A stretch of 64,000 bases of DNA from a virus: the IMG/VR virus record IMGVR_UViG_3300050343_000190, positions 22,212 through 86,211 of that record, one strand, 5' to 3'. Position 1 is the first letter of the stretch; each line of letters opens with the position of its first letter. Below are positions 1 to 64,000 of the stretch, piece by piece. The position numbers and the translations under genes were made by a program. The notes beneath the pieces are model-generated. The model made no database searches, was not told the DNA's origin, and saw only the letters and a list, made by a program, of their open reading frames with translations.

Positions 1-1
1 T

Positions 2-680
2 CTTGATAATGTGAGTATTGCTGGTGTAACTACAACTTCAGGTTTACTTGATATTAATGCTGGTGGACAAGCAAATACTTTCAAGGTAGAAGATCTAACA
101 GATAACCGTGTTATTATTGCTGGAACTGGTGGTGAACTTGAGGACGATGCCAATCTAACCTTCAATGGATCTACCCTTGCAGTTGGTGTTAATTTAGATA
201 TAACTGGAGACCTAGATGTTGATGGTCATACCAACTTAGATAATGTAACTGTTGGTGGGGCTATTACAGCAACCACATTCACTGGTAGTTTGTCTGGAGA
301 AGTTGATACAGCAGCACAACCAAACATTACTTCGGTTGGTACTCTAACAGGACTTACGATATCTGGTAACATTACTGCTCAAGCAGATTTGGATGTAGAT
401 GGTCATACCAATCTTGATAATGTGAGTATTGCTGGTGTTGTAACAGCAACAACATTTATTGGAAATGGTGACTTTGTAGAACTAGATGTAGATGGGCATA
501 CAAACTTAGATAACGTAAGTATTGCTGGAGTAACAACTTTTGCAGGTAACATTGACGCCGATGCTGACTTAGATGTTGATGGTCATACCAATCTTGATAA
601 TGTAAGTATTGCTGGAGTAACAACTTTTGCTTCTAGAGTTGAACTTGATGGAGATCTTGATGTTGACGGAACTACTGAGT
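2..680 (+). repeat. Tandem coding repeat in the fibre gene
   Basis: Copies of a unit beginning gatgtNgatggtcatacc start near 215, 392, 485 and 572, with a degenerate copy near 657 and a partial one at the left edge. Spacing of the nearest copies is about 87-93 bp, a multiple of three, so the frame is kept. DNA identity between copies is high, which would allow copy-number change by recombination. Confidence 0.8.
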
Positions 681-1249
681 TAGATGTTCTTAATGTTGCT
701 GAAACTGCTACATTCTCCGCGAATATCGATGCTAACAAGTCTGTAGATGTTGCAGGAAATCTCAATACGCTTACTCTTAGAGCAGGACTTTCAACATTCA
801 CTGGATTTGTTTATGATGAATTAGATCCTGATACTAGTTTAAGAAATGCAGGAGACTTTAATAATATTACTGGTGTAGCATTTACTAGTGGTTCAACAGA
901 TACATTATATTGGGACTTTGCTACGGCACCTTCCGTAATTGGTGGCGAGGCTAGTAACGGAATAGAGAATATTGAACTCGCTGGTCTTCCAACAAATAGC
1001 AAATATATGGTGAGAGCAACTTTAATCACATTTACTGATGCTGCCAATGACTGGGACACTGGTAACGTTGTGCTTAAAGTTAATGGTCAGACACCAACAA
1101 ACTATCTTTGGAGAAATGGTGCTCAACCAGTTGGTACGACAACAGGTTCATCAAATGCTTTTGATATTGTAGAATTCAAGATTGTTCATGATACGAACGA
1201 TGAGTTCAGTGTATTCGCTGAGTGGTCTGCTTATCACGCCTCTACTTGA
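2..1249 (+). CDS. Repeat-containing tail fibre / structural protein, 5' truncated by window edge
   Basis: The reading frame is open from the first bases of the window, so the true start lies upstream; the GTG at position 11 is only an internal Val codon. The protein is built from repeats of a module containing DVDGHTNLDNVSIAGV, at least four full copies, separated by G-, T- and I-rich spacers such as TATTFTG. The last 150 residues are non-repetitive and look like a compact beta-rich domain. Such beta-helical or triple-stranded repeats are typical of phage fibres and of cyanophage virion proteins. It heads a block of related structural genes. The receptor-binding role is inferred from repeats and position only; the exact family is not recognised. 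Confidence 0.75.
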   Translation, partial: LDNVSIAGVTTTSGLLDINAGGQANTFKVEDLTDNRVIIAGTGGELEDDANLTFNGSTLAVGVNLDITGDLDVDGHTNLDNVTVGGAITATTFTGSLSGEVDTAAQPNITSVGTLTGLTISGNITAQADLDVDGHTNLDNVSIAGVVTATTFIGNGDFVELDVDGHTNLDNVSIAGVTTFAGNIDADADLDVDGHTNLDNVSIAGVTTFASRVELDGDLDVDGTTELDVLNVAETATFSANIDANKSVDVAGNLNTLTLRAGLSTFTGFVYDELDPDTSLRNAGDFNNITGVAFTSGSTDTLYWDFATAPSVIGGEASNGIENIELAGLPTNSKYMVRATLITFTDAANDWDTGNVVLKVNGQTPTNYLWRNGAQPVGTTTGSSNAFDIVEFKIVHDTNDEFSVFAEWSAYHAST

Positions 1250-1257
1250 TATAAATA
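1250..1257 (+). promoter_or_regulatory. T4-type late promoter
   Basis: An exact TATAAATA octamer just after the stop of the upstream fibre gene and 35 bp before the next start. T4 late promoters are recognised by gp55 (encoded here near 31.1 kb) through this single -10 element. Confidence 0.65.
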
Positions 1258-1291
1258 ACTAAAACTAAAATCAGTAAGGGGATAGTGAACC

Positions 1292-3205
1292 TTGGCTATT
1301 CAGAAGAATTTTGTTGTAAAGAACGGTTTAGAGGTTGACGAAAATACTCTATACGTCGATTCAGATGCAAATAAAGTTGGTATAGGTACGATATTTCCTG
1401 ATGTAGAACTCAGAGTAATTGGATCTATCGGATGTACTGATTTTAGTGCAACCAGAAATTTAAGAGCTAGTGGAATATCAACATTTAATCAAGTTCAGTT
1501 TACTGGAGCAAATGTAACTATTGGTGATACCACCGGTGCGCCAGGACAATACTTGAGATCTACTGGTAGTGGCGTAGAGTGGGCATCTTTCCCTACCACA
1601 GTCAGAGCACAGCAAACTTTTATTGCTACAGATAATCAAACAACATTTACTTATGCATATAATATTGGGTTCCTTGATGTATACATCAATGGTGTAAAAT
1701 TAAGGGGAGACGGTGCATCTGATGTTTCTGATTATATTGCAAACAATGGAGTTAATTTTTCAGTAAATCAAGAGTGCTTTGATGGAGATATTGTTGAAGT
1801 AGCCGCATATAATCCAGCAGCAGTTGGCGGAGGTAATACCGGTATCCTTGGTGTTACCATTCAAGAAGAAGGAGTAATAGTAGGTAATCCAAACGGGGTT
1901 AATTCTATAAACTTTATTGGAGTTGCTATTACTGCAGTTGGTTCTGGTGCTGGTGTTACTGTTTATGGAACAGGTGGAGGTGGATCTGGAAGTCTTACTG
2001 TTAGAGATAAAAATAATATTGTAAGTGCTGCTACAAGCGATATAGATTTTACTGGAAATTCTGCGACAGTATTTACCAGTAGCGAAGGAGTAACCGTAGA
2101 AATTAATAGTGGAATTAATACTGTAGGAACAAGCACGTTCAACGATGTAAGAATTCTTGGAATTCTCACCGCAGCACAATACAGTGGAGATGGATCTGGA
2201 CTTACAAATATTACATCTACAGGAACTGGTGTAGAAATTCAAAATGATGGAGCATCAGTAGGTACTGCAGCAACAATTAGTTTTGTTGAAGGGTTTACTA
2301 TAGAACCAATTTCGGCAGGTGTTGTTACGGTAAGAACTGCATATGCTTGGAGTGGAACTGCAGCAGGAATTAGCACAACTGCTAATGTAAGTATAAGTGG
2401 TCTTACCGCACTTACTAATGCTTCCGTATCAGGAGTATCTACTTTCGGTGGTATAATTGAAGCATCATCAGGTGAAAACAAAATACCTTCTTTATATGCT
2501 AATCTAGCAGCATTACCGAGTGCAGCGTCATATCATGGTATGTTTGCTCATGTTCACTCAGAAGGCAAAGGATATTTTGCACACGCTGGTAATTGGTTAG
2601 AGTTAGTCAATAGAGACACTGGTGGTAATGTATCAATAAGTGGAATTATAACTGCATCATCATTTAGTGGTTCTGGTGCTGGTCTGACAAGTCTTCCTTC
2701 GGGTCAACTTACTGGTGCTTTACCTGCAATTGATGGTTCTGCACTGACTGGAATTAGTGGTGGTGGTTCTGGTGGTGGTAAGTTTAGTGATCAACAAACA
2801 AATGCAGGTATCCACACTACATCATCTCATGTTGGTTTTGGTACAACCAATCCAATAACTTCTATCCAAGTAAATAATGTTTATGGTATTGAAACTGGAT
2901 CTGGATCATTTACTGCTTCTGCTGGTATTGCATATACTGCAAATACATACACATCTACAGACTTTGTAAATTCAGAGTATACATTATTCTTCCAACATTC
3001 ATCAGGAATTCAATCTCAAAAAATTCTTGTTATGGATAATGACTCCACAGCATATTCCCAGGAATATGCAATTATGTATAGTAGTGATCTTCTAGTTTCT
3101 GTCGGCGCAACAGTTAAATCTGGTAATGTAGAACTTTGGTGGACACCAGAAAGTGGAGTCAACGGTATCGTTACATATAGATTTACTAGGGAGACAATGA
3201 TCTGA
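1292..3205 (+). CDS. Tail fibre-like structural protein (637 aa)
   Basis: An intact frame starting at TTG (M-A-I-Q-K-N-F); an ATG may have been lost to a base error. The N-terminus with VKNGLEV and DANKVGIGT resembles the start of many cyanophage fibre proteins. G-I-G-T and ISGI(I/V)TA motifs recur, a Gly-rich linker sits near residues 226-235 and another near 490, and a compact C-terminal domain of about 130 residues follows. It is preceded by a TATAAATA late promoter and followed at once by the protease gene. A structural, probably adhesive, role is inferred; no enzymatic motif was seen. Confidence 0.75.
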   Translation: MAIQKNFVVKNGLEVDENTLYVDSDANKVGIGTIFPDVELRVIGSIGCTDFSATRNLRASGISTFNQVQFTGANVTIGDTTGAPGQYLRSTGSGVEWASFPTTVRAQQTFIATDNQTTFTYAYNIGFLDVYINGVKLRGDGASDVSDYIANNGVNFSVNQECFDGDIVEVAAYNPAAVGGGNTGILGVTIQEEGVIVGNPNGVNSINFIGVAITAVGSGAGVTVYGTGGGGSGSLTVRDKNNIVSAATSDIDFTGNSATVFTSSEGVTVEINSGINTVGTSTFNDVRILGILTAAQYSGDGSGLTNITSTGTGVEIQNDGASVGTAATISFVEGFTIEPISAGVVTVRTAYAWSGTAAGISTTANVSISGLTALTNASVSGVSTFGGIIEASSGENKIPSLYANLAALPSAASYHGMFAHVHSEGKGYFAHAGNWLELVNRDTGGNVSISGIITASSFSGSGAGLTSLPSGQLTGALPAIDGSALTGISGGGSGGGKFSDQQTNAGIHTTSSHVGFGTTNPITSIQVNNVYGIETGSGSFTASAGIAYTANTYTSTDFVNSEYTLFFQHSSGIQSQKILVMDNDSTAYSQEYAIMYSSDLLVSVGATVKSGNVELWWTPESGVNGIVTYRFTRETMI

Positions 3206-5139
3206 TGAAAAAATACACCTTAGAGCTGTTACGAGTCCAGACTATTGGTCCGAGATTCATGATGCTTTAATTGTAGATTCTAATCAAGATAATATTCCAG
3301 ATAGACAGGTTACATGCTCTGATTCTAAAAATCATAGTCCTACTAGAGGAACCTACGAATTAACAGAAGATGAAGCAGCAGAGATTGCTGTACATCCTCA
3401 CATTAAGTGGATTGAGTTGTCTCCTACAGATAATCCAGAATCATATCCAAAACCAGATCTCGCTACAAAAAGATTTAAGAAAAATGTAAAGTTCTATCGG
3501 GATTTAGTTTCTCAATCCATACCAACTACAAGTCCAAGTTCTGATGAATTGGATAGATCTAATTGGGGTGTAGCAAGACCAACAGTTAGAAAAAGTGGAG
3601 AATTTTTTACCGATAACCTTGGTGCGGTTAATTTAGTAACAAAAGATGTATCATACAACCTTACTGGTAAAAATGTAGATGTTGTTATTCATGATTCTGG
3701 AGTTTTACAATATCATCCAGAGTTTATGGATGCAAATGGTCAGTCAAGAGTGAGAGATATTATTCTTGATGGTCCGTATTATATCGACCCAGATTACTTT
3801 ATCTCTAATGGTTATACAACTACAAGAGCAGATGGTAGAGTAACAGGATCAGAAGTAGAATCAAGAGGATGGTGGACAAATAGTTCAAATAGATCTGCAC
3901 AATTCCAATCAGAAGGAACTATTTCAGTATCATCAAATTATACCGAAGCAAGATCTATGGGTGGATCTTTAGATGGAACTAATAGTTTAAGTAGTGGTCA
4001 TGGAACTGCATGTGCATCTTTAGCAGCAGGTAAAAACTTTGGTAATGCTTTTGAAGCAAATATTTGGAATATGCCTGGTATTAGTGATAATGTTTCAATG
4101 GGTCCTGAAACTAATTATGATGCGATGAAACTTTGGCAACGTTTGAAACCAGTTAACCCAGAAATTGGTAGAAAAAATCCAACCGTGGTTAATGGAAGTT
4201 GGGGATATCAAGCGGCCTTTGAATCTACTGATTTGGTTGATTATAAATTTAGAGGATCTACTGGATCATTTTCTGGTGATGCAGCAGTTACTGATCAAGT
4301 TACTGCGATGAAGGATGGTCTTAATAATCAAGTTACCGGTGAATATAGATCTTGGTCAACATCATCAAGATCTTCATCAACAGATACTGCAGCAGATGAA
4401 CTGATACAAACTGGAGTAATTTATGTTGCTGCATCAGGAAATAATAATCAAAGACTTGGAGTTGGTGCGGATGATGTAGATCGTTTAAACTATATGGAAG
4501 ATCATAGGTTCTTTTCTGGTGATCCCAGGTCAGAGTTTCCAGGAATTACTTGTCCATGCAATCATAGAGACTGGATGAATCCACAAGGTATTGGATTTGA
4601 ATCCGATAAGGATTTTCATCCAGTGGTTTGTGTTGGTGCAATAGAAGATAGTGTAACAACTGGTGGTGCAGAATATCAAGCAACTTATTCAAATAATGGT
4701 CCTGGTATTGATATCTGGTCTCCAGCAGATGAAACCTTAGCTGCAGGAGGGGATTTCTCTGGTGGTGGATATGATGACTATGAAAGATATGATGATTCTA
4801 GATTTTATGACGCATACTTCAATGGAACATCTGCAGCTGGCTGCTCCAGTCGTCACTGGTATTATTGCGTTATATTTACAAGTAAGACCAACAGCAACAT
4901 CTAGAGATGTAAAAAATTGGATTAAAGATAATGGTACATTATTACCACAAACTATTGATTCTAATTCTGGCGACGGATGGTGGAGTCCATATAGTGACGA
5001 CACCGACACTGCATATTGGACTGGATCATATAATTTAAGAGGTGCAGATTCTCGCGTTCTTTATAATCCATATGCTAATGATGATGCATCCTCAATAGAA
5101 AATGTACAAATTGAAGGTATATCATTTCAAATATCATAA
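3204..5139 (+). CDS. Subtilisin-like serine protease (peptidase S8), frameshifted
   Basis: The S8 triad is visible: Asp in VVIHDSGV (near 3693), His in SGHGTACASLAAG (near 3999) and Ser in FNGTSAA (near 4829), continuing as APVVTGIIAL after a frame change. The oxyanion Asn is in AASGNNN. The start overlaps the upstream stop (TGATG). A frame change near 3220 restores an N-terminal propeptide-like region, and a second one falls within the catalytic Ser motif near 4840; both are probably sequence errors. About 640 aa. Its place among fibre genes suggests a virion-associated or fibre-maturing protease rather than a lysis enzyme; that is inference. Confidence 0.85.
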
Positions 5140-5142
5140 ATA
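5135..5142 (+). promoter_or_regulatory. Late promoter-like CATAAATA
   Basis: A CATAAATA octamer overlapping the stop of the protease gene, 13 bp before the next ATG. It is followed by ACTAAAA, as at 1250. Confidence 0.5.
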
Positions 5143-5154
5143 ACTAAAAAACCC

Positions 5155-5490
5155 ATGGCAGATAAGGATTTTGGTGTAAAAAAAATAAATTTAATTAGTT
5201 CTTCTGGTTCTTCAAAAGTAACTAGTCCAACTACTTTAAATTTAAATGCACCAACTGTCGCAATCAGCACAGACGTTACAGTTGGTGGGAAAGTTCAGTC
5301 AGACATTATTGTAGGAACTGGGTATTCTGTAGGTATTGGTAGCACTCAACCTACAGTAAATCTGGACATTAATGGTGACGCAAGAGTTGGCGTAGACACT
5401 TCTAAAGGATTAATCTTGACTGATTCTACGGGAACTCAATATAGAGTCAGTGTAAATACTGATGGAACTATATTTACAGTATCTATCTGA
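5155..5490 (+). CDS. Small structural protein with fibre-type repeats (111 aa)
   Basis: MADKDFGVKKINL start, followed by beta-rich sequence with VGIGSTQPT and LDINGDARVG. These GIG-T-x-P/LDINGDA motifs are the same as those preceding S74 chaperone domains in longer fibres. The protein ends in TGTQYRVSVNTDGTIFTVSI, a compact tail seen here as a distinct short domain. Probably a minor fibre or baseplate-associated structural protein in the late operon. No enzymatic motif. Confidence 0.7.
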   Translation: MADKDFGVKKINLISSSGSSKVTSPTTLNLNAPTVAISTDVTVGGKVQSDIIVGTGYSVGIGSTQPTVNLDINGDARVGVDTSKGLILTDSTGTQYRVSVNTDGTIFTVSI

Positions 5491-5496
5491 TAAATA
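5489..5496 (+). promoter_or_regulatory. Late promoter-like GATAAATA
   Basis: GATAAATA overlaps the stop codon of the upstream gene and lies 25 bp before the next ATG; it matches the nATAAATA form found before most virion genes here. Confidence 0.5.
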
Positions 5497-5520
5497 CAAA
5501 CATAGGAAGACTCTACCAAC

Positions 5521-8500
5521 ATGGCAAGGAACAATAGAGAACTATCTCAGTTAGCCGCTTTTATCGGAATTGAGGATCACAGTCAAGAAATTGAGTCGGG
5601 TTCTAATTACGAATACGCTCAAGTTGTAGCCATTGGAGCATCCCTCTATGCTGGTACAGATGAAGCTCCAGCAGTTGGAATAGGAACAACAGATATAGTC
5701 AGAGCTTTCCAAGTTGCGTCTAGAGACGGATCTCTTTTTTCAAAAGTTCAAAACGCAGAAGGAGTACCACAAGGTGGTGGTGTTGAGTTAGAAGGTGATC
5801 TAGTAGTAGGTGGTATAAGTACTATAGGTGGTACTGTTACTATAAATGAAGGAATAAATGATATAGAGTATCAGGATTCATTGGCTCTTAGTATACCATT
5901 AAGAGTAGTTGAATTAGGCGGTAATATTGGTATTAACACATTGCTTCAAGGCAGTGTTGGTATTGGAACGACATTAATAGCATTAGATATTAATAGTACA
6001 ACTATTTCTATTGGAAACAGTGCTGGTGGAAAAATCACTTCTAAACTTCCACTCTTTGTTGATGGTGTTGATACATTTAATCTGGGAGCTGCATCTACAA
6101 TTGGTGAAGTACAACCAATATTGGAGGTTCAGGGTGGTAAAACAAGTGTTCAAGGTCCAATAGTAATTGGGGCCAGGTCTTGCAGGAACTTCAATATCTC
6201 AAACCACCGATACGGAAACTGGTTTAATAACAATTAATGGTGATATTGGACTAAGAGGATCAGTTTATCAAGATTTTGGAAATTTTAAAACTCCAGAAAT
6301 TAGTATTCTTTCCGGTGGTTCCATTTTTATGGAAGCGGACACCACTGTATTGCAATGCAAAAGTTTTAGTGATTTTAGTGAAGGTTATACTGAACTTGGG
6401 GCGATAAGTCAGTCAAGTCCATTTATTGCTACTTTCAATTCTAGTATTTACATAAGTAATGGATCTAATCCTTTAGGATTCTCAACTATAGGTGAACAGA
6501 ATGCTGGCGCTTTACAAGTCGCTGGTGGAGCAATATTTGGACAAGATGTATTTATAGTTGGCCAACTTCAAACAACAGGAATTATTTCTTGTACAGACCT
6601 AGAAGTTAGTACTGGAATTGGTGGTCGAACTCAAATCTTCTCACCAACTATTGATATTGGTCAATCTGGAGTACTAGGAGTTTCAACTCATAAAATAAAT
6701 TTAAACAATCAGATAAACAGTGCTATTATACCATTTGAACCCAATTTCTATAATTTGGGCGATGCTTCATATACATGGAAAACTCTATTTGTAGAAACAA
6801 TAAACGTAGATAACGTTGCTATTAATACTGAGGCAGTAGTAAATAACCTCAGAATTACTGGAGTATCAACTAATCAAGGAGAGTTTTATCATACTGGACT
6901 TGAGGGAACTGCAATATTTTATAATGGTTTAGAAATTCAAAATAATTCAATCCTAGATAATACATTTATACAAACTTTAACAGCTGCTGACGATATCCTA
7001 GGAACAGCAACAACTTCTTTAAGAGCACAAGCTATTGATGTTGGTGTTGCCGTAACAGATCAATATTATTCAGTTCTATTAACTGATAGTACTGGAAATA
7101 ACACTAAAAGATCTGTATTTGTTGACCAACCAGATGCTGCATCTGGTGGTTTAAGATTAAATCCATTTGATCATAGTTTCTTGGTTGATGCTAATTTATA
7201 TGTTGGTGGTCCAATCACTTCCGATACCATCTACATTGGTATGAATCCCGAAATTTGCTATAACCAATAAAACTTTAGAATTTTATAATGATGGTCCTAA
7301 TATCATCAAGATGTTTACAAATGACCAAAGATCATTAAGTATTGGATCAACTCTTGGTATAACAACATTTAATACATATGAAACTTGCCTAAGAGGAAGT
7401 CTTAAGTTAGGTACTCCTGGTATTGATACAGCGGCGATTAGGTCTGCAAATGGTCTTGAAAACATAACTATCACTGGCAGTGACTTGACGGAATTTTCCG
7501 GCAATATTGCGATGGAAGGAAGTGATATAGATGTAAGAAATGGAATACTTCGTCTTGCTAATAACTTCACCACAACGGTAGATGCATTTCAACTTGCTAA
7601 TCAAATTACAATTGGTTCCACTGCAGGATTTACTTCTTTTAGAAACCCACTTGTAAGATTTGAGGGTGAGGTTAGGATTGATAGTAATACAATTTTAGCA
7701 TCTGATGGTCAACCAAATATCGTCATGACCGGTGCAGATTTGACTAGATTTGCTGGAGATATTCAAGTCGATGGTTCTGATATCCTAGTTGCTGGTGGTG
7801 TAACAAACATCACGATGGTAAATGGTAATAACACTATTTTTGCAGGTGATATTCAAGTTAATGGAAATGAACTTAGAGATTCTAATGGGGAATTATCTAT
7901 ATCTTTTATTGGAGATGGATTAGTTAGTATTGCTTCCACATTAAGGGTTGAAGGAAATTCAATTCAATCTGGTGCGGGTGTAACTAACATAACTCTAGCG
8001 ACGGGTTATACTCAAATTGAGGCTGCTGATCTTCGCGTTAATGGTGATAGAATTAGGGCATCTGATAATTCCATTAATATTACAATGGATGCAGCAACCA
8101 ACACAACCGTTGCTGGGGATTTAACAGTTGGAAGTAATAAAATAAATGCAGCAGATGGCGTCGAGTGTGTTGAATTAATAAATGGAACTGGTGCTGTTGG
8201 AATTGCATCACACTTAACAGCAAATGGAGATCTATATGTAAGGGGTAGTACAACAAATATCTTATCAGATAGTATTAATCTAAGAGATAAGTTAATTGAT
8301 ATTGGTTTAGGTATTAGTACAGTAACAAATTTTGAATTAGTAGTACCAACTTTAGATGAAAATAAAGATGTAGGATTACTTTTAAATTACTATGATACTA
8401 CTCCCAAGAAAGCAGCAATTTTCTGGGATGATTCTTTAGGATCTATTGGAATTGCATCAGATGTCTCAGAAACATCTGAAGTATTATCTATTAATTCATA

Positions 8501-8621
8501 TGCAAAAATTGTTACTAAATCAGTAACAATATCAGACTGTGCAGGAACTTCCGACATTATTGAGTGTGAAGGAACGACTAGAACTTTAGCAAATATCACC
8601 ATCGATGGTGGGGAGTATTAA
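5521..8621 (+). CDS. Large fibre-like structural protein (about 1030 aa), two frameshifts
   Basis: Read as one gene in three frames: 5521 to about 6170, about 6170 to 7270, and about 7275 to 8621. The start MARNNRELSQLAAFIGIED is typical of cyanophage virion proteins. Repeats with a D-x-(I/L)-(R/L)-V-x-G and GVTNIT pattern fill the C-terminal third, suggesting a long beta-structured shaft. Composition is uniform across the frame changes (near 6175 and 7265), which argues for base errors and not for three genes. It ends ITIDGGEY. Probable long tail fibre or adhesin; family not recognised more precisely. Confidence 0.75.
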
Positions 8622-8686
8622 GGTTACTAAATAAGATAGCACTCAATTTCTATTGGGTATTACGGTATATACCAAACATGTAGAAG

Positions 8687-11600
8687 ATGTCAGATCCCCA
8701 AATTCGTTTAAAAAGGTCAACGGTAGCTGGTAAAATTCCAACTACATCACAACTTGCTCTTGGTGAAATAGCTGCTGTAAATGCTTTTGATGGAGAAATA
8801 TTTTTAAAGCAAGATACAGCAGGAGTTGGAATTGCAACTCGCGTCATTAGAGTTGGCGCTGGAGGATCTTTAGGTAAAACTATTTTTGTATGTAAAGAAG
8901 GTAATGATGATAATACTGGTCTAAATGAAAAGGATGCAAAACTAACAATCAAAAAAGCTGCTGCAGAGATAGCAGAAATTTTTGATACTGTTAAAGTTTA
9001 TCCTGGTGTATATGTTGAAAATAATCCTATTTTACTCGATAAGAACGTATCAGTAGAAGGTTTAGAATTAAGAAACTGTATTGTTTCTCCAGGAAATGCA
9101 GATAAAGATTTATTTCATGTAAATGATGGATGTCATCTAACTGACCTTGGATTTACAGGTTCGATGGACGCAGGTTCTGCTGCAGTCGCGTTTAGACCAC
9201 TTGAAAGCGTAGCATCTGATAGATATTTTGACGCAGCAAGACTTATTCGCGTCAACTCAGATTTTATTGCAAGAGAAGCAGTCGGATTCCTAACCAGTGG
9301 ATATAGTGGATATGCTGGTGGCCACCTTGAACAAGATGGTGCAAATGCTCTTGAGGCTAACTTAGATTATATTGCTCAAGAAGCAGTTGGTTATATTACA
9401 AGTACTGACTATAAAAATCCAGCATTTGTTGTTACCGATGTTGGTGGTGCTGCAGATGATCCACAAAACTGTAGAGATGATATTAAAGATATACTTAAAT
9501 CAGTTGCATACGACTTAAAGTCTACTGGTAATTTACAATCAGTAGGAGCAGCATTATCATATTTCACAGGTGGAGCTCTTGCTCATGTAACGGGAACAGA
9601 TACAAATGGTTATAGTATTGCCGATGCTACTGTCGCTGCTATTGATCGCGCTGCTGGTATCTCAACATATGTAATCAACCAGAGACCATGGGCTAGTGTT
9701 GGTGCTGGTGGTACTACAAATGTTACTGGATTTACTTACGATAAATTAACTGGTATTGCAACAGTCACTTCTGTTGGTCATGGTGTAACAACTGGTGATA
9801 TTGTTGAACTAGAAGGAATTGAATTTACCTGTCCTGGAGGCAGCGGAGTTACAACCAGTATTTTCCCAGATGGTTCAAACGGAGAATACTTTACAGTAAC
9901 AGAATATGTTGGAGTAAATACTTTCAAAACAAATGTTGGTATTTCTTCAATCTCACATGCATACGATACTGGTGGAACAGTAGAGAAGTACGTTAATTAT
10001 TCTACCAATAAAACTCAAGCAATTGATCCTACAAGAAGAAACAAGAGAATCTTATATGATAATTCAAATAATAAGATCGTTGTAGGAACAGGATGGTGTA
10101 CTGGTGTAGGTAATAGCATCAGTTATCTTACAGGAATTACATCAAGTGCTATTGGTGCTGGTTCTTCCTCTGGTGTTGTTGGAATTATTACTGGTATCAA
10201 TCTCGATACATTCCGTTGCTCAAGAGACGTAAGAGATATTCTCAAAGCAGTTTGCTACGATATTACAAGGGGTGGATCTACAAAAGTAGTTGCTGCTGGT
10301 AAGACCTACTTTGATGAGTCATTGGCTCAAATTGGTATTTCCTCCTTTGCTGCTGCTACTCTCAGTAAATCTCCATTTGATGAAGTAACACAAACAATCC
10401 GTGCAGTCGATTATGCACAAGATATTATTCGTTGCGTAATCAATAACACAACATGGGGTGGAGTTTCTATCGGATACACAACTCCAATTAGTGATATTGA
10501 TTGGGATACTAATACTGGTCTTGCAACTGTTACAACCAGATTTAATCACGATCTATCTAAAGATGATGGTATTGAAGTTACTGGACTAGGATTTACATGT
10601 CTTCCAGGATCTCCTGGAGATGAAACTACAATTCTTACTGCAACTTATGATAGTGTTACTGGTATTACTACGTTTGAAACATCAACGAATCATGAATTAA
10701 AGTCTGGTAATGGTATCATAGTTACTTCTACAACTGGTAGTGATTTCAATAATCTGATTGTAGATGATAGTATGTCCTCTACTACATTTACAGCAAGAGT
10801 TGGAAATGGACTTGCAGCATCTGCGGGTTTAACTGGAACGATTAAGGTTCAGCGTTACTACACTCCAGAAGTAGGAATTAACTCTGCTGTTTACGATAGA
10901 ATCACAGGATTTACTACAATTGGATTTACAGACAGTGGTTCTAGTAGTTCAGATAATGATCCGGCATATATTGATAATGATGGTAAAGTTCGTCTTGAGA
11001 ATTTGGTATTCCAGTGCGACTCTGGTGGTGGTCTTTCGACTCAGTATTTCCCCTCAGGTGCTCTTGGATTTGACTTCCCAGTAGAAAAAGTTGGTGGAGA
11101 CAGATATCAAGATTCTGCAAACTTAATCGCTGGTAACAAACTAGAAATCACAGATAAGGCTCTTGCGAATATTGCTATTCTTCATCCAGATTTCTTCTAT
11201 CCTGGAGATAATCAGATTACAACAACATCCAGATATAAGGATGCATATCGTCTAATCCAACAGAACAAAGGTGAAATTGTTGGTGCAGCATATACAAATG
11301 CTCAAGTAACATATCCATCAATCGATTCTACTAAGTTCAGAAGAAATCTGAATTACCTAGTAGATGCTGTTTCTACAGATATCTTCACCGGTGGTAATAA
11401 CTATACCGTTTCTGTTACTAACAAATACTTTGATAATGGAGGTTCTCTGATTGGAGAAGGTGATGATTCTATTGCAGGTGTGACTGAGGAAACAATTATT
11501 GCCTTCAATGAAGCAAAATCTTTAATGAAGCAGGCGATTGCTAATCAGTTATCAACAAAAGATACAACAGTTTCTGGTGGTTCTAGTTACTTTGGTGATG

Positions 11601-13765
11601 GAAGTCCTGCTATTGGTAATAGCGAAACTTACTCTTGTAGTGATGTTCAAGCATCTATCGATACACTTGTAAGCATTTCTACAGAAGCATTTGGTGTTGC
11701 TAACTTAAATGTTGTTAATGGTCTTACTATTAACTATGGTAACTTCCCTGCTGGTGAGTTTAAGTGTAGAAGAGATATTGCATATGTTGTTGATTCTATC
11801 ATAGATGATTTAAGAACAGATGGCAATAAGAACATTAGAGAGACAACTAGAAAGTACTTTGATGCTACTGGGGCACCTATTAGTGGTGGATTGATTGGAG
11901 AAGAATCTGAATCTGTAACAGGATTTACATCTATTGGAGAATATGCAAAACTTGCTATCAACAATCTCCTCAATTACAAAGATTACACAATTACCGCAGA
12001 TCCAGCTGTAGGAATTAATTCCTCTCCTTCTGGTTGTGCCGACATTCGTGCTTCTATTGATAGTCTTGTCGGTATCATAACCACTCATGTTGGTGCAGGA
12101 AATCTAAACAACTTCCCAACACTTTCTATCGCAAGTTCTATTACAGTTAATACTGGTATTTCAACATTAGATCATACTTACGTTGGTGGTGGTAGTGCTT
12201 TCGTTGGAATCACAACAACCGTATTCCCAGATGGAACATTTGGAAATATCTTTAACGTTGATACGATCGTTGGACCCACAACGTTTACTACAAACTTTGG
12301 ACCTAGTGATATTTCTCACACATATGCTACAAATACTGGTAACATCCTGAAGTTCCAACCATTTACTAAGAACTCTGGTTATGCTGGCGGACAAATCAAA
12401 GATGAGTCTATTCAATATGATCCTAGAGTTAATAGTAACACAAGCCCTGCTGGATGTAAGAACGTTCAGAGTGCTATCGATACTGTTATTGGTATTGTTA
12501 CCTCTATTGTTGGTGGTGGAATTACTGCAATTCAAGGTCCTGTAAATCCAACTGGTATTACCACAAGATTTGAAGGATTTGATGGTGTAGGTTACAACCC
12601 AGCAGAAGGTGAGGATGCCGATCTAAACTTTAGTCCTGGATGTGGACAGATCTTCAAAGGTCCATATGTAAGAAACTGTACAAACTTTATCTTTGATAGC
12701 ATCGGTCTGAAGATCGATGGATTTGCTGCAGAACCTGGAGATGAGGATGAAATTGGTGTTCAGGGTTCCATGTCGGTTGACTCTTACACGCAGTACAACC
12801 AGAGAGGAATTGGTGTATCGATTACAAACGGATCTTATGCTCAGTTGGTGTCTATCTTCACAATTTGCTGCGACGAAGCAATCGTAACATCAAGTGGTGG
12901 TCAGTGTGACTTGACTAACTCTAACTCTTCCTTCGGAAGAATTGGTCTTATCTCTAATGGAATTAGTGATGCTACAACTAAGTCTATCTACAGACAGACA
13001 GGAAAGGTTGTTAATGCTGCATCCGCTAATGATATTACATTAGAAGTAAGTGGTCTTGGAACACAAAGACCTTATGATGGTCAGGTGTATTATATCGATC
13101 AACTTTACTATTCATTAGCAGAAATTTCAATCACTAATGGTGGATCTGGATATAACATTCCAAACGATGCAATCGTTACAATTGAGTCTCCAACAGGACC
13201 AAATGGAATTTCTGCACAGGCAATTCCTACAGTTGAAAATGGAGCAGTAACAGCAGTTACTCTTATTAACACTGGTACTCAATATGAGACAAGAACACCA
13301 AATGTAAGCATTGCAGCGCCTCCTGGAGGTGGTACACAAGCAACTGCGGAAGTAAGTAAGAGTGATCCTTTATATTATAAAGTTGGTGCTGCAACCTTCC
13401 CAAGAGCAGGTATTTCAACTATCACTGCTGTTGCTGGGTTAAATAATGATGTAGGTGCTGGAGCTACTGTTTATCTAAGTCGCCAGAGTTTACAAATTAC
13501 ATCTTCTCACTCGTTTGAATATGTTGGTGCAGGTAATGATATCTTCACCGCAAGGCCTGGTGTTGGTGGTGTAACCATCCAAGAAAACGAGGTTGTTAAA
13601 GAAGAAGGTGGTGAAGTTATTTTCACATCTACTGACCAGGCAGGTAACTTTAGAATTGGTGATGGTGTTACCATCAACCAAGCAACTGGAACGATTACAG
13701 GTAGAACATACCTTAAATCTCTATTCAACAACGTAACACCATTCATTCTAGCACTAGGAGATTAA
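8687..13765 (+). CDS. Very large tail fibre-like structural protein (1692 aa)
   Basis: The longest intact gene in the window. It starts MSDPQIRLKRSTVAGKIPT, a start shared by many cyanophage fibre proteins, followed by LALGEIAVN-like sequence. Residues 60-190 resemble the start of a right-handed beta helix (YPGVYVENNPI, then short strands). Modules around YFDAARLI (near 180) and RYQDSANLI (near 805) recur, each leading into a helical stretch; CRDDIKDIL-, CRRDIAYVVDSI- and CRDVRDILKAV-type segments are repeats of a second module. No late promoter octamer was seen, only ACTAAATAAG near 8627. Likely a major distal or side tail fibre; host-range role is inferred. Confidence 0.8.
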   Translation: MSDPQIRLKRSTVAGKIPTTSQLALGEIAAVNAFDGEIFLKQDTAGVGIATRVIRVGAGGSLGKTIFVCKEGNDDNTGLNEKDAKLTIKKAAAEIAEIFDTVKVYPGVYVENNPILLDKNVSVEGLELRNCIVSPGNADKDLFHVNDGCHLTDLGFTGSMDAGSAAVAFRPLESVASDRYFDAARLIRVNSDFIAREAVGFLTSGYSGYAGGHLEQDGANALEANLDYIAQEAVGYITSTDYKNPAFVVTDVGGAADDPQNCRDDIKDILKSVAYDLKSTGNLQSVGAALSYFTGGALAHVTGTDTNGYSIADATVAAIDRAAGISTYVINQRPWASVGAGGTTNVTGFTYDKLTGIATVTSVGHGVTTGDIVELEGIEFTCPGGSGVTTSIFPDGSNGEYFTVTEYVGVNTFKTNVGISSISHAYDTGGTVEKYVNYSTNKTQAIDPTRRNKRILYDNSNNKIVVGTGWCTGVGNSISYLTGITSSAIGAGSSSGVVGIITGINLDTFRCSRDVRDILKAVCYDITRGGSTKVVAAGKTYFDESLAQIGISSFAAATLSKSPFDEVTQTIRAVDYAQDIIRCVINNTTWGGVSIGYTTPISDIDWDTNTGLATVTTRFNHDLSKDDGIEVTGLGFTCLPGSPGDETTILTATYDSVTGITTFETSTNHELKSGNGIIVTSTTGSDFNNLIVDDSMSSTTFTARVGNGLAASAGLTGTIKVQRYYTPEVGINSAVYDRITGFTTIGFTDSGSSSSDNDPAYIDNDGKVRLENLVFQCDSGGGLSTQYFPSGALGFDFPVEKVGGDRYQDSANLIAGNKLEITDKALANIAILHPDFFYPGDNQITTTSRYKDAYRLIQQNKGEIVGAAYTNAQVTYPSIDSTKFRRNLNYLVDAVSTDIFTGGNNYTVSVTNKYFDNGGSLIGEGDDSIAGVTEETIIAFNEAKSLMKQAIANQLSTKDTTVSGGSSYFGDGSPAIGNSETYSCSDVQASIDTLVSISTEAFGVANLNVVNGLTINYGNFPAGEFKCRRDIAYVVDSIIDDLRTDGNKNIRETTRKYFDATGAPISGGLIGEESESVTGFTSIGEYAKLAINNLLNYKDYTITADPAVGINSSPSGCADIRASIDSLVGIITTHVGAGNLNNFPTLSIASSITVNTGISTLDHTYVGGGSAFVGITTTVFPDGTFGNIFNVDTIVGPTTFTTNFGPSDISHTYATNTGNILKFQPFTKNSGYAGGQIKDESIQYDPRVNSNTSPAGCKNVQSAIDTVIGIVTSIVGGGITAIQGPVNPTGITTRFEGFDGVGYNPAEGEDADLNFSPGCGQIFKGPYVRNCTNFIFDSIGLKIDGFAAEPGDEDEIGVQGSMSVDSYTQYNQRGIGVSITNGSYAQLVSIFTICCDEAIVTSSGGQCDLTNSNSSFGRIGLISNGISDATTKSIYRQTGKVVNAASANDITLEVSGLGTQRPYDGQVYYIDQLYYSLAEISITNGGSGYNIPNDAIVTIESPTGPNGISAQAIPTVENGAVTAVTLINTGTQYETRTPNVSIAAPPGGGTQATAEVSKSDPLYYKVGAATFPRAGISTITAVAGLNNDVGAGATVYLSRQSLQITSSHSFEYVGAGNDIFTARPGVGGVTIQENEVVKEEGGEVIFTSTDQAGNFRIGDGVTINQATGTITGRTYLKSLFNNVTPFILALGD

Positions 13766-13769
13766 TTAA

Positions 13770-14115
13770 ATGGGCTGCTCAAATTGCGATTAATAATTTT
13801 AGAACAATTACTAATACGCCCACAGTATCAGATGTTCAAATTTACACAGCACCAACAGGATATACCTCAGTATTCCTATTGGCTCAAGCAATCAATACTG
13901 GAACAGTAACTAGAAGAATTACTTTTAGTTACTATGATAGTACCGACACAACTACAACACCTATCGTCAATTCATTTCCTGTCCCCGCAGGAGATACGGT
14001 CAATCTTCTCCCTGGAAAATTAGTTCTAGAAACTGGAGATAAGATTGCTGTTTCTGTAGATGCAGGAACAGATATGAAATTTCTTTCATCAATCCTGGAA
14101 ACCTCTAACTTCTAA
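13770..14115 (+). CDS. Small virion structural protein (about 114 aa), frameshifted
   Basis: The true start is ATG at 13770. One extra G in the second codon region (atgggctgctcaaatt) breaks the frame; without it the protein reads M-A-A-Q-I-A-I-N-N-F-R-T and joins the clear downstream frame, ending FLSSILETSNF. It is beta-rich and similar in pattern to the 24208 protein (both have small V/T-rich strands ending near a PGD or PDD turn), as in small cyanophage virion decorations. Probably a minor structural protein between two fibre genes. Confidence 0.65.
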
Positions 14116-14123
14116 TTTATAAA

Positions 14124-16316
14124 ATGGCTTAATTACGGTAAATTCCTATCTGGAAGAGAAAGATCTTTTGGAATCGGCATCACTGATTACAGTGAGAATA
14201 GTAGAGTATTGGACGTTATTGGTAACGTTTCAATTGGTGGTAGTATCGGCATCGGATCAGATCATGGTACAGATAGAAACAATGATACTCCCACTGCTGA
14301 TGTAGATACTGGAAACATCAGGATTCATAAAGAATTATTTTCTTATGATGGAACGATGGGTGATAACAATACCATCTTAACATCTTTAGGTGGAACTTCT
14401 GTAACTTGGAAAACTCTTGAAGGTATTCAAGATCTTGGTATCACTATCAGAGATGAAGGTGTTCAGGTAGGTTCTAGTAATAGTATACGAGATATAAATT
14501 TTGTTGGTAATTTAATAAGCGCAGTTGCTTCTGGTGCTGCTGCTACTATTACGGTTACTGATGTTGCTCCTGGTGGTTCTGATGGACAAATTCAATATAA
14601 TGATGGAGGAATATTTGGTGGATCTGCAGATCTTATTTTCAATGATTCTACAGGTAGAATAGGAATCGCTTCTGCTACTCCTGATCGTAAGTTAAGCGTT
14701 GTTGGTGATGTTGGTGTTGCTGGATCTGGATTCTTTAATAGAGCATATGCTAGTGTAGATACACTAACACCCCTGTTAGACCAGGAACTTGCCACAAAAG
14801 CCTATGTGGACAACTTTGCAACTGCTGGTCTTGTGGTTCAGAAAGCTGTATCTGTAGCAACGACAGAAGCACTTGTAGCATATTATGATAACGTAGATAC
14901 ATCACCTAATGGTGTCGGTGGTATCTTATTTGCACAAGTAAATCAAAATATTACTACAGCAGGTGTTGGTGGAACGGGTCTTATTGATAGATTCTTAGAT
15001 TTAACAGTTTCTGATCGTGTTCTTGTAAAAGATCAAGGTAAACTTGGAGTAGGAAATACATTTGAAAATGGATATTATACCGTTACTAGAGTAGGAAGTG
15101 GATCAACATCATGGCAGTTAACTCGTTCTGTTGACTTTGACCAACAAAGTGAAATTGCATCAGGTGCGTTCTCGTTCGTTCTGAACGGTGAGGAGAATGC
15201 TGGTGGTGGTTTCGTGTTGATCACTAAAGAACCAGTTTCTATTGGTGTTAGCGCACTGGAATTTACCCAGTTCTCTAGTCCTGGTGAACTACAGGCTGGT
15301 AAAGGTTTGTTGAAAACTGGTAACAGATTTGATGTTATAACTTTAGATGCTAGTGCGATTGTTGTTAATGATGATGATATTAATCTCGCTCAGGTAACAA
15401 CAACTTATGATGATAGAACTGATAGAGATGATAGATTTATTACTGATGTACAAATTGATGAATACGGTAGAGTAACTGGTATCGTTACTACAAATACGGT
15501 TTCTCTAGCATCTTCAACTCCAACTACTTATGGTGTTGCTTCTTTCTTCGGAGAGCATTTTGAGATAGATTTCAACTCCACTTCAGGTCATGTTGGTCTT
15601 GCAAGTAACTTCACTGGTCCAGTTATGGCCATTGATGGGACGGCGCTAATCAGGTTGCAGTTACTAGAAATGAAGGAAGAGTTATCGTTGGTCTCCCAGC
15701 AGCTATAACTGTTTCTGGTAATGTAACTAGTACTAGTGGACAATTTATAGGAGATGGTTCTCAATTAACAGGAATTATTTCTGGTGTTGAAGTTCAAAAA
15801 GATGATGTACAATCAGTTGCAGCAGCAACAGTACTAAATTTTGAAGGAACTGCAATTACTAGTATCGTTTCTGAATCTGCTGGATCTAAAGCAACTGTTA
15901 CTATTGATGCTGTAGATATTAATGCTATTGGTTCTGCAAACCAAGTGTTATTTAAGAATGGTTCTAACGTTGCAACAACATCGGCAAACTTACAATTTAA
16001 TGGAACTAACTTAACTTGTGCTGGTACAGTTACTGCAAACTCTGACGAAAGACTTAAGAAGAATATTGAAACTATCAGTGATGCACTTCCTAAAGTAACA
16101 AGTCTACGTGGTGTTGAATATGATCATAAAAACACTGGAGACCATTGCTTAGGTTTGATTGCACAAGAAGTTGAGAAGATTGTGCCAGATGTTGTCTACG
16201 AAGACGTTGAGGGTATTAAGTCTATTGCATATCAAAATATGGTTGCTCTTTTGGTTGAAGCCGTTAAAGATCAGCAGAAACAGATTGACGAACTAAAGTC
16301 TCTACTAAATAACTAA
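14124..16316 (+). CDS. Tail fibre with C-terminal S74 intramolecular chaperone, frameshifted
   Basis: The ATG at 14124 is followed by a one-base insertion (gcttaat for gctaat); corrected, the start reads M-A-N-Y-G-K-F-L. A second frame change lies near 15645. The C-terminal 100 residues are a peptidase S74 / endosialidase-type chaperone: Ser-Asp of the autocleavage site in ANSDERLKKNIE, then LIAQEVEKIVPDVV and a C-terminal coiled coil ending KQIDELKSLLNN. In this family the domain trimerises the fibre and then cuts itself off. The middle has YNDGGIFGGSADL and ATPDRKLSVVGDV, typical of such fibres. About 730 aa. Confidence 0.85.
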
Positions 16317-16333
16317 AAAGAGTCTTTTCAATA

Positions 16334-16936
16334 ATGTCTAATATTGATGAAGCAACAAGAATACCTTCAAAGGTCGGCAACCTTATGATGGTTGTTGTGA
16401 CTTGGAAAGGAAGAACATATGTTTTAAAAATGTTCTTCCCTCAAGCAAAACTTCCTTCAAGAAAAGAAGTTGAAGCACAAATGCAAGGAATTTATCCTGG
16501 ATCTAAAGTAAAATATACATCTGTTTCTGAGAAAGAACCTGGTGAAACCTTCTTATATGCAGAAGAGATTGAGATTGAAGAGAAAGCAAAGGATTGTTGG
16601 GACACCCACAAGAAAGTGGGTATGAAAATGAAAGGTGGTAAATTAGTAAATGATTGCCGTCCAAAGAATGAAGAAACGGAAGTTTCGGAAGGTGCTGCAT
16701 GGACTAAGAAGTCTGGTAAAAATAAAGAAGGTGGTCTCAATGAAAAAGGACGTAAGTCTTATGAAGCAGAAAATCCTGGTAGTGATCTGAAAGCACCATC
16801 TAAAAAGAAAGGTAATAAAAGAAGAGCATCATTCTGTGCAAGAATGAAAGGTATGAAGAAGAAATTAACCTCTGCTAAAACTGCTAGAGATCCCGATAGC
16901 AGAATTAATAAAAGTTTGAGAGCTTGGAATTGTTGA
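16334..16936 (+). CDS. Lys- and Cys-rich phage protein (DUF6321-like)
   Basis: 200 aa, intact. The N-terminal 85 residues form a separate domain resembling a cyanophage family of acidic proteins (WKGRTYVLKMFFPQ). A short CWDTHKKVGMKMKGGK module with a second Cys follows. The C-terminal half (AWTKKSGKNKEGGLNEKGR to the end) is a very basic module found across many marine phages, with SFCARMKGM and DPDSRINKSL blocks. It sits just upstream of the terminase. Function unknown; the basic module may bind nucleic acid. Confidence 0.7.
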   Translation: MSNIDEATRIPSKVGNLMMVVVTWKGRTYVLKMFFPQAKLPSRKEVEAQMQGIYPGSKVKYTSVSEKEPGETFLYAEEIEIEEKAKDCWDTHKKVGMKMKGGKLVNDCRPKNEETEVSEGAAWTKKSGKNKEGGLNEKGRKSYEAENPGSDLKAPSKKKGNKRRASFCARMKGMKKKLTSAKTARDPDSRINKSLRAWNC

Positions 16937-16943
16937 TTGATTT

Positions 16944-18596
16944 ATGAGTGAAATTTATCTTGGTAATCCAAATCTAAAAAAAGCAAATACTAAAATAGAA
17001 TTTACAGAGGAACAAATTCTTGAGTTCCTCAAATGTAAAGAAGATCCAGTATATTTTGCTAAAAATTATGTGCAAATTGTCTCTCTTGATAAGGGTCTAG
17101 TTCCTTTTGAGATGTATCCATTTCAGGAAAAACTGGTAAACAATTTTCATGAAAACAGATTCAATATTTGTAAGATGCCTCGTCAGACTGGTAAGTCTAC
17201 GACTGTGGTATCTTATCTTCTTCACTACGCAGTCTTTAACGATAGTGTTAATATTGGTATCCTTGCTAACAAGGCAGCAACCGCCAGGGAACTGTTAGGT
17301 AGATTACAAACTGCATATGAAAACCTGCCCAAGTGGATGCAACAGGGTATAATAGCATGGAATAAAGGATCTTTGGAGTTAGAAAATGGGAGTAAAATAC
17401 TGGCAGCTCTTCTACGTCTGCAAGTGCTGTCCGAGGTATGTCTTTTAACATCCTCTTTCTCGATGAGTTCGCATTTGTCCCAAATCACATTGCTGACTCG
17501 TTCTTTGCCTCTGTTTATCCTACTATTACTTCTGGTAAAAGTACCAAAGTAATTATCGTGTCTACACCACATGGTATGAATCATTTCTACCGAATGTGGC
17601 ATGATGCAGAAAGAAGTAAAAATGATTACATTCCCACAGACGTTCATTGGTCGGAAGTTCCTGGACGTGATGCAAAGTGGAAACAACAAACTATTGCTAA
17701 CACATCAGAGCAGCAGTTCAAGGTTGAGTTTGAATGTGAGTTTTTAGGATCTATCGATACATTGATAGCTCCGAGTAAATTGCGATCAATGGCTTTATGA
17801 TACTCCTCTAAGGCAAAGTGCAGGATTGGATATTTACGAACTACCAAAAGAAGGGCATGATTATATTGTTACAGTAGACGTTGCTAGAGGTGTTAGTGAA
17901 GATTACTCAGCATTTGTGGTTGTAGATATTACAGAGTTTCCCCATAAGATAGTTTCAAAATATAAGAATAATACAATCAAACCTATGTTGTTTCCAAATA
18001 TAATATGGGAAATAGCAAGAAATTATAATCAAGCATATATTTTATGTGAGGTAAATGATATTGGCGATCAAGTAGCATCATTACTTCACTATGATCTTGA
18101 GTATCAAAACGTTCTTATGTGTTCAATGAGAGGACGTGCTGGACAAATTGTTGGTCAAGGATTCAGTGGAAAGAAGACTCAATTGGGAGTCAAAATGTCT
18201 AAGACTGTTAAGAAAGTAGGGTCTCTCAATCTTAAAGCATTAATCGAAGAGGATAAATTAATATTTAATGACTATGATATCATATCAGAATTAACTACAT
18301 TTATTTCAAAGCACAATTCTTTTGAAGCAGAAGAGGGTTGTAATGATGACCTTGCGATGTGTCTTGTGATTTATGCATGGTTGGTTCTTCAAGATTACTT
18401 TAAAGAACTAACCGATCAAGATGTTAGAAAGAGAATTTATGAAGAACAGAAAAATCAAATAGAACAGGATATGGCTCCTTTTGGATTTATTGATGATGGA
18501 TTAGATAACTCCACTTTTATAGATGCTGAAGGAGATAGATGGTCTAATGCGACTAGTGAATATGGTGATATGTCGTATATGTGGGATTATCAGTGA
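16944..18596 (+). CDS. gp17: Terminase large subunit gp17, two frameshifts
   Basis: The DNA-packaging motor: N-terminal ATPase and C-terminal nuclease. Walker A is CKMPRQTGKST-like (MPRQTGKS), Walker B is ILFLDEFAFV, the coupling motif is VSTPHG. The nuclease carries Asp in TVDVARG and the acidic pair in CNDDLAM. It is split by frame changes near 17400 (between ENGSKILAA and SASAVRGM) and near 17795; corrected length is about 550 aa, normal for cyanophage gp17. Located just before gp18, as in T4-like cyanophages. The packaging function requires both domains, so the breaks are most likely sequence errors. Confidence 0.95.
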
Positions 18597-18838
18597 TTAG
18601 ATTGTTAAAATTATTGAGTAATGTAGTTGATCCTAATTGGTGGGCGGAAGTAGTTGGTAAAAAATTTGGTTTATATGATTGGGCTAGCAAACCAAATAAA
18701 TTTAAAGAATGGAAATTAAAACAACCATTATGGAAACAACTTTTCATTGAAGTCTTGATGCTTACGCTTTTAGCGTTAGCATTTGAACCAGTATTAAATA
18801 TGTTAGGATATTCGATGCTCCCTTGGAGATGGTTCTAA
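18594..18838 (+). CDS. Small membrane protein (80 aa)
   Basis: The GTG start at 18594 overlaps the terminase stop by 3-4 bases (GTGA), which decides it over the longer alternative at 18581. The first half is polar with several Trp and Lys; a hydrophobic stretch (VLMLTLLALAFEPVLNML) near residues 55-72 could span the membrane. Commonly placed between gp17 and gp18 in cyanophages, to my recollection; no function is assigned. Confidence 0.6.
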
Positions 18839-19068
18839 TGGATTTAGATAGTCAAATAAAACTTGGTCATCTTTTATTAACAGACAGAAAGTGTAGAATT
18901 TGCGATAAGACTAAGAATCTAATAGAAGACTTTTATAGAACAAGAAAGGACAGAGGAGCAGTTCCATCCTCATGGTCATATGAATGTAAAGACTGTACTA
19001 TAAAGAGAATTGTTGAAAGTAGAAAAAAACAAACGCCATTTGTTGATTGGTTATATCCAGACTGGTAG
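18838..19068 (+). CDS. Small zinc-ribbon protein (76 aa)
   Basis: ATG overlaps the upstream stop (TAATG). Two Cys pairs, CRIC near residues 21-24 and CKDC near 50-53, are spaced as in a zinc ribbon or a degenerate HNH zinc finger, with a basic C-terminus (IKRIVESRKKQ). No HNH catalytic residues were seen. Possible DNA-binding or regulatory protein; this is inference from the Cys pattern. Confidence 0.6.
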   Translation: MDLDSQIKLGHLLLTDRKCRICDKTKNLIEDFYRTRKDRGAVPSSWSYECKDCTIKRIVESRKKQTPFVDWLYPDW

Positions 19069-19104
19069 TTCACGCGGCATTTCCCCACTGAAAATGCAAC
19101 TTTT

Positions 19105-19112
19105 AATAAATA
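19105..19112 (+). promoter_or_regulatory. Late promoter-like AATAAATA before gp18
   Basis: AATAAATA lies 35 bp upstream of the sheath start; the ribosome binding site AGGAG follows at about 19137. The same arrangement precedes gp20 and gp22. Confidence 0.55.
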
Positions 19113-19147
19113 TTTCAAGTTAACTGAAACCCTTACAGGAGAAAAAC

Positions 19148-21608
19148 ATGGCGACTCCTCAATTATCTCCTGGTGTATTAACCAGGGAAGTGGACCTAAC
19201 GGTAGGAAGAGCTGAGAATGTTTTAGATAATATTGGCGCTATCGCAGGACCCTTCCCTATTGGTCCCGTGGAAGATCCAACTGATGTGGCCACCGAGCAA
19301 GAACTCATCACAGAGTTCGGCAAACCAAGTAATAATAACAACCAGTATGAGTACTGGCTTGCAGCATCATCTTTCCTTTCATACGGCGGCGTACTGAAAG
19401 TTGTAAGAACTGATGGCGATAACCTGAAGAACGCATACCGAGGATTTGGTGCTTCAGGTTCTGCACCAAAAGTAAAAAATTACGAAGACTATCAAGATAA
19501 CCAGTCTGCAGATTCTGTAGATTGGGCATTCGCTGCCAAGAACCCAGGAGAATGGGCAAATGGTATTAAAGTCTGCGTTATCGACGATTTAGCAGACCAA
19601 AGACTAACTGTTAATAATGCTAACCTAGATGGTTTTAGCGTTGGAACAGGTATTACTTACACCCTATCAGGTGTAACAGTTCCAAATGCTTCTAATGGTA
19701 CTACCTCTACATTTGATGGTTTCTTAAAAGGTATCATTACAGGTAAAGATGAATCAAATAAAACCATTGATGTAAAAATTACATCAAGAGTTTCCGTTGG
19801 TTCTACAGCAAGCGTAGTTGCAAGATCTCAGACAACAGTTGGTATTCATACTGTTGCAGATTCAGTTATTACTGTTGGATCTACTGCTGGTATATCTACA
19901 TCTTCTGCTCTCACCGCAGAATTTGGAGATGGAACAGGATTCTTTAGTGTAGTCAGTGTTCTTTCTGGTAACAGAGTAACATTGGGAAGCACAATTGGTA
20001 GTAGTGTTGCTGCAGGCGTTGCAGTTACATTCTCTAATCTGATTTCTAATGCAGGTTCGATCACTGCTATTAACTATGCAGAAGGAGTAACAGGATCTGC
20101 ATTCCCATCTAGTGGAGTAATTTACTCACATTCAAGTGATGGTACATCGTCCGTTCCTTTCAGCATCACAAATGCAGTTGATTGGTATGATCAACAGACA
20201 CTTGGATTAACAAATTCCACAGTTTTCTGGAAGAACATCGCACCAAAAGCCAGTTACAAGTAGACATTCTACTGAAAGATCTGGTAAAGGAGATGCTCTC
20301 CACATTGCTGTCTATGATGATGAAGGAAAAGTAACAGGAATTCAAGGAAATCTTCTTGAGAAGCATACTTTCCTCTCTAAGGCTACAGATACAATTTCTG
20401 CAGTCAATTCTCCCCTGAAGGTATTCTATAAGGATTATCTCGCAGATAGATCCGAATACATTTTTGCAGGAGCAAATCTCGGTGATGAGAATGATTCCTT
20501 TAACGGAACAACAATTACTGCTATTGATTTCCAAACAAATACAACAGGAACTGCTTCAGCAAATACAACTGCACAATGGTCTGGAATCTCTACAGGATCT
20601 GGTTCTTGGAACACATTAGCACAAGGAATTTCCTTTAATGCTATTGGTGCTGCAACTTATGATCTTACAGGTGGTCAAGATTATGGTGCATCACAAGGAA
20701 TGCAAGCAACTCTTAGTGATGTAATTTCTGGATATTCTTTACTAACAAATAAAGATGAAGTAGAGGTTGACTTTGTACTTGGCGGTCCTGGACTTGCACA
20801 AGAAGATGAGTCTAGAGCAAAAGCAAACTATCTGATTTCCCTGGTTAACCAGAGAAAGGATTGCATGGCAACAATTTCTCCTCATAAAGCAAATGTTGTT
20901 GATGTTGCAAATTCTGATACTGCAACAGATAATGTTATCGCATTCTATTCGTCACTAACATCTTCATCGTATGCTGTATTCGATACTGGATACAAGTACA
21001 TGTATGATAGATTTAATGATAAGTTCCGTTATGTTCCAACCAACGGAGACGTTGGTGGTTTGATGGTAAGAACTAATCTTATCGCTTATCCATGGTTCTC
21101 CCCCGCTGGTCTTCAGAGAGGACAACTTAATAATGCAATCAAACTTGCATTTAATCCATCCAAGGCTCAAAGAGATAGACTCTATCCAAGAAGAATTAAC
21201 TCCATTGTTAATCAGTCTGGTTCAGGAATTCTGTTGTTCGGTGATAAGACCGCACTTGCTGTTTCTTCCGCATTCGATCGTATCAATGTTCGTCGTCTCT
21301 TCCTCACAGTTGAGCAAGCACTGCAAAAAGCAGCAGAGTCACAACTCTTTGAACTTAATGATCAGATCACAAGAGCAAACTTTGTTAATATCGTAGAACC
21401 TTATCTCCGCGATATTCAAGCAAAGAGAGGTATTTATGATTATCTGGTTATTTGTGATAAAACAAATAACACTCCAGATGTCATTGATAATAATGAGTTT
21501 AGAGCAGACATCTTCCTGAAGCCTGCTAAATCAATCAACTTCGTTACACTTACTTTCGTTGCTACGAGAACAGGTGTAAGTTTTGAAGAAGTTGCTGGTA
21601 GAGTTTAA
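19148..21608 (+). CDS. gp18: Tail sheath protein gp18, one frameshift
   Basis: Contractile sheath subunit. The start MATPQLSPGVLTREVDLTVG matches cyanophage gp18 and has a clear AGGAG site 7 bp upstream. Frames join near 20260, giving about 820 aa. The C-terminal sheath core is clear: DRINVRRLFLTVEQAL, QLFELNDQITR, KRGIYDYLVICD and FNDKFRYVPTNGDVGGL, the conserved fold that links subunits into the sheath. An Ig-like, T/S/V-rich insertion fills the region around residues 150-330. Followed directly by gp19 as in T4. Confidence 0.95.
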
Positions 21609-21637
21609 TTTATTATAAAAAATAGGAGGAACCCCAA

Positions 21638-22267
21638 ATGTCTACTTTACGCACAATTACTGACTTCAAAACCGCCCTTCAGGGCGGCGGCGCTAGAGCT
21701 AATTTATTTGAAGTCGATATTCCAACAATTCCAGCAGTAGCAACTCAAGGTATTGATTGGGATGCAGAAAACTTCCAGTTCCTGTGTAAGGCTGCGGCAC
21801 TTCCCGCATCCAACGTTGCACCTATCGATGTTCCCTTCAGAGGTCGTACTCTGAAGGTTGCTGGAGATAGAACTATTGAAAACTGGACTGTAACCGTCAT
21901 TAACGATGAAGACTTCAAATTAGAAATGCGATGGAAGCATGGATGAATGCAATTGCCAAACTCAGTAATAACACTGGTGCGGTACAAACCCCTCTTCCTA
22001 CATGACAAGATGCTTTGTTTATCAACTTGGAAGAGGTTGCTCATCAAGGTAGATTTAGTCAAACAAATTCTGCGTACTATCGATGGAGGTTCTGGAGTTA
22101 ACTCCTTTAGAAACATATCAAATTCTTGATATTTTCCCAGTTTCTGTTTCTCAATTGATCTTTCTTACGATTCGGCAGATACGATTGAAGAGTTTACTGT
22201 AGAATTTGCAGTTCAATCTTTTGAATCTCAGGCTCTGGTGGACGCAACTGGCGTTGCTCTGAACTAA
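21638..22267 (+). CDS. gp19: Tail tube protein gp19, frameshifted
   Basis: Forms the inner tail tube. Start MSTLRTITDFKTALQGGGAR with a strong GGAGG site 8 bp upstream. Typical tube-protein blocks are LCKAAALPAS, FRGRTLKVAGDR and WTVTVINDEDF. Frames break near 21935 and again around 22000-22130; the C-terminus IDLSYDSADTIEEFTVEFAVQ ends at 22267. Corrected length is about 210 aa, the expected size. The order gp18-gp19-gp20 supports the call. Confidence 0.9.
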
Positions 22268-22273
22268 TAAATA
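22266..22273 (+). promoter_or_regulatory. Late promoter-like AATAAATA before gp20
   Basis: AATAAATA overlaps the gp19 stop and lies 26 bp before the portal start. Confidence 0.5.
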
Positions 22274-22298
22274 GAAGAGATAAAGTTCCAATATAATA

Positions 22299-23955
22299 AT
22301 GTCAAAATTGTTTGGGTTCTCAATAGAGGACAACGAACCACTCTCACCGTCAGCGGTCTCCCCCGTTCCTCCTAATAATGAGGACGGGGTTGATCACTAT
22401 CTGAGTAGTGGTTTTTTTGGTTCCTATGTAGATATTGAAGGTGTATATAAGAATGAATTTGATTAATCAAAGATATCGTGAGATGGCACTTCATCCAGAG
22501 TGTGATAGTGCGATTGAAGATATTGTAAATGAAGCAATTGTTTCAGATTCTAATGATAGTCCTGTAGAAATTGAACTATCAAATCTAAATGCCAGTGATG
22601 GTATAAAGAAAACTATTAGAACAAGAATTTAAATATATTTTAGATCTTATTAGATTTTGATAAAAAAGCACATGAAATTTATAGAAATTGGTATGTTGAT
22701 GGTAGATTTACTATCATAAATAATTGATTTAAAAAATCCCAAGAAGGAATTCAAGAAGTTCGATATATTGACGCAATGAAAATGCGTTATGTAAGAACAG
22801 CAAAAGAAAAACGAGCAGAAAGGCTGAATAAACTCAATCCTCTGAAAAATGATCCAATGGATTATGATTTTCCAGAGATTGAAGAGTTTTACATTTACAA
22901 TCCAAAAGGAAATACTTCAGGAAATATGGGATCTCCTGGTGCAAGGAATTAAGATTGCAAAAGATGCAATCACATATTGCACTTCTGGTCTTGTAGATAG
23001 AAATAAGGGACACTACTCTTTCATATCTTCATAAAGCAATCAAATCACTCAATCAACTTGAGAATGATTGAGGATAGTCTTGTAATCTATAGACTATCAA
23101 GAGCACCAGAACGTAGAATTTTCTACATTGATGTTGGTAATCTTCCTAAGCAAAAGGCAGAACAATATCTGCGTGATGTTATGATGCGTTATCGCAACAA
23201 ACTTGTATATGATGCAAACACTGGAGAGATTCGTGATGACAAAAAATACATGTCGATGCTTGAGGACTTCTGGCTTCCCAGGCGTGAAGGTGGAAGAGGA
23301 ACCGAAATCACCACTCTCCCTGGCGGACAAAACTTGGGTGAAATCACTGATATTGAATATTTTAAAAAGAAATTGTACAGGTCCCTTAATGTTCCACCAT
23401 CAAGAATGGATGGAGAAGGTGGGTTTAACTTGGGGAGATCTTCTGAGATCTTAAGAGATGAACTCAAGTTTACTAAGTTTGTTGGTCGTTTGAGAAAGAG
23501 ATTCTCTAACATGTTTAATGACATGCTGAAGACTCAATTACTCCTGAAGAATGTAATTACTCCTGAAGATTGGGAGTCAATGAGTGAGCATATTCAATAT
23601 GACTTCCTATATGATAATCACTTCTCTGAACTGAAAGAAGCAGAATTGATGAATGAGAGACTTGCTATTGTTGCAACTGCAGAACCATATGTTGGTAAGT
23701 ATTTCTCACAAGATTATCTGAGACGAAAAGATTCTTGCGTCAAACTGATGATTGAAATTCTTGAACAGGATAAACTTGATTGAAAATGAAATTGCGGCAG
23801 GACTTATTCCAGATCCTACTGCTCCGGTTGATCCCGAAACAGGAATGCCTATAGATGATTCTACGAATGGTAATATGGGGGTTGTTCCTGTTGAACCAGA
23901 AATAGATGGATCTTCAACCGAGGCACCAGAAATGCCTAAGGGTGGAGAGATATAA
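22299..23955 (+). CDS. gp20: Portal protein gp20, several frameshifts
   Basis: Head-tail connector through which DNA is packaged. The start is MSKLFGFSIED. Portal landmarks are REMALHPECDSAIEDIVNEA, APERRIFYIDVGNLPK, FWLPRREGGRGTEI, TLPGGQNLGEI and KLYRSLNVPPSRM, the segments used for cyanomyovirus g20 surveys. At least five frame changes fall between 22460 and 23070 and one near 23730. Corrected length is about 555 aa, normal for the family. The C-terminus is acidic and Pro-rich. The breaks are unlikely to be real in an essential portal gene. Confidence 0.95.
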
Positions 23956-23963
23956 TATAAATA
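23956..23963 (+). promoter_or_regulatory. T4-type late promoter TATAAATA
   Basis: Exact TATAAATA directly after the portal stop, 30 bp before the small prohead core gene. Confidence 0.6.
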
Positions 23964-23992
23964 AATTGTAATCGTAGTACAGAATTATTAAC

Positions 23993-24175
23993 ATGGATGA
24001 ATTAATGGATATGATTGTGAGTGATGAGTCCCCCTCACAGATTACAGATGCTATCAAAGATCTTCTTTTCGCTAAGAGCGCAGAAAAAGTTGATGCATTT
24101 AAACCTGTTGTGGCAAATTCTTATGTAGATTCTAAAGAAGATGAAATTTCTTCAGAAGAAGAAAGTGGAGAATGA
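23993..24175 (+). CDS. Small acidic prohead core protein (gp67/gp68-like)
   Basis: 60 aa, very acidic at its C-terminus (KEDEISSEEESGE). The position between portal gp20 and protease gp21 is that of T4 prohead core genes 67/68, and the helical, charged composition fits a scaffold component cut by gp21. The core role is inferred from synteny; sequence similarity is too short to prove it. Confidence 0.65.
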   Translation: MDELMDMIVSDESPSQITDAIKDLLFAKSAEKVDAFKPVVANSYVDSKEDEISSEEESGE

Positions 24176-24182
24176 ATAAATA
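24175..24182 (+). promoter_or_regulatory. Late promoter-like AATAAATA
   Basis: AATAAATAACT begins at the stop of the core gene, 26 bp before the next ATG. Confidence 0.5.
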
Positions 24183-24207
24183 ACTCTTATAAGACACTTT
24201 TAAGTTC

Positions 24208-24477
24208 ATGTATAGAACATTATTAAATGGATCTGGCGTTGAGGTTGCTCTTAATAGTGCAACTACTCTTAGTAATGCAACCGTTGTTAGAGTAATCAAT
24301 CTTTCTGGAGCTGACGCGACAGTTAGTATTGCAAAAAGTACAACTGCTGGTTATGCAAGTACTGCTACTGTAACTCTACCAGACGATAGAGTTGAATTTT
24401 TTGAGAAAGGTCCTCAAGATATTATTTCAGCATCTGCTGCAACAGTTAAAGGTTTTAAAGTAGGATTTACTGGCTAA
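24208..24477 (+). CDS. Small virion structural protein (89 aa)
   Basis: Intact frame starting MYRTLLNGSGVEV. It is predicted all-beta with many V, T and A (SGADATVSIAKST, TVTLPDDRVEFFEKGP). Cyanophages often carry a small protein at this place between the core gene and gp21; a head decoration or minor structural role is inferred. It resembles the 13770 protein in size and strand pattern. Confidence 0.65.
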   Translation: MYRTLLNGSGVEVALNSATTLSNATVVRVINLSGADATVSIAKSTTAGYASTATVTLPDDRVEFFEKGPQDIISASAATVKGFKVGFTG

Positions 24478-24481
24478 TCAA

Positions 24482-25126
24482 ATGAAACTAATCAGAGAAG
24501 AAATCGAAGAAGTAAAAGTCCTCGTAGAAGGTAAAGGGTCTAAAAAGTCTCTTTACATCGAAGGAGTTTTCCTTCAAGGAAACATCAAAAACCGTAATGG
24601 TCGTATGTATCCTATGGAGACTCTTCGTAAAGAAGTTGGTCGTTATAATGAAGGAGAATGTTTCTTCAGGTAGAGCACTTGGAGAACTTGGACACCCAGA
24701 TGGTCCAACCGTAAATCTCGATAGAGTTTCTCATAAAATTGTATCCTTAAAGAAAGTGGATCTAATTTTATTGGTAAAGCAAAGATTTTGAATACCCCTA
24801 TGGGTAAAATTGCTGAGGCTCTTCTTGATGATGGTGTAAAACTAGGAGTTTCTTCTCGTGGTATTGGATCAATCTAAAGCAAGAAGGTGTCAATATTGTT
24901 GGTGAGACTTTATGTTAGCAACTGCTGCTGATATTGTTGCTGATCCTTCTGCTCCTGATGCTTTTGTTGAAGGTATTATGGAAGGTAAAGAATGGGTATG
25001 GGAAGGTGGTATTCTTCGCGAAAGTATGCGCACAATCTGAGAGCTGAGATTGAAATAGCATCTCGCCAGAGACGCCTGGAAGAGCGTAAGATTGAACTGT
25101 TTGATCAGTTTATATCAAATCTTTAG
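24482..25126 (+). CDS. gp21: Prohead core protease gp21, frameshifted
   Basis: Processes the scaffold and capsid precursor in the prohead. T4-gp21 landmarks: YIEGVFLQGNIKNRNGRMYP, catalytic His in ALGELGHP, and Ser in GVSSRGIGS. ADPSAPDAFVEGI follows. Frame changes fall near 24665, 24755, 24865, 24910 and 25035. Corrected length is about 215 aa, as in T4 gp21 (212 aa). It lies between the portal and scaffold genes, its normal place. Confidence 0.92.
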
Positions 25127-25129
25127 TTT

Positions 25130-25137
25130 TATAAATA
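25130..25137 (+). promoter_or_regulatory. T4-type late promoter TATAAATA before gp22
   Basis: Exact TATAAATA just after the gp21 stop, 42 bp before the gp22 start, which has a GGAGAG site. Confidence 0.6.
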
Positions 25138-25179
25138 AATATAGTTAATCTAAATTAAAAGATAAACGGAGAGTCTCAA

Positions 25180-26349
25180 ATGTCTAGTGGACAACAATTT
25201 ACAGGAAATGGAAGCGGGCACTACACAATCCAAAACTGCTGTAAATGCGAATGCTGCTGCAGCGGATCCGATGCCAACGCTATCTAATCCCGGTCCATCT
25301 GCATCAGTAGAAGATCTCGGAGGTCCTACCCCCGAGAATTATAAACCTGATGACGATTCCGCAAAGTTAAAAGAGCCTGGCGCAACGCTTGCTCAAGTTA
25401 AGAAACGTAGTAAACAAAGGTGCTGCTAAGGCAGATCCTATGCCTGCTGGCGTTAAGGAAGAAGAAGAAGTCGAAGGCGAGAAGTTGTCGCAGAAGAAGA
25501 AGCAACTGAGGAAGAAGTAGTATCTGAAGAAGAAACTACAGAAGTTGCGGAGGCAGAAGTTGTTGCAGAATACGACATCGAAGAAGATGTAATGCTCTTC
25601 TCAATGGCGAAGAACTCTCCGAAGAATTCCAAGAAAAAAAGCTCGTACAATCTTTGAAGCAGCAATCAACTCTAAAGTTGCAGCAATCAAAGAACAACTA
25701 GAAGCACAATACGAAGACAAAATTTGTTTCTGAACTCTCAGAAGCAATTACAGAAACTAAAGAAGAATTAACTCGCAGAGCGAGTTGATTCTTATCTTGA
25801 GTATGTTGCTGAAGAGTGGTTCACTGAGAACCAACTCGCTATTGAAGCATGCACTCAAGACCGAAATGACTGAATCCTTCATCTGAAGGAATGAAGGGTC
25901 TTTTTGAAGAACATTATGTATCAATCCCTGAAGAAAAATATGATGTGCTTGAGAGCATGGTAGAAAAACTTGATGACATGGAGACAAAACTCAACGAGCA
26001 AATTGAGAAGAATATTTCCCTAAACTCCCGTCTTTCTGAGTCGGTTGCTGATGGAATCTTAGATCAAGTCTCTGAAGGTCTAGCACAGACACAGAAAGAG
26101 AAGCTCGCCTCACTTTCCGAAAGTGTAGAGTTTGAAAGTGAAGAACAATATCGTGAAAAATTGGAAACTCTGAAGGAGTCATATTTCTCAGCAAAGAAAC
26201 TCACTCCAGCAGCAAAAACTGAAACCCTTTCTGAGGGTGTAGAAAGTGGAACCTGAGTCCTACTCAAATTCCATGGCTGCATACCTGAAGAACTTTGGGT
26301 TATTGCTTAAGCAAAAACTGAATTTAATATTAACTCAAACGTAAATTAA
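25180..26349 (+). CDS. gp22: Prohead scaffold protein gp22, several frameshifts
   Basis: Major component of the assembly core. It is long, helical and acidic, with Glu runs (EEEATEEEVVSEEE) and a coiled-coil-rich C-terminal half containing VSIPEEKYDVLESMVEKL, the conserved gp22 block. The start ATG at 25180 is followed by a frame change near 25195. Further changes fall near 25410, 25480, 25590, 25640, 25720, 25780, 25850, 25875 and 26250, the densest cluster in the window. Corrected length is about 385 aa. It lies between gp21 and gp23, as in T4. The exact stop is uncertain. Confidence 0.88.
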
Positions 26350-26367
26350 CCACTAGGTAAAAAGCAA

Positions 26368-27764
26368 ATGTTCCAATCCGAACATCTGCAGGAAAAGTGG
26401 GCACCTCTCCTCAATCATGAGGGACTTGATTCAATCTCAAGATTCTCACAAGTAGAGCTGTAACCGCAGTCCTGTTAGAAAACCAAGAAAAATTCCTTAG
26501 AGAGCAATCCGCATTCGAGCAGGCTGGAATGCTTTGAGCAATCCAAGCACCACCAACGCTGTTGGTAATGGTGGGTATTTCCAGCTGGTGGTCAGACAGT
26601 TGCTGGTTTCGACCCCGTACTGATCTCCTTGATCAGACGCTCTATGCCTAACCTGGTCGCATATGACCTCGCAGGCGTTCAACCAATGTCTGGTCCTACT
26701 GGACTCATCTTCGCGATGCGTTCGAAGTACGAGACTCAGAACGGTACAGAGAGCATTCTTCGACGAAGCAGATACCGCATTCTCTGGTCAGAACGAGGTT
26801 TGACCTCACCAACGGCATTCACCGATGTTACTTCCGTTGGTATGGGTACTACCGCACAAGCAGGTAGCTAACCCCGGTGCACTGAACCCTGTTGGTTCTG
26901 CAACCGAATCAGGGATATACTGTTGGTCAGGGTATGCGTACCGATGATGCTGAAACCTCGGCACAGCTGGTGACCACTTCAACCAGATGGCATTCTCGAT
27001 CGAGAAAGTCACCGTAACCGCCAAGTCCAGAGCTCTGAAAGCAGAGTACTCTTTAGAACTGGCACAAGACCTTAAGGCAATCCACGGTCTGAACGCTGAA
27101 GCGGAACTCGCAAACATCCTCTCTACTGAGATCCTTGCTGAGATCAACCGTGAAGTCATCAGAACTATCTACAAGGTTGCTGAGCAAGGCGCAACACAAA
27201 ACGTTGCAACTGCTGGTGAGTTTGACCTCGACATCGACTCCAACGGACGTTGGTCTGTTGAGAAGTTCAAAGGTCTTCTGTTCCAAATCGAAAGAGATGC
27301 GAACGCAATCGCACAAAGAACTCGTAGAGGAAAGGGCAACGTAATCATGTGCTCCGCTGACGTTGCTTCCGCACTTGCACCATGGCTGGTGTACTTGATT
27401 ACACCCCTGCACTCAACGCTAACCTTGAACGTTGATGACACTGGTAACACCTTCGCTGGTGTTCTGCAAGGTAAGTATCGCGTATACATCGATCCTTATT
27501 CTGCAAACAACGCTGCTAACCAGTACTACGTTGTTGGTTATAAGGGTACTTCCCCTTATGACGCAGGTCTATTCTACTGCCCATACGTTCCCCTTCAGAT
27601 GGTTCGTGCAGTTGGAGAGAACACCTTCCAGCCCAAAATCGGCTTTAAGACTCGCTACGGCATGGTTGCTAACCCCTTCGCACAAGGAACCACAGTTGGC
27701 GCTGGTGCTCTTAACCAATGCTAACCGCTACTACCGTCGCGTTGCAGTTAAGAACCTCATGTGA
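26368..27764 (+). CDS. gp23: Major capsid protein gp23, several frameshifts
   Basis: Main head subunit, T4 type. The start is MFQSEHLQEKWAPLLNHE. Landmarks are VLLENQEKFLREQ, PVLISLIRRSMPNLVAYDL, GVQPMSGPTGLIFAMRSKY (the region used in marine gp23 surveys), FSIEKVTVTAKSRALKAEY and the C-terminal ANRYYRRVAVKNLM. Frame changes occur near 26430-26475, 26530, 26580, 26760, 26870, 26925 and 27385-27720. Corrected length is about 465 aa. A perfect terminator follows 85 bp downstream, closing the head operon. Confidence 0.95.
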
Positions 27765-27802
27765 TCAAGTGGTTGCTGCGGAAGCGGTTGCCCCACATTG
27801 CA

Positions 27803-27810
27803 AATAAATA
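27803..27810 (+). promoter_or_regulatory. Late promoter-like AATAAATA
   Basis: AATAAATA between the capsid stop and the terminator; it would drive only a short transcript unless the terminator is read through, so its use is uncertain. Confidence 0.3.
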
Positions 27811-27847
27811 GTTAAAAATCTTGTTATGAAAATTCACAAGGTTACCG

Positions 27848-27885
27848 AGAGGGTCCTTACATTGGTGGGGACCCTCTTTTTTTAT
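27848..27885 (+). terminator. Rho-independent terminator after gp23
   Basis: A 9-bp perfect stem, AGAGGGTCC with GGACCCTCT, 12-base loop, followed by a run of T. It is placed directly after the capsid gene, as expected for a heavily expressed late transcript. Confidence 0.85.
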
Positions 27886-27903
27886 CTAAATAATTAAAAA
27901 AAG

Positions 27904-28495
27904 ATGGCATGGACAATGATTTTTGTAAAGAAACGATACTCAAATAGACAGAATAGAAACTTTCTTTCACCAACTGGATTTAGATTTGGTTTAACTAGAA
28001 GCACCTAAGTAGCATTTTTTGCAATCAGTGCAAATATTCCCAGATCATTGGATCTTGGAGTTGCAACAGTTCAACCATCATCTTAAAAGAGATTGATGTA
28101 CCTGGAGATAAATTGTATTTGGAGATTTAAACTTAGATTTCTTAGTTGATGAAGATCTCAAAAATTATATGGAAATTCAAAACTGGATGAGAGGTCTTGG
28201 ATATCCAGAAACGTTAAAAGAAATTTATAGATCTCAAAGTAATACCTAGGAGAACTTAAGGGAAATATCATTCCAGATTTGAAAAGGTGGACATCTATTC
28301 TGATGGTTCTTCAAATTTTAACAAGTAATAACTTAATATTCCAAATTTCAAGTTAATTTTAAAGATATGTTCCCATACATATTTATCAACTATTACTTTG
28401 ATGCTACTGATACAGACATAGAGTACTTTACAGCAGACGTTGCTTTCAAGTATACTATCTACAATATAACTGATAGAATAACAAGACCTTTATGA
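27904..28495 (+). CDS. Tail structural protein, probable gp3-type tail completion protein, frameshifted
   Basis: The start reads M-A-W-T-M-I-F-V-K-K-R-Y, and the corrected frame contains FLSPTGFRFGLTR, IDVPGDK, GDLNLDFLVDEDLKNYMEI and NWMRGLGYPE. The stop overlaps the UvsY start (ATGA). Frame changes are near 28005, 28045, 28085, 28125, 28245 and 28280-28380. The place between gp23 and UvsY is that of the gene called gp3 in T4-like cyanophages, to my recollection. The fold pattern (strands then a helical NYMEIQNW block) also recalls tail-tube junction proteins, so the exact tail role is uncertain. About 190 aa. Confidence 0.65.
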
Positions 28496-28922
28496 TCGAT
28501 CTTGATAAACTTCAAGAGATGTGGGAAAAGATTCAAAAATTGATAGAGATAATCTACATGATGAATCTTAAATATCCCCTCTCTACATGCAAAATACTTT
28601 GAACTTTATAATACATTTTCTTCTAAGAAAAAAAGCAGAGCAACAAAGAAAAAATATAAGACATGAACGATATGAATACTTCAGTGGTAAATCAGATCCT
28701 GATGTATACATAGAAAATCCTTTTCCTAAAAAAATTAGAGATAAAGATACTATGCAAAAGTATCTTGATGCAGATGAAAAACTTTCTACAGTATGTTTAA
28801 AAATTGATTACTATGATACTATATTAGTATATATTGAGAGTATATTAAAACAGATAACTAATAGAACTTATCAAATTAAAAACGCAATTGAGTTTATGAG
28901 GTTTAATTCAGGACTAGGATAA
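28492..28922 (+). CDS. uvsY: UvsY recombination mediator, frameshifted
   Basis: Loads UvsX recombinase onto gp32-coated single-stranded DNA. The start is MIDLDKLQEMWEKD; the C-terminal half matches T4 UvsY: RHERYEYFSGKSDPDVY, then a helical ADEKLSTVCLKIDYYDTILVYI, and NAIEFMRFNSG at the end. Frame changes near 28530 and 28570-28595. Corrected length is about 142 aa against 137 in T4. Its neighbour UvsW supports the call. Confidence 0.9.
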
Positions 28923-29131
28923 TGAATGAAGAATTCGAACCAAGTCAAGAGTTTGATTATACAGTTAATTTGACTATAGAAGATATTCGTCTATTACATC
29001 ACTGTGTTTTGAAAAGAATTGAAAATTGGGAAGGTTCTCCTGCCAGACATCCAATGGAACAAGAGCATCTTTGGTACTTAAGAGATTCGTTGTATAGAAT
29101 GATATTAGAATATAAGTTTGAAAATATGTAA
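28922..29131 (+). CDS. Conserved small phage protein (69 aa)
   Basis: ATG overlaps the UvsY stop (TAATG). Acidic N-terminus, then a helical region (IEDIRLLHHCVLKRIENW) and HPMEQEHLWYLRDSLYRMIL. No known motif. The overlap with uvsY and position before uvsW suggest a role in the recombination operon, by context only. Confidence 0.6.
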   Translation: MNEEFEPSQEFDYTVNLTIEDIRLLHHCVLKRIENWEGSPARHPMEQEHLWYLRDSLYRMILEYKFENM

Positions 29132-29137
29132 TAAATA
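29130..29137 (+). promoter_or_regulatory. Late promoter-like AATAAATA before uvsW
   Basis: AATAAATA at the stop of the upstream gene, about 22 bp before uvsW. T4 uvsW is itself a late gene, so a late promoter here makes sense. Confidence 0.5.
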
Positions 29138-29158
29138 TTATTAGATGAATGGGTCTAT

Positions 29159-30663
29159 GTGATTGATACGACTGCCAATCTTGTTATATCTAAATCAAAC
29201 GAAGTATTTTTAAAGATTAATACAGAACCTCATATAGAATATGAACTTAGAGACCACTTTAAGTTTGAGGTTCCTAATGCAAAATTTATGCCACAGTATC
29301 GTGGAAGGAATTGGAACGGAGAGATTCACCTTTACGATATGCGGTCTAAGCAGATCTATGTTGGTCTGTTAGATAAGATTGTAGTTCTGTGAGAACTACG
29401 GATACAGTTATAAGTTTGAAGATAATAAATTTTATGGCACTCCATATGAAGAGAATGATCATATTTCCTTAGAAGGTGTTAAGGATTATATGAATTCTAT
29501 TTGTTCTCATACTCCTAGGAAATATCAAGTTGAGGGAGTATACGGTGCTCTAAAGCATAATAGAAAGCTATTGATAAGCCCCACTGCTTCTGGCAAATCT
29601 TTGATGATTTATTCTCTCGTAAGATACTACGTAGACCGAGGAGAAAAAATTCTTTTAGTTGTTCCAACGACATCTCTTGTAGAGCAGATGTACAAGGATT
29701 TTCTTGATTATGGTTGGGATGCTGATTCATATTGTCACCGTATCTATTCGGGTAAAGAAAAAAGTAATGAAGCACCAGTAACAATTACAACCTGGCAATC
29801 TGTTTATAAACTTAGATAGATCTTTCTTTGAAGACTATGGTGTCATTATAGGTGATGAAGCACATTTATTCAAGTCTAAGTCTCTAATACAGATTATGAC
29901 CAAACTACATCATGCAAAGTATAGATTTGGATTCACTGGTACTTTAGACGGCACACAGACGCATAAGTGGGTGTTAGAGGGACTGTTTGGACCATCATAT
30001 AAAGTGACAAGAACTGATGAGTTGATGAGACAGGGACATCTTTCACAACTTGATATTCAGTGTCTTGTTCTTAAACATCCTCCACAAAATTTGATGTTTA
30101 TGAGGATGAGATACAGTATTTAATAGGTCACGAACAACGTAATAATTTTATTAAAAATCTAGCATTAGATCTTAAAGGAAATAGTCTTGTTCTTTTCCAA
30201 AGAGTCGAAGTCATGGAGCAGTACTCTATGAAAGATAAATAAAACAAAGGTGACAACCGTAAGGTATTTTTTATACATGGTGGTGTAGATACAGAAGAAA
30301 GAGAACTAGTAAGAGAAATAACAGAAAGAGAAAACAACGCTATTATTGTTGCTTCTTATGGAACTTTTTCTACTGGTATCAACATTAAAAACCTCCATAA
30401 TGTTATCTTTGCCTCTCCAAGTAAGTCAAGAGTCCGCAATCTTCAAAGTATTGGACGAGTTCTTAGAAAAGGAAAAGGACAAAGTAAAAGCAACTCTATA
30501 TGATATCTCAGATGATTGCTCTACAAAAAATAGAAGAAATTACACACTCAATCATTTCATAGAAAGAATTAAAACATATAATGAAGAAAACTTTAATTAT
30601 GAAATAATCACTATTCAATTAAAATATGATAGAAGAAGATTTTTATGCAACCGTAAAATTTAA
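29159..30663 (+). CDS. uvsW: UvsW DNA/RNA helicase, frameshifted
   Basis: Superfamily 2 helicase that unwinds R-loops and branched DNA and helps shift to recombination-dependent replication. Motif I is LISPTASGKSL, motif Ia VVPTTSLVEQM, motif II GDEAHLF (DEAH), motif III FGFTGTLD, motif V GTFSTGINIKNL and motif VI SIGRVLRKG. The N-terminal domain (FMPQYRGRNWNGEIHLYD) is the T4 UvsW DNA-binding part. Frame changes fall near 29390, 29815, 30090, 30235 and 30480. The start is GTG at 29159 or a damaged ATG at 29157; the true stop may be near 30629, overlapping the next gene. About 490 aa. Confidence 0.93.
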
Positions 30664-31132
30664 ATCTGGAGAAGAAATATTTGCTAAAGTAGCTGCATCT
30701 GAAGAAAAAGATAGAACTATGTTATTAGTTTCTAATCCAATTATTGTTGAAGAGTTAAAAGGAAAAGAGAGGTAGTTGGATATAAAATAGAACCTTGGTT
30801 AAAAACAACAACTGATGATATGTTTATTATTAATTAGATGATGTTCTTACTTTGTCAGAATCATCTGATATTGAAATGATAATGATGTATCAAGATTATA
30901 TAAGATCTGCAAATAAAGATAATAAAAATCAACTAAAATTAATCGTAATATGGGATATCTAGGTAATGTCAATGATACAAAAGAACTTTTAGAAAAGATA
31001 TTTAAGAAGAGCTCAGAAGAAGCTATAGCTATCCTATCAACCCTAACAGAGTTATTCTACTGTACTTTTGAGAACTTGTCAAGTAACGCTGAAGATGATA
31101 TAATCTATACATATTATGAGATAAACTTATGA
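30626..31132 (+). CDS. Conserved phage protein with LSm-like pattern, frameshifted
   Basis: ATG at 30626 starts M-I-E-E-D-F-Y-A-T-V-K-F-K-S-G-E-E-I, followed by VAASEEKDRTMLLVSNPIIVEE, a strand pattern like Sm/LSm proteins (short strands around an N/S-G turn, then n-P-x-x-V). After frame changes near 30770, 30830 and 30940 it continues through DIEMIMMYQDYIRSA and GYLGNVNDTKELLEKIFK. The last part (STLTELFYCTFENLSS to 31132) may be a separate small gene starting near 31020; I could not resolve this. Located between uvsW and the late sigma factor gene. Function unknown. Confidence 0.55.
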
Positions 31133-31621
31133 TAAGACCTATGGCTAAAAGAAAAAGGTCAGAACATTATGTGAATAACAAAGAGTTTCTGGCAGAATAC
31201 TTATCAAGTATCGTGAAGATAAAGAGATTGCTTTAATCAAGATCTTCCTAAACCTCCCATTCCTCGCTACATTGGGGAGTGTTTCTTGAAGATTGCAAAT
31301 CATCTATCATTCAAACCAAACTTCGTCAACTACATGTTCAAAGAGGACATGATCTCTGACGGAATTGAGAACTGTGTTCAGTACATACATAACTTTAACC
31401 CAGAGAAATCCCAGAATCCCTTTGCGTATTTCACTCAGATTATTCATTACGCTTTTCTGCGTCGTATTCAGCGAGAGAAAAGACAGTTAGAAATCAAGAA
31501 CAAGATTATTGAACGGTCTGGTTACAGTGAGGTGTTTGACGACAACAACACCCTTGACGGATCCAACTACAGCGACTATAATAGTATCAAAGACGCAGTG
31601 CATTCCAAACTCCGTAATTGA
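31129..31621 (+). CDS. gp55: Late-transcription sigma factor gp55, frameshifted
   Basis: Directs host RNA polymerase to TATAAATA late promoters together with the sliding clamp. Landmarks: MAKRKRSEHYVNNKEFLAEY, then LSFKPNFVNYMFKEDMISDG and NPEKSQNPFAYFTQIIHYAFLRRI, which correspond to a reduced sigma region 2. One or two frame changes lie near 31205-31240. ATG at 31129 overlaps the upstream stop (ATGA); ATG at 31141 is an alternative. The stop overlaps the gp47 start (TGATG). About 160 aa. The many nATAAATA sites in this window are its expected targets. Confidence 0.93.
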
Positions 31622-32656
31622 TGAAAGTTGCAATCATTACCGATCAACACTTTGGTGCTCGTAAAAACTCTAAGTTATTTCACGACTATTTCCTGAAGTT
31701 CTATAATGACGTGTTCTTTCCTTATTTGGAAGAGCACGGAATTACTACAGTTATAGATATGGGAGATACTTTTGATAGTCGTAAAGGTATTGATTTCTCT
31801 GCACTAGCATGGGCAAAGAATAATTATTATGATCGACTTAAAAGACATGGGTATTCATGTTCATACTATTGTTGGTAATCATACTGCATATTATAAAAAT
31901 ACTAATGATGTTAATGCTGTTGACTTCTTCTTCGTGAGTATGATAATGTAACAGTTTATTCAGAACCAACTGAAGTTTGGATAATCGTTAAAAGTACTTT
32001 TTATTCCTTGGATTAATCAAGAAAATGAAGAAAAGACTTTTAAGTTTATTAAAAATTCAAATTGCAAGTGTGCGATGGGGCACCTTGACTCTAAATGGAT
32101 TTAGAGCTCATAGAGGACATCGTCATGGATCATGGTCATGCAAGCGAGTTATATTCAAAGTTCACCAAGGTCTTCTCCGGTCACTATCACACTAGATCGG
32201 ATGATGGAAGATCTATTACTTGGAAATCCCTATGAGATGTTCTGGAACGATTTAAATGACCCAAGAGGATTTCCATCTTTGATACAGAAACTCTAGAACA
32301 TTTTCATGTAGATAATCCATATAGGATTTTCTATAATATTTACTATAATGACACACCACATCAAACTTTTGATGTTAGTGAATATGAAAATAAAATTGTA
32401 AAGTTATTGTTCGTAAAAAAACTAGCATAAAGAATTTGAAAAATTTATTGATAAACTTTATGAAGTTGGAGTTTCTGATCTTAAAATTGTAGAAAACTTT
32501 GTTCTGCATGGTATCTTCTGAGTTTGAAGTATTTGAATCTGAAGATACTCTTTCTATCTTAATAGATATATTCAAGAAGCAGAAATTAATCTTGATAAGT
32601 CAAGAATTCAAAATATTATGAGAGATACTTATCAAGAAGCATGTGAATTGATTTAA
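31621..32656 (+). CDS. gp47: Recombination nuclease subunit gp47 (SbcD/Mre11 type), frameshifted
   Basis: Metallophosphoesterase nuclease that works with gp46 to resect DNA ends and degrade host DNA. Metal-binding motifs: ITDQHFG (D-x-H), VIDMGDTFD (GD), VHTIVGNHT-like (GNH; split by a frame change near 31855) and GHLDLNGF. At least nine frame changes, at about 31855, 31935, 31985, 32055, 32095, 32175, 32260-32290, 32405 and 32510. Corrected length is about 345 aa, normal for the family. ATG at 31621 overlaps the gp55 stop. Confidence 0.9.
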
Positions 32657-32928
32657 ATGTATATCTTAACAATCTACGGAAAAGAAACTGAAGGTGCATA
32701 TTCTGTACTTGATGATGAGGAGAACAGATACTTTATATTGTTTGAAGAAGAAGATGATGCTATGAGATATGCTATGATGTTAGAAGATGATGGAAGTCCA
32801 AAATGCATGTCATAGAAGTTGAAGATGATATAATGATAAAAACTTGTGAACTTCATGATTATAGTTACACTATAATTACTAAAAATGACATTGTAATTCC
32901 ACCTAGAACAAATCATGATTTTATTTGA
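32657..32928 (+). CDS. DUF3110-like protein between gp47 and gp46, frameshifted
   Basis: Starts M-Y-I-L-T-I-Y-G-K-E-T-E-G-A-Y-S right after the gp47 stop. The pattern (hydrophobic strand, EGAYSVLDDE, ILFEEEDDAMRYAMMLEDD, then a short V-x-E-V strand) fits DUF3110, a family known mainly from cyanobacteria and their phages. One frame change near 32803. The stop lies 14 bp inside gp46. About 90 aa. The family's function is unknown; its presence is a sign of a cyanobacterial host. Confidence 0.7.
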
Positions 32929-34578
32929 AAAATTCGTTGGAAAAATTTTCTTTCTACTGGAAATCAATTTACTGAAGTAGATTTACTAAAACACCTACCA
33001 ATTTATTATTGGTACAAATGGTGCTGGTAAATCTACTATTCTTGATGCTCTTACTTTTCTCTTGTTTGGAAAACCTTTTCGTAAAATTAATAAACCTCAA
33101 CTTATCAATTCTGTAAATGAAAAGGACTGTGTAGTTGAAGTTGAATTTTCTATTGGTAATGTGAACTGGAAAGTTTTCGTGGAATCAAACCAAATATATT
33201 TGAGATTTGGAGAGATGATAACTTTTAGATCAAGTGCAGCTGCTGCAGATCAGCAAAAATGGTTTGAGCAGAATGTATTAAAGATGAACTATAAGTCTTT
33301 TACTCAGATTGTAATTTTGGGTAGTAGCACTTTGTTCCTTTCATGCAATTGACTTCTACTAATCGTAGAGAAGTTATTGAAGATCTTCTTGATATTCGTA
33401 TCTTTTCTTCTATGAATAGTGTGATTAAAGATAAGATTCGAGGCCAAAGAAGATATTAAAGTTTTAGAACTTAAGAAAGAATCTCTTACTGATAAAGTTA
33501 AAATGCAAGAAAACTTTATTGAAGAACTTGAGAGTCGTGGAAAAGAAAATATTAAAGATAAAGAAATCGTATAGGTAATCTTCTTAATGAAGAGAATAAT
33601 TGGATGGGATCTAATGAAGAGTTAGAAAGAATCTCTTATAGATGTCAATGGTAAACTTGAAAATTTTCTGGTGCAACAGCAAACTTCGTAAACTTGGTAA
33701 TCTAAAAGGTAAGATTTCTAACAAAGTATCAACTATTACTAAGGAACATAAATTTTTCACAGAGAATACGGTTTGCCCTACATGCACACAATCTATTGAA
33801 GAGACCTTCAGAATAAATAAAATTGACGACGCTCAAATAAAGCAAAAGAGTTGCAATCTGGTTATAAAGAACTAGAGAGGCAATTAAAGAAGAAGAAAAG
33901 CGAGAGCGTCAATTTCACAGTTCTATCTAAGGAGATTACTTCACTCACACATGGCATTTCTCAAAACAATACTAAGATCGCTGGATGTCAAAGACAAATC
34001 AGAGATCTGGAATCGGAAATTCAAAGAGTTACCGACAACCTTGCAAACAGAAATACTGAGAATGAAAAGTTAGCAACCTTCAAGGATAATCTAAAAACTA
34101 CATACGACGAACTAGCAACAACGAAAGAAACAATTAACTATTACGATTTTCGTATAGTTTACTTAAAGACGGTGGAGTCAAATCTAAAATCATTAAGAAG
34201 TATCTACCGCTGATAAATCAGCAAGTAATAAGTATCTACAACTGATGGACTTCTATATTAACTTCTACACTTGATGAAGAATTTAACGAAACCGTCCAGT
34301 CTCCAATTCATGAAGACTTTTCTTATGCTTCTTTCAGCGAGGGAGAGAAGATGAGAATTGACTTAGCACTCTTGTTTACTTGGAGAGAAGTAGCAAGAAT
34401 GAAGAACTCTGTCAATACTAATCTATTGATTATGGATGAAGTATTTGATAGTTCTCTTAGATGGATTTGGTACAGAAGAATTTCTAAAGATTATTAGATT
34501 TGTATTAAAGATGCAAATATTTTTGTTATCTCTCATAAAGAATCTTTGCATGATAAGTTTAAAAGAAAACGCCTCTGA
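32915..34578 (+). CDS. gp46: Recombination nuclease ATPase gp46 (SbcC/Rad50 type), frameshifted
   Basis: SMC-like ATPase partner of gp47. Landmarks: RWKNFLSTGN, Walker A IGTNGAGKST, LDALTFLLFGKPFRKI, a Q-loop segment SFTQIVILGSSTF, a long coiled coil, the zinc hook VCPTCTQSI near 33780, and the C-terminal SEGEKMRIDLAL signature with Walker B LLIMDEVFD and the D-loop. The tail VISHKES gives the switch His. More than ten frame changes. Corrected length is about 560 aa. The very C-terminus is uncertain because the sequence turns into an unrelated fragment at about 34580. Confidence 0.92.
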
Positions 34579-34579
34579 G

Positions 34580-35024
34580 TCTATAATGACGAATATCTTT
34601 TTGGAGAACAAGATTATGATTATAGAGAAACAAATATTGAAGAGGTAAAAGTTGACGCGGTTTTTTCTAATCAAATGATTAGAAGAAACTTAATTCTTAT
34701 TAAAGAGTTATTAGATTGTAATAAGTTAGATGAAAATTTTCTTTTTGTTAGGTATGAAGATCTCATAGAAAATCCTTATCGGGAGCTTTTTCAATCATAT
34801 ATGACTTTATTGGTGCATCTCCCTTTAAAAATAATTTTGAAGATATACAGCAGATACCTTTTCATGATGCTATGTTCTTGCCTTATGGTAGACATAAGAT
34901 AAATTCAAAATTAGAAAATAGAGATCCTTGGAAATTTAATATATGTCCAACAGCAGAAGATAAAATACTAGGAGAAAATTTTTGGTATTATGAAGAATTT
35001 TATCCAGAATTACTTACATCATAA
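34580..35024 (+). pseudogene. C-terminal sulfotransferase-like fragment
   Basis: Directly after the gp46 C-terminus, one frame reads RVYNDEYLFGEQDYDYRE, then NLILIKELLD, FVRYEDLIENPYRELFQSY, a shifted YDFIGA-type segment, and ends NFWYYEEFYPELLTS. R-Y-E-D-L-I-x-N-P followed by an FIG-like segment is the typical C-terminal half of PAPS-dependent sulfotransferases. No N-terminal P-R-S-G-S/T PAPS-binding loop is present, and there is no plausible start codon, so it looks like a fragment left by a deletion or misjoin, or a gene whose start is hidden by errors. Frame change near 34800. About 145 aa. Confidence 0.45.
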
Positions 35025-35030
35025 TAAATA
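35023..35030 (+). promoter_or_regulatory. Late promoter-like AATAAATA
   Basis: AATAAATAAATA immediately after the fragment's stop and 13 bp before the next ATG. Confidence 0.4.
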
Positions 35031-35042
35031 AATAAAAAATCT

Positions 35043-35213
35043 ATGGAAAATTTCCATCTTGATAATTCTGATTGGTATGATAGATTGATTAATAAAACAC
35101 TGGACGAGTACCATGACGATACCGAACTGGCAGCACAACTCTGGGAAAAAGCAGAAAAGAAAATTAAAACCTCAGGCACTTCGTCAAGCGAAAGCAAGAC
35201 TAAGACAGTTTAA
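35043..35213 (+). CDS. Conserved small acidic protein (56 aa)
   Basis: ATG at 35043 gives M-E-N-F-H-L-D-N-S-D-W-Y-D-R-L-I, then TLDEYHDDTELAAQLWEKAE and a Ser/Lys-rich tail. Intact. The pattern of an acidic helical N-terminus with a basic tail is common among cyanophage small proteins. Followed 14 bp later by a terminator. Function unknown. Confidence 0.6.
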   Translation: MENFHLDNSDWYDRLINKTLDEYHDDTELAAQLWEKAEKKIKTSGTSSSESKTKTV

Positions 35214-35226
35214 AAAGAGTCACATG

Positions 35227-35253
35227 ACCTCGCCCAAAAGGCGGGGTTCTTTT
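35227..35253 (+). terminator. Rho-independent terminator
   Basis: Stem ACCTCGCC / GGCGGGGT with a 5-base loop (one G-T pair), followed by TCTTTT. It separates the small gene from the VWA/metallopeptidase gene. Confidence 0.75.
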
Positions 35254-35281
35254 GTATACTACGTTCATACGCATCAAAGCA

Positions 35282-36301
35282 ATGTCTGTTTCTCAGGAAA
35301 TCAAGTCTCAACTAGCAAAGTTGCTTGCAACTGAGGATCTGGTTGTAGAGCACCGTAAGGTTAACACACAGCTCAGTTCAATGTTCATACGCGAGTTTTG
35401 ACTCTGCCTGTTTGGGATAAGGCATCTGGAGTTGTCTACGATCTCTTGGTCGGTCATGAAGTTGGACATGCCCTATTTACTCCTGATGTAGATTGGAGTA
35501 TTGATTATAAAATTTCACCTAGTGTTGTAAATATCGTAGAAGATGTCCGTATTGACACAGAAAGAAGTCAATTATCTTGTTAAAGAGTTTGAGTGTAAGA
35601 AAGCAGCAGACTCTTATGCCCGTGCTACCACAGCACGTACAGGTGTCTTAGATACAACTAAACTGCATACCTACAAATACAACGAAGATCTATTTCAAAG
35701 AAAGTCACAACTCTTGCTGATGGTAAAAGTCATGGACTAGTCTTTATCCTTGATTGGTCTGGTTCTATGAGCCGTGTTTTAAAGTTCTGGATACTTGCAA
35801 GCAATGTTCAATCTTGTCTGGTTCTGTAAGAAAGTTGGTATTCCTTTTGATGTTTATGCTTTCACTAATGAATGGCAGCGTTGGAAGGGATTGCTTAGAG
35901 ATCGTAAACTAGGACGTACATATGCTTTTAGTGGAAAGTATACTGCCTTCACTAAGACTATGTTGACTCATCTGAAAGAGAGTTTTCCTAATACCAATTT
36001 TATTGGTATTCGTGTTCTTGATGGTCGTGATGTTAATTACTTTATTAATAACAATTCTAATAATGAACTTGAGATTAAAAAAGCAAGAGAGTCATATAGA
36101 AAGAATAAGTCGTTCTCCCTTAAAGATTCTGGTTATGATGCATATTTTGGTATTGCTTCCAGTGCTCTATCTGCGGATACTGATTTTGAAGTTAAGGAAG
36201 ATGCTACAAAAACTCAAATTAAGAGTGCATTTATCAAATCTCTTCGTGGTAAAAAAACAAACAAGAAAGTTCTTAGTGAGTTCATTTCTTTAGTTGCATA
36301 A
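35282..36301 (+). CDS. VWA-domain protein with HExxH peptidase-like motif, frameshifted
   Basis: N-terminal half carries GHEVGHALFTP, an HExxH zinc site (near residues 60-64), followed by PSVVNIVEDVRIE, whose E-D pair is typical of VWA-metallopeptidases. The second half has the VWA MIDAS motif ILDWSGSM and FDVYAFTN. Frame changes near 35383, 35560, 35690 and 35785. Corrected length is about 340 aa. Such proteins work as partners of MoxR-type AAA+ ATPases, and one (CobS) is encoded 750 bp downstream, so the two probably form a pair. In cobalt chelatase the CobT subunit has the same VWA fold. Substrate unknown. Confidence 0.8.
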
Positions 36302-36304
36302 ATA
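36297..36304 (+). promoter_or_regulatory. Late promoter-like CATAAATA
   Basis: CATAAATA overlaps the stop of the VWA gene, 22 bp before the next ATG. Confidence 0.5.
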
Positions 36305-36325
36305 TATAAAAAAGTTGTCCTTAAA

Positions 36326-36852
36326 ATGATATCTTTCGACGACATCAAAGCAGAACTAGTTGAGAAGAGAGATGGTAAGTAGAAGAAACTATCCTAGAAA
36401 AGGATATGCTAGATAAGCAAGGTAATGATAAGTTCGATCGTCATAAGCGTATGATTCGTCATAAGCAGGATAAGCATGGTCGTGCTTCTGTAATGGATAA
36501 AATTAAGACTGGTAAAGATTATAAGGAAGAAACCGTAATCGAAAAAGCAGGAGAGAAGGATGCCTGCTATCATAAGGTCAAGTCTCGTTATTCTGTATGG
36601 CCTTCTGCATATGCATCAGGTGCTTTAGTTAAGTGTCGTAAGAAAGGTGCTGCTAACTGGGGCAATAAAACCAAGAAAGAAGAATTTGAATTCTCTAATT
36701 GGAGAGACGAGTTTAAGGCAACTGAGTTTGAATTTATTGATCTAATCAAACCAAAACCTCTTGCTGAAAAGTGCTGGAAAGGTTATACTAAAAAAGGTAT
36801 GAAAACAATGTTCGGAAAGAGGTATCCAAATTGTGTGAAGAAAAAGAATTGA
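36326..36852 (+). CDS. Basic modular phage protein, frameshifted
   Basis: Starts MISFDDIKAELVEKRDGK, with one frame change near 36378, then a basic helical module (KFDRHKRMIRHKQDKHGR), a Cys module DACYHKVKSRYSVWPSAY with ALVKCRKKGAANWG, an FSNWRDEF motif, and a second Cys module KCWKGYTKKGMKTMFGKRY with a final C. About 175 aa. The same modules appear in different combinations in other marine phage proteins and FSNWR recurs in the 59124 gene here. A virion-associated or DNA-binding role is possible; this is inference. Confidence 0.65.
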
Positions 36853-36986
36853 ATTGGAAAAAAATTGCAAAGGAATCTGAAAAAGATCCTAAGGTAATTG
36901 ATATTCTTGAGAATGGACCAAAATCTCTTTCTCAAGCGTACTTACTTCAGGCAATGCGATATAAATATGGACGGTCTGGAAACTGA
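36849..36986 (+). CDS. Small protein (45 aa), TTG start
   Basis: TTG overlaps the upstream stop by 4 bases and opens a frame reading L-N-W-K-K-I-A-K-E-S-E-K-D, then VIDILENGPKSLSQAYLLQ and MRYKYGRSGN. The composition is protein-like and a terminator begins 6 bp after the stop, which supports a real gene end here. No function is assigned. Confidence 0.5.
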   Translation: MNWKKIAKESEKDPKVIDILENGPKSLSQAYLLQAMRYKYGRSGN

Positions 36987-36991
36987 CCACT

Positions 36992-37015
36992 AGGGGGTTT
37001 ACCGACCCTCTTTTT
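36992..37015 (+). terminator. Rho-independent terminator
   Basis: Stem AGGGGGT / ACCCTCT (one G-T pair) with a short loop, then a run of five T. It separates the basic protein genes from cobS. Confidence 0.7.
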
Positions 37016-37047
37016 CGTATATAATAACTTCAGTTCAAACAAACCAA

Positions 37048-38127
37048 ATGTCCCTCTCACCTGAGTTCATTCGCACTTCCCTTCAGGGTTGTATGGTGAG
37101 TCTGTTGCTGCTGCTGATATTCGTGCCTGGTGTGCTATGAATGGTGCGAACTATCAAACTGTCACCAACAAACTGACTGATTACAAAACTAGTCGTGGAA
37201 AGTGGAACTTGACCGTAACAAGAAAAACTAGAGCAAACCTATCAGGCACCTCCTGCAATGCCTGCTGTTGAGCAAAACCTTATTCCTGCAAAAGATGATA
37301 CCTTCGTCAGCTTTGGTAACTTCGCTGATATTAAAAAGATTATTAAGTCCGGTCTGTTCTATCCAACGTTCATTACGGGTCTTTCGGGTAATGGTAAAAC
37401 GTTCTCTGTGGAACAAGCATGTGCTCAAACAAAACGTGAACTCATCCGTGTAAACATCACAATCGAAACAGATGAAGATGATCTTATTGGCGGTTTCCGT
37501 CTTGTTAATGGTGAAACCGTCTGGCACAATGGCCCAGTCACTGAAGCACTCCAACGTGGAGCAATCTTGCTCCTTGACGAAATCGACCTTGCCTCAAACA
37601 AAATCCTTTGTCTCCAGTCTATTCTCGAAGGAAAAGGAGTTTTCCTCAAGAAGATTGGCAAATACATTACGCCCGCAGAAGGTTTCAACGTATTCGCAAC
37701 CGCCAATACTAAAGGTAAAGGATCCGAGGACGGACGATTTATTGGAACTAACGTGCTCAACGAAGCATTCCTTGAACGATTCCCTGTAACCTTTGAGCAG
37801 TCCTATCCTGCCTCTGTAATAGAGCAGAAGATCCTTATGGCACTCTGTAGTGATACAGACTTCTGTAAGCGTCTCTGTTGATTGGGCAGACATCATCCGC
37901 AAGACATTCTATGATGGTGGTATTGAAGAGATTATCCACGTCGCATATCATTCGTGCTGGTTCATATTCGTTCGATGAGACCAAGCAGCATACGCTGAGT
38001 ATCTTCTGAGGAATGATAAGGCAAAGGCAATTCAAGTATGTGTGAAAATCGTTTTGATGATGAACCAAGCAAGCATTCTTTTCTGGAACTGTACGATGTA
38101 ACGGAGTTGACGACACTATTAACTTAA
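37048..38127 (+). CDS. cobS: CobS-type MoxR AAA+ ATPase, frameshifted
   Basis: Annotated as CobS (cobaltochelatase ATPase subunit) in many cyanophages. The N-terminal 75 residues (FIRTSLQALYGESVAAADIR) form a small helical domain. Walker A is GLSGNGKTFS, Walker B AILLLDEIDLAS, sensor 1 NVFATANTKGKG, and FLERFPVTFEQ holds the Arg-finger region. Frame changes near 37087, 37222, 37877, 37945, 37980 and 38010-38095. About 360 aa. No other cobalamin gene is present in the window, while a VWA/HExxH partner lies upstream; a general MoxR-VWA chaperone role is as plausible as cobalt insertion. Confidence 0.88.
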
Positions 38128-38129
38128 AT

Positions 38130-38410
38130 ATGGATGATAAAATTGATTTAAATCTTGATCGTACTTATCTCAAACCTATAACGCACATTACACATCTCCT
38201 GATTCCAAGACTCAAACTCTTGATCTGATTGAAAGTATTGGAGATGCAGAACCATTCTGTCGTTCTAATGCTATCAAATATCTTTCACGTTTTGGTAAGA
38301 AGGGTGGTAAGTCTAAACAAGACATTTTAAAAGCAATTCACTATTGCGTCCTCCTCTATCACTTCTCTGGAATCCACGATCAACCTAAAGGTAATTATGA
38401 AACTTTCTGA
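38130..38410 (+). CDS. DUF3310-like protein, frameshifted
   Basis: ATG at 38130 gives M-D-D-K-I-D-L-N-L-D; after a frame change near 38175 it reads TLDLIESIGDAEPFC, NAIKYLSRFGKKGGK, KQDILKAIHYCVLLYHFSG. The I-K-Y-x-x-R-x-G-x-K-G-G segment followed by D-I-x-K-A-x-x-Y is the core of DUF3310, a small phage family sometimes labelled nucleotide kinase without proof. The stop overlaps the gp45 start by 14 bp. About 93 aa. Confidence 0.7.
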
Positions 38411-38705
38411 AAAAACTCTTTCTCTCCTCAAGAACTTCGGTAGCATCAATCAATCTATTCTTTTCAAAGAAGGAAACAAACTTCGCACTATTAGCGTGAT
38501 GAAGAATATTCTTGCAGAGGCAGAGATTGCAGAAGACATCCCTCAGGATTTTGGTATCTATGACTTGAACCAATTCTTGAATGGACTTTCTCTTCACCAG
38601 AGTCCAGAACTAGATTTTGAAAACCACGGATACGTTGTTATCCGTGAGGGTAAGATGCGTTATAATGAAACATATTCTTTTTACTTTGAAAGGTTGTCCT
38701 TTTGA
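38397..38705 (+). pseudogene. gp45: Truncated sliding clamp gp45 (N-terminal third only)
   Basis: Starts MKLSEKTLSLLKNFGSINQS, which matches the T4 gp45 N-terminus, and continues through AEAEIAEDIPQDFGIYDLNQFLNGLSL. The homology stops after about 90 residues (near VIREGKMR); the remaining two thirds of the clamp, about 140 residues, are absent and the frame then runs into the speD gene in another phase. The clamp is needed for replication and late transcription in T4, so this is either an assembly deletion, or the phage has a second clamp gene outside the window. No single-base correction restores it. Confidence 0.8.
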
Positions 38706-39000
38706 TTTACTTGATGATAAAGAGTTCATACGAATGGTTTTGTTTAGAGCATCAAAAGAATGTAAGTCAACATTGCTTGATTTGACAGTACATAAGTTTG
38801 ATCCTCAAGGTGTGACTGGAATTGCTATGCTTGCTGAGAGTCATCTCAGTATCCATACTTGGCCAGAGAATGGTATGGCAGTTTGTGATGTCTTTACTTG
38901 TGGGGATACCGCTATGCCTGAAAATGGTGTAGAATATATGAAAGAACAATTGAAGGCAACTGATATTGTGTCAAATGAATTTGTTCGTCCTTTGGAATGA
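38665..39000 (+). CDS. speD: S-adenosylmethionine decarboxylase SpeD
   Basis: Makes decarboxylated SAM for spermidine synthesis. ATG at 38665 gives MKHILFTLKGCPFDLLDD. The pyruvoyl-forming Ser is in LAESHLSIHTWPENG (Ser about residue 59), where the chain would cut itself between Glu and Ser. CDVFTCGD with the catalytic Cys follows. 111 aa, close to bacterial class 1B SpeD. Intact. It lies inside the remnant of gp45 and directly before gp44. Phage SpeD is a known cyanophage auxiliary gene; polyamines help DNA condensation. Confidence 0.92.
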   Translation: MKHILFTLKGCPFDLLDDKEFIRMVLFRASKECKSTLLDLTVHKFDPQGVTGIAMLAESHLSIHTWPENGMAVCDVFTCGDTAMPENGVEYMKEQLKATDIVSNEFVRPLE

Positions 39001-39002
39001 CT

Positions 39003-39945
39003 ATGCGTTGATGAATTTCTCTGGGTTGAAAAATATCGACCCAAAACTATTGATGAATGTATTTTACCACCAATATTAAGAAGACTTTTCAAGACTTCCT
39101 AGATAAGGGTGAGATACCAAATATGCTCCTTGCAGGTCCTGCTGGGTGTGGAAAGACTACGGTAGCAAAAGCACTCTGCAATGAACTAGGAGTAGATTTT
39201 TATGTCATCAACGGATCCGATGAAGGACGATTCCTTGATACCGTCAGAAATACTGCGAAGAATTTCGCTTCGACCGTCTCGCTTTCTTCAACTGCAAAAC
39301 ACAAAGTCATCATCATTGATGAGGCAGATAACACAACCAATGATGTACAACTCCTCCTACGGGCGTTTATTGAGGAGTTTAGTGGCAACTGCAGATTCAT
39401 CTTTACCTGCAACTTCAAAAACAAAATTCTCGAACCACTTCATTCCCGCACAACGGTCGTTGAATTTTCCATTAAGGGAAAAGAACGACAGGGACTTGCA
39501 GCCTCATTCTTCAAACGTATCCAAGAAATCTTGGATACAGAAGGTGTTAAATATGATAACAAGGTCCTGGTAGAACTTATTAATAAGCACTTTCCAGATT
39601 GGAGACGTGTTCTTAATGAGTGTCAAAGATATTCTTAAGTGGTACTATTGACTCAGGTATTCTTGCAACTTTTAGTGATGTAAAAGTAAATGACTTGGTT
39701 AAAAACTTAAGGAAAAAGATTTTCCCGAAGTACGTAAATGGGTTGTCAATAACCTGGACAATGATACTTCTGTCCTACTGCGTCGTATTTACGATGCTTG
39801 TTATGATTCCTTGGTTCCGAATAGTATTCCTGCTGCTGTGCTTACTCTTGCTAAGTATCAGTATCAAATGGCATTTGTTGCGGATCAGGAAATAAATATG
39901 CTTGCATGTTTGACTGAAATTATGGTGGAGTGTGAATTCAAATGA
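39003..39945 (+). CDS. gp44: Clamp loader ATPase gp44, frameshifted
   Basis: Large subunit of the clamp loader, AAA+ type. Start reads M-R-(V)-D-E-F-L-W-V-E-K-Y-R-P-K-T-I-D after a one-base correction near 39009. Walker A is AGPAGCGKTT, Walker B VIIIDEADN, sensor 1 FIFTCNFKNK, and LHSRTTVVEF carries the arginine finger. Frame changes near 39070, 39635 and 39715. Corrected length is about 315 aa (T4 319). The stop overlaps the next start (ATGA). Confidence 0.93.
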
Positions 39946-40145
39946 TGGTAGTATTCCCAAATCAAAATCAAACTGTAGGATTTGCTCCCTGGGCTTTGGT
40001 ACCAGATAAATCTAATCCAGAGCTCAATGTAAATCGTCAGCATATTGTGTATATTACAGATGTTGATCCTGGAGTAAAAGGAAAGTACAATGAAATCTAT
40101 GGAAGCAAACTGGTCACTCCAGAAGAAAAGAAACTCATTATCTGA
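39942..40145 (+). CDS. Conserved small phage protein (67 aa)
   Basis: ATG overlaps the gp44 stop. Sequence VVFPNQNQTVGFAPWALVPD, then NRQHIVYITDVDPGVKGKYNEIYGS. It looks like a small beta protein, no catalytic motif. Position between clamp loader genes suggests co-expression with the replisome; function unknown. Confidence 0.55.
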   Translation: MMVVFPNQNQTVGFAPWALVPDKSNPELNVNRQHIVYITDVDPGVKGKYNEIYGSKLVTPEEKKLII

Positions 40146-40146
40146 T

Positions 40147-40332
40147 ATGTCTAAAAAAGAAAAGAAAGAAAAGAAAAAACTAAAGCATCAGGTCAAATCA
40201 AGGTTCTACTATATTTTCTGGGGAACTGCTACTGCTGCAGTAGTTCTTGGACAAGTTTATGTTGGAACTGGATATAGAGAAATGGTAAGAGGAATTAATG
40301 CACTTACTTATGCTTTAGCAAGGTCAGTATAA
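40147..40332 (+). CDS. Small membrane protein (61 aa)
   Basis: ATG at 40147 follows the upstream stop. The N-terminus is strongly basic (KKEKKEKKKLKHQ), then a hydrophobic segment (FYYIFWGTATAAVVLGQVYV) near residues 20-40 that would span the membrane with the basic end inside. The stop overlaps the next start (TAATG). Function unknown. Confidence 0.6.
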   Translation: MSKKEKKEKKKLKHQVKSRFYYIFWGTATAAVVLGQVYVGTGYREMVRGINALTYALARSV

Positions 40333-40550
40333 TGAGTTTATTCTCTAAACCTACCGAAGAAAATTTAACTAATCCTGTAGTAAAAACTACTTCCGAAAAC
40401 GTAAAGGAATCGCATGAAGCATTGTTTTATGCTACAATGAATTTACCAGAAGCGGCTGCTCACTGTGGTATGACTCAGAAGGAAATGAAAATGACTTTCT
40501 GGGAGTACTTAAAATATAATGAACCAAACTATGAATGTGACGAACGATGA
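40332..40550 (+). CDS. Small protein with helical HTH-like segment (72 aa)
   Basis: MSLFSKPTEENLTNP start, then a helical part FYATMNLPEAAAHCGMTQKEMKMTFWEYL that could be a helix-turn-helix (AAAHCGMTQKEM as the turn region). It overlaps the downstream DUF4338 gene by up to 32 bp. DNA binding is a guess from the pattern; no family is recognised. Confidence 0.55.
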   Translation: MSLFSKPTEENLTNPVVKTTSENVKESHEALFYATMNLPEAAAHCGMTQKEMKMTFWEYLKYNEPNYECDER

Positions 40551-41301
40551 TGCTGTATGGGCAGCAAATGAGTTTATAAACTACTTCTCCAATATGGGGA
40601 ATATTGAAGATTATCTCAGGTTCGTAAAGAAAGAAGTAATCAATTCATCAAGTTCTATTTTTTCATTACATGATGACTTCTTCAATGAAGACATTCATCC
40701 TGAAGAGATGGAATTTGATATCAAATTTGTGGGGGAAAGATTTCAACAATCTATTCCTCAAGATCATTATGGAAATTTGCTGAGAGCAGTTTCTTCTCAT
40801 AACAATGAAAGTAATATACCTGGAAGAGAACTACGTTGGGTAGTTTTTGAAAAGAGGACACAAACTGTTCTTGGATTTATTAGGTTTGGTTCTCCTACTA
40901 TTAATTCTAGACCAAGAAATATATGGTTGGGAAAGGCACCTGATCTGAGGATCTTTAATCGTCATGCTGCGATGGGATTTGTGATCGTTCCTTCTCAACC
41001 ATTTGGATATAACTACCTTGGAGGGAAACTCCTTGCGCTCTTGTGCTGCTCTCACTTCGCCCGTGAGACGCTTAATGAGGTCTTTGAGAAGGACATTGCT
41101 CTCTTTGAAACAACGTCTCTCTACGGGTCTACTACAGATGCCTCACAGTACGATGGACTCAAACCGTTCATGCGATTCAGGGGTTTGACTGAAAGTAAGT
41201 TCTTACCTCTTCTTCATGATGAGGTATTTCATCGTCTTCACGATCGTTTTACTATCCTCAATAATAATACTCCCTTGACTGATAGTAAGGGCTTCTTCTA
41301 A
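40519..41301 (+). CDS. DUF4338-like protein (DruA-related)
   Basis: 260 aa, intact. The middle has RHAAMGFVIVPSQPFGYN, then YLGGKLLALLCCS, FEKDIALFETTSLYGST and SQYDGLKPFMRFRGL. A hydrophobic N-R-x-x-x-G-F-V-I/P-S-x-x-x-x-N-x-L-(G/A) block followed by an E-T-T/F-V-like strand is the layout of DUF4338, the family of Druantia protein DruA and of proteins near transposases. Membership is inferred from this layout. Start ATG at 40519 overlaps the upstream gene by 32 bp; ATG at 40531 is possible. It sits inside the clamp loader/RegA replication operon, where cyanophages often carry this gene, as I recall. Confidence 0.6.
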   Translation: MNQTMNVTNDDAVWAANEFINYFSNMGNIEDYLRFVKKEVINSSSSIFSLHDDFFNEDIHPEEMEFDIKFVGERFQQSIPQDHYGNLLRAVSSHNNESNIPGRELRWVVFEKRTQTVLGFIRFGSPTINSRPRNIWLGKAPDLRIFNRHAAMGFVIVPSQPFGYNYLGGKLLALLCCSHFARETLNEVFEKDIALFETTSLYGSTTDASQYDGLKPFMRFRGLTESKFLPLLHDEVFHRLHDRFTILNNNTPLTDSKGFF

Positions 41302-41323
41302 GAAACTAAAACGTCAGACGAAG

Positions 41324-41647
41324 ATGATTTCTATTATTCGCAATTCACTTGAGGATACTGAAAAACTGAATGAGTTTAATTCTGTGATTAATATTGCTTT
41401 TAATCTAACTCAAAAGAAGAGATTTTATATTTCTAATTATGGATATGAAAATGTGCGTGAAGTTATTTGTGGTGAACAAGAAACTCTAGTTCGCGGTCCT
41501 AACTGGGAAAAGTTTCACCTTGAGAATATTATTTCTTGGTGGAAGAAGAAATCAACCAAGAGATATGAAAAACTAAAAAGGGAAGGAAGGTTCAGAACAA
41601 AAGTTGAACTATGGACAGATGATGACGACATTCAGATTATCCGATGA
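41324..41647 (+). CDS. Conserved phage protein (107 aa)
   Basis: Starts MISIIRNSLEDTEKLNEF. Helical and basic, with KRFYISNYGYENVREV, GPNWEKFHLENIISWWKKK and a C-terminal WTDDDDIQIIR. No catalytic motif. Its stop overlaps the next start (ATGA). Confidence 0.55.
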   Translation: MISIIRNSLEDTEKLNEFNSVINIAFNLTQKKRFYISNYGYENVREVICGEQETLVRGPNWEKFHLENIISWWKKKSTKRYEKLKREGRFRTKVELWTDDDDIQIIR

Positions 41648-41787
41648 CTTGTGAAGTAACTTTGTTCAAGGCTGGAAAAGTCTTTAAAGAAACTGTGATA
41701 GCACGGGACTATCAAGATGCTAAGGAAGTTGCCTTAGCAAGAAATCCTGGAGCAACAATTGTTAGTGTAACTGCTGTATTTAAATAA
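41644..41787 (+). CDS. Small protein (47 aa)
   Basis: ATG overlaps the upstream stop (CGATGA) and the stop overlaps the gp62 start (TAATGG), so it is a link in a translationally coupled chain. MTCEVTLFKAGKVFKETV, then ARDYQDAKEVALARNPGATIV: a beta-strand/helix pattern like small cyanophage proteins. Function unknown. Confidence 0.6.
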   Translation: MTCEVTLFKAGKVFKETVIARDYQDAKEVALARNPGATIVSVTAVFK

Positions 41788-42165
41788 TGGAACTCAAAGA
41801 CTCTCAACTCCATCAACTTCAATAAAAATGATCTGGTCAAAGAAGATCCAGAGAGTATCAAAAAGTATCCGCCGTTCATTGTAAATAAATGTCTTGCTGG
41901 ACACATTGATTGTATTATGTTTGCTAATGAGATGAACAAGAATCATCAGTTAGACAAGGATATGCAATATTCATTTTATCTAAATAGTTTGAGGAAAAAA
42001 AAGAGATTCTCTCCTTGGCTCCGTAAGGATAAAATAGATGATTTAGAATGTGTTAAAAAATACTATGGTTATAGTACTGAAAAAGCATTACAAGCATTAA
42101 AGATTTTATCTAGTGAACAAATTAAATTTATTAAACAACGACTTGAAACTGGCGGTAGAAAATGA
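41787..42165 (+). CDS. gp62: Clamp loader small subunit gp62, frameshifted
   Basis: Partner of gp44. ATG at 41787 reads M-E-L-K-D, a frame change near 41804 gives FLNSINFNKNDL, then KKYPPFIVNKCLAGHIDCI, FANEMNKNHQLDKDMQYSFYL and KKRFSPWLRKD, the conserved gp62 block. About 125 aa, the shorter form found in cyanophages (T4 187). It follows the usual order gp44 ... gp62, regA. Confidence 0.85.
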
Positions 42166-42593
42166 CTAATCAAACTGTTGAACCACAAGTAAATTGGTCT
42201 CCTGATATGATGGTTGAGGTAGTGCTCAATGAACCAGATGACTTTTTAAAGGTACGTGAAACACTAACTCGTATTGGAGTTGCATCTAGAAAGGAGAAAA
42301 AACTTTATCAAAGTTGCCATATTTTGCATAAGCAAGGTAAGTATTACATTACACACTTTAAGGAATTGTTTGCACTTGACGGAAAACATGCTAACCTTAC
42401 TGTAAATGATGTGCAGCGTAGGAATCGCATCGCAAGACTTCTTTCTGATTGGGGATTAGTATCCATCGTCTCTGAAGATGATGTTTCTGATATTGCACCT
42501 CTCAATCAAATTAAGGTTCTTTCATTCCGAGATAAGGGTGAATGGATTCTTGAAACTAAGTACAGCATCGGTAGTAAAAAGAAACCTAATTGA
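42162..42593 (+). CDS. regA: Translational repressor RegA
   Basis: RNA-binding protein that blocks translation of early phage messages. Sequence matches T4 RegA along its length: DDFLKVRETLTRIGVASRKEKKLYQSCHILHK (seen in parts), YYITHFKELFALDGK, RRNRIARLLSDWGLV and ETKYSIG. ATG at 42162 overlaps the gp62 stop (AATGA). 143 aa versus 122 in T4, owing to an N-terminal extension. Intact. Confidence 0.95.
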   Translation: MTNQTVEPQVNWSPDMMVEVVLNEPDDFLKVRETLTRIGVASRKEKKLYQSCHILHKQGKYYITHFKELFALDGKHANLTVNDVQRRNRIARLLSDWGLVSIVSEDDVSDIAPLNQIKVLSFRDKGEWILETKYSIGSKKKPN

Positions 42594-42594
42594 A

Positions 42595-43077
42595 ATGAAG
42601 TCTGTTGAACGTCATCGTTATAAAGACAAAGAAATATTTCAAACTAGAACACTAACATATAATCCTTATTCCATGACTGAGATCGAATCGGTCATGGAAT
42701 ATATTTCTAGTAATCTAACGCCAGAATTGGTTACTAAAAAATATCGTGCAGAGAATGCAACTAATCCAATGTTTGGGCATTGTTATCACTCTTCACAGGC
42801 TCTTTTTTATCTGATGGACACGAATGTCCTTGAGCAGAGAACTGCAATCGATTATCATGATGAAGCACATTGGTGGTTAGTTGATACTACTAATGAAAAA
42901 ATTTATGATATCACCGATGATCAATACTACCAGGTTGGTCAGACTCCACCATATCCTGGAAAGAAAAAACCATGGTATGGGTGGAAGCAGCGTCCACACC
43001 AGAGAACCCTCGATCTGATGGTTTTGGTTCTTGGAGACAGATTGGCTCTTGACGAAACCGTCACCTACTCTGTATAA
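42595..43077 (+). CDS. Conserved phage protein with Cys-His-Asp pattern (160 aa)
   Basis: ATG at 42595 follows the RegA stop by 1 base; a longer frame inside regA is unlikely. The core has FGHCYHSSQALFYLM, then AHWWLVDTTNEKIYDITDDQYY. A Cys followed by helix, a His before a strand, and an Asp soon after is the order of papain-like/transglutaminase-like folds; related small phage proteins have GHCYVAS and HWFL-x-x at the same positions, as I recall. Enzymatic activity is unproven. A -10-like TATAAT overlaps its stop (43071). Confidence 0.55.
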   Translation: MKSVERHRYKDKEIFQTRTLTYNPYSMTEIESVMEYISSNLTPELVTKKYRAENATNPMFGHCYHSSQALFYLMDTNVLEQRTAIDYHDEAHWWLVDTTNEKIYDITDDQYYQVGQTPPYPGKKKPWYGWKQRPHQRTLDLMVLVLGDRLALDETVTYSV

Positions 43078-43090
43078 TAGATGAGTAAAC

Positions 43091-43145
43091 GATGAGACAA
43101 GTGCCCCTGGCAAACGAAGTTCTCATCATTATGCCCTTGGCAAAC
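43091..43145 (+). promoter_or_regulatory. Compact intergenic repeat and hairpin
   Basis: Two 14-bp direct repeats, TGCCC(C/T)TGGCAAAC at 43102 and 43132, 30 bp apart, and an inverted repeat GATGAGA (43091) / TCTCATC (43121) in the 76 bp between two genes. The second TGCCCTTGGCAAAC is 8 bp before the next ATG. It may be an operator or a translational control hairpin. Confidence 0.45.
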
Positions 43146-43153
43146 TAAAACAA

Positions 43154-44011
43154 ATGACTATTTTGACGCTTAACAACGTTAAGCAAGTTTTCAACACTCA
43201 GGTTGATTTGAGTGTTTATGAACAGAAGTGGAATCCTGATGATCCTGCTGTTCAAGCATACATGCATCAAAAGTATGGTGTAAGTTTGATTAAGTTTATT
43301 TGGCTTGATCTCAGCACCAAAAATGAAGATGATGATGAATTTACCAACATCGGAGTTCGTGACGAACAGAATACGGGGACTGCTGTAGATGATATGGAAA
43401 ATTCCATCCGTGTGGAAGGATGGTTGACTGATTATTTCCCTGGTATTGTATTCTCCGATCACAAACTTAAAGAAGCACGAACTCGTGCTTTGACTCTAAT
43501 GCGACTTGGTGCTCGATACATGCCGGTTGCACTCTGCTCTCCACTTATTGATGGTAAGCGTGGAGAACTTAATACTGGTATTCTTGGCAATTACCATCCT
43601 GTTCAACGTCGTGTTGTCCAAGAAGACTTTATTGTTGCTGGTTGCACCGGTATTGATCATGATGTTCTGGACCGCAATAAGACTGATATTGAGCGTTGGT
43701 TGTATGACGAACTAAATATCGAAAAAATTTATCCAGCAAACGCTGGTGGATCTATCACCAAGATCATCAACGCAATCTATGCTCGTTCTGAGGGAGACAC
43801 TGCGAAGATTGTTCGTAAGAAGTCCCGTGAAGATTGGATGGAATGGCTTTCTACCTCTTCTGATATGAAGGACGAAACGGGAAATCGTATTGACCCTTAC
43901 ATTCAGTTGGATAGCGATCCTGATTTTGCTCTTTACAAACCAGTAAATAACCCCGAGACCTTTCGTGCGGTCTCTACGAAAGTCGGAAACCCTTATAAAG
44001 AGGTTCGGTAA
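43154..44011 (+). CDS. Conserved phage protein, possible ParB/sulfiredoxin-like core (285 aa)
   Basis: Starts MTILTLNNVKQVFNTQVDLS; intact. The N-terminal half has SIRVEGWLTDYFPGIVFSD followed by KEARTRALTLMRLGARYMPVAL, which resembles the ParB-type pattern of a motif with R-T-R and a following I-P-V-A strand; this is a weak guess. The remainder contains DEDFIVAGCTGIDHDVLD-like and a helical region with RKKSREDWMEWL. A strong terminator overlaps its end. Found in cyanophages but with no known role. Confidence 0.6.
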   Translation: MTILTLNNVKQVFNTQVDLSVYEQKWNPDDPAVQAYMHQKYGVSLIKFIWLDLSTKNEDDDEFTNIGVRDEQNTGTAVDDMENSIRVEGWLTDYFPGIVFSDHKLKEARTRALTLMRLGARYMPVALCSPLIDGKRGELNTGILGNYHPVQRRVVQEDFIVAGCTGIDHDVLDRNKTDIERWLYDELNIEKIYPANAGGSITKIINAIYARSEGDTAKIVRKKSREDWMEWLSTSSDMKDETGNRIDPYIQLDSDPDFALYKPVNNPETFRAVSTKVGNPYKEVR

Positions 44012-44030
44012 ATACCGTTCCTCTTTTTTT
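43998..44030 (+). terminator. Rho-independent terminator
   Basis: AAGAGG-tt-CGGTA with TACCG-tt-CCTCTT and a 2-base loop centre, then seven T. It overlaps the last codons of the upstream gene. Confidence 0.8.
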
Positions 44031-44040
44031 GTTTATATGT

Positions 44041-44048
44041 TATAAATA
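44041..44048 (+). promoter_or_regulatory. T4-type late promoter TATAAATA before hsp20
   Basis: Exact TATAAATA directly after a terminator and 59 bp before the hsp20 ATG, which has an AGGAG site. Confidence 0.6.
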
Positions 44049-44106
44049 TATCGGATGCCTTCGGGGTCCACAAAACACAAACTCGCTTTTAAAGGAGCTA
44101 AGAATC

Positions 44107-44562
44107 ATGGGAAACCTTGCACGGTATACTGCTGCAGATCTGCCTGCGTTGATGGAACGCATAAATAGGAATAGTATTGGAATGGATGAATATTTCGATA
44201 GGTTGTTCGACCTTCATGAAACAACAAAGAATTATCCACCATTTAATCTAGTAACGAGGTCAGTAACGTAGAATCGAAACTAGAACTTGCACTTAGCAGG
44301 ATTTAAAAAGAAAGAAGTAAATGTCTACACACAAGACGGAAAACTCTTTGTCGAAGGACAAAAAGAGGACACCGAGTCAGAAAAAGAGTATGTCCATAGA
44401 GGAATGGCTCAACGATCTTTCACCAGATCTTGGACACTGGCAGAGGATACGGAAGTTAGATCAGTTGAATTTGAGGATGGGTTACTAACTATTGTTCTTG
44501 GTAGGATTGTTCCAGATCATCATCAAAAAAAGTATGGTTTTGATACCCTAACTAATTTTTGA
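44107..44562 (+). CDS. hsp20: Hsp20 / small heat-shock chaperone, frameshifted
   Basis: Alpha-crystallin-type holdase. Starts MGNLARYTAADLPALMERI, a long phage-type N-arm with FDRLFDL and YPPFNLV. After a frame change near 44265, the alpha-crystallin core shows ELALAGFKKKEVNVYTQDG, LFVEGQKED, and RSFTRSWTLAEDTEV with GLLTIVLG. About 150 aa. Typical of T4-like cyanophages, with its own late promoter. Confidence 0.92.
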
Positions 44563-44635
44563 TGCGGTTGATACAGAAGTGTATCACCATGATACACTAA
44601 TATCTAAATAATTATGTACTTACGGAGGACGACTT

Positions 44636-44719
44636 ATGAACTTTACAGCCGCCACTCTCACCGTTGGAATTGCAATGACTATTTTTATCGGTGGTCCCAT
44701 CTCTAGCATACTACCCTAA
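44636..44719 (+). CDS. Single-span membrane peptide (27 aa)
   Basis: ATG at 44636 with a strong GGAGG site 9 bp upstream. MNFTAATLTVGIAMTIFIGG makes one membrane helix with almost no flanking residues, then PISSILP. Below the usual gene-finding size. The strong ribosome site and position between hsp20 and glyA suggest it is made; resembles small photosystem or lysis peptides only in form. Confidence 0.45.
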   Translation: MNFTAATLTVGIAMTIFIGGPISSILP

Positions 44720-44751
44720 TGGTCCACCCACAAATCTATATCTAACCACTC

Positions 44752-44759
44752 CATAAATA
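44752..44759 (+). promoter_or_regulatory. Late promoter-like CATAAATA
   Basis: CATAAATA 80 bp before glyA but upstream of a terminator hairpin; a transcript from it would have to pass the hairpin. Confidence 0.4.
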
Positions 44760-44780
44760 AAAATTGAATATCGTCACCAC

Positions 44781-44821
44781 AGAGGACGACTGGTAAAATC
44801 CAGTAAGTCCTCTATTTTTTT
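44781..44821 (+). terminator. Hairpin upstream of glyA
   Basis: AGAGGAC (44781) pairs with GTCCTCT (44807) and the inner ACTGG (44789) with CCAGT (44800), then attttttt. It ends 10 bp before the glyA start. The inner core and the preceding TATCGTC are repeated in the hairpin after glyA. Confidence 0.75.
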
Positions 44822-44831
44822 GGAGATTATT

Positions 44832-46034
44832 ATGAGTTTAGAAGTCAACGATTCATTAGTTAACGGATTTATCCAAAAAGAACTAGAGAGACAACAGAAT
44901 CATCTAGAGATGATTGCTAGTGAGAACTTTACGTCTCCTGATGTGATGGAAGCTCAGGGTTCAATTCTTACTAATAAGTATGCAGAAGGATTGCCTGGTA
45001 AAAGATACTATGGTGGATGTGAATGGGTTGACCAGATTGAAGATCTAGCAAGAGAAAGAGTAAAAAAACTATTCAATGCAGAGTGGGCAAATGTCCAACC
45101 TCATAGTGGAGCACAAGCAAATGCTGCTGTATTCCTTGCTCTTCTGAAACCAGGAGACACTGTTCTATCTCTTGATCTATCTCATGGTGGTCATCTATCC
45201 CACGGATCAAAAGTTAATATGTCTGGTAAGTGGTTCAATGTTTGCCACTATGAAGTTGATGAGACTGGTAGACTGGACTACGATAGAATATTAGAACTTG
45301 CAAGGGAATGTAAACCACAACTTATCATCTGCGGGTTCTCTGCATACACTAGAACAATTGATTTTAGTAAGTTTAGAAATATTGCTGATGAAGTTGGATC
45401 ATATCTATTAGCAGACATTGCACACATTGCAGGATTGGTTGCATCAGGTGTTCATCCATCACCACTTCCATATGCAGATGTAGTTACCACAACAACTCAT
45501 AAGACTCTGAGAGGTCCGAGAGGTGGGTTGATTATGTCTAATGATGTGGAGATGGGTAAGAGGTTAGACAAGGCAGTATTTCCAGGAACTCAGGGTGGTC
45601 CATTGGAACATGTGATTGCTGCAAAAGCAGTTGCATTCGGTGAGGCACTTAAACCAGAATTCAGAGAATATTGTCTTCAAGTTGTTGCTAATGCAAAATC
45701 TCTTGGTCGTAGATTAATTGAAAATGGTATCAATATTGTGTCTGATGGAACAGATAATCATATTGTTCTACTTGATTTGAGAAGTCTAGGAATCACAGGT
45801 AAGTTTGCTGATCAACTTGTGAGTGAAATTAATATCACTGCAAATAAAAATACAGTTCCTTTTGATCCTGAGTCTCCCTTTGTTACCAGTGGATTACGTT
45901 TAGGTACTGCTGCTCTTACTACTAGAGGGTTTGATGAAAACGACTTTGTTGAAGTTGCTGATATTATTGCAAGTCGATTAAACAATTATGAGCAAGAAGG
46001 AAATAAAGAAGAGTGTTTAAGTAAGAGTATCTAA
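44832..46034 (+). CDS. glyA: Serine hydroxymethyltransferase GlyA
   Basis: PLP enzyme that converts serine to glycine and loads tetrahydrofolate with a one-carbon unit for dTMP and purine synthesis. Intact, 400 aa. The start ATG at 44832 has GGAG 8 bp upstream. The PLP lysine is in [15 protein letters not shown] (Lys about residue 224). Other landmarks are [52 protein letters not shown] and [13 protein letters not shown]. It is slightly shorter than bacterial GlyA (about 415-430). A metabolic gene, probably host- or phage-derived by transfer, set between two related hairpins. Confidence 0.96.
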
Positions 46035-46088
46035 ACTTTGTAAAAGTAATCCTCTCTACTAAATAACAACGTATCGTCGTCGCAGACG

Positions 46089-46129
46089 GAGGGGGAACTG
46101 GCCAAATCCAGTTGACGCCCCTCTTTTTT
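46089..46129 (+). terminator. Hairpin downstream of glyA
   Basis: GAGGGG pairs with CCCCTC (46118) and inner AACTGG (46096) with CCAGTT, followed by tttttta. It shares TATCGTC, CAGA-GGA and ACTGG-nn-AAATCCAGT features with the hairpin before glyA. Confidence 0.8.
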
Positions 46130-46161
46130 ATTGCTAAAATAACTACAAATGAAGAACCCTC

Positions 46162-46452
46162 ATGAAATCACTTCTTTTTGCTGCAGCAGCAATTTTAATT
46201 GCAACTCCTGCTATTGCTCATCCTAGATCCCCAAGAGGCAATTACAAATATCATTATCCAGAATCAAATGTAATGGTAAGGAATGATAGGCAACGTTGTA
46301 AGAAGATTATATACACTACTAAATATGATCAATGGGGATGGTTTACAAGGAGAACAATTCAACCCTTAAGAAGTTGCTGGAAGCATAATAATAACCGCCA
46401 CCATCACTATCACCCCACTGTAAACCCACAATTAAAAATTATCATCAAGTAA
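46162..46452 (+). CDS. Small exported protein with signal peptide (96 aa)
   Basis: MKSLLFAAAAILIATPAIA is a classical signal peptide with a likely signal peptidase I cut after AIA, before HPRSPRG. The mature part is basic with two Cys (RCKKIIY and RSCWKHN) that could form a disulfide and a His/Asn-rich tail (HNNNRHHHYHP). No known family. Possible periplasmic or envelope target; unknown function. Confidence 0.6.
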   Translation: MKSLLFAAAAILIATPAIAHPRSPRGNYKYHYPESNVMVRNDRQRCKKIIYTTKYDQWGWFTRRTIQPLRSCWKHNNNRHHHYHPTVNPQLKIIIK

Positions 46453-46454
46453 TT

Positions 46455-46895
46455 ATGACCATTAGACTTATCGTGACCCGTGAGGGTGAACAAATTATTG
46501 CTGGAATTAAAGAATGGATGAGTGGTCCAGGAGCAGATTCTAGAGTAATTGGATATATTTTAACTAGACCTTGTTTGGTTGATCTTGATATGGATCCCGA
46601 AAATGATGATAACTTTCGCGTCCGAATGGCTCCTTGGATTCCTCTTGCAAAGGATTTGAATGTTCCTATTCCAGCAGACTACGTTGTAACTATGCTTACT
46701 CCTATTAGTAAAGTTTCTGATCTATATGATCGAGACATCGTAAATGCAAGTGAAGAAGATCTCAGTCTAGATGAGAGTCATACTTTCATTGCAGATGATC
46801 CTAATGAAGATATTTTTGAAGCTTCAGATGAAGAATCTGAAGATGGAGAATATGTTGATGAACCAGTATCTGATGTTCCTGAGGTTACTGAATGA
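46455..46895 (+). CDS. Acidic protein with LSm-like N-terminus (146 aa)
   Basis: Starts MTIRLIVTREGEQIIAGIKEW, then RVIGYILTRPCLVDLDM and PADYVVTMLTPISKV; the strand-turn (EGEQII) and R-P-C-x-V pattern looks like an Sm/LSm barrel. The C-terminal 50 residues are a very acidic tail (DEESEDGEYVDEP). Frequent in cyanophages; function unknown. The stop overlaps the next ATG (GAATGA). Confidence 0.6.
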   Translation: MTIRLIVTREGEQIIAGIKEWMSGPGADSRVIGYILTRPCLVDLDMDPENDDNFRVRMAPWIPLAKDLNVPIPADYVVTMLTPISKVSDLYDRDIVNASEEDLSLDESHTFIADDPNEDIFEASDEESEDGEYVDEPVSDVPEVTE

Positions 46896-47143
46896 TAAAA
46901 TCTATATTACTAGTTAATAATATCATTCTTCTTTCAAAGATTGAAGAAGTTGGTGCAGACATTGGAGAACCTGATTGTAAATTAGTCGATCCGTATATTA
47001 TAAATCAATCAACAATGGCACTTTCTCCATGGATGCTTGATTTTTCTGATCAAACTGATTTCATGATTAGTTCTGATAAAATTCTAACAATTACCGATCC
47101 CACAGAACAATTAATAAAAAAATATAACTCTTTGGTAAAATGA
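46892..47143 (+). CDS. Small LSm-like protein (83 aa)
   Basis: MIKSILLVNNIILLSKIEEVG, then CKLVDPYIIN, MLDFSDQTDFMISSDKILTITDPTEQLIKKY. The strands, N-N turn and D-P-Y-I-I motif parallel the Sm-like pattern of the neighbour at 46455 and of the 30626 gene. Overlaps both neighbours by 4 bp. Function unknown; RNA binding is a guess from pattern. Confidence 0.55.
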   Translation: MIKSILLVNNIILLSKIEEVGADIGEPDCKLVDPYIINQSTMALSPWMLDFSDQTDFMISSDKILTITDPTEQLIKKYNSLVK

Positions 47144-47914
47144 GAATTCTAAGTATAGACTTGGACTATATTATGGGTCCAACTATTGGAGAATATGAAG
47201 CTGCTGATTTTTGGAATGATAATTCGGGTGTTAGGTGGGATAATTTCTTTAGATTTAAACCCGAAATAAAGGAGTCTGATCTTTATTTTGATAAGGGTCA
47301 TCTTTTTTATATTTTTAAGTTATTCAATAAATGTCTTCATAATGGAGTAGAAACTAGTTTTGCTTATGATCATGATAATATCTTATATCATATTGGAGAC
47401 AAAACTGACTTAGAAATAATTAATATAGATCATCATCATGACGTAATTTATCATGGAGATATGATTTGGAAAGAGATATCTCCAGATGGATCTCCTTCTA
47501 GTAAAGGAAACAAACATGAATATCGTCATGTTAAGATGAATAATGATATTGATGAAGGATGTTGGATTGCTTATCTTAGAGCTTCAAAATAGGATTAAAT
47601 CTTATACTTGGATAAGTAGTCAGCATTCTATTGATGGTGTTCCTGAAAAAGAAATGGAGTATTTTACAGGACTCATACCAAACATGCGTACCGCTACAAA
47701 GGAAGAGTATGATATACTAGACTATGACTTCGATCATATGCACTTGTGTCTTTCTCCCCAGTACATTCCCCCAGCACACTGGCATCTTTATACGTTGTTT
47801 TTAATTGCTTATGAGGTTTACACTGGTAAGAAAGTTAATCTCGGTGAGATCGGAAACAAAAAATTTGAAATGTCTATTCGTCATCTAAACGTAACTAATG
47901 AAATTCTACACTAA
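47140..47914 (+). CDS. UPF0489-like protein, arginase-fold pattern, frameshifted
   Basis: Starts MRILSIDLDYIMGP; contains FAYDHDNILYHI and IINIDHHHDVIYHG, an I-D-x-H-x-D-type metal site reminiscent of the UPF0489 and arginase/HDAC folds. A frame change near 47590 joins SQHSIDGVPEKEMEYFTG and ends RHLNVTNEILH. About 255 aa. Overlaps the DNA polymerase start by 17 bp. UPF0489 proteins have no proven function; D/H metal binding is inferred from the motif. Confidence 0.65.
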
Positions 47915-50403
47915 TGTCCAGATGATTGGGAACAAATTCCTAGTCAGAGGATATGAAAATGGTCAGAGGGTTATGTACAAGGATGATTTTTTTCCTACCT
48001 TGTATGTTCCTTCTAAAAAACAATCTTCTTACAAAACTCTTGAGGGTGAAAATGTAGAACCTATTAAACCTGGTACCGTCAGGGATTGTAGAGAATTCTA
48101 CAAAAAGTATGAGGATGTGGAAGGATTTAAGATCTATGGAAATGATCGTTATGTAAGTCAGTATATTTCCGAGAAGTACACTGAGAAAGAAATAAAGTTT
48201 GATATAACAAAACTAAAACTACTCACTATTGATATTGAGGTTTCTGCTGAATATGGGTTTCCAGATACGGAATCTGTAGCAGAAGAAATGCTCACTATTG
48301 CTATTCAAGATTACAATACAAAAAAGATTATTGTATGGGGTGTGAAACCTTTTAACAATACACAGGAGAATGTTAGTTATATCAATTGTGGTGATGAGTA
48401 TACTATGCTCATCAAGTTTTTGGATTGGTGGGAGAATAATTATCCAGACATTATCACTGGTTGGAATGTTCAACTATATGATATTCCATATATTTGTGGG
48501 AGAGTCAATCGTGTTCTTGGTGAGAAAGCCATGAAAAAGTTTTCTCCTTGGGGTCTTGTGAGTCAGAAAGAAGTTTACATCATGGGGAGAAAGAATATTG
48601 CATTTGAAGTGGGTGGTCTTTCTCAACTTAGACTACATGGATTTGTATAAGAAGTTTACTTATAAGGCACAAGAATCATATCGCCTAGACTCATATAGCT
48701 GAGGTTGAACTTGGTCAAAAGAAACTTGACCACTCTGAGTTTGATACGTTCAAAGATTTCTATACTGGTAACTGGCAGAAGTTATTGAATACAATATTGT
48801 TGACGTAGAACTTGTTGACCGACTGGAAGACAAGATGAAACTGATTGAACTTGCATTGACTATGGCATATGATGCAAAGTTAATTATGCATGATGTGTTC
48901 TATCAGGTTCGTATGTGGGATAATATAATCTACAATTATTTGAAAGAAGAGGGATATTGTTATTCCCTCCAAAAGATTCGTTCTGATAAAAACGAAAAGT
49001 ATGCAGGTGCATATGTTAAAGAACCGATTCCGGGAAAGTATGATTGGGTTGTGTAGTTTTGACCTTAACTAGTCTGTATCCTCATCTTATCATGCAATAC
49101 AACATCTCTCCAGAAACTTACTGGATGAGAAACATCCAACAGCAGCAGTTGATAAAATCCTTGAATGAAGAGATAAACTTTGAGTTGTATAAAGATAATG
49201 CGGTCTGTGCTAATGGTGCAATGTATCGTAAAGATGTTCGTGGGTTTCTACCAGAACTTGATGGAGAAGATGTATGGAGATCGTGTTATCTTTAAAAAGA
49301 GAATGCTTCAGGCAAAGCAAGCAATATGAAAAGACACCTACTAAGTTGCACTTGAGAAAGAGATTGCACGGTGCAACAACATTCAAATGGCGAAGAAGAT
49401 CTCTCTTAACTCTGCTTATGGTGCTATTGGTAATCAATACTTTAGGTATTACAAACTAGCAAATGCAGAAGCGATCACTTTGTCTGGTCAAGTATCAATC
49501 AGATGGATTGAAATGCGTATGAACGCATATCTAAATAAACTATTGCAAACGGAAGGTGTCGATTATGTTATTGCATCCGACACTGATTCAATTTATCTTA
49601 GTCTCGGACCTCTTGTTGATAAATTTTTTACTGATAAGTCTGGCGATAAAACAAAGATTGTTGGAATACTTGATAAGATCTGTGAAGATAAGTTGGAACC
49701 ATTCATCGAGTCCAGTTATAAGAAACTTGCGAATTACGTTTCGGCATATGAACAAAAAATGATCATGAAGCGTGAGAATATCGCTGAACGTGGTATCTGG
49801 ACTGCGAAGAAGCGATACATTCTTAACGTATGGGATAGTGAAGGTGTTAGATATGAAGAACCCAAACTAAAGATTATGGGATTGGAAGCTGTAAAATCTT
49901 CTACTCCTGCCCCCTGTCGTAAGATGATCAAGGATGCTTTAAAAATAATTCTCAATGGGACAGAAGATGAAGTTATCGAATTCATTGAAAACTGCAGAAA
50001 AGATTTTAGGTCTCTTCCCCCAGAAGAAATTGCATTTCCAAGAACTGCATCAGATGTTAAGAAGTATGCTTCATCTTCGCACATCTATTCAAAGGGAACT
50101 CCTATTCATGTTAGGGGTGCCCTGCTGTTTAACTATTATGTAAAAGAGAATAAATTAAATAATAAGTATTCTCTTATCAATAATGGTGAGAAGATTAAAT
50201 TTATATACATGAAGAAACCGAATCCGATTCATGAAAATGTTTTATCTTTCATACAAGAGTTTCCTCATGAGTTAAACTTGACTAAGTATATTGATTATGA
50301 ATTGCAGTTTGATAAGAGTTTTTTAGAACCTCTTAAGTCTATCCTTGATGCTATTGGATGGAGTGTTGAAAAGAAAATCAGTCTTGATTCTTTCTTTGAA
50401 TAG
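47898..50403 (+). CDS. gp43: DNA polymerase gp43 (family B), frameshifted
   Basis: Replicative polymerase with proofreading. Exonuclease motif I is LTIDIEVSAE, Exo II YDIPYICGRVNR with WNVQLYD; the polymerase motif A is FDLNSLYPHLIM, motif B KISLNSAYGAIGNQ, motif C IASDTDSIYLSL, and the KKRY-type motif is TAKKRYIL. Frame changes are near 48630, 48700, 48790, 48880, 48955-49050, 49265 and 49325-49385; from 49387 it is intact. About 830 aa, normal for cyanophage gp43. The C-terminal SLDSFFE resembles the sliding-clamp-binding tail of T4 gp43. Confidence 0.96.
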
Positions 50404-50433
50404 TGCTATTATTGTTTTATTGTAGGAGTTATT

Positions 50434-51108
50434 ATGGAGTTTAATGGTGATTTTGTAAGACCTTTCGGGCCCACTATACTGGAAGCAGATTGTCCTGATT
50501 TTATTGTTGAAGGTATTAATGAGTATACCGATAAAATTCTTGCAGATCCTCATCTTAGGAATGAGCACAGTAGTTTCAACGAGGTAAGAAGAAATTTGTT
50601 GGGACGTGATTTAGAGTGTGTATTTTTGGATCGTGATTTCTGTGAAGATATTGGTCTAATTGATTATCTCAATTACTGTAAAGATGAATATATTGAAGAA
50701 TTGGATGGTCTTGAGATGTGTCATGCGTGGAAAGATAAAAATATTGAAATCAGACCAGAAGGGAATATAGAATCTAGTAAGTTTTTAGATGTTTGGGTAA
50801 ACATTTACGAAGAGAATGATTTCACTCCTGTTCATGATCATGGAGGAGATCTTAGTGGTATTATTATTTTAGATATTCCAGAACAAGATTACAGTGAAAT
50901 CCCTGAGGGTCAAGATCTTCCTATATTTGGTAAACTTAGTTTTCTTTATGGAGAAAACAGTGGTACTCAAAAATATGATTATTTTCCAGAACAAGAAATA
51001 GGGATGACTTTCCTTTTCCCTACAAGCTTACCACATCTTTGCTATCCCCATCGCGTTAAAGGAAAACAGAGACGTACCCTAAGTTTTAATTTTCAATTAT
51101 GCGACTGA
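50434..51108 (+). CDS. 2OG-Fe(II) oxygenase-like protein (224 aa)
   Basis: Prolyl-4-hydroxylase-type double-stranded beta helix. WVNIYEENDFTPVHDHGGDLSGIIIL (in parts) has the iron-binding H-x-H/D site, and TSLPHLCYPHRVKGKQRRTLSFNF gives the distal His and the Arg that binds 2-oxoglutarate. Intact, with its own GGAG site. Such genes are common in T4-like cyanophages. The substrate (protein, DNA or lipid) is unknown. It lies between gp43 and uvsX. Confidence 0.85.
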   Translation: MEFNGDFVRPFGPTILEADCPDFIVEGINEYTDKILADPHLRNEHSSFNEVRRNLLGRDLECVFLDRDFCEDIGLIDYLNYCKDEYIEELDGLEMCHAWKDKNIEIRPEGNIESSKFLDVWVNIYEENDFTPVHDHGGDLSGIIILDIPEQDYSEIPEGQDLPIFGKLSFLYGENSGTQKYDYFPEQEIGMTFLFPTSLPHLCYPHRVKGKQRRTLSFNFQLCD

Positions 51109-51139
51109 GATAGAACTAAAAACACTTCACTATTAAATT

Positions 51140-52156
51140 ATGGATTTTCTAAAAGACATTGTAAAAGAGATTGGCGATGAATACACAAAACTCGCATCCG
51201 ATATTGACGACTCTGAAGAATTTGTTGATACGGGTTCGTACATCTTTAACGGATTTGTTCAGGTAGCATATTTGGTGGTGTATCTGGGAATAAGATTACT
51301 GCCATTGCTGGGGAGTCTAGCACTGGAAAAACTTTCTTCAGTCTCGCTGTGGTTAAGAATTTTTTGGACAGTAATCCTGGTGGGTATTGCTCTATATTTT
51401 GATACAGAAGCTGCAGTTAACAAGCAACTACTAGAGAGTCGTGGTATCGACATGAATCGTCTTGTAGTGGTCAATGTCGTAACTATCGAAGACTTCCGTA
51501 GCAAGGCTCTAAGAGCGGTAGACATCTATCTCAAAACACCCGAGGATGATCGCAAACCATTGATGTTTGTGCTAGACTCTTTAGGGATGCTTTCGACTGA
51601 GAAAGAGATCCGTGATGCTTTGGATGATAAACAAGTCCGAGACATGACTAAATCTCAACTCGTTAAAGGGGCATTCCGTATGCTTACTCTTAAACTGGGT
51701 CAAGCAAAAATTCCCATGATTGTTACTAACCACACTTACGATGTTATCGGATCTTATGTACCTACAAAAGAAATGGGTGGAGGCAGTGGACTCAAGTATG
51801 CTGCATCTACAATCATCTATCTCACAAAGAAAAAAGAAAAGGATGGAACGTCAGTCGTCGGAAATCTTATCAAGGCTAAGACTCACAAGTCACGTTTAAG
51901 CAAGGAGAACAAAGATGTTACAGTTCGTCTTTATTACGATGAGCGTGGTCTTGATCGATATTTTGGTCTTCTTGAGTTGGGTGAACTGGGAGGTCTGTGG
52001 AAAAATGTTGCAGGTCGTTATGAAATGACGGTTGACGGTGAAACTAAAAAGGTATATGCTAAGGCGATCCTTAAAGATCCAGAGGTTTACTTTACACCCG
52101 AAGTAATGGAACAATTGGATGCAGTTGCAAAAGAGCAGTTCAGTTATGGATCCTGA
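51140..52156 (+). CDS. uvsX: UvsX recombinase (RecA type), internal compensating frameshifts
   Basis: Strand-exchange protein. Walker B region is [12 protein letters not shown]1/L2 and Q-motif region [21 protein letters not shown]. The literal frame is open throughout (338 aa), but from about 51262 to 51395 it reads a false hydrophobic segment. In the adjacent frame the same bases give [18 protein letters not shown] then [13 protein letters not shown], i.e. the Walker A motif GESSTGKT. So two opposite indels near 51260 and 51395 cancel, and the real protein is normal UvsX of about 338 aa. Confidence 0.95.
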
Positions 52157-52247
52157 AGAATACGAACATATTAATGACGATCCGCATGACGGGTGGTGGT
52201 TAATACCAGAAAATCAAGAAGAGGAAGACACTAATGGAGAAAGTTGA
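52146..52247 (+). CDS. Very small acidic protein (33 aa)
   Basis: ATG at 52146 overlaps the uvsX end and the stop overlaps the helicase start by 14 bp, giving continuous coupling between uvsX and gp41. [20 protein letters not shown], then an acidic tail. Composition is protein-like; no function known. Confidence 0.5.
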   Translation: MDPEEYEHINDDPHDGWWLIPENQEEEDTNGES

Positions 52248-53610
52248 GTTTCTAATTCTTAGAAACCTTTTATATAATGAAGAATTTTTGAGGAAGGTTC
52301 TTCCTTTTTTGAAAGGAGAATACTTTGAGGATACTAATCAAAAAACAGTATTTGAAGAGATCTCTTCTTTCGTAGAAAAGTATAACGAACCAATGACGAA
52401 AGAAGCATCTCTCTATTGAAATTGGAAAAAGATCTGATATCAATGAATCATCTTATAAAGAACTGAATCATTTGATTTCTTGTTTAGATGATGTTTCTGT
52501 AGAATTTAATTGGTTGATTGATACAACAGAGACTTGGTGTAGGGATCGTGCAATTTATCTTGCATTGATGGATTCTATCAACATTGCAGATGGTAATGAT
52601 GAGAAGAAAACTCGTGATGCAATACCTAGTATCTTATCGGATGCTTTATCTGTTAGTTTTGATAATCATGTTGGTCATGATTACCTAGAAGATTATCTAG
52701 AACGGTATGAATCTTATCATAGGAAAGAAGATCGCATCCCATTTGATATTGATTACTTCAATAAAATTACGAAAGGTGGTCTTCCTAATAAGACTCTTAA
52801 TATCGCTCTTGCTGGTACTGGTGTGGGCAAGTCTTTATTCATGTGTCATATGGCTGCTTCTTCTTTACTTCAAGGTCGTAATGTATTGTACATTACTCTT
52901 GAGATGGCTGAAGAAAAAATTGCAGAAAGAATTGACGCTAATCTTCTTAATGTAAATATTCAAGAACTCACCGATCTTCCTAAAGTAATGTTTGAGAATA
53001 AGGTAACAAACCTTGCACAAAAAACTCAAGGCACTCTTATAATCAAAGAATATCCTACAGCATCGGCACATAGTGGACATTTTAAATCACTTCTTAATGA
53101 ACTTGCACTTAAGAAATCATTTAGACCTGATATTATTTTCATTGATTACCTTAATATATGTGCTTCCAGCAGGTATCGCGGAAACAGCAATGTCAATTCA
53201 TATTCATATATCAAATCAATTGCTGAAGAGCTTAGAGGACTGGCTGTTGAGTCAAACGTCCCTATCGTTTCTGCCACGCAGACCACTCGTTCTGGTTATG
53301 GTAGCTCTGATGTTGACCTTACTGATACTAGTGAATCCTTTGGTCTCCCTGCTACTGCTGATCTTATGTTTGCCCTTATTTCTACTGAAGAACTCGAATC
53401 CTTGGGACAGATATGGTGAAGCAATTGAAGAATAGATATAATGATGGGAATGTAAACAAACGATTTGTAGTTGGTATTGACCGTGCTAAGATGCGTTTGT
53501 ATGATTGTGAACAATCTGCTCAGAATGATATCCTTGACTCTGGGCAAGAAGAGGAGTATACTAATGATGATCAAAAACCCAAGAAATCATTTGAGGGATT
53601 TAAATTCTAA
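52234..53610 (+). CDS. gp41: Replicative helicase gp41 (DnaB type), frameshifted
   Basis: Hexameric 5'-3' helicase of the primosome. N-terminal domain MEKVEFLILRNLLYNEEFL; RecA core with Walker A LAGTGVGKSLF, NVLYITLEMAEE, Walker B DIIFIDYLN, and SATQTTRSGYG, with the DnaB-like LPATADLMFAL. Frame changes near 52415 and 53410. The acidic C-terminus (EEEYTNDDQKPKKSFEGFKF) resembles a single-strand or gp59 binding tail. Corrected length is about 457 aa (T4 475). Followed with no gap by the next gene. Confidence 0.95.
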
Positions 53611-53936
53611 TGAACGGATACTATTCTGTATTTAATCCTAGAGGAGAAAAGATTGCCGACTGCGGTACTGGAAAAGATGCAGTCAATCTCATCGGTATGA
53701 GAAATGCTAGATGGGATGGGCATTATTATAGTTTCATTCCTCTTCCAGGTGATATCGTTGATGTAAATTCTACTAAGCAACTTCCTACCAGAGACATCGT
53801 AGTTAATATGGATGGTGGTGTAGGTGGTTCTTGGAAAGAAGTAGATTGCATTGAAGTCAATGATCATTACCTAGATGTTCAGCAAAAATTACCTCAGTCC
53901 AAACAAGAACCATTTATCCCTAATTTTCATGACTAG
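53610..53936 (+). CDS. Conserved phage protein (108 aa)
   Basis: Starts MNGYYSVFNPRGEKIADCG; contains KDAVNLIGMRNARWDGHYY and FIPLPGDIVDVNS. It looks like a small alpha/beta domain for which no family is recognised. The stop lies 8 bp inside mazG. Confidence 0.55.
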   Translation: MNGYYSVFNPRGEKIADCGTGKDAVNLIGMRNARWDGHYYSFIPLPGDIVDVNSTKQLPTRDIVVNMDGGVGGSWKEVDCIEVNDHYLDVQQKLPQSKQEPFIPNFHD

Positions 53937-54339
53937 TAAAGTAAACACTGATGCATATCTTGAGTTTGTGAATGCCGTCACATCTCAACCCAGTCAAGAT
54001 GCTGATGCCTTTGAGTATCGTATTCAAGAACTTCGTGGAGAAGGATTTGAAACACATCGACTTCTAACTGCTGCTGTAGGAATGTCTGCTGAGGCAGGTG
54101 AGTTTACTGAAGTTGTAAAGAAGATTATCTTCCAAGGTAAACCAGTAAATGAAGAGAATATGTTTCATTTAAAACGTGAACTTGGGGACATCATGTGGTA
54201 TGTTGCACAGGCATGTATGGGTCTCAATGTTTCTCTTGATGAAGTCATTGAGATGAATGTTGATAAACTCAAAGCAAGATATCCTGGTGGAGAGTTTGAT
54301 GTCCATTATTCTGAAAACCGTAAACAAGGAGATGTATGA
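53929..54339 (+). CDS. mazG: MazG nucleotide pyrophosphohydrolase
   Basis: Hydrolyses dNTPs or ppGpp-like nucleotides; MazG is a known cyanophage auxiliary gene. The start ATG at 53929 (MTSKVNTDAYLEF) is chosen over 53875 because the upstream gene ends at 53936. The metal-binding E-x-x-E and E-x-x-D pairs are in SAEAGEFTEVVKK and KRELGDIMWYV, followed by NVDKLKARYPGGEFD. 136 aa, intact. Confidence 0.93.
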   Translation: MTSKVNTDAYLEFVNAVTSQPSQDADAFEYRIQELRGEGFETHRLLTAAVGMSAEAGEFTEVVKKIIFQGKPVNEENMFHLKRELGDIMWYVAQACMGLNVSLDEVIEMNVDKLKARYPGGEFDVHYSENRKQGDV

Positions 54340-54566
54340 TTATGAAACTTGAAATCACACTTGACGAATATCAAAAAGCAGGAGAAGAGTTCTGGCCTAA
54401 GTACTTCTATGTTGCTAAAGAACTTGGTGAAGGAACAAAACCAGAACAAGTTCTAAAAGTAATGGAATCTCTTGCTGGTGTTGCTATGAAAAATAAAGTT
54501 AAAGATAAAATTGGACCCTTTGGTTTTAATAAAAAATCCGAAGAAGAAGTGAAACCCGAACAGTAA
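54336..54566 (+). CDS. Conserved small phage protein (76 aa)
   Basis: ATG at 54336 overlaps the mazG stop (GTATGA); the ATG at 54342 may be the real start (MKLEITLDEYQKAGEEF). A helical protein with VLKVMESLAGVAMKNKVKDKIGPFGF. No motif; in the small-gene run downstream of mazG. Confidence 0.55.
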   Translation: MIMKLEITLDEYQKAGEEFWPKYFYVAKELGEGTKPEQVLKVMESLAGVAMKNKVKDKIGPFGFNKKSEEEVKPEQ

Positions 54567-54571
54567 TTATC

Positions 54572-54766
54572 ATGGACTACAAACCATATTCTATAGAGTG
54601 GCATAGATACAGGTACTTAAGAGAAGCACTTGATAAGTACATGGACGATGGTGTTGAAAACCAAATCATCCTTAACGACATTCTAAATATAGTGTGTGAT
54701 CGTCAATCTAAGGCACATAAAGAGTTTACCAGACTTTCCGATCTAGAATCAAAACTACGAGAGTAA
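54572..54766 (+). CDS. Small protein (64 aa)
   Basis: MDYKPYSIEWHRYRYLREALDK, then DDGVENQIILNDILNIV and AHKEFTRLSDLESKL. Helical, with a coiled-coil tail. No known family. Confidence 0.55.
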   Translation: MDYKPYSIEWHRYRYLREALDKYMDDGVENQIILNDILNIVCDRQSKAHKEFTRLSDLESKLRE

Positions 54767-54767
54767 T

Positions 54768-55082
54768 ATGTTATCTACTCAATACAGACTAAGACTAGAG
54801 TTCATCTGTAAAAAGATTGCTAACAAAGAAGAAGTTCAGTTAGATGATATGGTTTGGGTGCAGAAACTAGCAAAGTCTCATACACTTGCTAGAGACTGGT
54901 TGCAAAAAGCACGTCGTCAAGCGTCTCAGGATATTGAGGAAGGTAGTATAGATGATTTTATGAATAGGATGGGATTAGGAGATCCCGACCCATCCAATCA
55001 TAAGACGGGATTCGATAGTGCAGAAGATATTTCAGATTGGTTCAAACAAGATAGACCTGATGATTGGAGGCAACGTGACTGA
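54768..55082 (+). CDS. Conserved phage protein (104 aa)
   Basis: MLSTQYRLRLEFICKKIANKEEV, then LDDMVWVQKLAKSHTLARDWLQKARRQ and an acidic tail. Helical, possibly DNA- or protein-binding through the basic LARDWLQKARR helix. Ends overlapping a small downstream gene. Confidence 0.55.
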   Translation: MLSTQYRLRLEFICKKIANKEEVQLDDMVWVQKLAKSHTLARDWLQKARRQASQDIEEGSIDDFMNRMGLGDPDPSNHKTGFDSAEDISDWFKQDRPDDWRQRD

Positions 55083-55221
55083 AAAAAATGTTCCTAGATC
55101 GAGTTTACAAAAAATTGTCGAAGATCTTGATGGAGAAATTAACTATCAAGATCTGATAGATGCAAACGGTAGACCAGCTAAAAGAATTATTATAACTTAT
55201 AGGGAAGAGGAAATTTGTTAA
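55075..55221 (+). CDS. Small protein (48 aa), GTG start
   Basis: GTG at 55075 overlaps the upstream stop by 8 bp. VTEKNVPRSSLQKIVEDL, then DGEINYQDLIDANGRPAKRIIITY. The DG-x-I ... K-R-I-I-I-T-Y core is shared with the proteins at 55445 and 55752. Function unknown. Confidence 0.5.
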   Translation: MTEKNVPRSSLQKIVEDLDGEINYQDLIDANGRPAKRIIITYREEEIC

Positions 55222-55458
55222 ATGGAACAAGATGCCATCAACCTAACTCTTATACATGAGTGGATGACGGTACATGATGCCAAACTTCTACTCCATGATT
55301 ACTATATGAAGGTAAGATCTCATAAAAAGTATCATGGATGGAAGACGGTTAAAACTCATATGAATATGTTTTATGGACATCTTCAAAGAGACTCTGAAGT
55401 AAACTTGAGAGCAAGGATTGATCTCATTAAGTCACGTAACCATAATGAAAAAAATTAA
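55222..55458 (+). CDS. Small conserved phage protein (78 aa)
   Basis: MEQDAINLTLIHEWMTVHDAK, then LLHDYYMKVRSHKKYHGW and NMFYGHLQRDSEVNL. Helical; no known family. ATG directly follows the upstream stop. Confidence 0.55.
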   Translation: MEQDAINLTLIHEWMTVHDAKLLLHDYYMKVRSHKKYHGWKTVKTHMNMFYGHLQRDSEVNLRARIDLIKSRNHNEKN

Positions 55459-55759
55459 AATTACTCCTCAAACATATATTGATATGAATGAAGAGATGGA
55501 AAAAGACGACACTCCTCTTAGGATTGTTGTTCCTACACAAGAGGCAATTGATAAGTGGGAATCACAACCATCGCCACCATATCAAACTCCACCTCATGTA
55601 GATATGGTTGCTAATATGTGGAAGAAGCATAGAGAGCAACCTAAATCCGGTCCTGAAGCAGATAAGATTGCTGGACTCGCTCTTATTAGAAGAGCAGGTG
55701 GTTTACTGGATGCTAAAGTTGAATATCTAGATAACAAAATCGTAATTACTTATGGATGA
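55445..55759 (+). CDS. Conserved phage protein (104 aa)
   Basis: ATG at 55445 (MKKIKITPQTYIDMNEEME) overlaps the upstream gene by 14 bp. Contains YQTPPHVDMVANMWKKH and a C-terminal AGLALIRRAGGLLDAKVEYLD plus KIVITYG. The final domain matches the neighbours at 55075 and 55752 in pattern. Function unknown. Confidence 0.55.
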   Translation: MKKIKITPQTYIDMNEEMEKDDTPLRIVVPTQEAIDKWESQPSPPYQTPPHVDMVANMWKKHREQPKSGPEADKIAGLALIRRAGGLLDAKVEYLDNKIVITYG

Positions 55760-55940
55760 TTTTAACGTACCAGGATCAAATAAAAGTCAAATGGATGATG
55801 AGTCCAGAAAATTTGCATTTCAAATACAACTAGATAATATATGTAGAATATTAGATGGTAAAGTATCTCATTTTACATGTAATAGTAAAACTACTACTTA
55901 CAATAAAATTGTAATCGAATATAACCAAGAAAACAAATGA
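55752..55940 (+). CDS. Small protein (62 aa)
   Basis: MDDFNVPGSNKSQMDDE, then FQIQLDNICRILDGKVSH and TTTYNKIVIEYNQENK. Same C-terminal pattern (DGK-x-x then a K-I-V-I-x-Y strand) as the two nearby small proteins. Overlaps upstream and downstream genes, so translation is coupled. Confidence 0.55.
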   Translation: MDDFNVPGSNKSQMDDESRKFAFQIQLDNICRILDGKVSHFTCNSKTTTYNKIVIEYNQENK

Positions 55941-56181
55941 CTATTCAAGCGTGGATTTACAGCAACGGTAATCAAGAATGTGAGAGAGTGCTGGTATGCT
56001 TCTCAAAAATATCTACAATGATTTTAACGAATATAATCTGAATAAAGAATTTACCGAAAATCAATTTCAAGCAGAGTTTGGAAAAGAAGCAGAATATCCC
56101 CAGATTGCAATTGGAGTTCATCACATAGGAACTCTAAAAGAAACACTTCATTACTTAAAAGACCACAGTTTAATTTTATGA
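55937..56181 (+). CDS. Glutaredoxin-like protein, frameshifted
   Basis: ATG at 55937 gives M-T-I-Q-A-W-I-Y-S-N-G-N-Q-E-C-E-R. After a frame change near 55993: LLKNIYNDFNEYNLNKEFTENQF, EYPQIAIGVHHIGTLKETLHYL. The thioredoxin fold is supported by the cis-Pro in YPQIAIG and the GTLKE/HIG turn, but the usual C-x-x-C is replaced by N-G-N-Q-E-C-E-R with one Cys. About 82 aa. Cyanophages often have this as an NrdC-like glutaredoxin; a monothiol or non-redox role is possible. Confidence 0.7.
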
Positions 56182-56456
56182 ATACTCAACCTTATCCAGA
56201 TGAGATGTTTGACGAAGCTGCTCGTAGAGAAGCATCTAATGAAGAAGTAGATTGGATCGATGATGCTTTCTATGTTAAAAAAACCAGATATGGATTATTC
56301 ATCAGTGTTAAAAAAAATGGTGATAATTTTCTTACTGGTGCAACACATGATGGTGTTTTAGAGATGTCACGCTGGCATCTTAAATGTGAGCAAGATGGAA
56401 CACTTGAACAGTATACTCGTGTAGTTGGATCTGCATTTGTCGATGGAAAACTTTGA
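56178..56456 (+). CDS. Conserved phage protein (92 aa)
   Basis: ATG overlaps the upstream stop (TTATGA). MNTQPYPDEMFDEAARRE, then VDWIDDAFYVKKTRYGLFISVKK and EMSRWHLKCEQDG. Probably a small alpha/beta domain; no known family. Confidence 0.55.
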   Translation: MNTQPYPDEMFDEAARREASNEEVDWIDDAFYVKKTRYGLFISVKKNGDNFLTGATHDGVLEMSRWHLKCEQDGTLEQYTRVVGSAFVDGKL

Positions 56457-56643
56457 TTTAAAAAAGTATGAGTTTGCAGGATTAGAGAGAGACCCTGTAA
56501 GTATTCTTAGGTTAATTAGTGAGTTAGAAGGATCTTCTCAAATGCTAAAATATATGGGGTTTGAAGATGATATGAATGCTCTTAACGATATGAAAAAAAA
56601 ATATTATAAACTTTACTTCAAAGCAAAGAAAGAGTATAATTGA
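56443..56643 (+). CDS. Small helical protein (66 aa)
   Basis: ATG at 56443 (MENFDLKKYEFAGLERD) is chosen over 56425 as it gives only a 14-bp overlap with the upstream gene. Helical, ending KKKYYKLYFKAKKEYN. Function unknown. Followed 8 bp later by a tRNA gene. Confidence 0.5.
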   Translation: MENFDLKKYEFAGLERDPVSILRLISELEGSSQMLKYMGFEDDMNALNDMKKKYYKLYFKAKKEYN

Positions 56644-56651
56644 ATATGTAA

Positions 56652-56723
56652 TCCTCTTTAGCTCAGCGGTAGAGCGAACGACTGTTAATCGTTTGGTCCC
56701 TGGTTCGATCCCAGGAAGGGGAG
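56652..56723 (+). tRNA. tRNA-Asn (anticodon GUU)
   Basis: Cloverleaf visible: acceptor TCCTCTT with AAGGGGA, D-arm AGCTCAGCGGTAGAGC, anticodon stem AACGA/TCGTT with loop CTGTTAA (GUU), and T-arm with GGTTCGATCC between CCTGG/CCAGG. The 3' CCA is not encoded. AT-rich phage genomes use many AAU/AAC codons, which this tRNA would help read. It is followed directly by a late promoter octamer. Confidence 0.93.
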
Positions 56724-56726
56724 TTT

Positions 56727-56734
56727 TATAAATA
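56727..56734 (+). promoter_or_regulatory. T4-type late promoter TATAAATA after the tRNA
   Basis: Exact TATAAATA just after the tRNA and 26 bp before the next ATG. Confidence 0.6.
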
Positions 56735-56759
56735 TCTTTATAACTAATTGTAGTGTAAG

Positions 56760-57527
56760 ATGAATTCCAAAGAAGTTAAATCTCTGTGGGAAGCATATGC
56801 TTCTGTTTACGCTCCTCAGGAAGTAGAAGAAGGTATTCGTGATTTAGATCCAGAGAAAGGAACTAAGGAGCGTAAAGCAAAGTTAGAAAAAAAACGTGGT
56901 ATGAAGATGGATGACCATCCTCAGTACAAGAAAGAAGATGTTGAGTCTGAAGGATATGAACCAATGACTCCTGAACGCAAAATGCGTGTTGATAAGGCAA
57001 AGAAAGGTGCCTATGATAAGGACATGATGGCACAATCCAAGGGTGATACCAAGGAAGCTGATAAGCAGTTCAAACGCCGTATGGCCATGGACTTCAAAAC
57101 TAAGATGAAGAAAGAAGAAGTTGATACTTTTGATTTAGTGTTTGAAATTCTTGATGAAGAGATTGAGAATGCATTAGAAGTTATGTCTCAACTAACTCCT
57201 GATGAAGTTCAAGAAATTGCAGAAGGTGATCTTGCAGCAAAGGCAAGAGCAAAAGCAGTTGAAATGGGACGTAAGAGAAGAAGTTCTGCAGAGTATAAGA
57301 GAGGTGGTGCAAGAGGCACTGGTAGAAGTGAAAGAGCAGCATATGATCTTGCTAATGCTCAACAAAGTACTAATGCTGACTTAGGTAGTCAGAAAAGAAC
57401 TGATAAAGCTTCTGGTATGCGGGGTCATCAGAATAAATCTGTTAAGAAGACTGGATCATATGATTACGGTGCCGTCTTAGATAAGAAAGATCCTAAGAAG
57501 AATCCTAAGCATACTGCTAATAAGTAA
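56760..57527 (+). CDS. Large charged, basic protein (255 aa)
   Basis: MNSKEVKSLWEAYASVYAPQEVEEG start, then a charged region, an acidic helical block DLVFEILDEEIENALEVM, and a basic repeat region (ARAKAVEMGRKRRSSAEYKRGGARG) ending near KKNPKHTANK. Low in hydrophobic residues. The WEAYASVY segment and the FDLVFEILDEEIENAL block recur in other marine phage virion-linked proteins. It follows a late promoter. Possible internal head protein or DNA-binding protein; inferred. Confidence 0.6.
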   Translation: MNSKEVKSLWEAYASVYAPQEVEEGIRDLDPEKGTKERKAKLEKKRGMKMDDHPQYKKEDVESEGYEPMTPERKMRVDKAKKGAYDKDMMAQSKGDTKEADKQFKRRMAMDFKTKMKKEEVDTFDLVFEILDEEIENALEVMSQLTPDEVQEIAEGDLAAKARAKAVEMGRKRRSSAEYKRGGARGTGRSERAAYDLANAQQSTNADLGSQKRTDKASGMRGHQNKSVKKTGSYDYGAVLDKKDPKKNPKHTANK

Positions 57528-57532
57528 AAACT

Positions 57533-58294
57533 ATGGCGGGTAAAAACAAGGGATTAGACTTTGAACATGCTGTAATGTATGCCGCTACCTCTAGAGTTAA
57601 TGAACCCAGGAGTAGAGAGAACCAAGAATCTTTTGATGAGGCAGCAAAAAAGTGGCCAAGCATTGAAAAGAGTATACAAGATAAAGCAACTGACTTGGTT
57701 CTCGATATGGCACCAGTAAGGGACAAGCAGTCATATTTTAAATCTTTTAAAAAAATGTCTGGTGGAACCGAACCAAAAACGGATATCTTATTTGTTAAGG
57801 GAGGGAAAAAATATAAATGTTCTATGAAATGGGGAAACTCTTTTCAACTAACAAGTTCGGGTATTGATACTTCTGTTCAAGTTCTTACAAAAGTACTAAA
57901 AAAAGTTGCTTCCCAAATGGGAAAAAGTAATATGTCTGCAGTTGAATTGGGTACTTTGCAATTAATTATTGAACAAATTGCAAATAAGTTTGAAAATAAT
58001 ACTGGAACAATGACTGCTCCCCAAGCAGAAAAATTAATGAAAGATGTTAATAAAGCAGGTGGTATTAATGAGCAACTTCAAGATATTTTAGGATCTAGAA
58101 AATCACCTGATGGATCAAAAGCATATGACGCATTTAAATTTGAACTCACTAAAGAGTGTATGACTGGTGAACTTACTTTTGCAAATGATAAAGATAAAGC
58201 AGCAGATCATTTGTTAACTGAAAATGGTCTTAAACCTATAGATGATAAGGCTATCCGCGAAGTAATGAAGAAAGCAGACTGTTGTATTTGGTAG
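57533..58294 (+). CDS. Unknown protein, linked to the nucleotidyltransferase
   Basis: MAGKNKGLDFEHAVMYAATSR, then FDEAAKKWPSIEKSIQDKA, KKYKCSMKWGNSFQLTSSG and NVTGTMTA-like sequence, ending with a frame that runs into the next gene. The phrase YKCSMKWGNSFQLTS-G resembles a restriction-endonuclease-like D-x-x...x-x-K core with earlier TDILFV (D) and KYKCSMKWG (S-M-K), an observation, not proof. About 250 aa. The last ~10 residues may really belong to the next gene's start. Confidence 0.55.
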   Translation: MAGKNKGLDFEHAVMYAATSRVNEPRSRENQESFDEAAKKWPSIEKSIQDKATDLVLDMAPVRDKQSYFKSFKKMSGGTEPKTDILFVKGGKKYKCSMKWGNSFQLTSSGIDTSVQVLTKVLKKVASQMGKSNMSAVELGTLQLIIEQIANKFENNTGTMTAPQAEKLMKDVNKAGGINEQLQDILGSRKSPDGSKAYDAFKFELTKECMTGELTFANDKDKAADHLLTENGLKPIDDKAIREVMKKADCCIW

Positions 58295-59127
58295 ATTTAA
58301 TCCACCAACTGTTGGTCATGGAAAACTTTTAAGTGCAGCTAAGAAAGCAGCAGCAGGTGGTGATTTAAAAATTTATCCATCCAGAACTCAAGATCCTAAG
58401 AAGAATCCATTGGATCCTGATATGAAGATTTCTTTTATGAAAAAGATGTTCCCTGATTATGCGGATGATATTATAAATGATCTGAAATGAAATCCATTTT
58501 TAATGTTCTTACTGCAGCAGCTGAAGCAGTGGATATAAGAATGTTAATATTGTTGTAGGGATCTGATCGTCAATCTGAATTTGACAATCTGGCACAAAAG
58601 TATAATGGAGAATTGTATAATTTTGAATGATTAATGTAATCTCTGCGGGAGTTCGTGATGCAGATTCTTCAGGTGTAGAAGGAATGTCTGCATCTAAGAT
58701 GAGAAAAGCAGTTGTTGATGATGACTTTGCTGCATTCCGAAAAGGAACACCAAAGGAACTTGATGATGGTGATACTACAGCATTATTTGATGCAGTCCGT
58801 TCTGGAATGGGAGTTAAGAAAAAGAAAGAAGTTAAAGAGATGTGGGAGATTGCACCTAAGTATGATCCCAAAGGTTTAAGAGATAATTATATTTCTGGCA
58901 ATATCTTTAATCTTGGTGATATTGTTGAGAACTTAAACACTGGTTTGATTGGTAAGATTGTTCGTCGTGGAACAAACCATCTTATCTGTGTGACTAGAGA
59001 AAACTATATGTTTAAGTCCTGGATACGTGATGTAATGGAAGCAGTAACAAACTATTCAGGACCATCTGGTGTTCCTTCAGATCAAAGACTTGTAGGAACT
59101 GATTCTCATCGAAAGAATATGCAATGA
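58264..59127 (+). CDS. Nucleotidyltransferase with C-terminal SH3-like module, frameshifted
   Basis: ATG at 58264 reads M-K-K-A-(A)-V-V-F-G-R-F-N-P-P-T-V-G-H-G after a one-base correction near 58278; G-R-F-N-P-P-T-x-G-H is the nucleotide-binding HxGH motif of NMN/nicotinate adenylyltransferases and cytidylyltransferases. GVEGMSASKMRKAV is the ISSTxVR-like second motif. Frame changes at about 58485, 58535 and 58625. The C-terminal 100 residues, IFNLGDIVENLNTGLIGKI with RRGTNHLICV, look like a separate small beta module found elsewhere in cyanophage proteins. Substrate unknown (NAD or lipid precursor). About 285 aa. Confidence 0.75.
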
Positions 59128-60763
59128 GAATAAAAAAGTAAATGAGAAAGTAGAAGTTCCTTCTGGCGATCTAAAAAAACTTGTAAAAAAAGCAGTCAAG
59201 AGAATTGATACTGATGCTGACGGTGACGTAGATAATAATGATAAGAAGAAAGGTCCAATCGGAGAATTTGTTCCTAGTGCTGATGGAAAGAAAAGAGTTT
59301 ATAGTGGCGTAAAAGAAGGTTTCTCTAACTGGAGAAATGATCTGATTGAAGTCGTTAAAGATGAAGAAACTTCTGTAAAGGAAAAGAACGTAAAGAATAA
59401 GATCGTTGTTAATCCAGAACTTAAAGAGTCTGTAGAAAATATTGGTGGAATACTACTGGAAGCAACTGAATTTACTGATGTCTTAGAAGAAATTAGTGAC
59501 GAAGAGTTATACTTCCTTTCAGATTCAATGATTGAAGAAATCGTTGAGGAAGTATTTGCTGAGGCCCAAGAAGAAGGTCAAGATCTTGATGTATTTGAAA
59601 CTATTCTTTGTGAGTCTATTGATGCTTCATTAATGTTACTTAATGAGGTAACAAGTCCTGCTAAAGTAAATGCACTAAGATTAAAGAATAAAGCATCTGC
59701 TTCTTCTGGTCAGGGACAAACTGCTGGTAGAGATGCTGGTGCTGAAGCAAGAAAGCGTCTTTCAAGTTCCTCTACATCAAGTGGATCCTCATCAAGATCT
59801 GAGAAACTTGCTAAAGTAAAAGCTGCTGTTAAGAAAGTTGGATCTGCTGTAAAAGCAGGTGCTCAAAAAGCAGCACCTATTGTTCGCAAGGCAGCAGTTA
59901 AGAGTGCTGAAATTGCTGGTAAAGCAGCAGGTAAGGCTAAGAATCTTGCAAAAGATATGGGTAGTGCTGCTAAGAAAGGATATCAATCAACTCAATCCGC
60001 ATCTTCTGACTCCTCTGATAGCAATAGTTCTTCCTCTAGTTCTTCTAGTGGTTCTTCTAGTGGTATGACTAGACCAGTTGCTAAGAAAAAACCAGGACTT
60101 CTCAGTAGAATTGGATCAAAACTTAAGAGTGGACTCAAGAAAGCCGTAGGTAAAACTGCAAGAGCAGTATCTAGAGGTACTAGAAACGTAGCACGTCGTA
60201 TGGGAGAAGAAGTAGAACCTGTAGAGAAGAAAAAAGACGGTCCTGATGCTAAAGAAAAGCAGATGCTTTCTCATAAAAGGCAAATGATGAATAAGACGAT
60301 GATGCTTCAAAAGAAGAAGTTAATGCTTCAGAAGCAAGGTAAACTTCCTATGGGTGGAATGAACGAAGAAAATATTAATGAGCGTGGTGACTACTGGCAT
60401 CCAGATCCCGAGCAGGATCGTAAGTTAGGTGGTCCTGGTCCTAATGCTCGTGCTCGTGAAGATCGTGCTGATGCAGCAAAACCTAAGGAAGATCCTAAAA
60501 AACTCCGTAAGGGTGAGTCATATTTTGACTATAACAAACGTCAGAAAGCAAGTAAGATGAGAAAAGAGGAATTGTCTGTGAAAGATCAGATGAAAATCTC
60601 TCGTGAGGCAGCCAAGAATCGCAACCCTAATCCTGACCATAGAAAGATTAATGCTATGAAGGCATCTAATCAGAAGAAAGATAATAGAACTGACTCACAG
60701 AAGATGGCTGATGCATATGCATCTCCTCGCAAGGGACCAGGTGGTGCTACTAAAGCTGACTAA
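59124..60763 (+). CDS. Large modular basic protein with histone H1-like and Ser-rich regions, frameshifted
   Basis: ATG at 59124 overlaps the upstream stop (ATGA); one base missing from an A-run near 59135 hides the start. Corrected it reads M-R-I-K-K-V-N-E-K-V, then DTDADGDVDNND (an EF-hand-like loop, residues about 24-35), an FSNWRNDLIEV motif, an acidic DVFETILCESIDASLMLLNE block, a Lys/Ala-rich H1-like part near residues 220-280 (KAAVKKVGSAVKAGAQKAAP), a Ser-rich linker and a basic tail. About 545 aa. Likely DNA-binding virion or core protein; family not recognised. Confidence 0.6.
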
Positions 60764-61218
60764 TGAAAAAATGTAAACAGGGTCAATACTATTGTTACAC
60801 TGATAAAAAGTGTAAAAAAATTCCCATGGGATGGCATGTCGCCAGGGGTGGATATATTGAAAAGGATGATGGGGAAAGTGAAACTAAAAAGAACGGAAAT
60901 GGAAATGGAAGTTCTAATGGGAACGGCAATGGTAATGGAAGCACCAACGGGAATGGTAATGGAAGCGCCAATGGTAATGGTGGCGGAGGAGGAGCAGTTT
61001 CAGAAGCATTACGATCAAGTATTCTTTCTGATCGTAGAACGATGAAAAGTATTTCTGATAATGATAAGAAAAATAAAGAGCAAGATGCTCGGATGAAGTA
61101 TGGTAAAAACTGGAAAAAATTTACCAGTGACGTTGACTCTGCAAAAAATCGTTTACGCAAGGGTGAAGTGAAAAAATTTAATAAGCAAACTGGTAAGTGG
61201 GAATCAAATAAAGACTGA
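60763..61218 (+). CDS. Cys- and Lys-rich protein with Gly-Asn repeat linker (151 aa)
   Basis: ATG overlaps the upstream stop (TAATGA). N-terminus MKKCKQGQYYCYTDKKCKK has three Cys in a compact, zinc- or disulfide-like unit; residues 44-76 are almost pure G/N with S and T; the C-terminal half is charged and helical. The G/N stretch is a flexible linker, not a folded domain. Unknown function; part of the charged protein cluster. Confidence 0.6.
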   Translation: MKKCKQGQYYCYTDKKCKKIPMGWHVARGGYIEKDDGESETKKNGNGNGSSNGNGNGNGSTNGNGNGSANGNGGGGGAVSEALRSSILSDRRTMKSISDNDKKNKEQDARMKYGKNWKKFTSDVDSAKNRLRKGEVKKFNKQTGKWESNKD

Positions 61219-61253
61219 TTTTCCTATATAGAATGTAGATACTGGTAAGAAAA

Positions 61254-61443
61254 ATGTGGGCTTCTATTACTTCCCGTTGCGAAAAAAACTCTTAATCATC
61301 TCATTAATAGAGAAGAAGTAAGACGTTATCTCGTACAAGTTCTCCGTAGTTTAGCTTCTACCACCGATAATAAGTTGGATGATGGTGCTGTTGATGTTGT
61401 CGAAGCACTTCTCTTTCCTAAAGAAGTAGCAGCAGCAGAATGA
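61254..61443 (+). CDS. Small protein (about 63 aa), frameshifted
   Basis: ATG at 61254 gives M-W-A-S-I-T, and after a one-base correction near 61273 the frame continues PVAKKTLNHLINREEVRRYL, VLRSLASTTDNKLDDGAVD and ALLFPKEVAAAE. Helical. Followed 7 bp later by a terminator, which supports the end. Function unknown. Confidence 0.55.
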
Positions 61444-61450
61444 TAAAATA

Positions 61451-61478
61451 AGACCCTATATCTGGGGTCTATTTTTTT
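61451..61478 (+). terminator. Rho-independent terminator
   Basis: AGACCCTA / TGGGGTCT stem with a 4-base loop and an A-T7 tail; the T-run merges into the next late promoter. Confidence 0.8.
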
Positions 61479-61486
61479 TATAAATA
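61479..61486 (+). promoter_or_regulatory. T4-type late promoter TATAAATA
   Basis: Exact TATAAATA directly at the end of the terminator T-run, 34 bp before the structural gene. Confidence 0.65.
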
Positions 61487-61520
61487 TTTCTATCTTAAAA
61501 AGTTTATCACGGCAAATCAC

Positions 61521-62038
61521 ATGGCACTTTGGGGAAATAACGACAATGTGACCTCGACCGGAACAGTTGGTCTTAACTATGCTACTGGTGTTGTAACTGG
61601 TTCAGGAACCACATTCGTAACCGACTTAGCGGTCGGACAAGTAATTCGTTTCGGCGCGAGAGATGGAATCTATCACGGCGATGCTATAATCAAATCTATC
61701 GCAAGCGGAACATCTCTTACTATTGGATCTACTGCAGGACTTAGTGGAGCAGCTCTATTGCTTCTACAGACTTCACTGTAAGTGAGTGTCCTGTATACAC
61801 AGTAGGAGATTCTGCATACAGCGAAGGATCTTACGGCGTAGATGATACCTTTGCATATGGCGTTTCTGGAGCAGGAGTTACTGCTGGTAGAGCCACTGCA
61901 TATCATGCAACACATGCTGGATGGGTTGGCGTTACAACCTACAATGATCTCGATGGAAATCTGAGAGTTAAGCAAGAAGTTTTAGTTGCAATGTCTGGTA
62001 TTTCTACAGGTAACGCACCCCTGTTCCCACCCGCATGA
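61521..62038 (+). CDS. Virion structural protein, frameshifted
   Basis: MALWGNNDNVTSTGTVGLNYA, TVVTGSGTTFVTDL and VGQVIRFG: a beta-rich protein start shared by a cyanophage structural gene. A frame change near 61755 joins TDFTVSECPVYTVGDSAYS, GAGVTAGRATAYHATHAGWVGV and ends GNAPLFPPA. About 172 aa. It has its own late promoter, consistent with a virion protein; exact place (neck, baseplate or head) is unknown. Confidence 0.75.
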
Positions 62039-62048
62039 TAATTGACTA

Positions 62049-62444
62049 ATGTTATTCGATGAACTGAATGAAGATAATTTTTTGCTATTCGCTATAAAAA
62101 ATTATGAAAATCCCCAGGCAGTGACTAAAGACGATTTTGATAAAGATTTGAATCATTTCAAATATATCAAACGTCTACTGAAGCGATATAAAAGTTCAGG
62201 AGAGTTAAAAACATCTCTCCTGATCAATCACTTTATTGTTTTATATAATATATTTGGGGACGCAGCAACACCGATGTTGTTTTATAAAATAGAGGAAGAA
62301 CTATGGTCAGTAATGAAAACATTTGTTATGTTCTTAAATAGACTTCCAGATACACCTAAATGTTATATTCATGATATACATATTGATATACATTGTTTAG
62401 GTCAATTGCAAAAAACATACTACAATCCAGATGGAAAAGATTGA
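62049..62444 (+). CDS. Conserved phage protein (131 aa)
   Basis: MLFDELNEDNFLLFAIKNYENP, HFKYIKRLLKRYKSSGELKTSLL, NHFIVLYNIFGDAATPMLFYKIEEELW. Helical, intact. Widespread in phage small-gene sets as far as I recall; no function known. Overlaps the next gene by 14 bp. Confidence 0.65.
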   Translation: MLFDELNEDNFLLFAIKNYENPQAVTKDDFDKDLNHFKYIKRLLKRYKSSGELKTSLLINHFIVLYNIFGDAATPMLFYKIEEELWSVMKTFVMFLNRLPDTPKCYIHDIHIDIHCLGQLQKTYYNPDGKD

Positions 62445-62610
62445 TTACATAGTAGAAATGATTCGACGGATTCGGGAAGAGGGTCCAACTATGGCTATGG
62501 GTAATGGGCAGATCGCAGGATCTGTAGAAGCAGGAGATGATCCACCAGTAAGAAAGAAGAAGAAATATATCTATCAGAAAGGCATAAGAAAACTTTGGAA
62601 AATTAAGTAA
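62431..62610 (+). CDS. Small basic-tailed protein (59 aa)
   Basis: ATG at 62431 gives M-E-K-I-D-Y-I-V-E-M-I-R-R-I-R-E-E-G-P-T, an amphipathic helix, then AGSVEAGDDPP and a KKKKYIYQKG tail. The N-terminal helix plus Gly-rich middle is typical of a small phage family of marine viruses. The stop overlaps the next ATG (TAATGG). Confidence 0.6.
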   Translation: MEKIDYIVEMIRRIREEGPTMAMGNGQIAGSVEAGDDPPVRKKKKYIYQKGIRKLWKIK

Positions 62611-63018
62611 TGGCTTTTTGGACTAGGAAAATTAGAAGTATTGCAATCTAAATTAGATATCTACGAAGATTTATCTAAAGAGATGTTAGATAAGTTAGAA
62701 CGTGCTGTTTCTACTATTTCTGAGAATAGTAATAGAGTTTCTATTATTTTAGAAAGACATGAAAATAGATTGGATGAGGGTGATAAATCTAATCAACTCA
62801 TCATCAAAATGATTGGGGAAATGGAAACTAGGGGAGAAAAGAATCAAACACTTCTCCATGAAAGGATTGATAAAATTCAAAAGAAAGTAGATTCAAACCA
62901 GAAATTTGTTATTGGTACTACTGCTGTTCTGACTACTCTGGTTGCAGTAATACAAATAGTTCCTCCTATGGTAAAAGTGTTGACGCCATCGACTACAGCA
63001 AGTACAATAGTAAGATAG
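62610..63018 (+). CDS. Coiled-coil protein with C-terminal membrane helix, frameshifted
   Basis: ATG at 62610 begins M-A-F-W-T-R; a frame change near 62630 joins GKLEVLQSKLDIYEDLSKEM. The middle is a coiled coil (LERAVSTISENSNRVSIILERHENRLDEGD), then HERIDKIQKKV and a hydrophobic helix FVIGTTAVLTTLVAVIQIV. This layout, a coiled coil then one membrane span, resembles XhlA/holin-type and DUF7201-type phage proteins. A lysis or membrane-anchor role is possible; unproven. About 135 aa. Confidence 0.6.
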
Positions 63019-63034
63019 CAGTGATGTTTTCATA

Positions 63035-64000
63035 ATGGATTTGGTTGATTCCAATTTTATTGGACAGTTATCTTCTCGTGTTCAAAAATTCAAAAAAGTA
63101 AAAGCGGACCTTTATAACTTTCGATGTCCTATTTGTGGAGATTCACAAAAGAACAAGAATAAAGCCAGGGGATATCTTTATCAGGCAAAAAATAACACCA
63201 ACTTTAAGTGCCATAATTGTGGTGCTAGTCTTTCTCTTGGAAACTTAATAAAGAAAGTAGATCCCCAATTGCATAAGCAATACGTCCTTGAGAAGTTTAA
63301 GGAGGGTCATGCGGGCAAATAGTTTTGTTACCAAAGAACCTGAGTTTGAATTTCCTGAGAAACCAGTATTTCAGAAGAAACCACTCTATCAGATCTTCCC
63401 AAGGTAAGTCCGAATGTCCTAAACCACTAGGATATCTCATGGCTAGAAAACTCGATCCAGATAAATTCTATTATACTGAAACATTCAAAGCATGGATTAA
63501 TTCTATTAAACCCACCTTTGAGAGTACAAAGTATGATGAACCGAGGATCATTATTCCTCTCATATATAACAATACTCTAGTCGGTGTTCAGGGTCGGAGT
63601 TTTTCAGGAATATGCAGTGCATAACACTGTTAAATACATTACTATTATGTTTGAAGATAATGCACCAAAAATCTATGGACTCGATGAAATTGCCAAATCA
63701 GAATCCTGTTTACATCACAGAAGGACCATTCGACAGCACGTTCATTCGCAACTCGATTGCTATGTGCGGAGCTGATCTTGATATTAGCCGCTGGGGGATT
63801 AGCAATCCTATTTGGGTCTACGATAACGAACCAAGGAACAGTGAAATCGTCAACCAGTATCGGGCGCACAATCGACAGACGGTGGATCCCGTGGTGATTT
63901 GGCCTGAAATCAGTTGACGATAAGGACATTAATGATATGGTAATGTCTGGACTAGATGTTAATGTCTGTGATAAAATCAAATACATATGCTGGATTAGAA
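63035..64000 (+). CDS. gp61: DNA primase gp61, frameshifted and cut by the window edge
   Basis: Makes RNA primers with gp41. N-terminal zinc finger: RCPICGDSQKNK and FKCHNCGASL, then a long TOPRIM part with VYITEGPFDSTF and WVYDNEPRN (the acidic TOPRIM residues). Frame changes near 63318, 63400, 63600, 63705 and 63905. It is the T4 gp61 type by domain order; the C-terminus is past 64000. Spacing of frames is consistent with one gene of about 330 aa. Confidence 0.9.

Follow-up and report, generated by a model that had tools for sequence, protein, structure and literature searches.

Results

A DruA-like gene lies between the clamp-loader genes and is split in the window record

The stretch of DNA analyzed here, hereafter the window, comprises 64,000 nucleotides of a virus record of 86,211 bases (IMGVR_UViG_3300050343_000190) from an ocean cyanophage. 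It carries the clamp loader/RegA operon, and an ORF of 260 amino acids on the plus strand is placed between gp44 and gp62-RegA, just where the original prediction had located a DruA-like protein (Table 1). The presence of this ORF was confirmed, but it does not represent a full gene. It matches positions 1-255 of PHROG 19197 (375 positions, annotated as unknown function; E = 1.8e-104), and positions 269-375 of the same profile are matched by the next ORF. When an intact 375-amino acid copy from another viral locus (L008) was aligned to the window, residues 1-258 fell on 40519-41292 in frame 1 and residues 257-375 on 41288-41644 in frame 2. The gene is uninterrupted at 375 amino acids both in L008 and in a further locus, L009, and in these copies residues 1-258 are 100% identical to the window ORF. 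The window ORF is the front part of a 375-amino acid gene whose frame is broken in its own record, the rest lying in the next frame.

Table 1. Features of the gp44 to RegA region, in window coordinates
Feature	Coordinates	Strand	Remarks
gp44, large subunit of the clamp loader; upstream border of the slot	39007..39942	+	in several frames in the record
DruA-family (PF14236) protein, N-terminal two thirds with predicted GNAT core	40519..41301	+	frame 1, broken near the 3´ end
Codons of the invariant residues of the predicted GNAT core (L008 numbering)	40822..41184	+	invariant in 45/45 proteins of the cellular and phage DruA-family alignment
C-terminal part of the DruA-like gene (residues 257-375 of the intact copy)	41288..41647	+	frame 2; open as ORF 41324-41647
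Small ORF of 47 amino acids between the DruA-like gene and gp62	41644..41787	+	overlaps the stop codon of the DruA-like gene; L008 has one too
gp62, small subunit of the clamp loader; downstream border of the slot	41803..42162	+	first few codons out of frame; intact in L008
RegA translational repressor	42162..42593	+	-

Because the gene is full-length in 233 of the 240 viral loci retrieved with three DruA-family members as queries, and the remaining seven copies reach a contig end, the break is specific to the window record. Other genes of the record are affected too, namely gp44, gp43, gp46 and the beginning of gp62, so that the break is most likely an error of the record that has no bearing on the family. 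A programmed frameshift was considered and dropped, because all 233 complete relatives do without one and further genes of the record are out of frame as well.

The window record has many small errors, as is evident from the spread over several frames of gp44, gp43 (47895-50397), gp46 (32915-34569) and the start of gp62 (41787-42165). Upstream of the operon's gp44 (38397-39000), the sliding clamp gene gp45 ends after ~87 residues and runs into an ORF for a likely S-adenosylmethionine decarboxylase. L009 has ~770 further bases between the pieces that match the window gp45 and the decarboxylase region, and the junction looks like a misjoin in the window record. Downstream of the operon lie an Hsp20 gene (44107-44532) and a 404-amino acid ORF (44820-46034), which we take, by eye, to resemble serine hydroxymethyltransferase.

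The phage protein belongs to the DruA family

The original prediction had assigned the protein, from sequence patterns, to DUF4338, the family of the Druantia protein DruA. Profile searches upheld this assignment. The window ORF matches Pfam PF14236 ("DruA", formerly DUF4338) with 38.2 bits (E = 1.2e-9) against a curated cut-off of 27, the intact copy matches it with 37.1 bits, and the PADLOC DruA profile matches the window ORF at 9.4e-5. Profile-profile comparison of the 375-amino acid phage type with cellular DruA was likewise significant (96.8%, E = 2.5e-10). The window protein covers only positions 42-181 of the 297 in the Pfam profile. A second phage type, of 432 amino acids, is found in the pelagiphages Mosig and HTVC008M, the latter of which has both types; it is the only type to cover most of the profile (positions 60-296, 1.8e-22), and it bridges the other two groups, with profile-profile probabilities of 99.8% to the 375-amino acid type and 99.1% to DruA. 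Two of the three motifs that had been named, PSQPFGYNYLGGKL and ETTSLYG, are present as described, but the first reads NRHAAMGFVI, in which NR and G are separated by four residues rather than three. Thus, Pfam, PADLOC and profile-profile comparison all support a family link between the phage protein and DruA.

In an alignment of 45 DruA-family proteins, cellular as well as phage, eleven residues are invariant, ten of them within the core region (G102, G119, R133, P161, G168-G169-K170, S200, Y211 and G222 in L008 numbering). A sequence search of solved structures returned no significant relative, and NCBIfam gave no match for four phage family members and none for the phage protein Mom, discussed below. 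By tblastn, relatives are present in 31 phage records, mainly of T4-like Synechococcus phages, plus two pelagiphages; cultured cyanophages that bear the gene include S-SM2, S-SSM7, Sf-CH8 and S-T4.

DruA of Druantia type I (PF14236; PADLOC PDLC00001/2) and the phage protein have in common a family match over the cut-off, the invariant residues and a predicted GNAT core, although the C-terminal part of the phage protein has diverged. The two differ in setting. Druantia type I has druB, druC, druD and druE beside druA, as illustrated by a bacterial locus (L300) that matches PADLOC DruA at 3e-209 and has druD and druE adjoining, whereas the phage gene is without these and neighbors gp44, gp62 and RegA. 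The part of the Druantia literature available to us gives no molecular function for DruA (PMC7251935). DUF4338 has already been named a GNAT domain in fusions to DndF, which have the Pfam family in common with the phage protein and are part of a restriction complex; GNAT is placed there among possibly protein-targeting domains, and the accessible portion of that paper mentions neither a link to Mom nor a phage slot (PMC10853773). By Pfam, one protein of a marine single-cell genome (L285:1154-2911) carries a ParB N-terminal domain followed by a fused DruA domain.

Sequence comparison among close relatives points to purifying selection: across 243 pairs, the median dN/dS is 0.046 and the median dS 1.0. 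A ratio near 0.05 argues that the DruA-like gene is a working gene, and, together with the full-length copies at 233 of the 240 loci, it contradicts the idea that the gene is a remnant of a mobile element. Another early suggestion was a counter-defence decoy; such a protein would imitate DruA without its catalysis and so poison the Druantia system of the host. Homology to DruA is what such a decoy would display, but the phage proteins keep, without exception, the residues that cellular DruA conserves. In addition, among 147 genomes from a single Pelagibacter family (cyanobacterial hosts lie outside this sample), PF14236 was found in just two, one of the two matches being a phage-type gene, and a decoy would leave the exchange with a methyltransferase gene described below unexplained. 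We consider a decoy very improbable.

The phage protein and bacterial DruA are predicted to have a GNAT fold

The intact L008 sequence, unchanged, was modelled with AlphaFold (64 sequences; pLDDT 83.2, pTM 0.81), as was bacterial DruA from L300 (45 sequences; pLDDT 85.0, pTM 0.82). The best match of the phage model among solved structures had a Z score of 10.3 (2.9 Å, 143 aligned), and 49 of the 50 matches listed are titled acetyl- or acyltransferases, the other being titled uncharacterized; Foldseek alone gave the phage model no match at E ≤ 0.001. For the DruA model, the top solved match was the S124A variant of Mom from phage Mu (8bv8_A; Z 9.2, 4.1 Å, 181 of 222 aligned), followed by SpeG and other GNATs at Z 8.5 and below, which, lying within 1 Z, are tied with Mom by the rule of the comparison tool. 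A predicted GNAT fold is well supported by these models for both the phage protein and bacterial DruA.

The models also provide a lead toward Mom, which is described in the accessible part of one paper as a DNA-modifying GNAT that acts on adenine (PMC7824862). The solved structure, 8bv8, was deposited as "Methylcarbamoylase mom" and is the sole match of the phage Mu Mom sequence among solved structures. Against viral predicted structures, the phage model retrieved a Salmonella phage Mom at rank 10 (probability 0.98, TMt 0.57), the top three being giant-virus proteins annotated as unknown function. Mom was absent from the 50 solved-structure matches listed for the phage model and from the 50 viral-library matches listed for the DruA model. 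By eye, Mom of phage Mu (PF25680) and the DruA-family models have the order of core elements in common, and the Ser124 segment of Mom (PRNSESRA) lies at the fold position matching the GGK of the DruA family; Mom has SES where the DruA family has GGK, the serine is not obviously kept, and DruA-family proteins are longer, with a C-terminal helical extension. Profiles made no connection between the two. Nine Mom proteins compared by hhalign with three DruA sub-families gave probabilities of 0.5, 0.13 and 0.32%, and PF25680 matched neither four phage members nor the window ORF, for which PF14236 plus one chance row were the only results, nor was there a match (0) in its own virus record. Because the hhalign probability is below 1%, we do not call the phage protein a Mom, and we treat the Mom-likeness as a lead from fold ranking rather than as membership. 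In databank entries, annotators named the DruA-family gene "methylcarbamoylase mom" in S-SCSM2R and "iron-binding protein" in S-CREM1, with no basis given in the records; Mom is iron-dependent. Our literature search, whose reach left out most subscription journals, found no paper that links DruA to Mom.

For the phage and DruA models alike, the nearest of the viral structures listed belong to unnamed giant-virus proteins, from Faunusvirus, Yasminevirus and Dasosvirus (BFVD A0A3G4ZXG3, A0A5K0UAJ3 and A0A3G4ZRA1). These predicted similarities suggest that DruA-like proteins occur in viruses of eukaryotes.

The DruA-like gene and a Dam methyltransferase gene occupy the same slot

In phages Bellamy and S-SKS1, a gene annotated as "DNA methyltransferase" is found directly before gp62, where the DruA-like gene resides in the window. 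Both are D12-class N6-adenine methyltransferases (PF02086; 8.1e-28 and 3.2e-28), referred to here as Dam, and relatives are present in 421 phage records; cultured phages with Dam include Bellamy, S-SSM4 and P-SSM2. In S-SKS1, genes annotated as purine-synthesis enzymes lie ahead of the methyltransferase within the gp44-gp62 gap (L334:5795-6815). The slot was surveyed in the best 80 of 599 viral loci seeded with RegA, a choice blind to slot content, and labels were assigned by tblastn. Forty-seven of these loci have both gp44 and gp62, and the gap between them contains Dam in 29, a DruA-like gene in 14, neither in 4 and both in none; the other 33 loci contain the methyltransferase (17), the DruA-like gene (6) or neither (10). 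Directly before gp62, the gene is the methyltransferase in 46 loci, the DruA-like gene in 20, gp44 in 4 and unrecognised in 10. None of the 70 loci with a recognised gene at this position has both Dam and the DruA-like gene, and no Dam gene was found in the 240 DruA-family loci. Under independence, the lack of co-occurrence would have a value of 6.6e-14, a figure that ignores relatedness and is not used here as a probability.

Across whole genomes the separation is not complete. One of 21 DruA-bearing records, that of S-SCSM2R, has a distant Dam-like gene elsewhere in the genome. Pfam Dam exceeds its cut-off in one of 19 DruA-bearing records (a second has a weak, interrupted match) versus 5/5 Dam-bearing records, and a DruA query found nothing in eight Dam-bearing or empty-slot records (0/8, in a search that included no positive control).

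The two genes have replaced each other repeatedly. A DNA tree of gp62-RegA (94 loci given, 93 used) requires at least 15 changes between Dam and DruA over its 93 rows, 79 of which are labelled Dam or DruA, and well-supported branches alone force 12 changes when the DruA label is set against all others; these counts come from a tree whose bootstrap had not fully settled and from a marker linked to the slot, so that recombination may blur them. In most of the related phages sampled, the D12-class methyltransferases of cyanophages occupy the slot that the DruA-like gene takes in the window, yet they belong to a different Pfam family, and the Dam fold is unrelated to that predicted for the DruA-like protein.

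Frequent exchange between conserved flanks is also what would be seen if the genes were alternative alleles of a recombination cassette, exchanged by homology through gp44 and gp62 and carrying cargo without a common function. The gap ranges from 3 to 3486 bases, with room for other small genes, and the slot of the more distant phage HTVC008M holds other cargo, a 2OG-Fe(II) oxygenase. Such a cassette explains replacement, but it does not explain why 66 of the 70 loci have either Dam, a modifier of DNA bases, or the DruA-like gene before gp62, and we regard cargo of unrelated function as very improbable.

Other phage copies of the gene sit in comparable surroundings. In the set retrieved with a pelagiphage query (80 loci), the nearest recognised upstream gene is gp44 in 48 and gp43 in 25, and the nearest recognised downstream gene is gp62 in 48 and uvsX in 21. 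The 432-amino acid type comes after gp46 at 74 of its 80 loci (L089-L168; also L005:4599-5897 and L333:8117-9259). All of these positions are in replication or recombination operons. In Mosig, three dioxygenase genes of the 2OG-Fe(II) or phytanoyl type lie upstream of the 432-amino acid DruA-family gene.

We also compared the 16 four-base palindromes between the 46 Dam and 20 DruA loci. Four differ, TGCA (p = 0.0005), AGCT (0.0035), ACGT (0.0045) and GGCC (0.008), by label shuffles uncorrected for relatedness or for 16 tests. GGCC is strongly depleted in Dam-slot loci (0.33 of expectation; L336-L413 set) but only slightly so in DruA-slot loci (0.75), and it occurs at 0.77 in the 80 loci retrieved with a DruA query (L008-L087), a set that overlaps with the 20 in two loci. 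GATC avoidance does not differ between Dam and DruA loci (p = 0.63) and is not stronger in the latter. The GGCC contrast could be a hint of a protected site or could reflect mere kinship, and motif avoidance was set aside as too weak to serve as evidence of protected sites.

Discussion

A replication operon in which a predicted GNAT alternates with an N6-adenine methyltransferase suggests that DNA is modified as it is made, probably at adenine. We propose that the DruA-like gene encodes a DNA-modifying GNAT that is interchangeable with Dam and protects phage DNA, a reading to which we assign a probability of roughly 0.6. In this model, the DruA-family enzyme would act on phage DNA during replication in a Mom-like manner, a GNAT fold with an acyl-CoA-type cofactor placing a small group on a DNA base, probably adenine. 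DNA bearing the group would no longer be recognised by host nucleases. The enzyme would thus do the job of the D12-class methyltransferase at the slot that both use, such that the genes can replace each other. The DruA family, the predicted Mom-type fold and the exchange with Dam together make it probable that the protein marks the phage's own DNA, in keeping with the established protection of phage DNA through modification by DNA methyltransferases and by Mom. A third early suggestion, that the protein is a DNA-binding helper, gained no support and is the less likely reading, since a predicted fold of enzymes, that of GNATs, and recurrent swaps with a DNA adenine methyltransferase at one slot point to an enzyme that modifies DNA.

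Many GNATs act on proteins or RNA. The DruA-like protein could be a protein acyltransferase that, early in infection, acylates a host or phage protein such as RNA polymerase or a replisome subunit, the gp44-gp62 gap being a mere hot spot for cassettes. The sections of two papers available to us offer precedent, since the phiKMV GNAT Rac acts on RNA polymerase and GNATs are considered possible protein-targeting co-effectors (PMC7824862, PMC10853773), and the gap houses other small genes as well. We think this unlikely, given that every recognised gene before gp62 (70 of 70) is Dam, DruA-like or gp44, with Dam and the DruA-like gene never together, that the tree calls for so many changes between these two, and that a DNA-modifying GNAT ranks first among the solved structures matched by the DruA model. 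It is quite unlikely that the target is instead RNA, tRNA or a nucleotide, modified so as to redirect host translation or metabolism. The toxins TacT, AtaT2 and GmvT, which acylate tRNA (as their entry titles in part state), are among the fold matches listed, but toxin GNATs are small, single-domain proteins, compared with 375 amino acids here, and the DruA-like gene lies in the operon of the clamp loader and RegA, where the gene that it trades places with encodes a DNA methyltransferase and does not concern RNA.

The proposal that the DruA-like protein is a DNA-modifying GNAT can be extended, much more tentatively, to the whole DruA family. It is possible, if doubtful at present, that all of its members, including DruA of Druantia type I, are DNA-base-modifying GNATs, with the cyanophage proteins substituting for Dam. 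In Druantia, the mark left by DruA, on self or on the invader, would then be read by the DruE helicase complex. Within the reach of our searches, two findings are new, the Mom-like ranking of DruA and the reciprocal exchange of the DruA-like gene with Dam.

The proposed tie to the Mom fold and the swap with Dam make the function of the DruA family testable in cultured cyanophages. If the DruA-like protein does modify DNA, abundant marine phages would join those with hypermodified DNA, and a first function would be at hand for DruA of Druantia type I. Should the reading hold for the family as a whole, a defence gene and a phage gene would represent one class of DNA writer.
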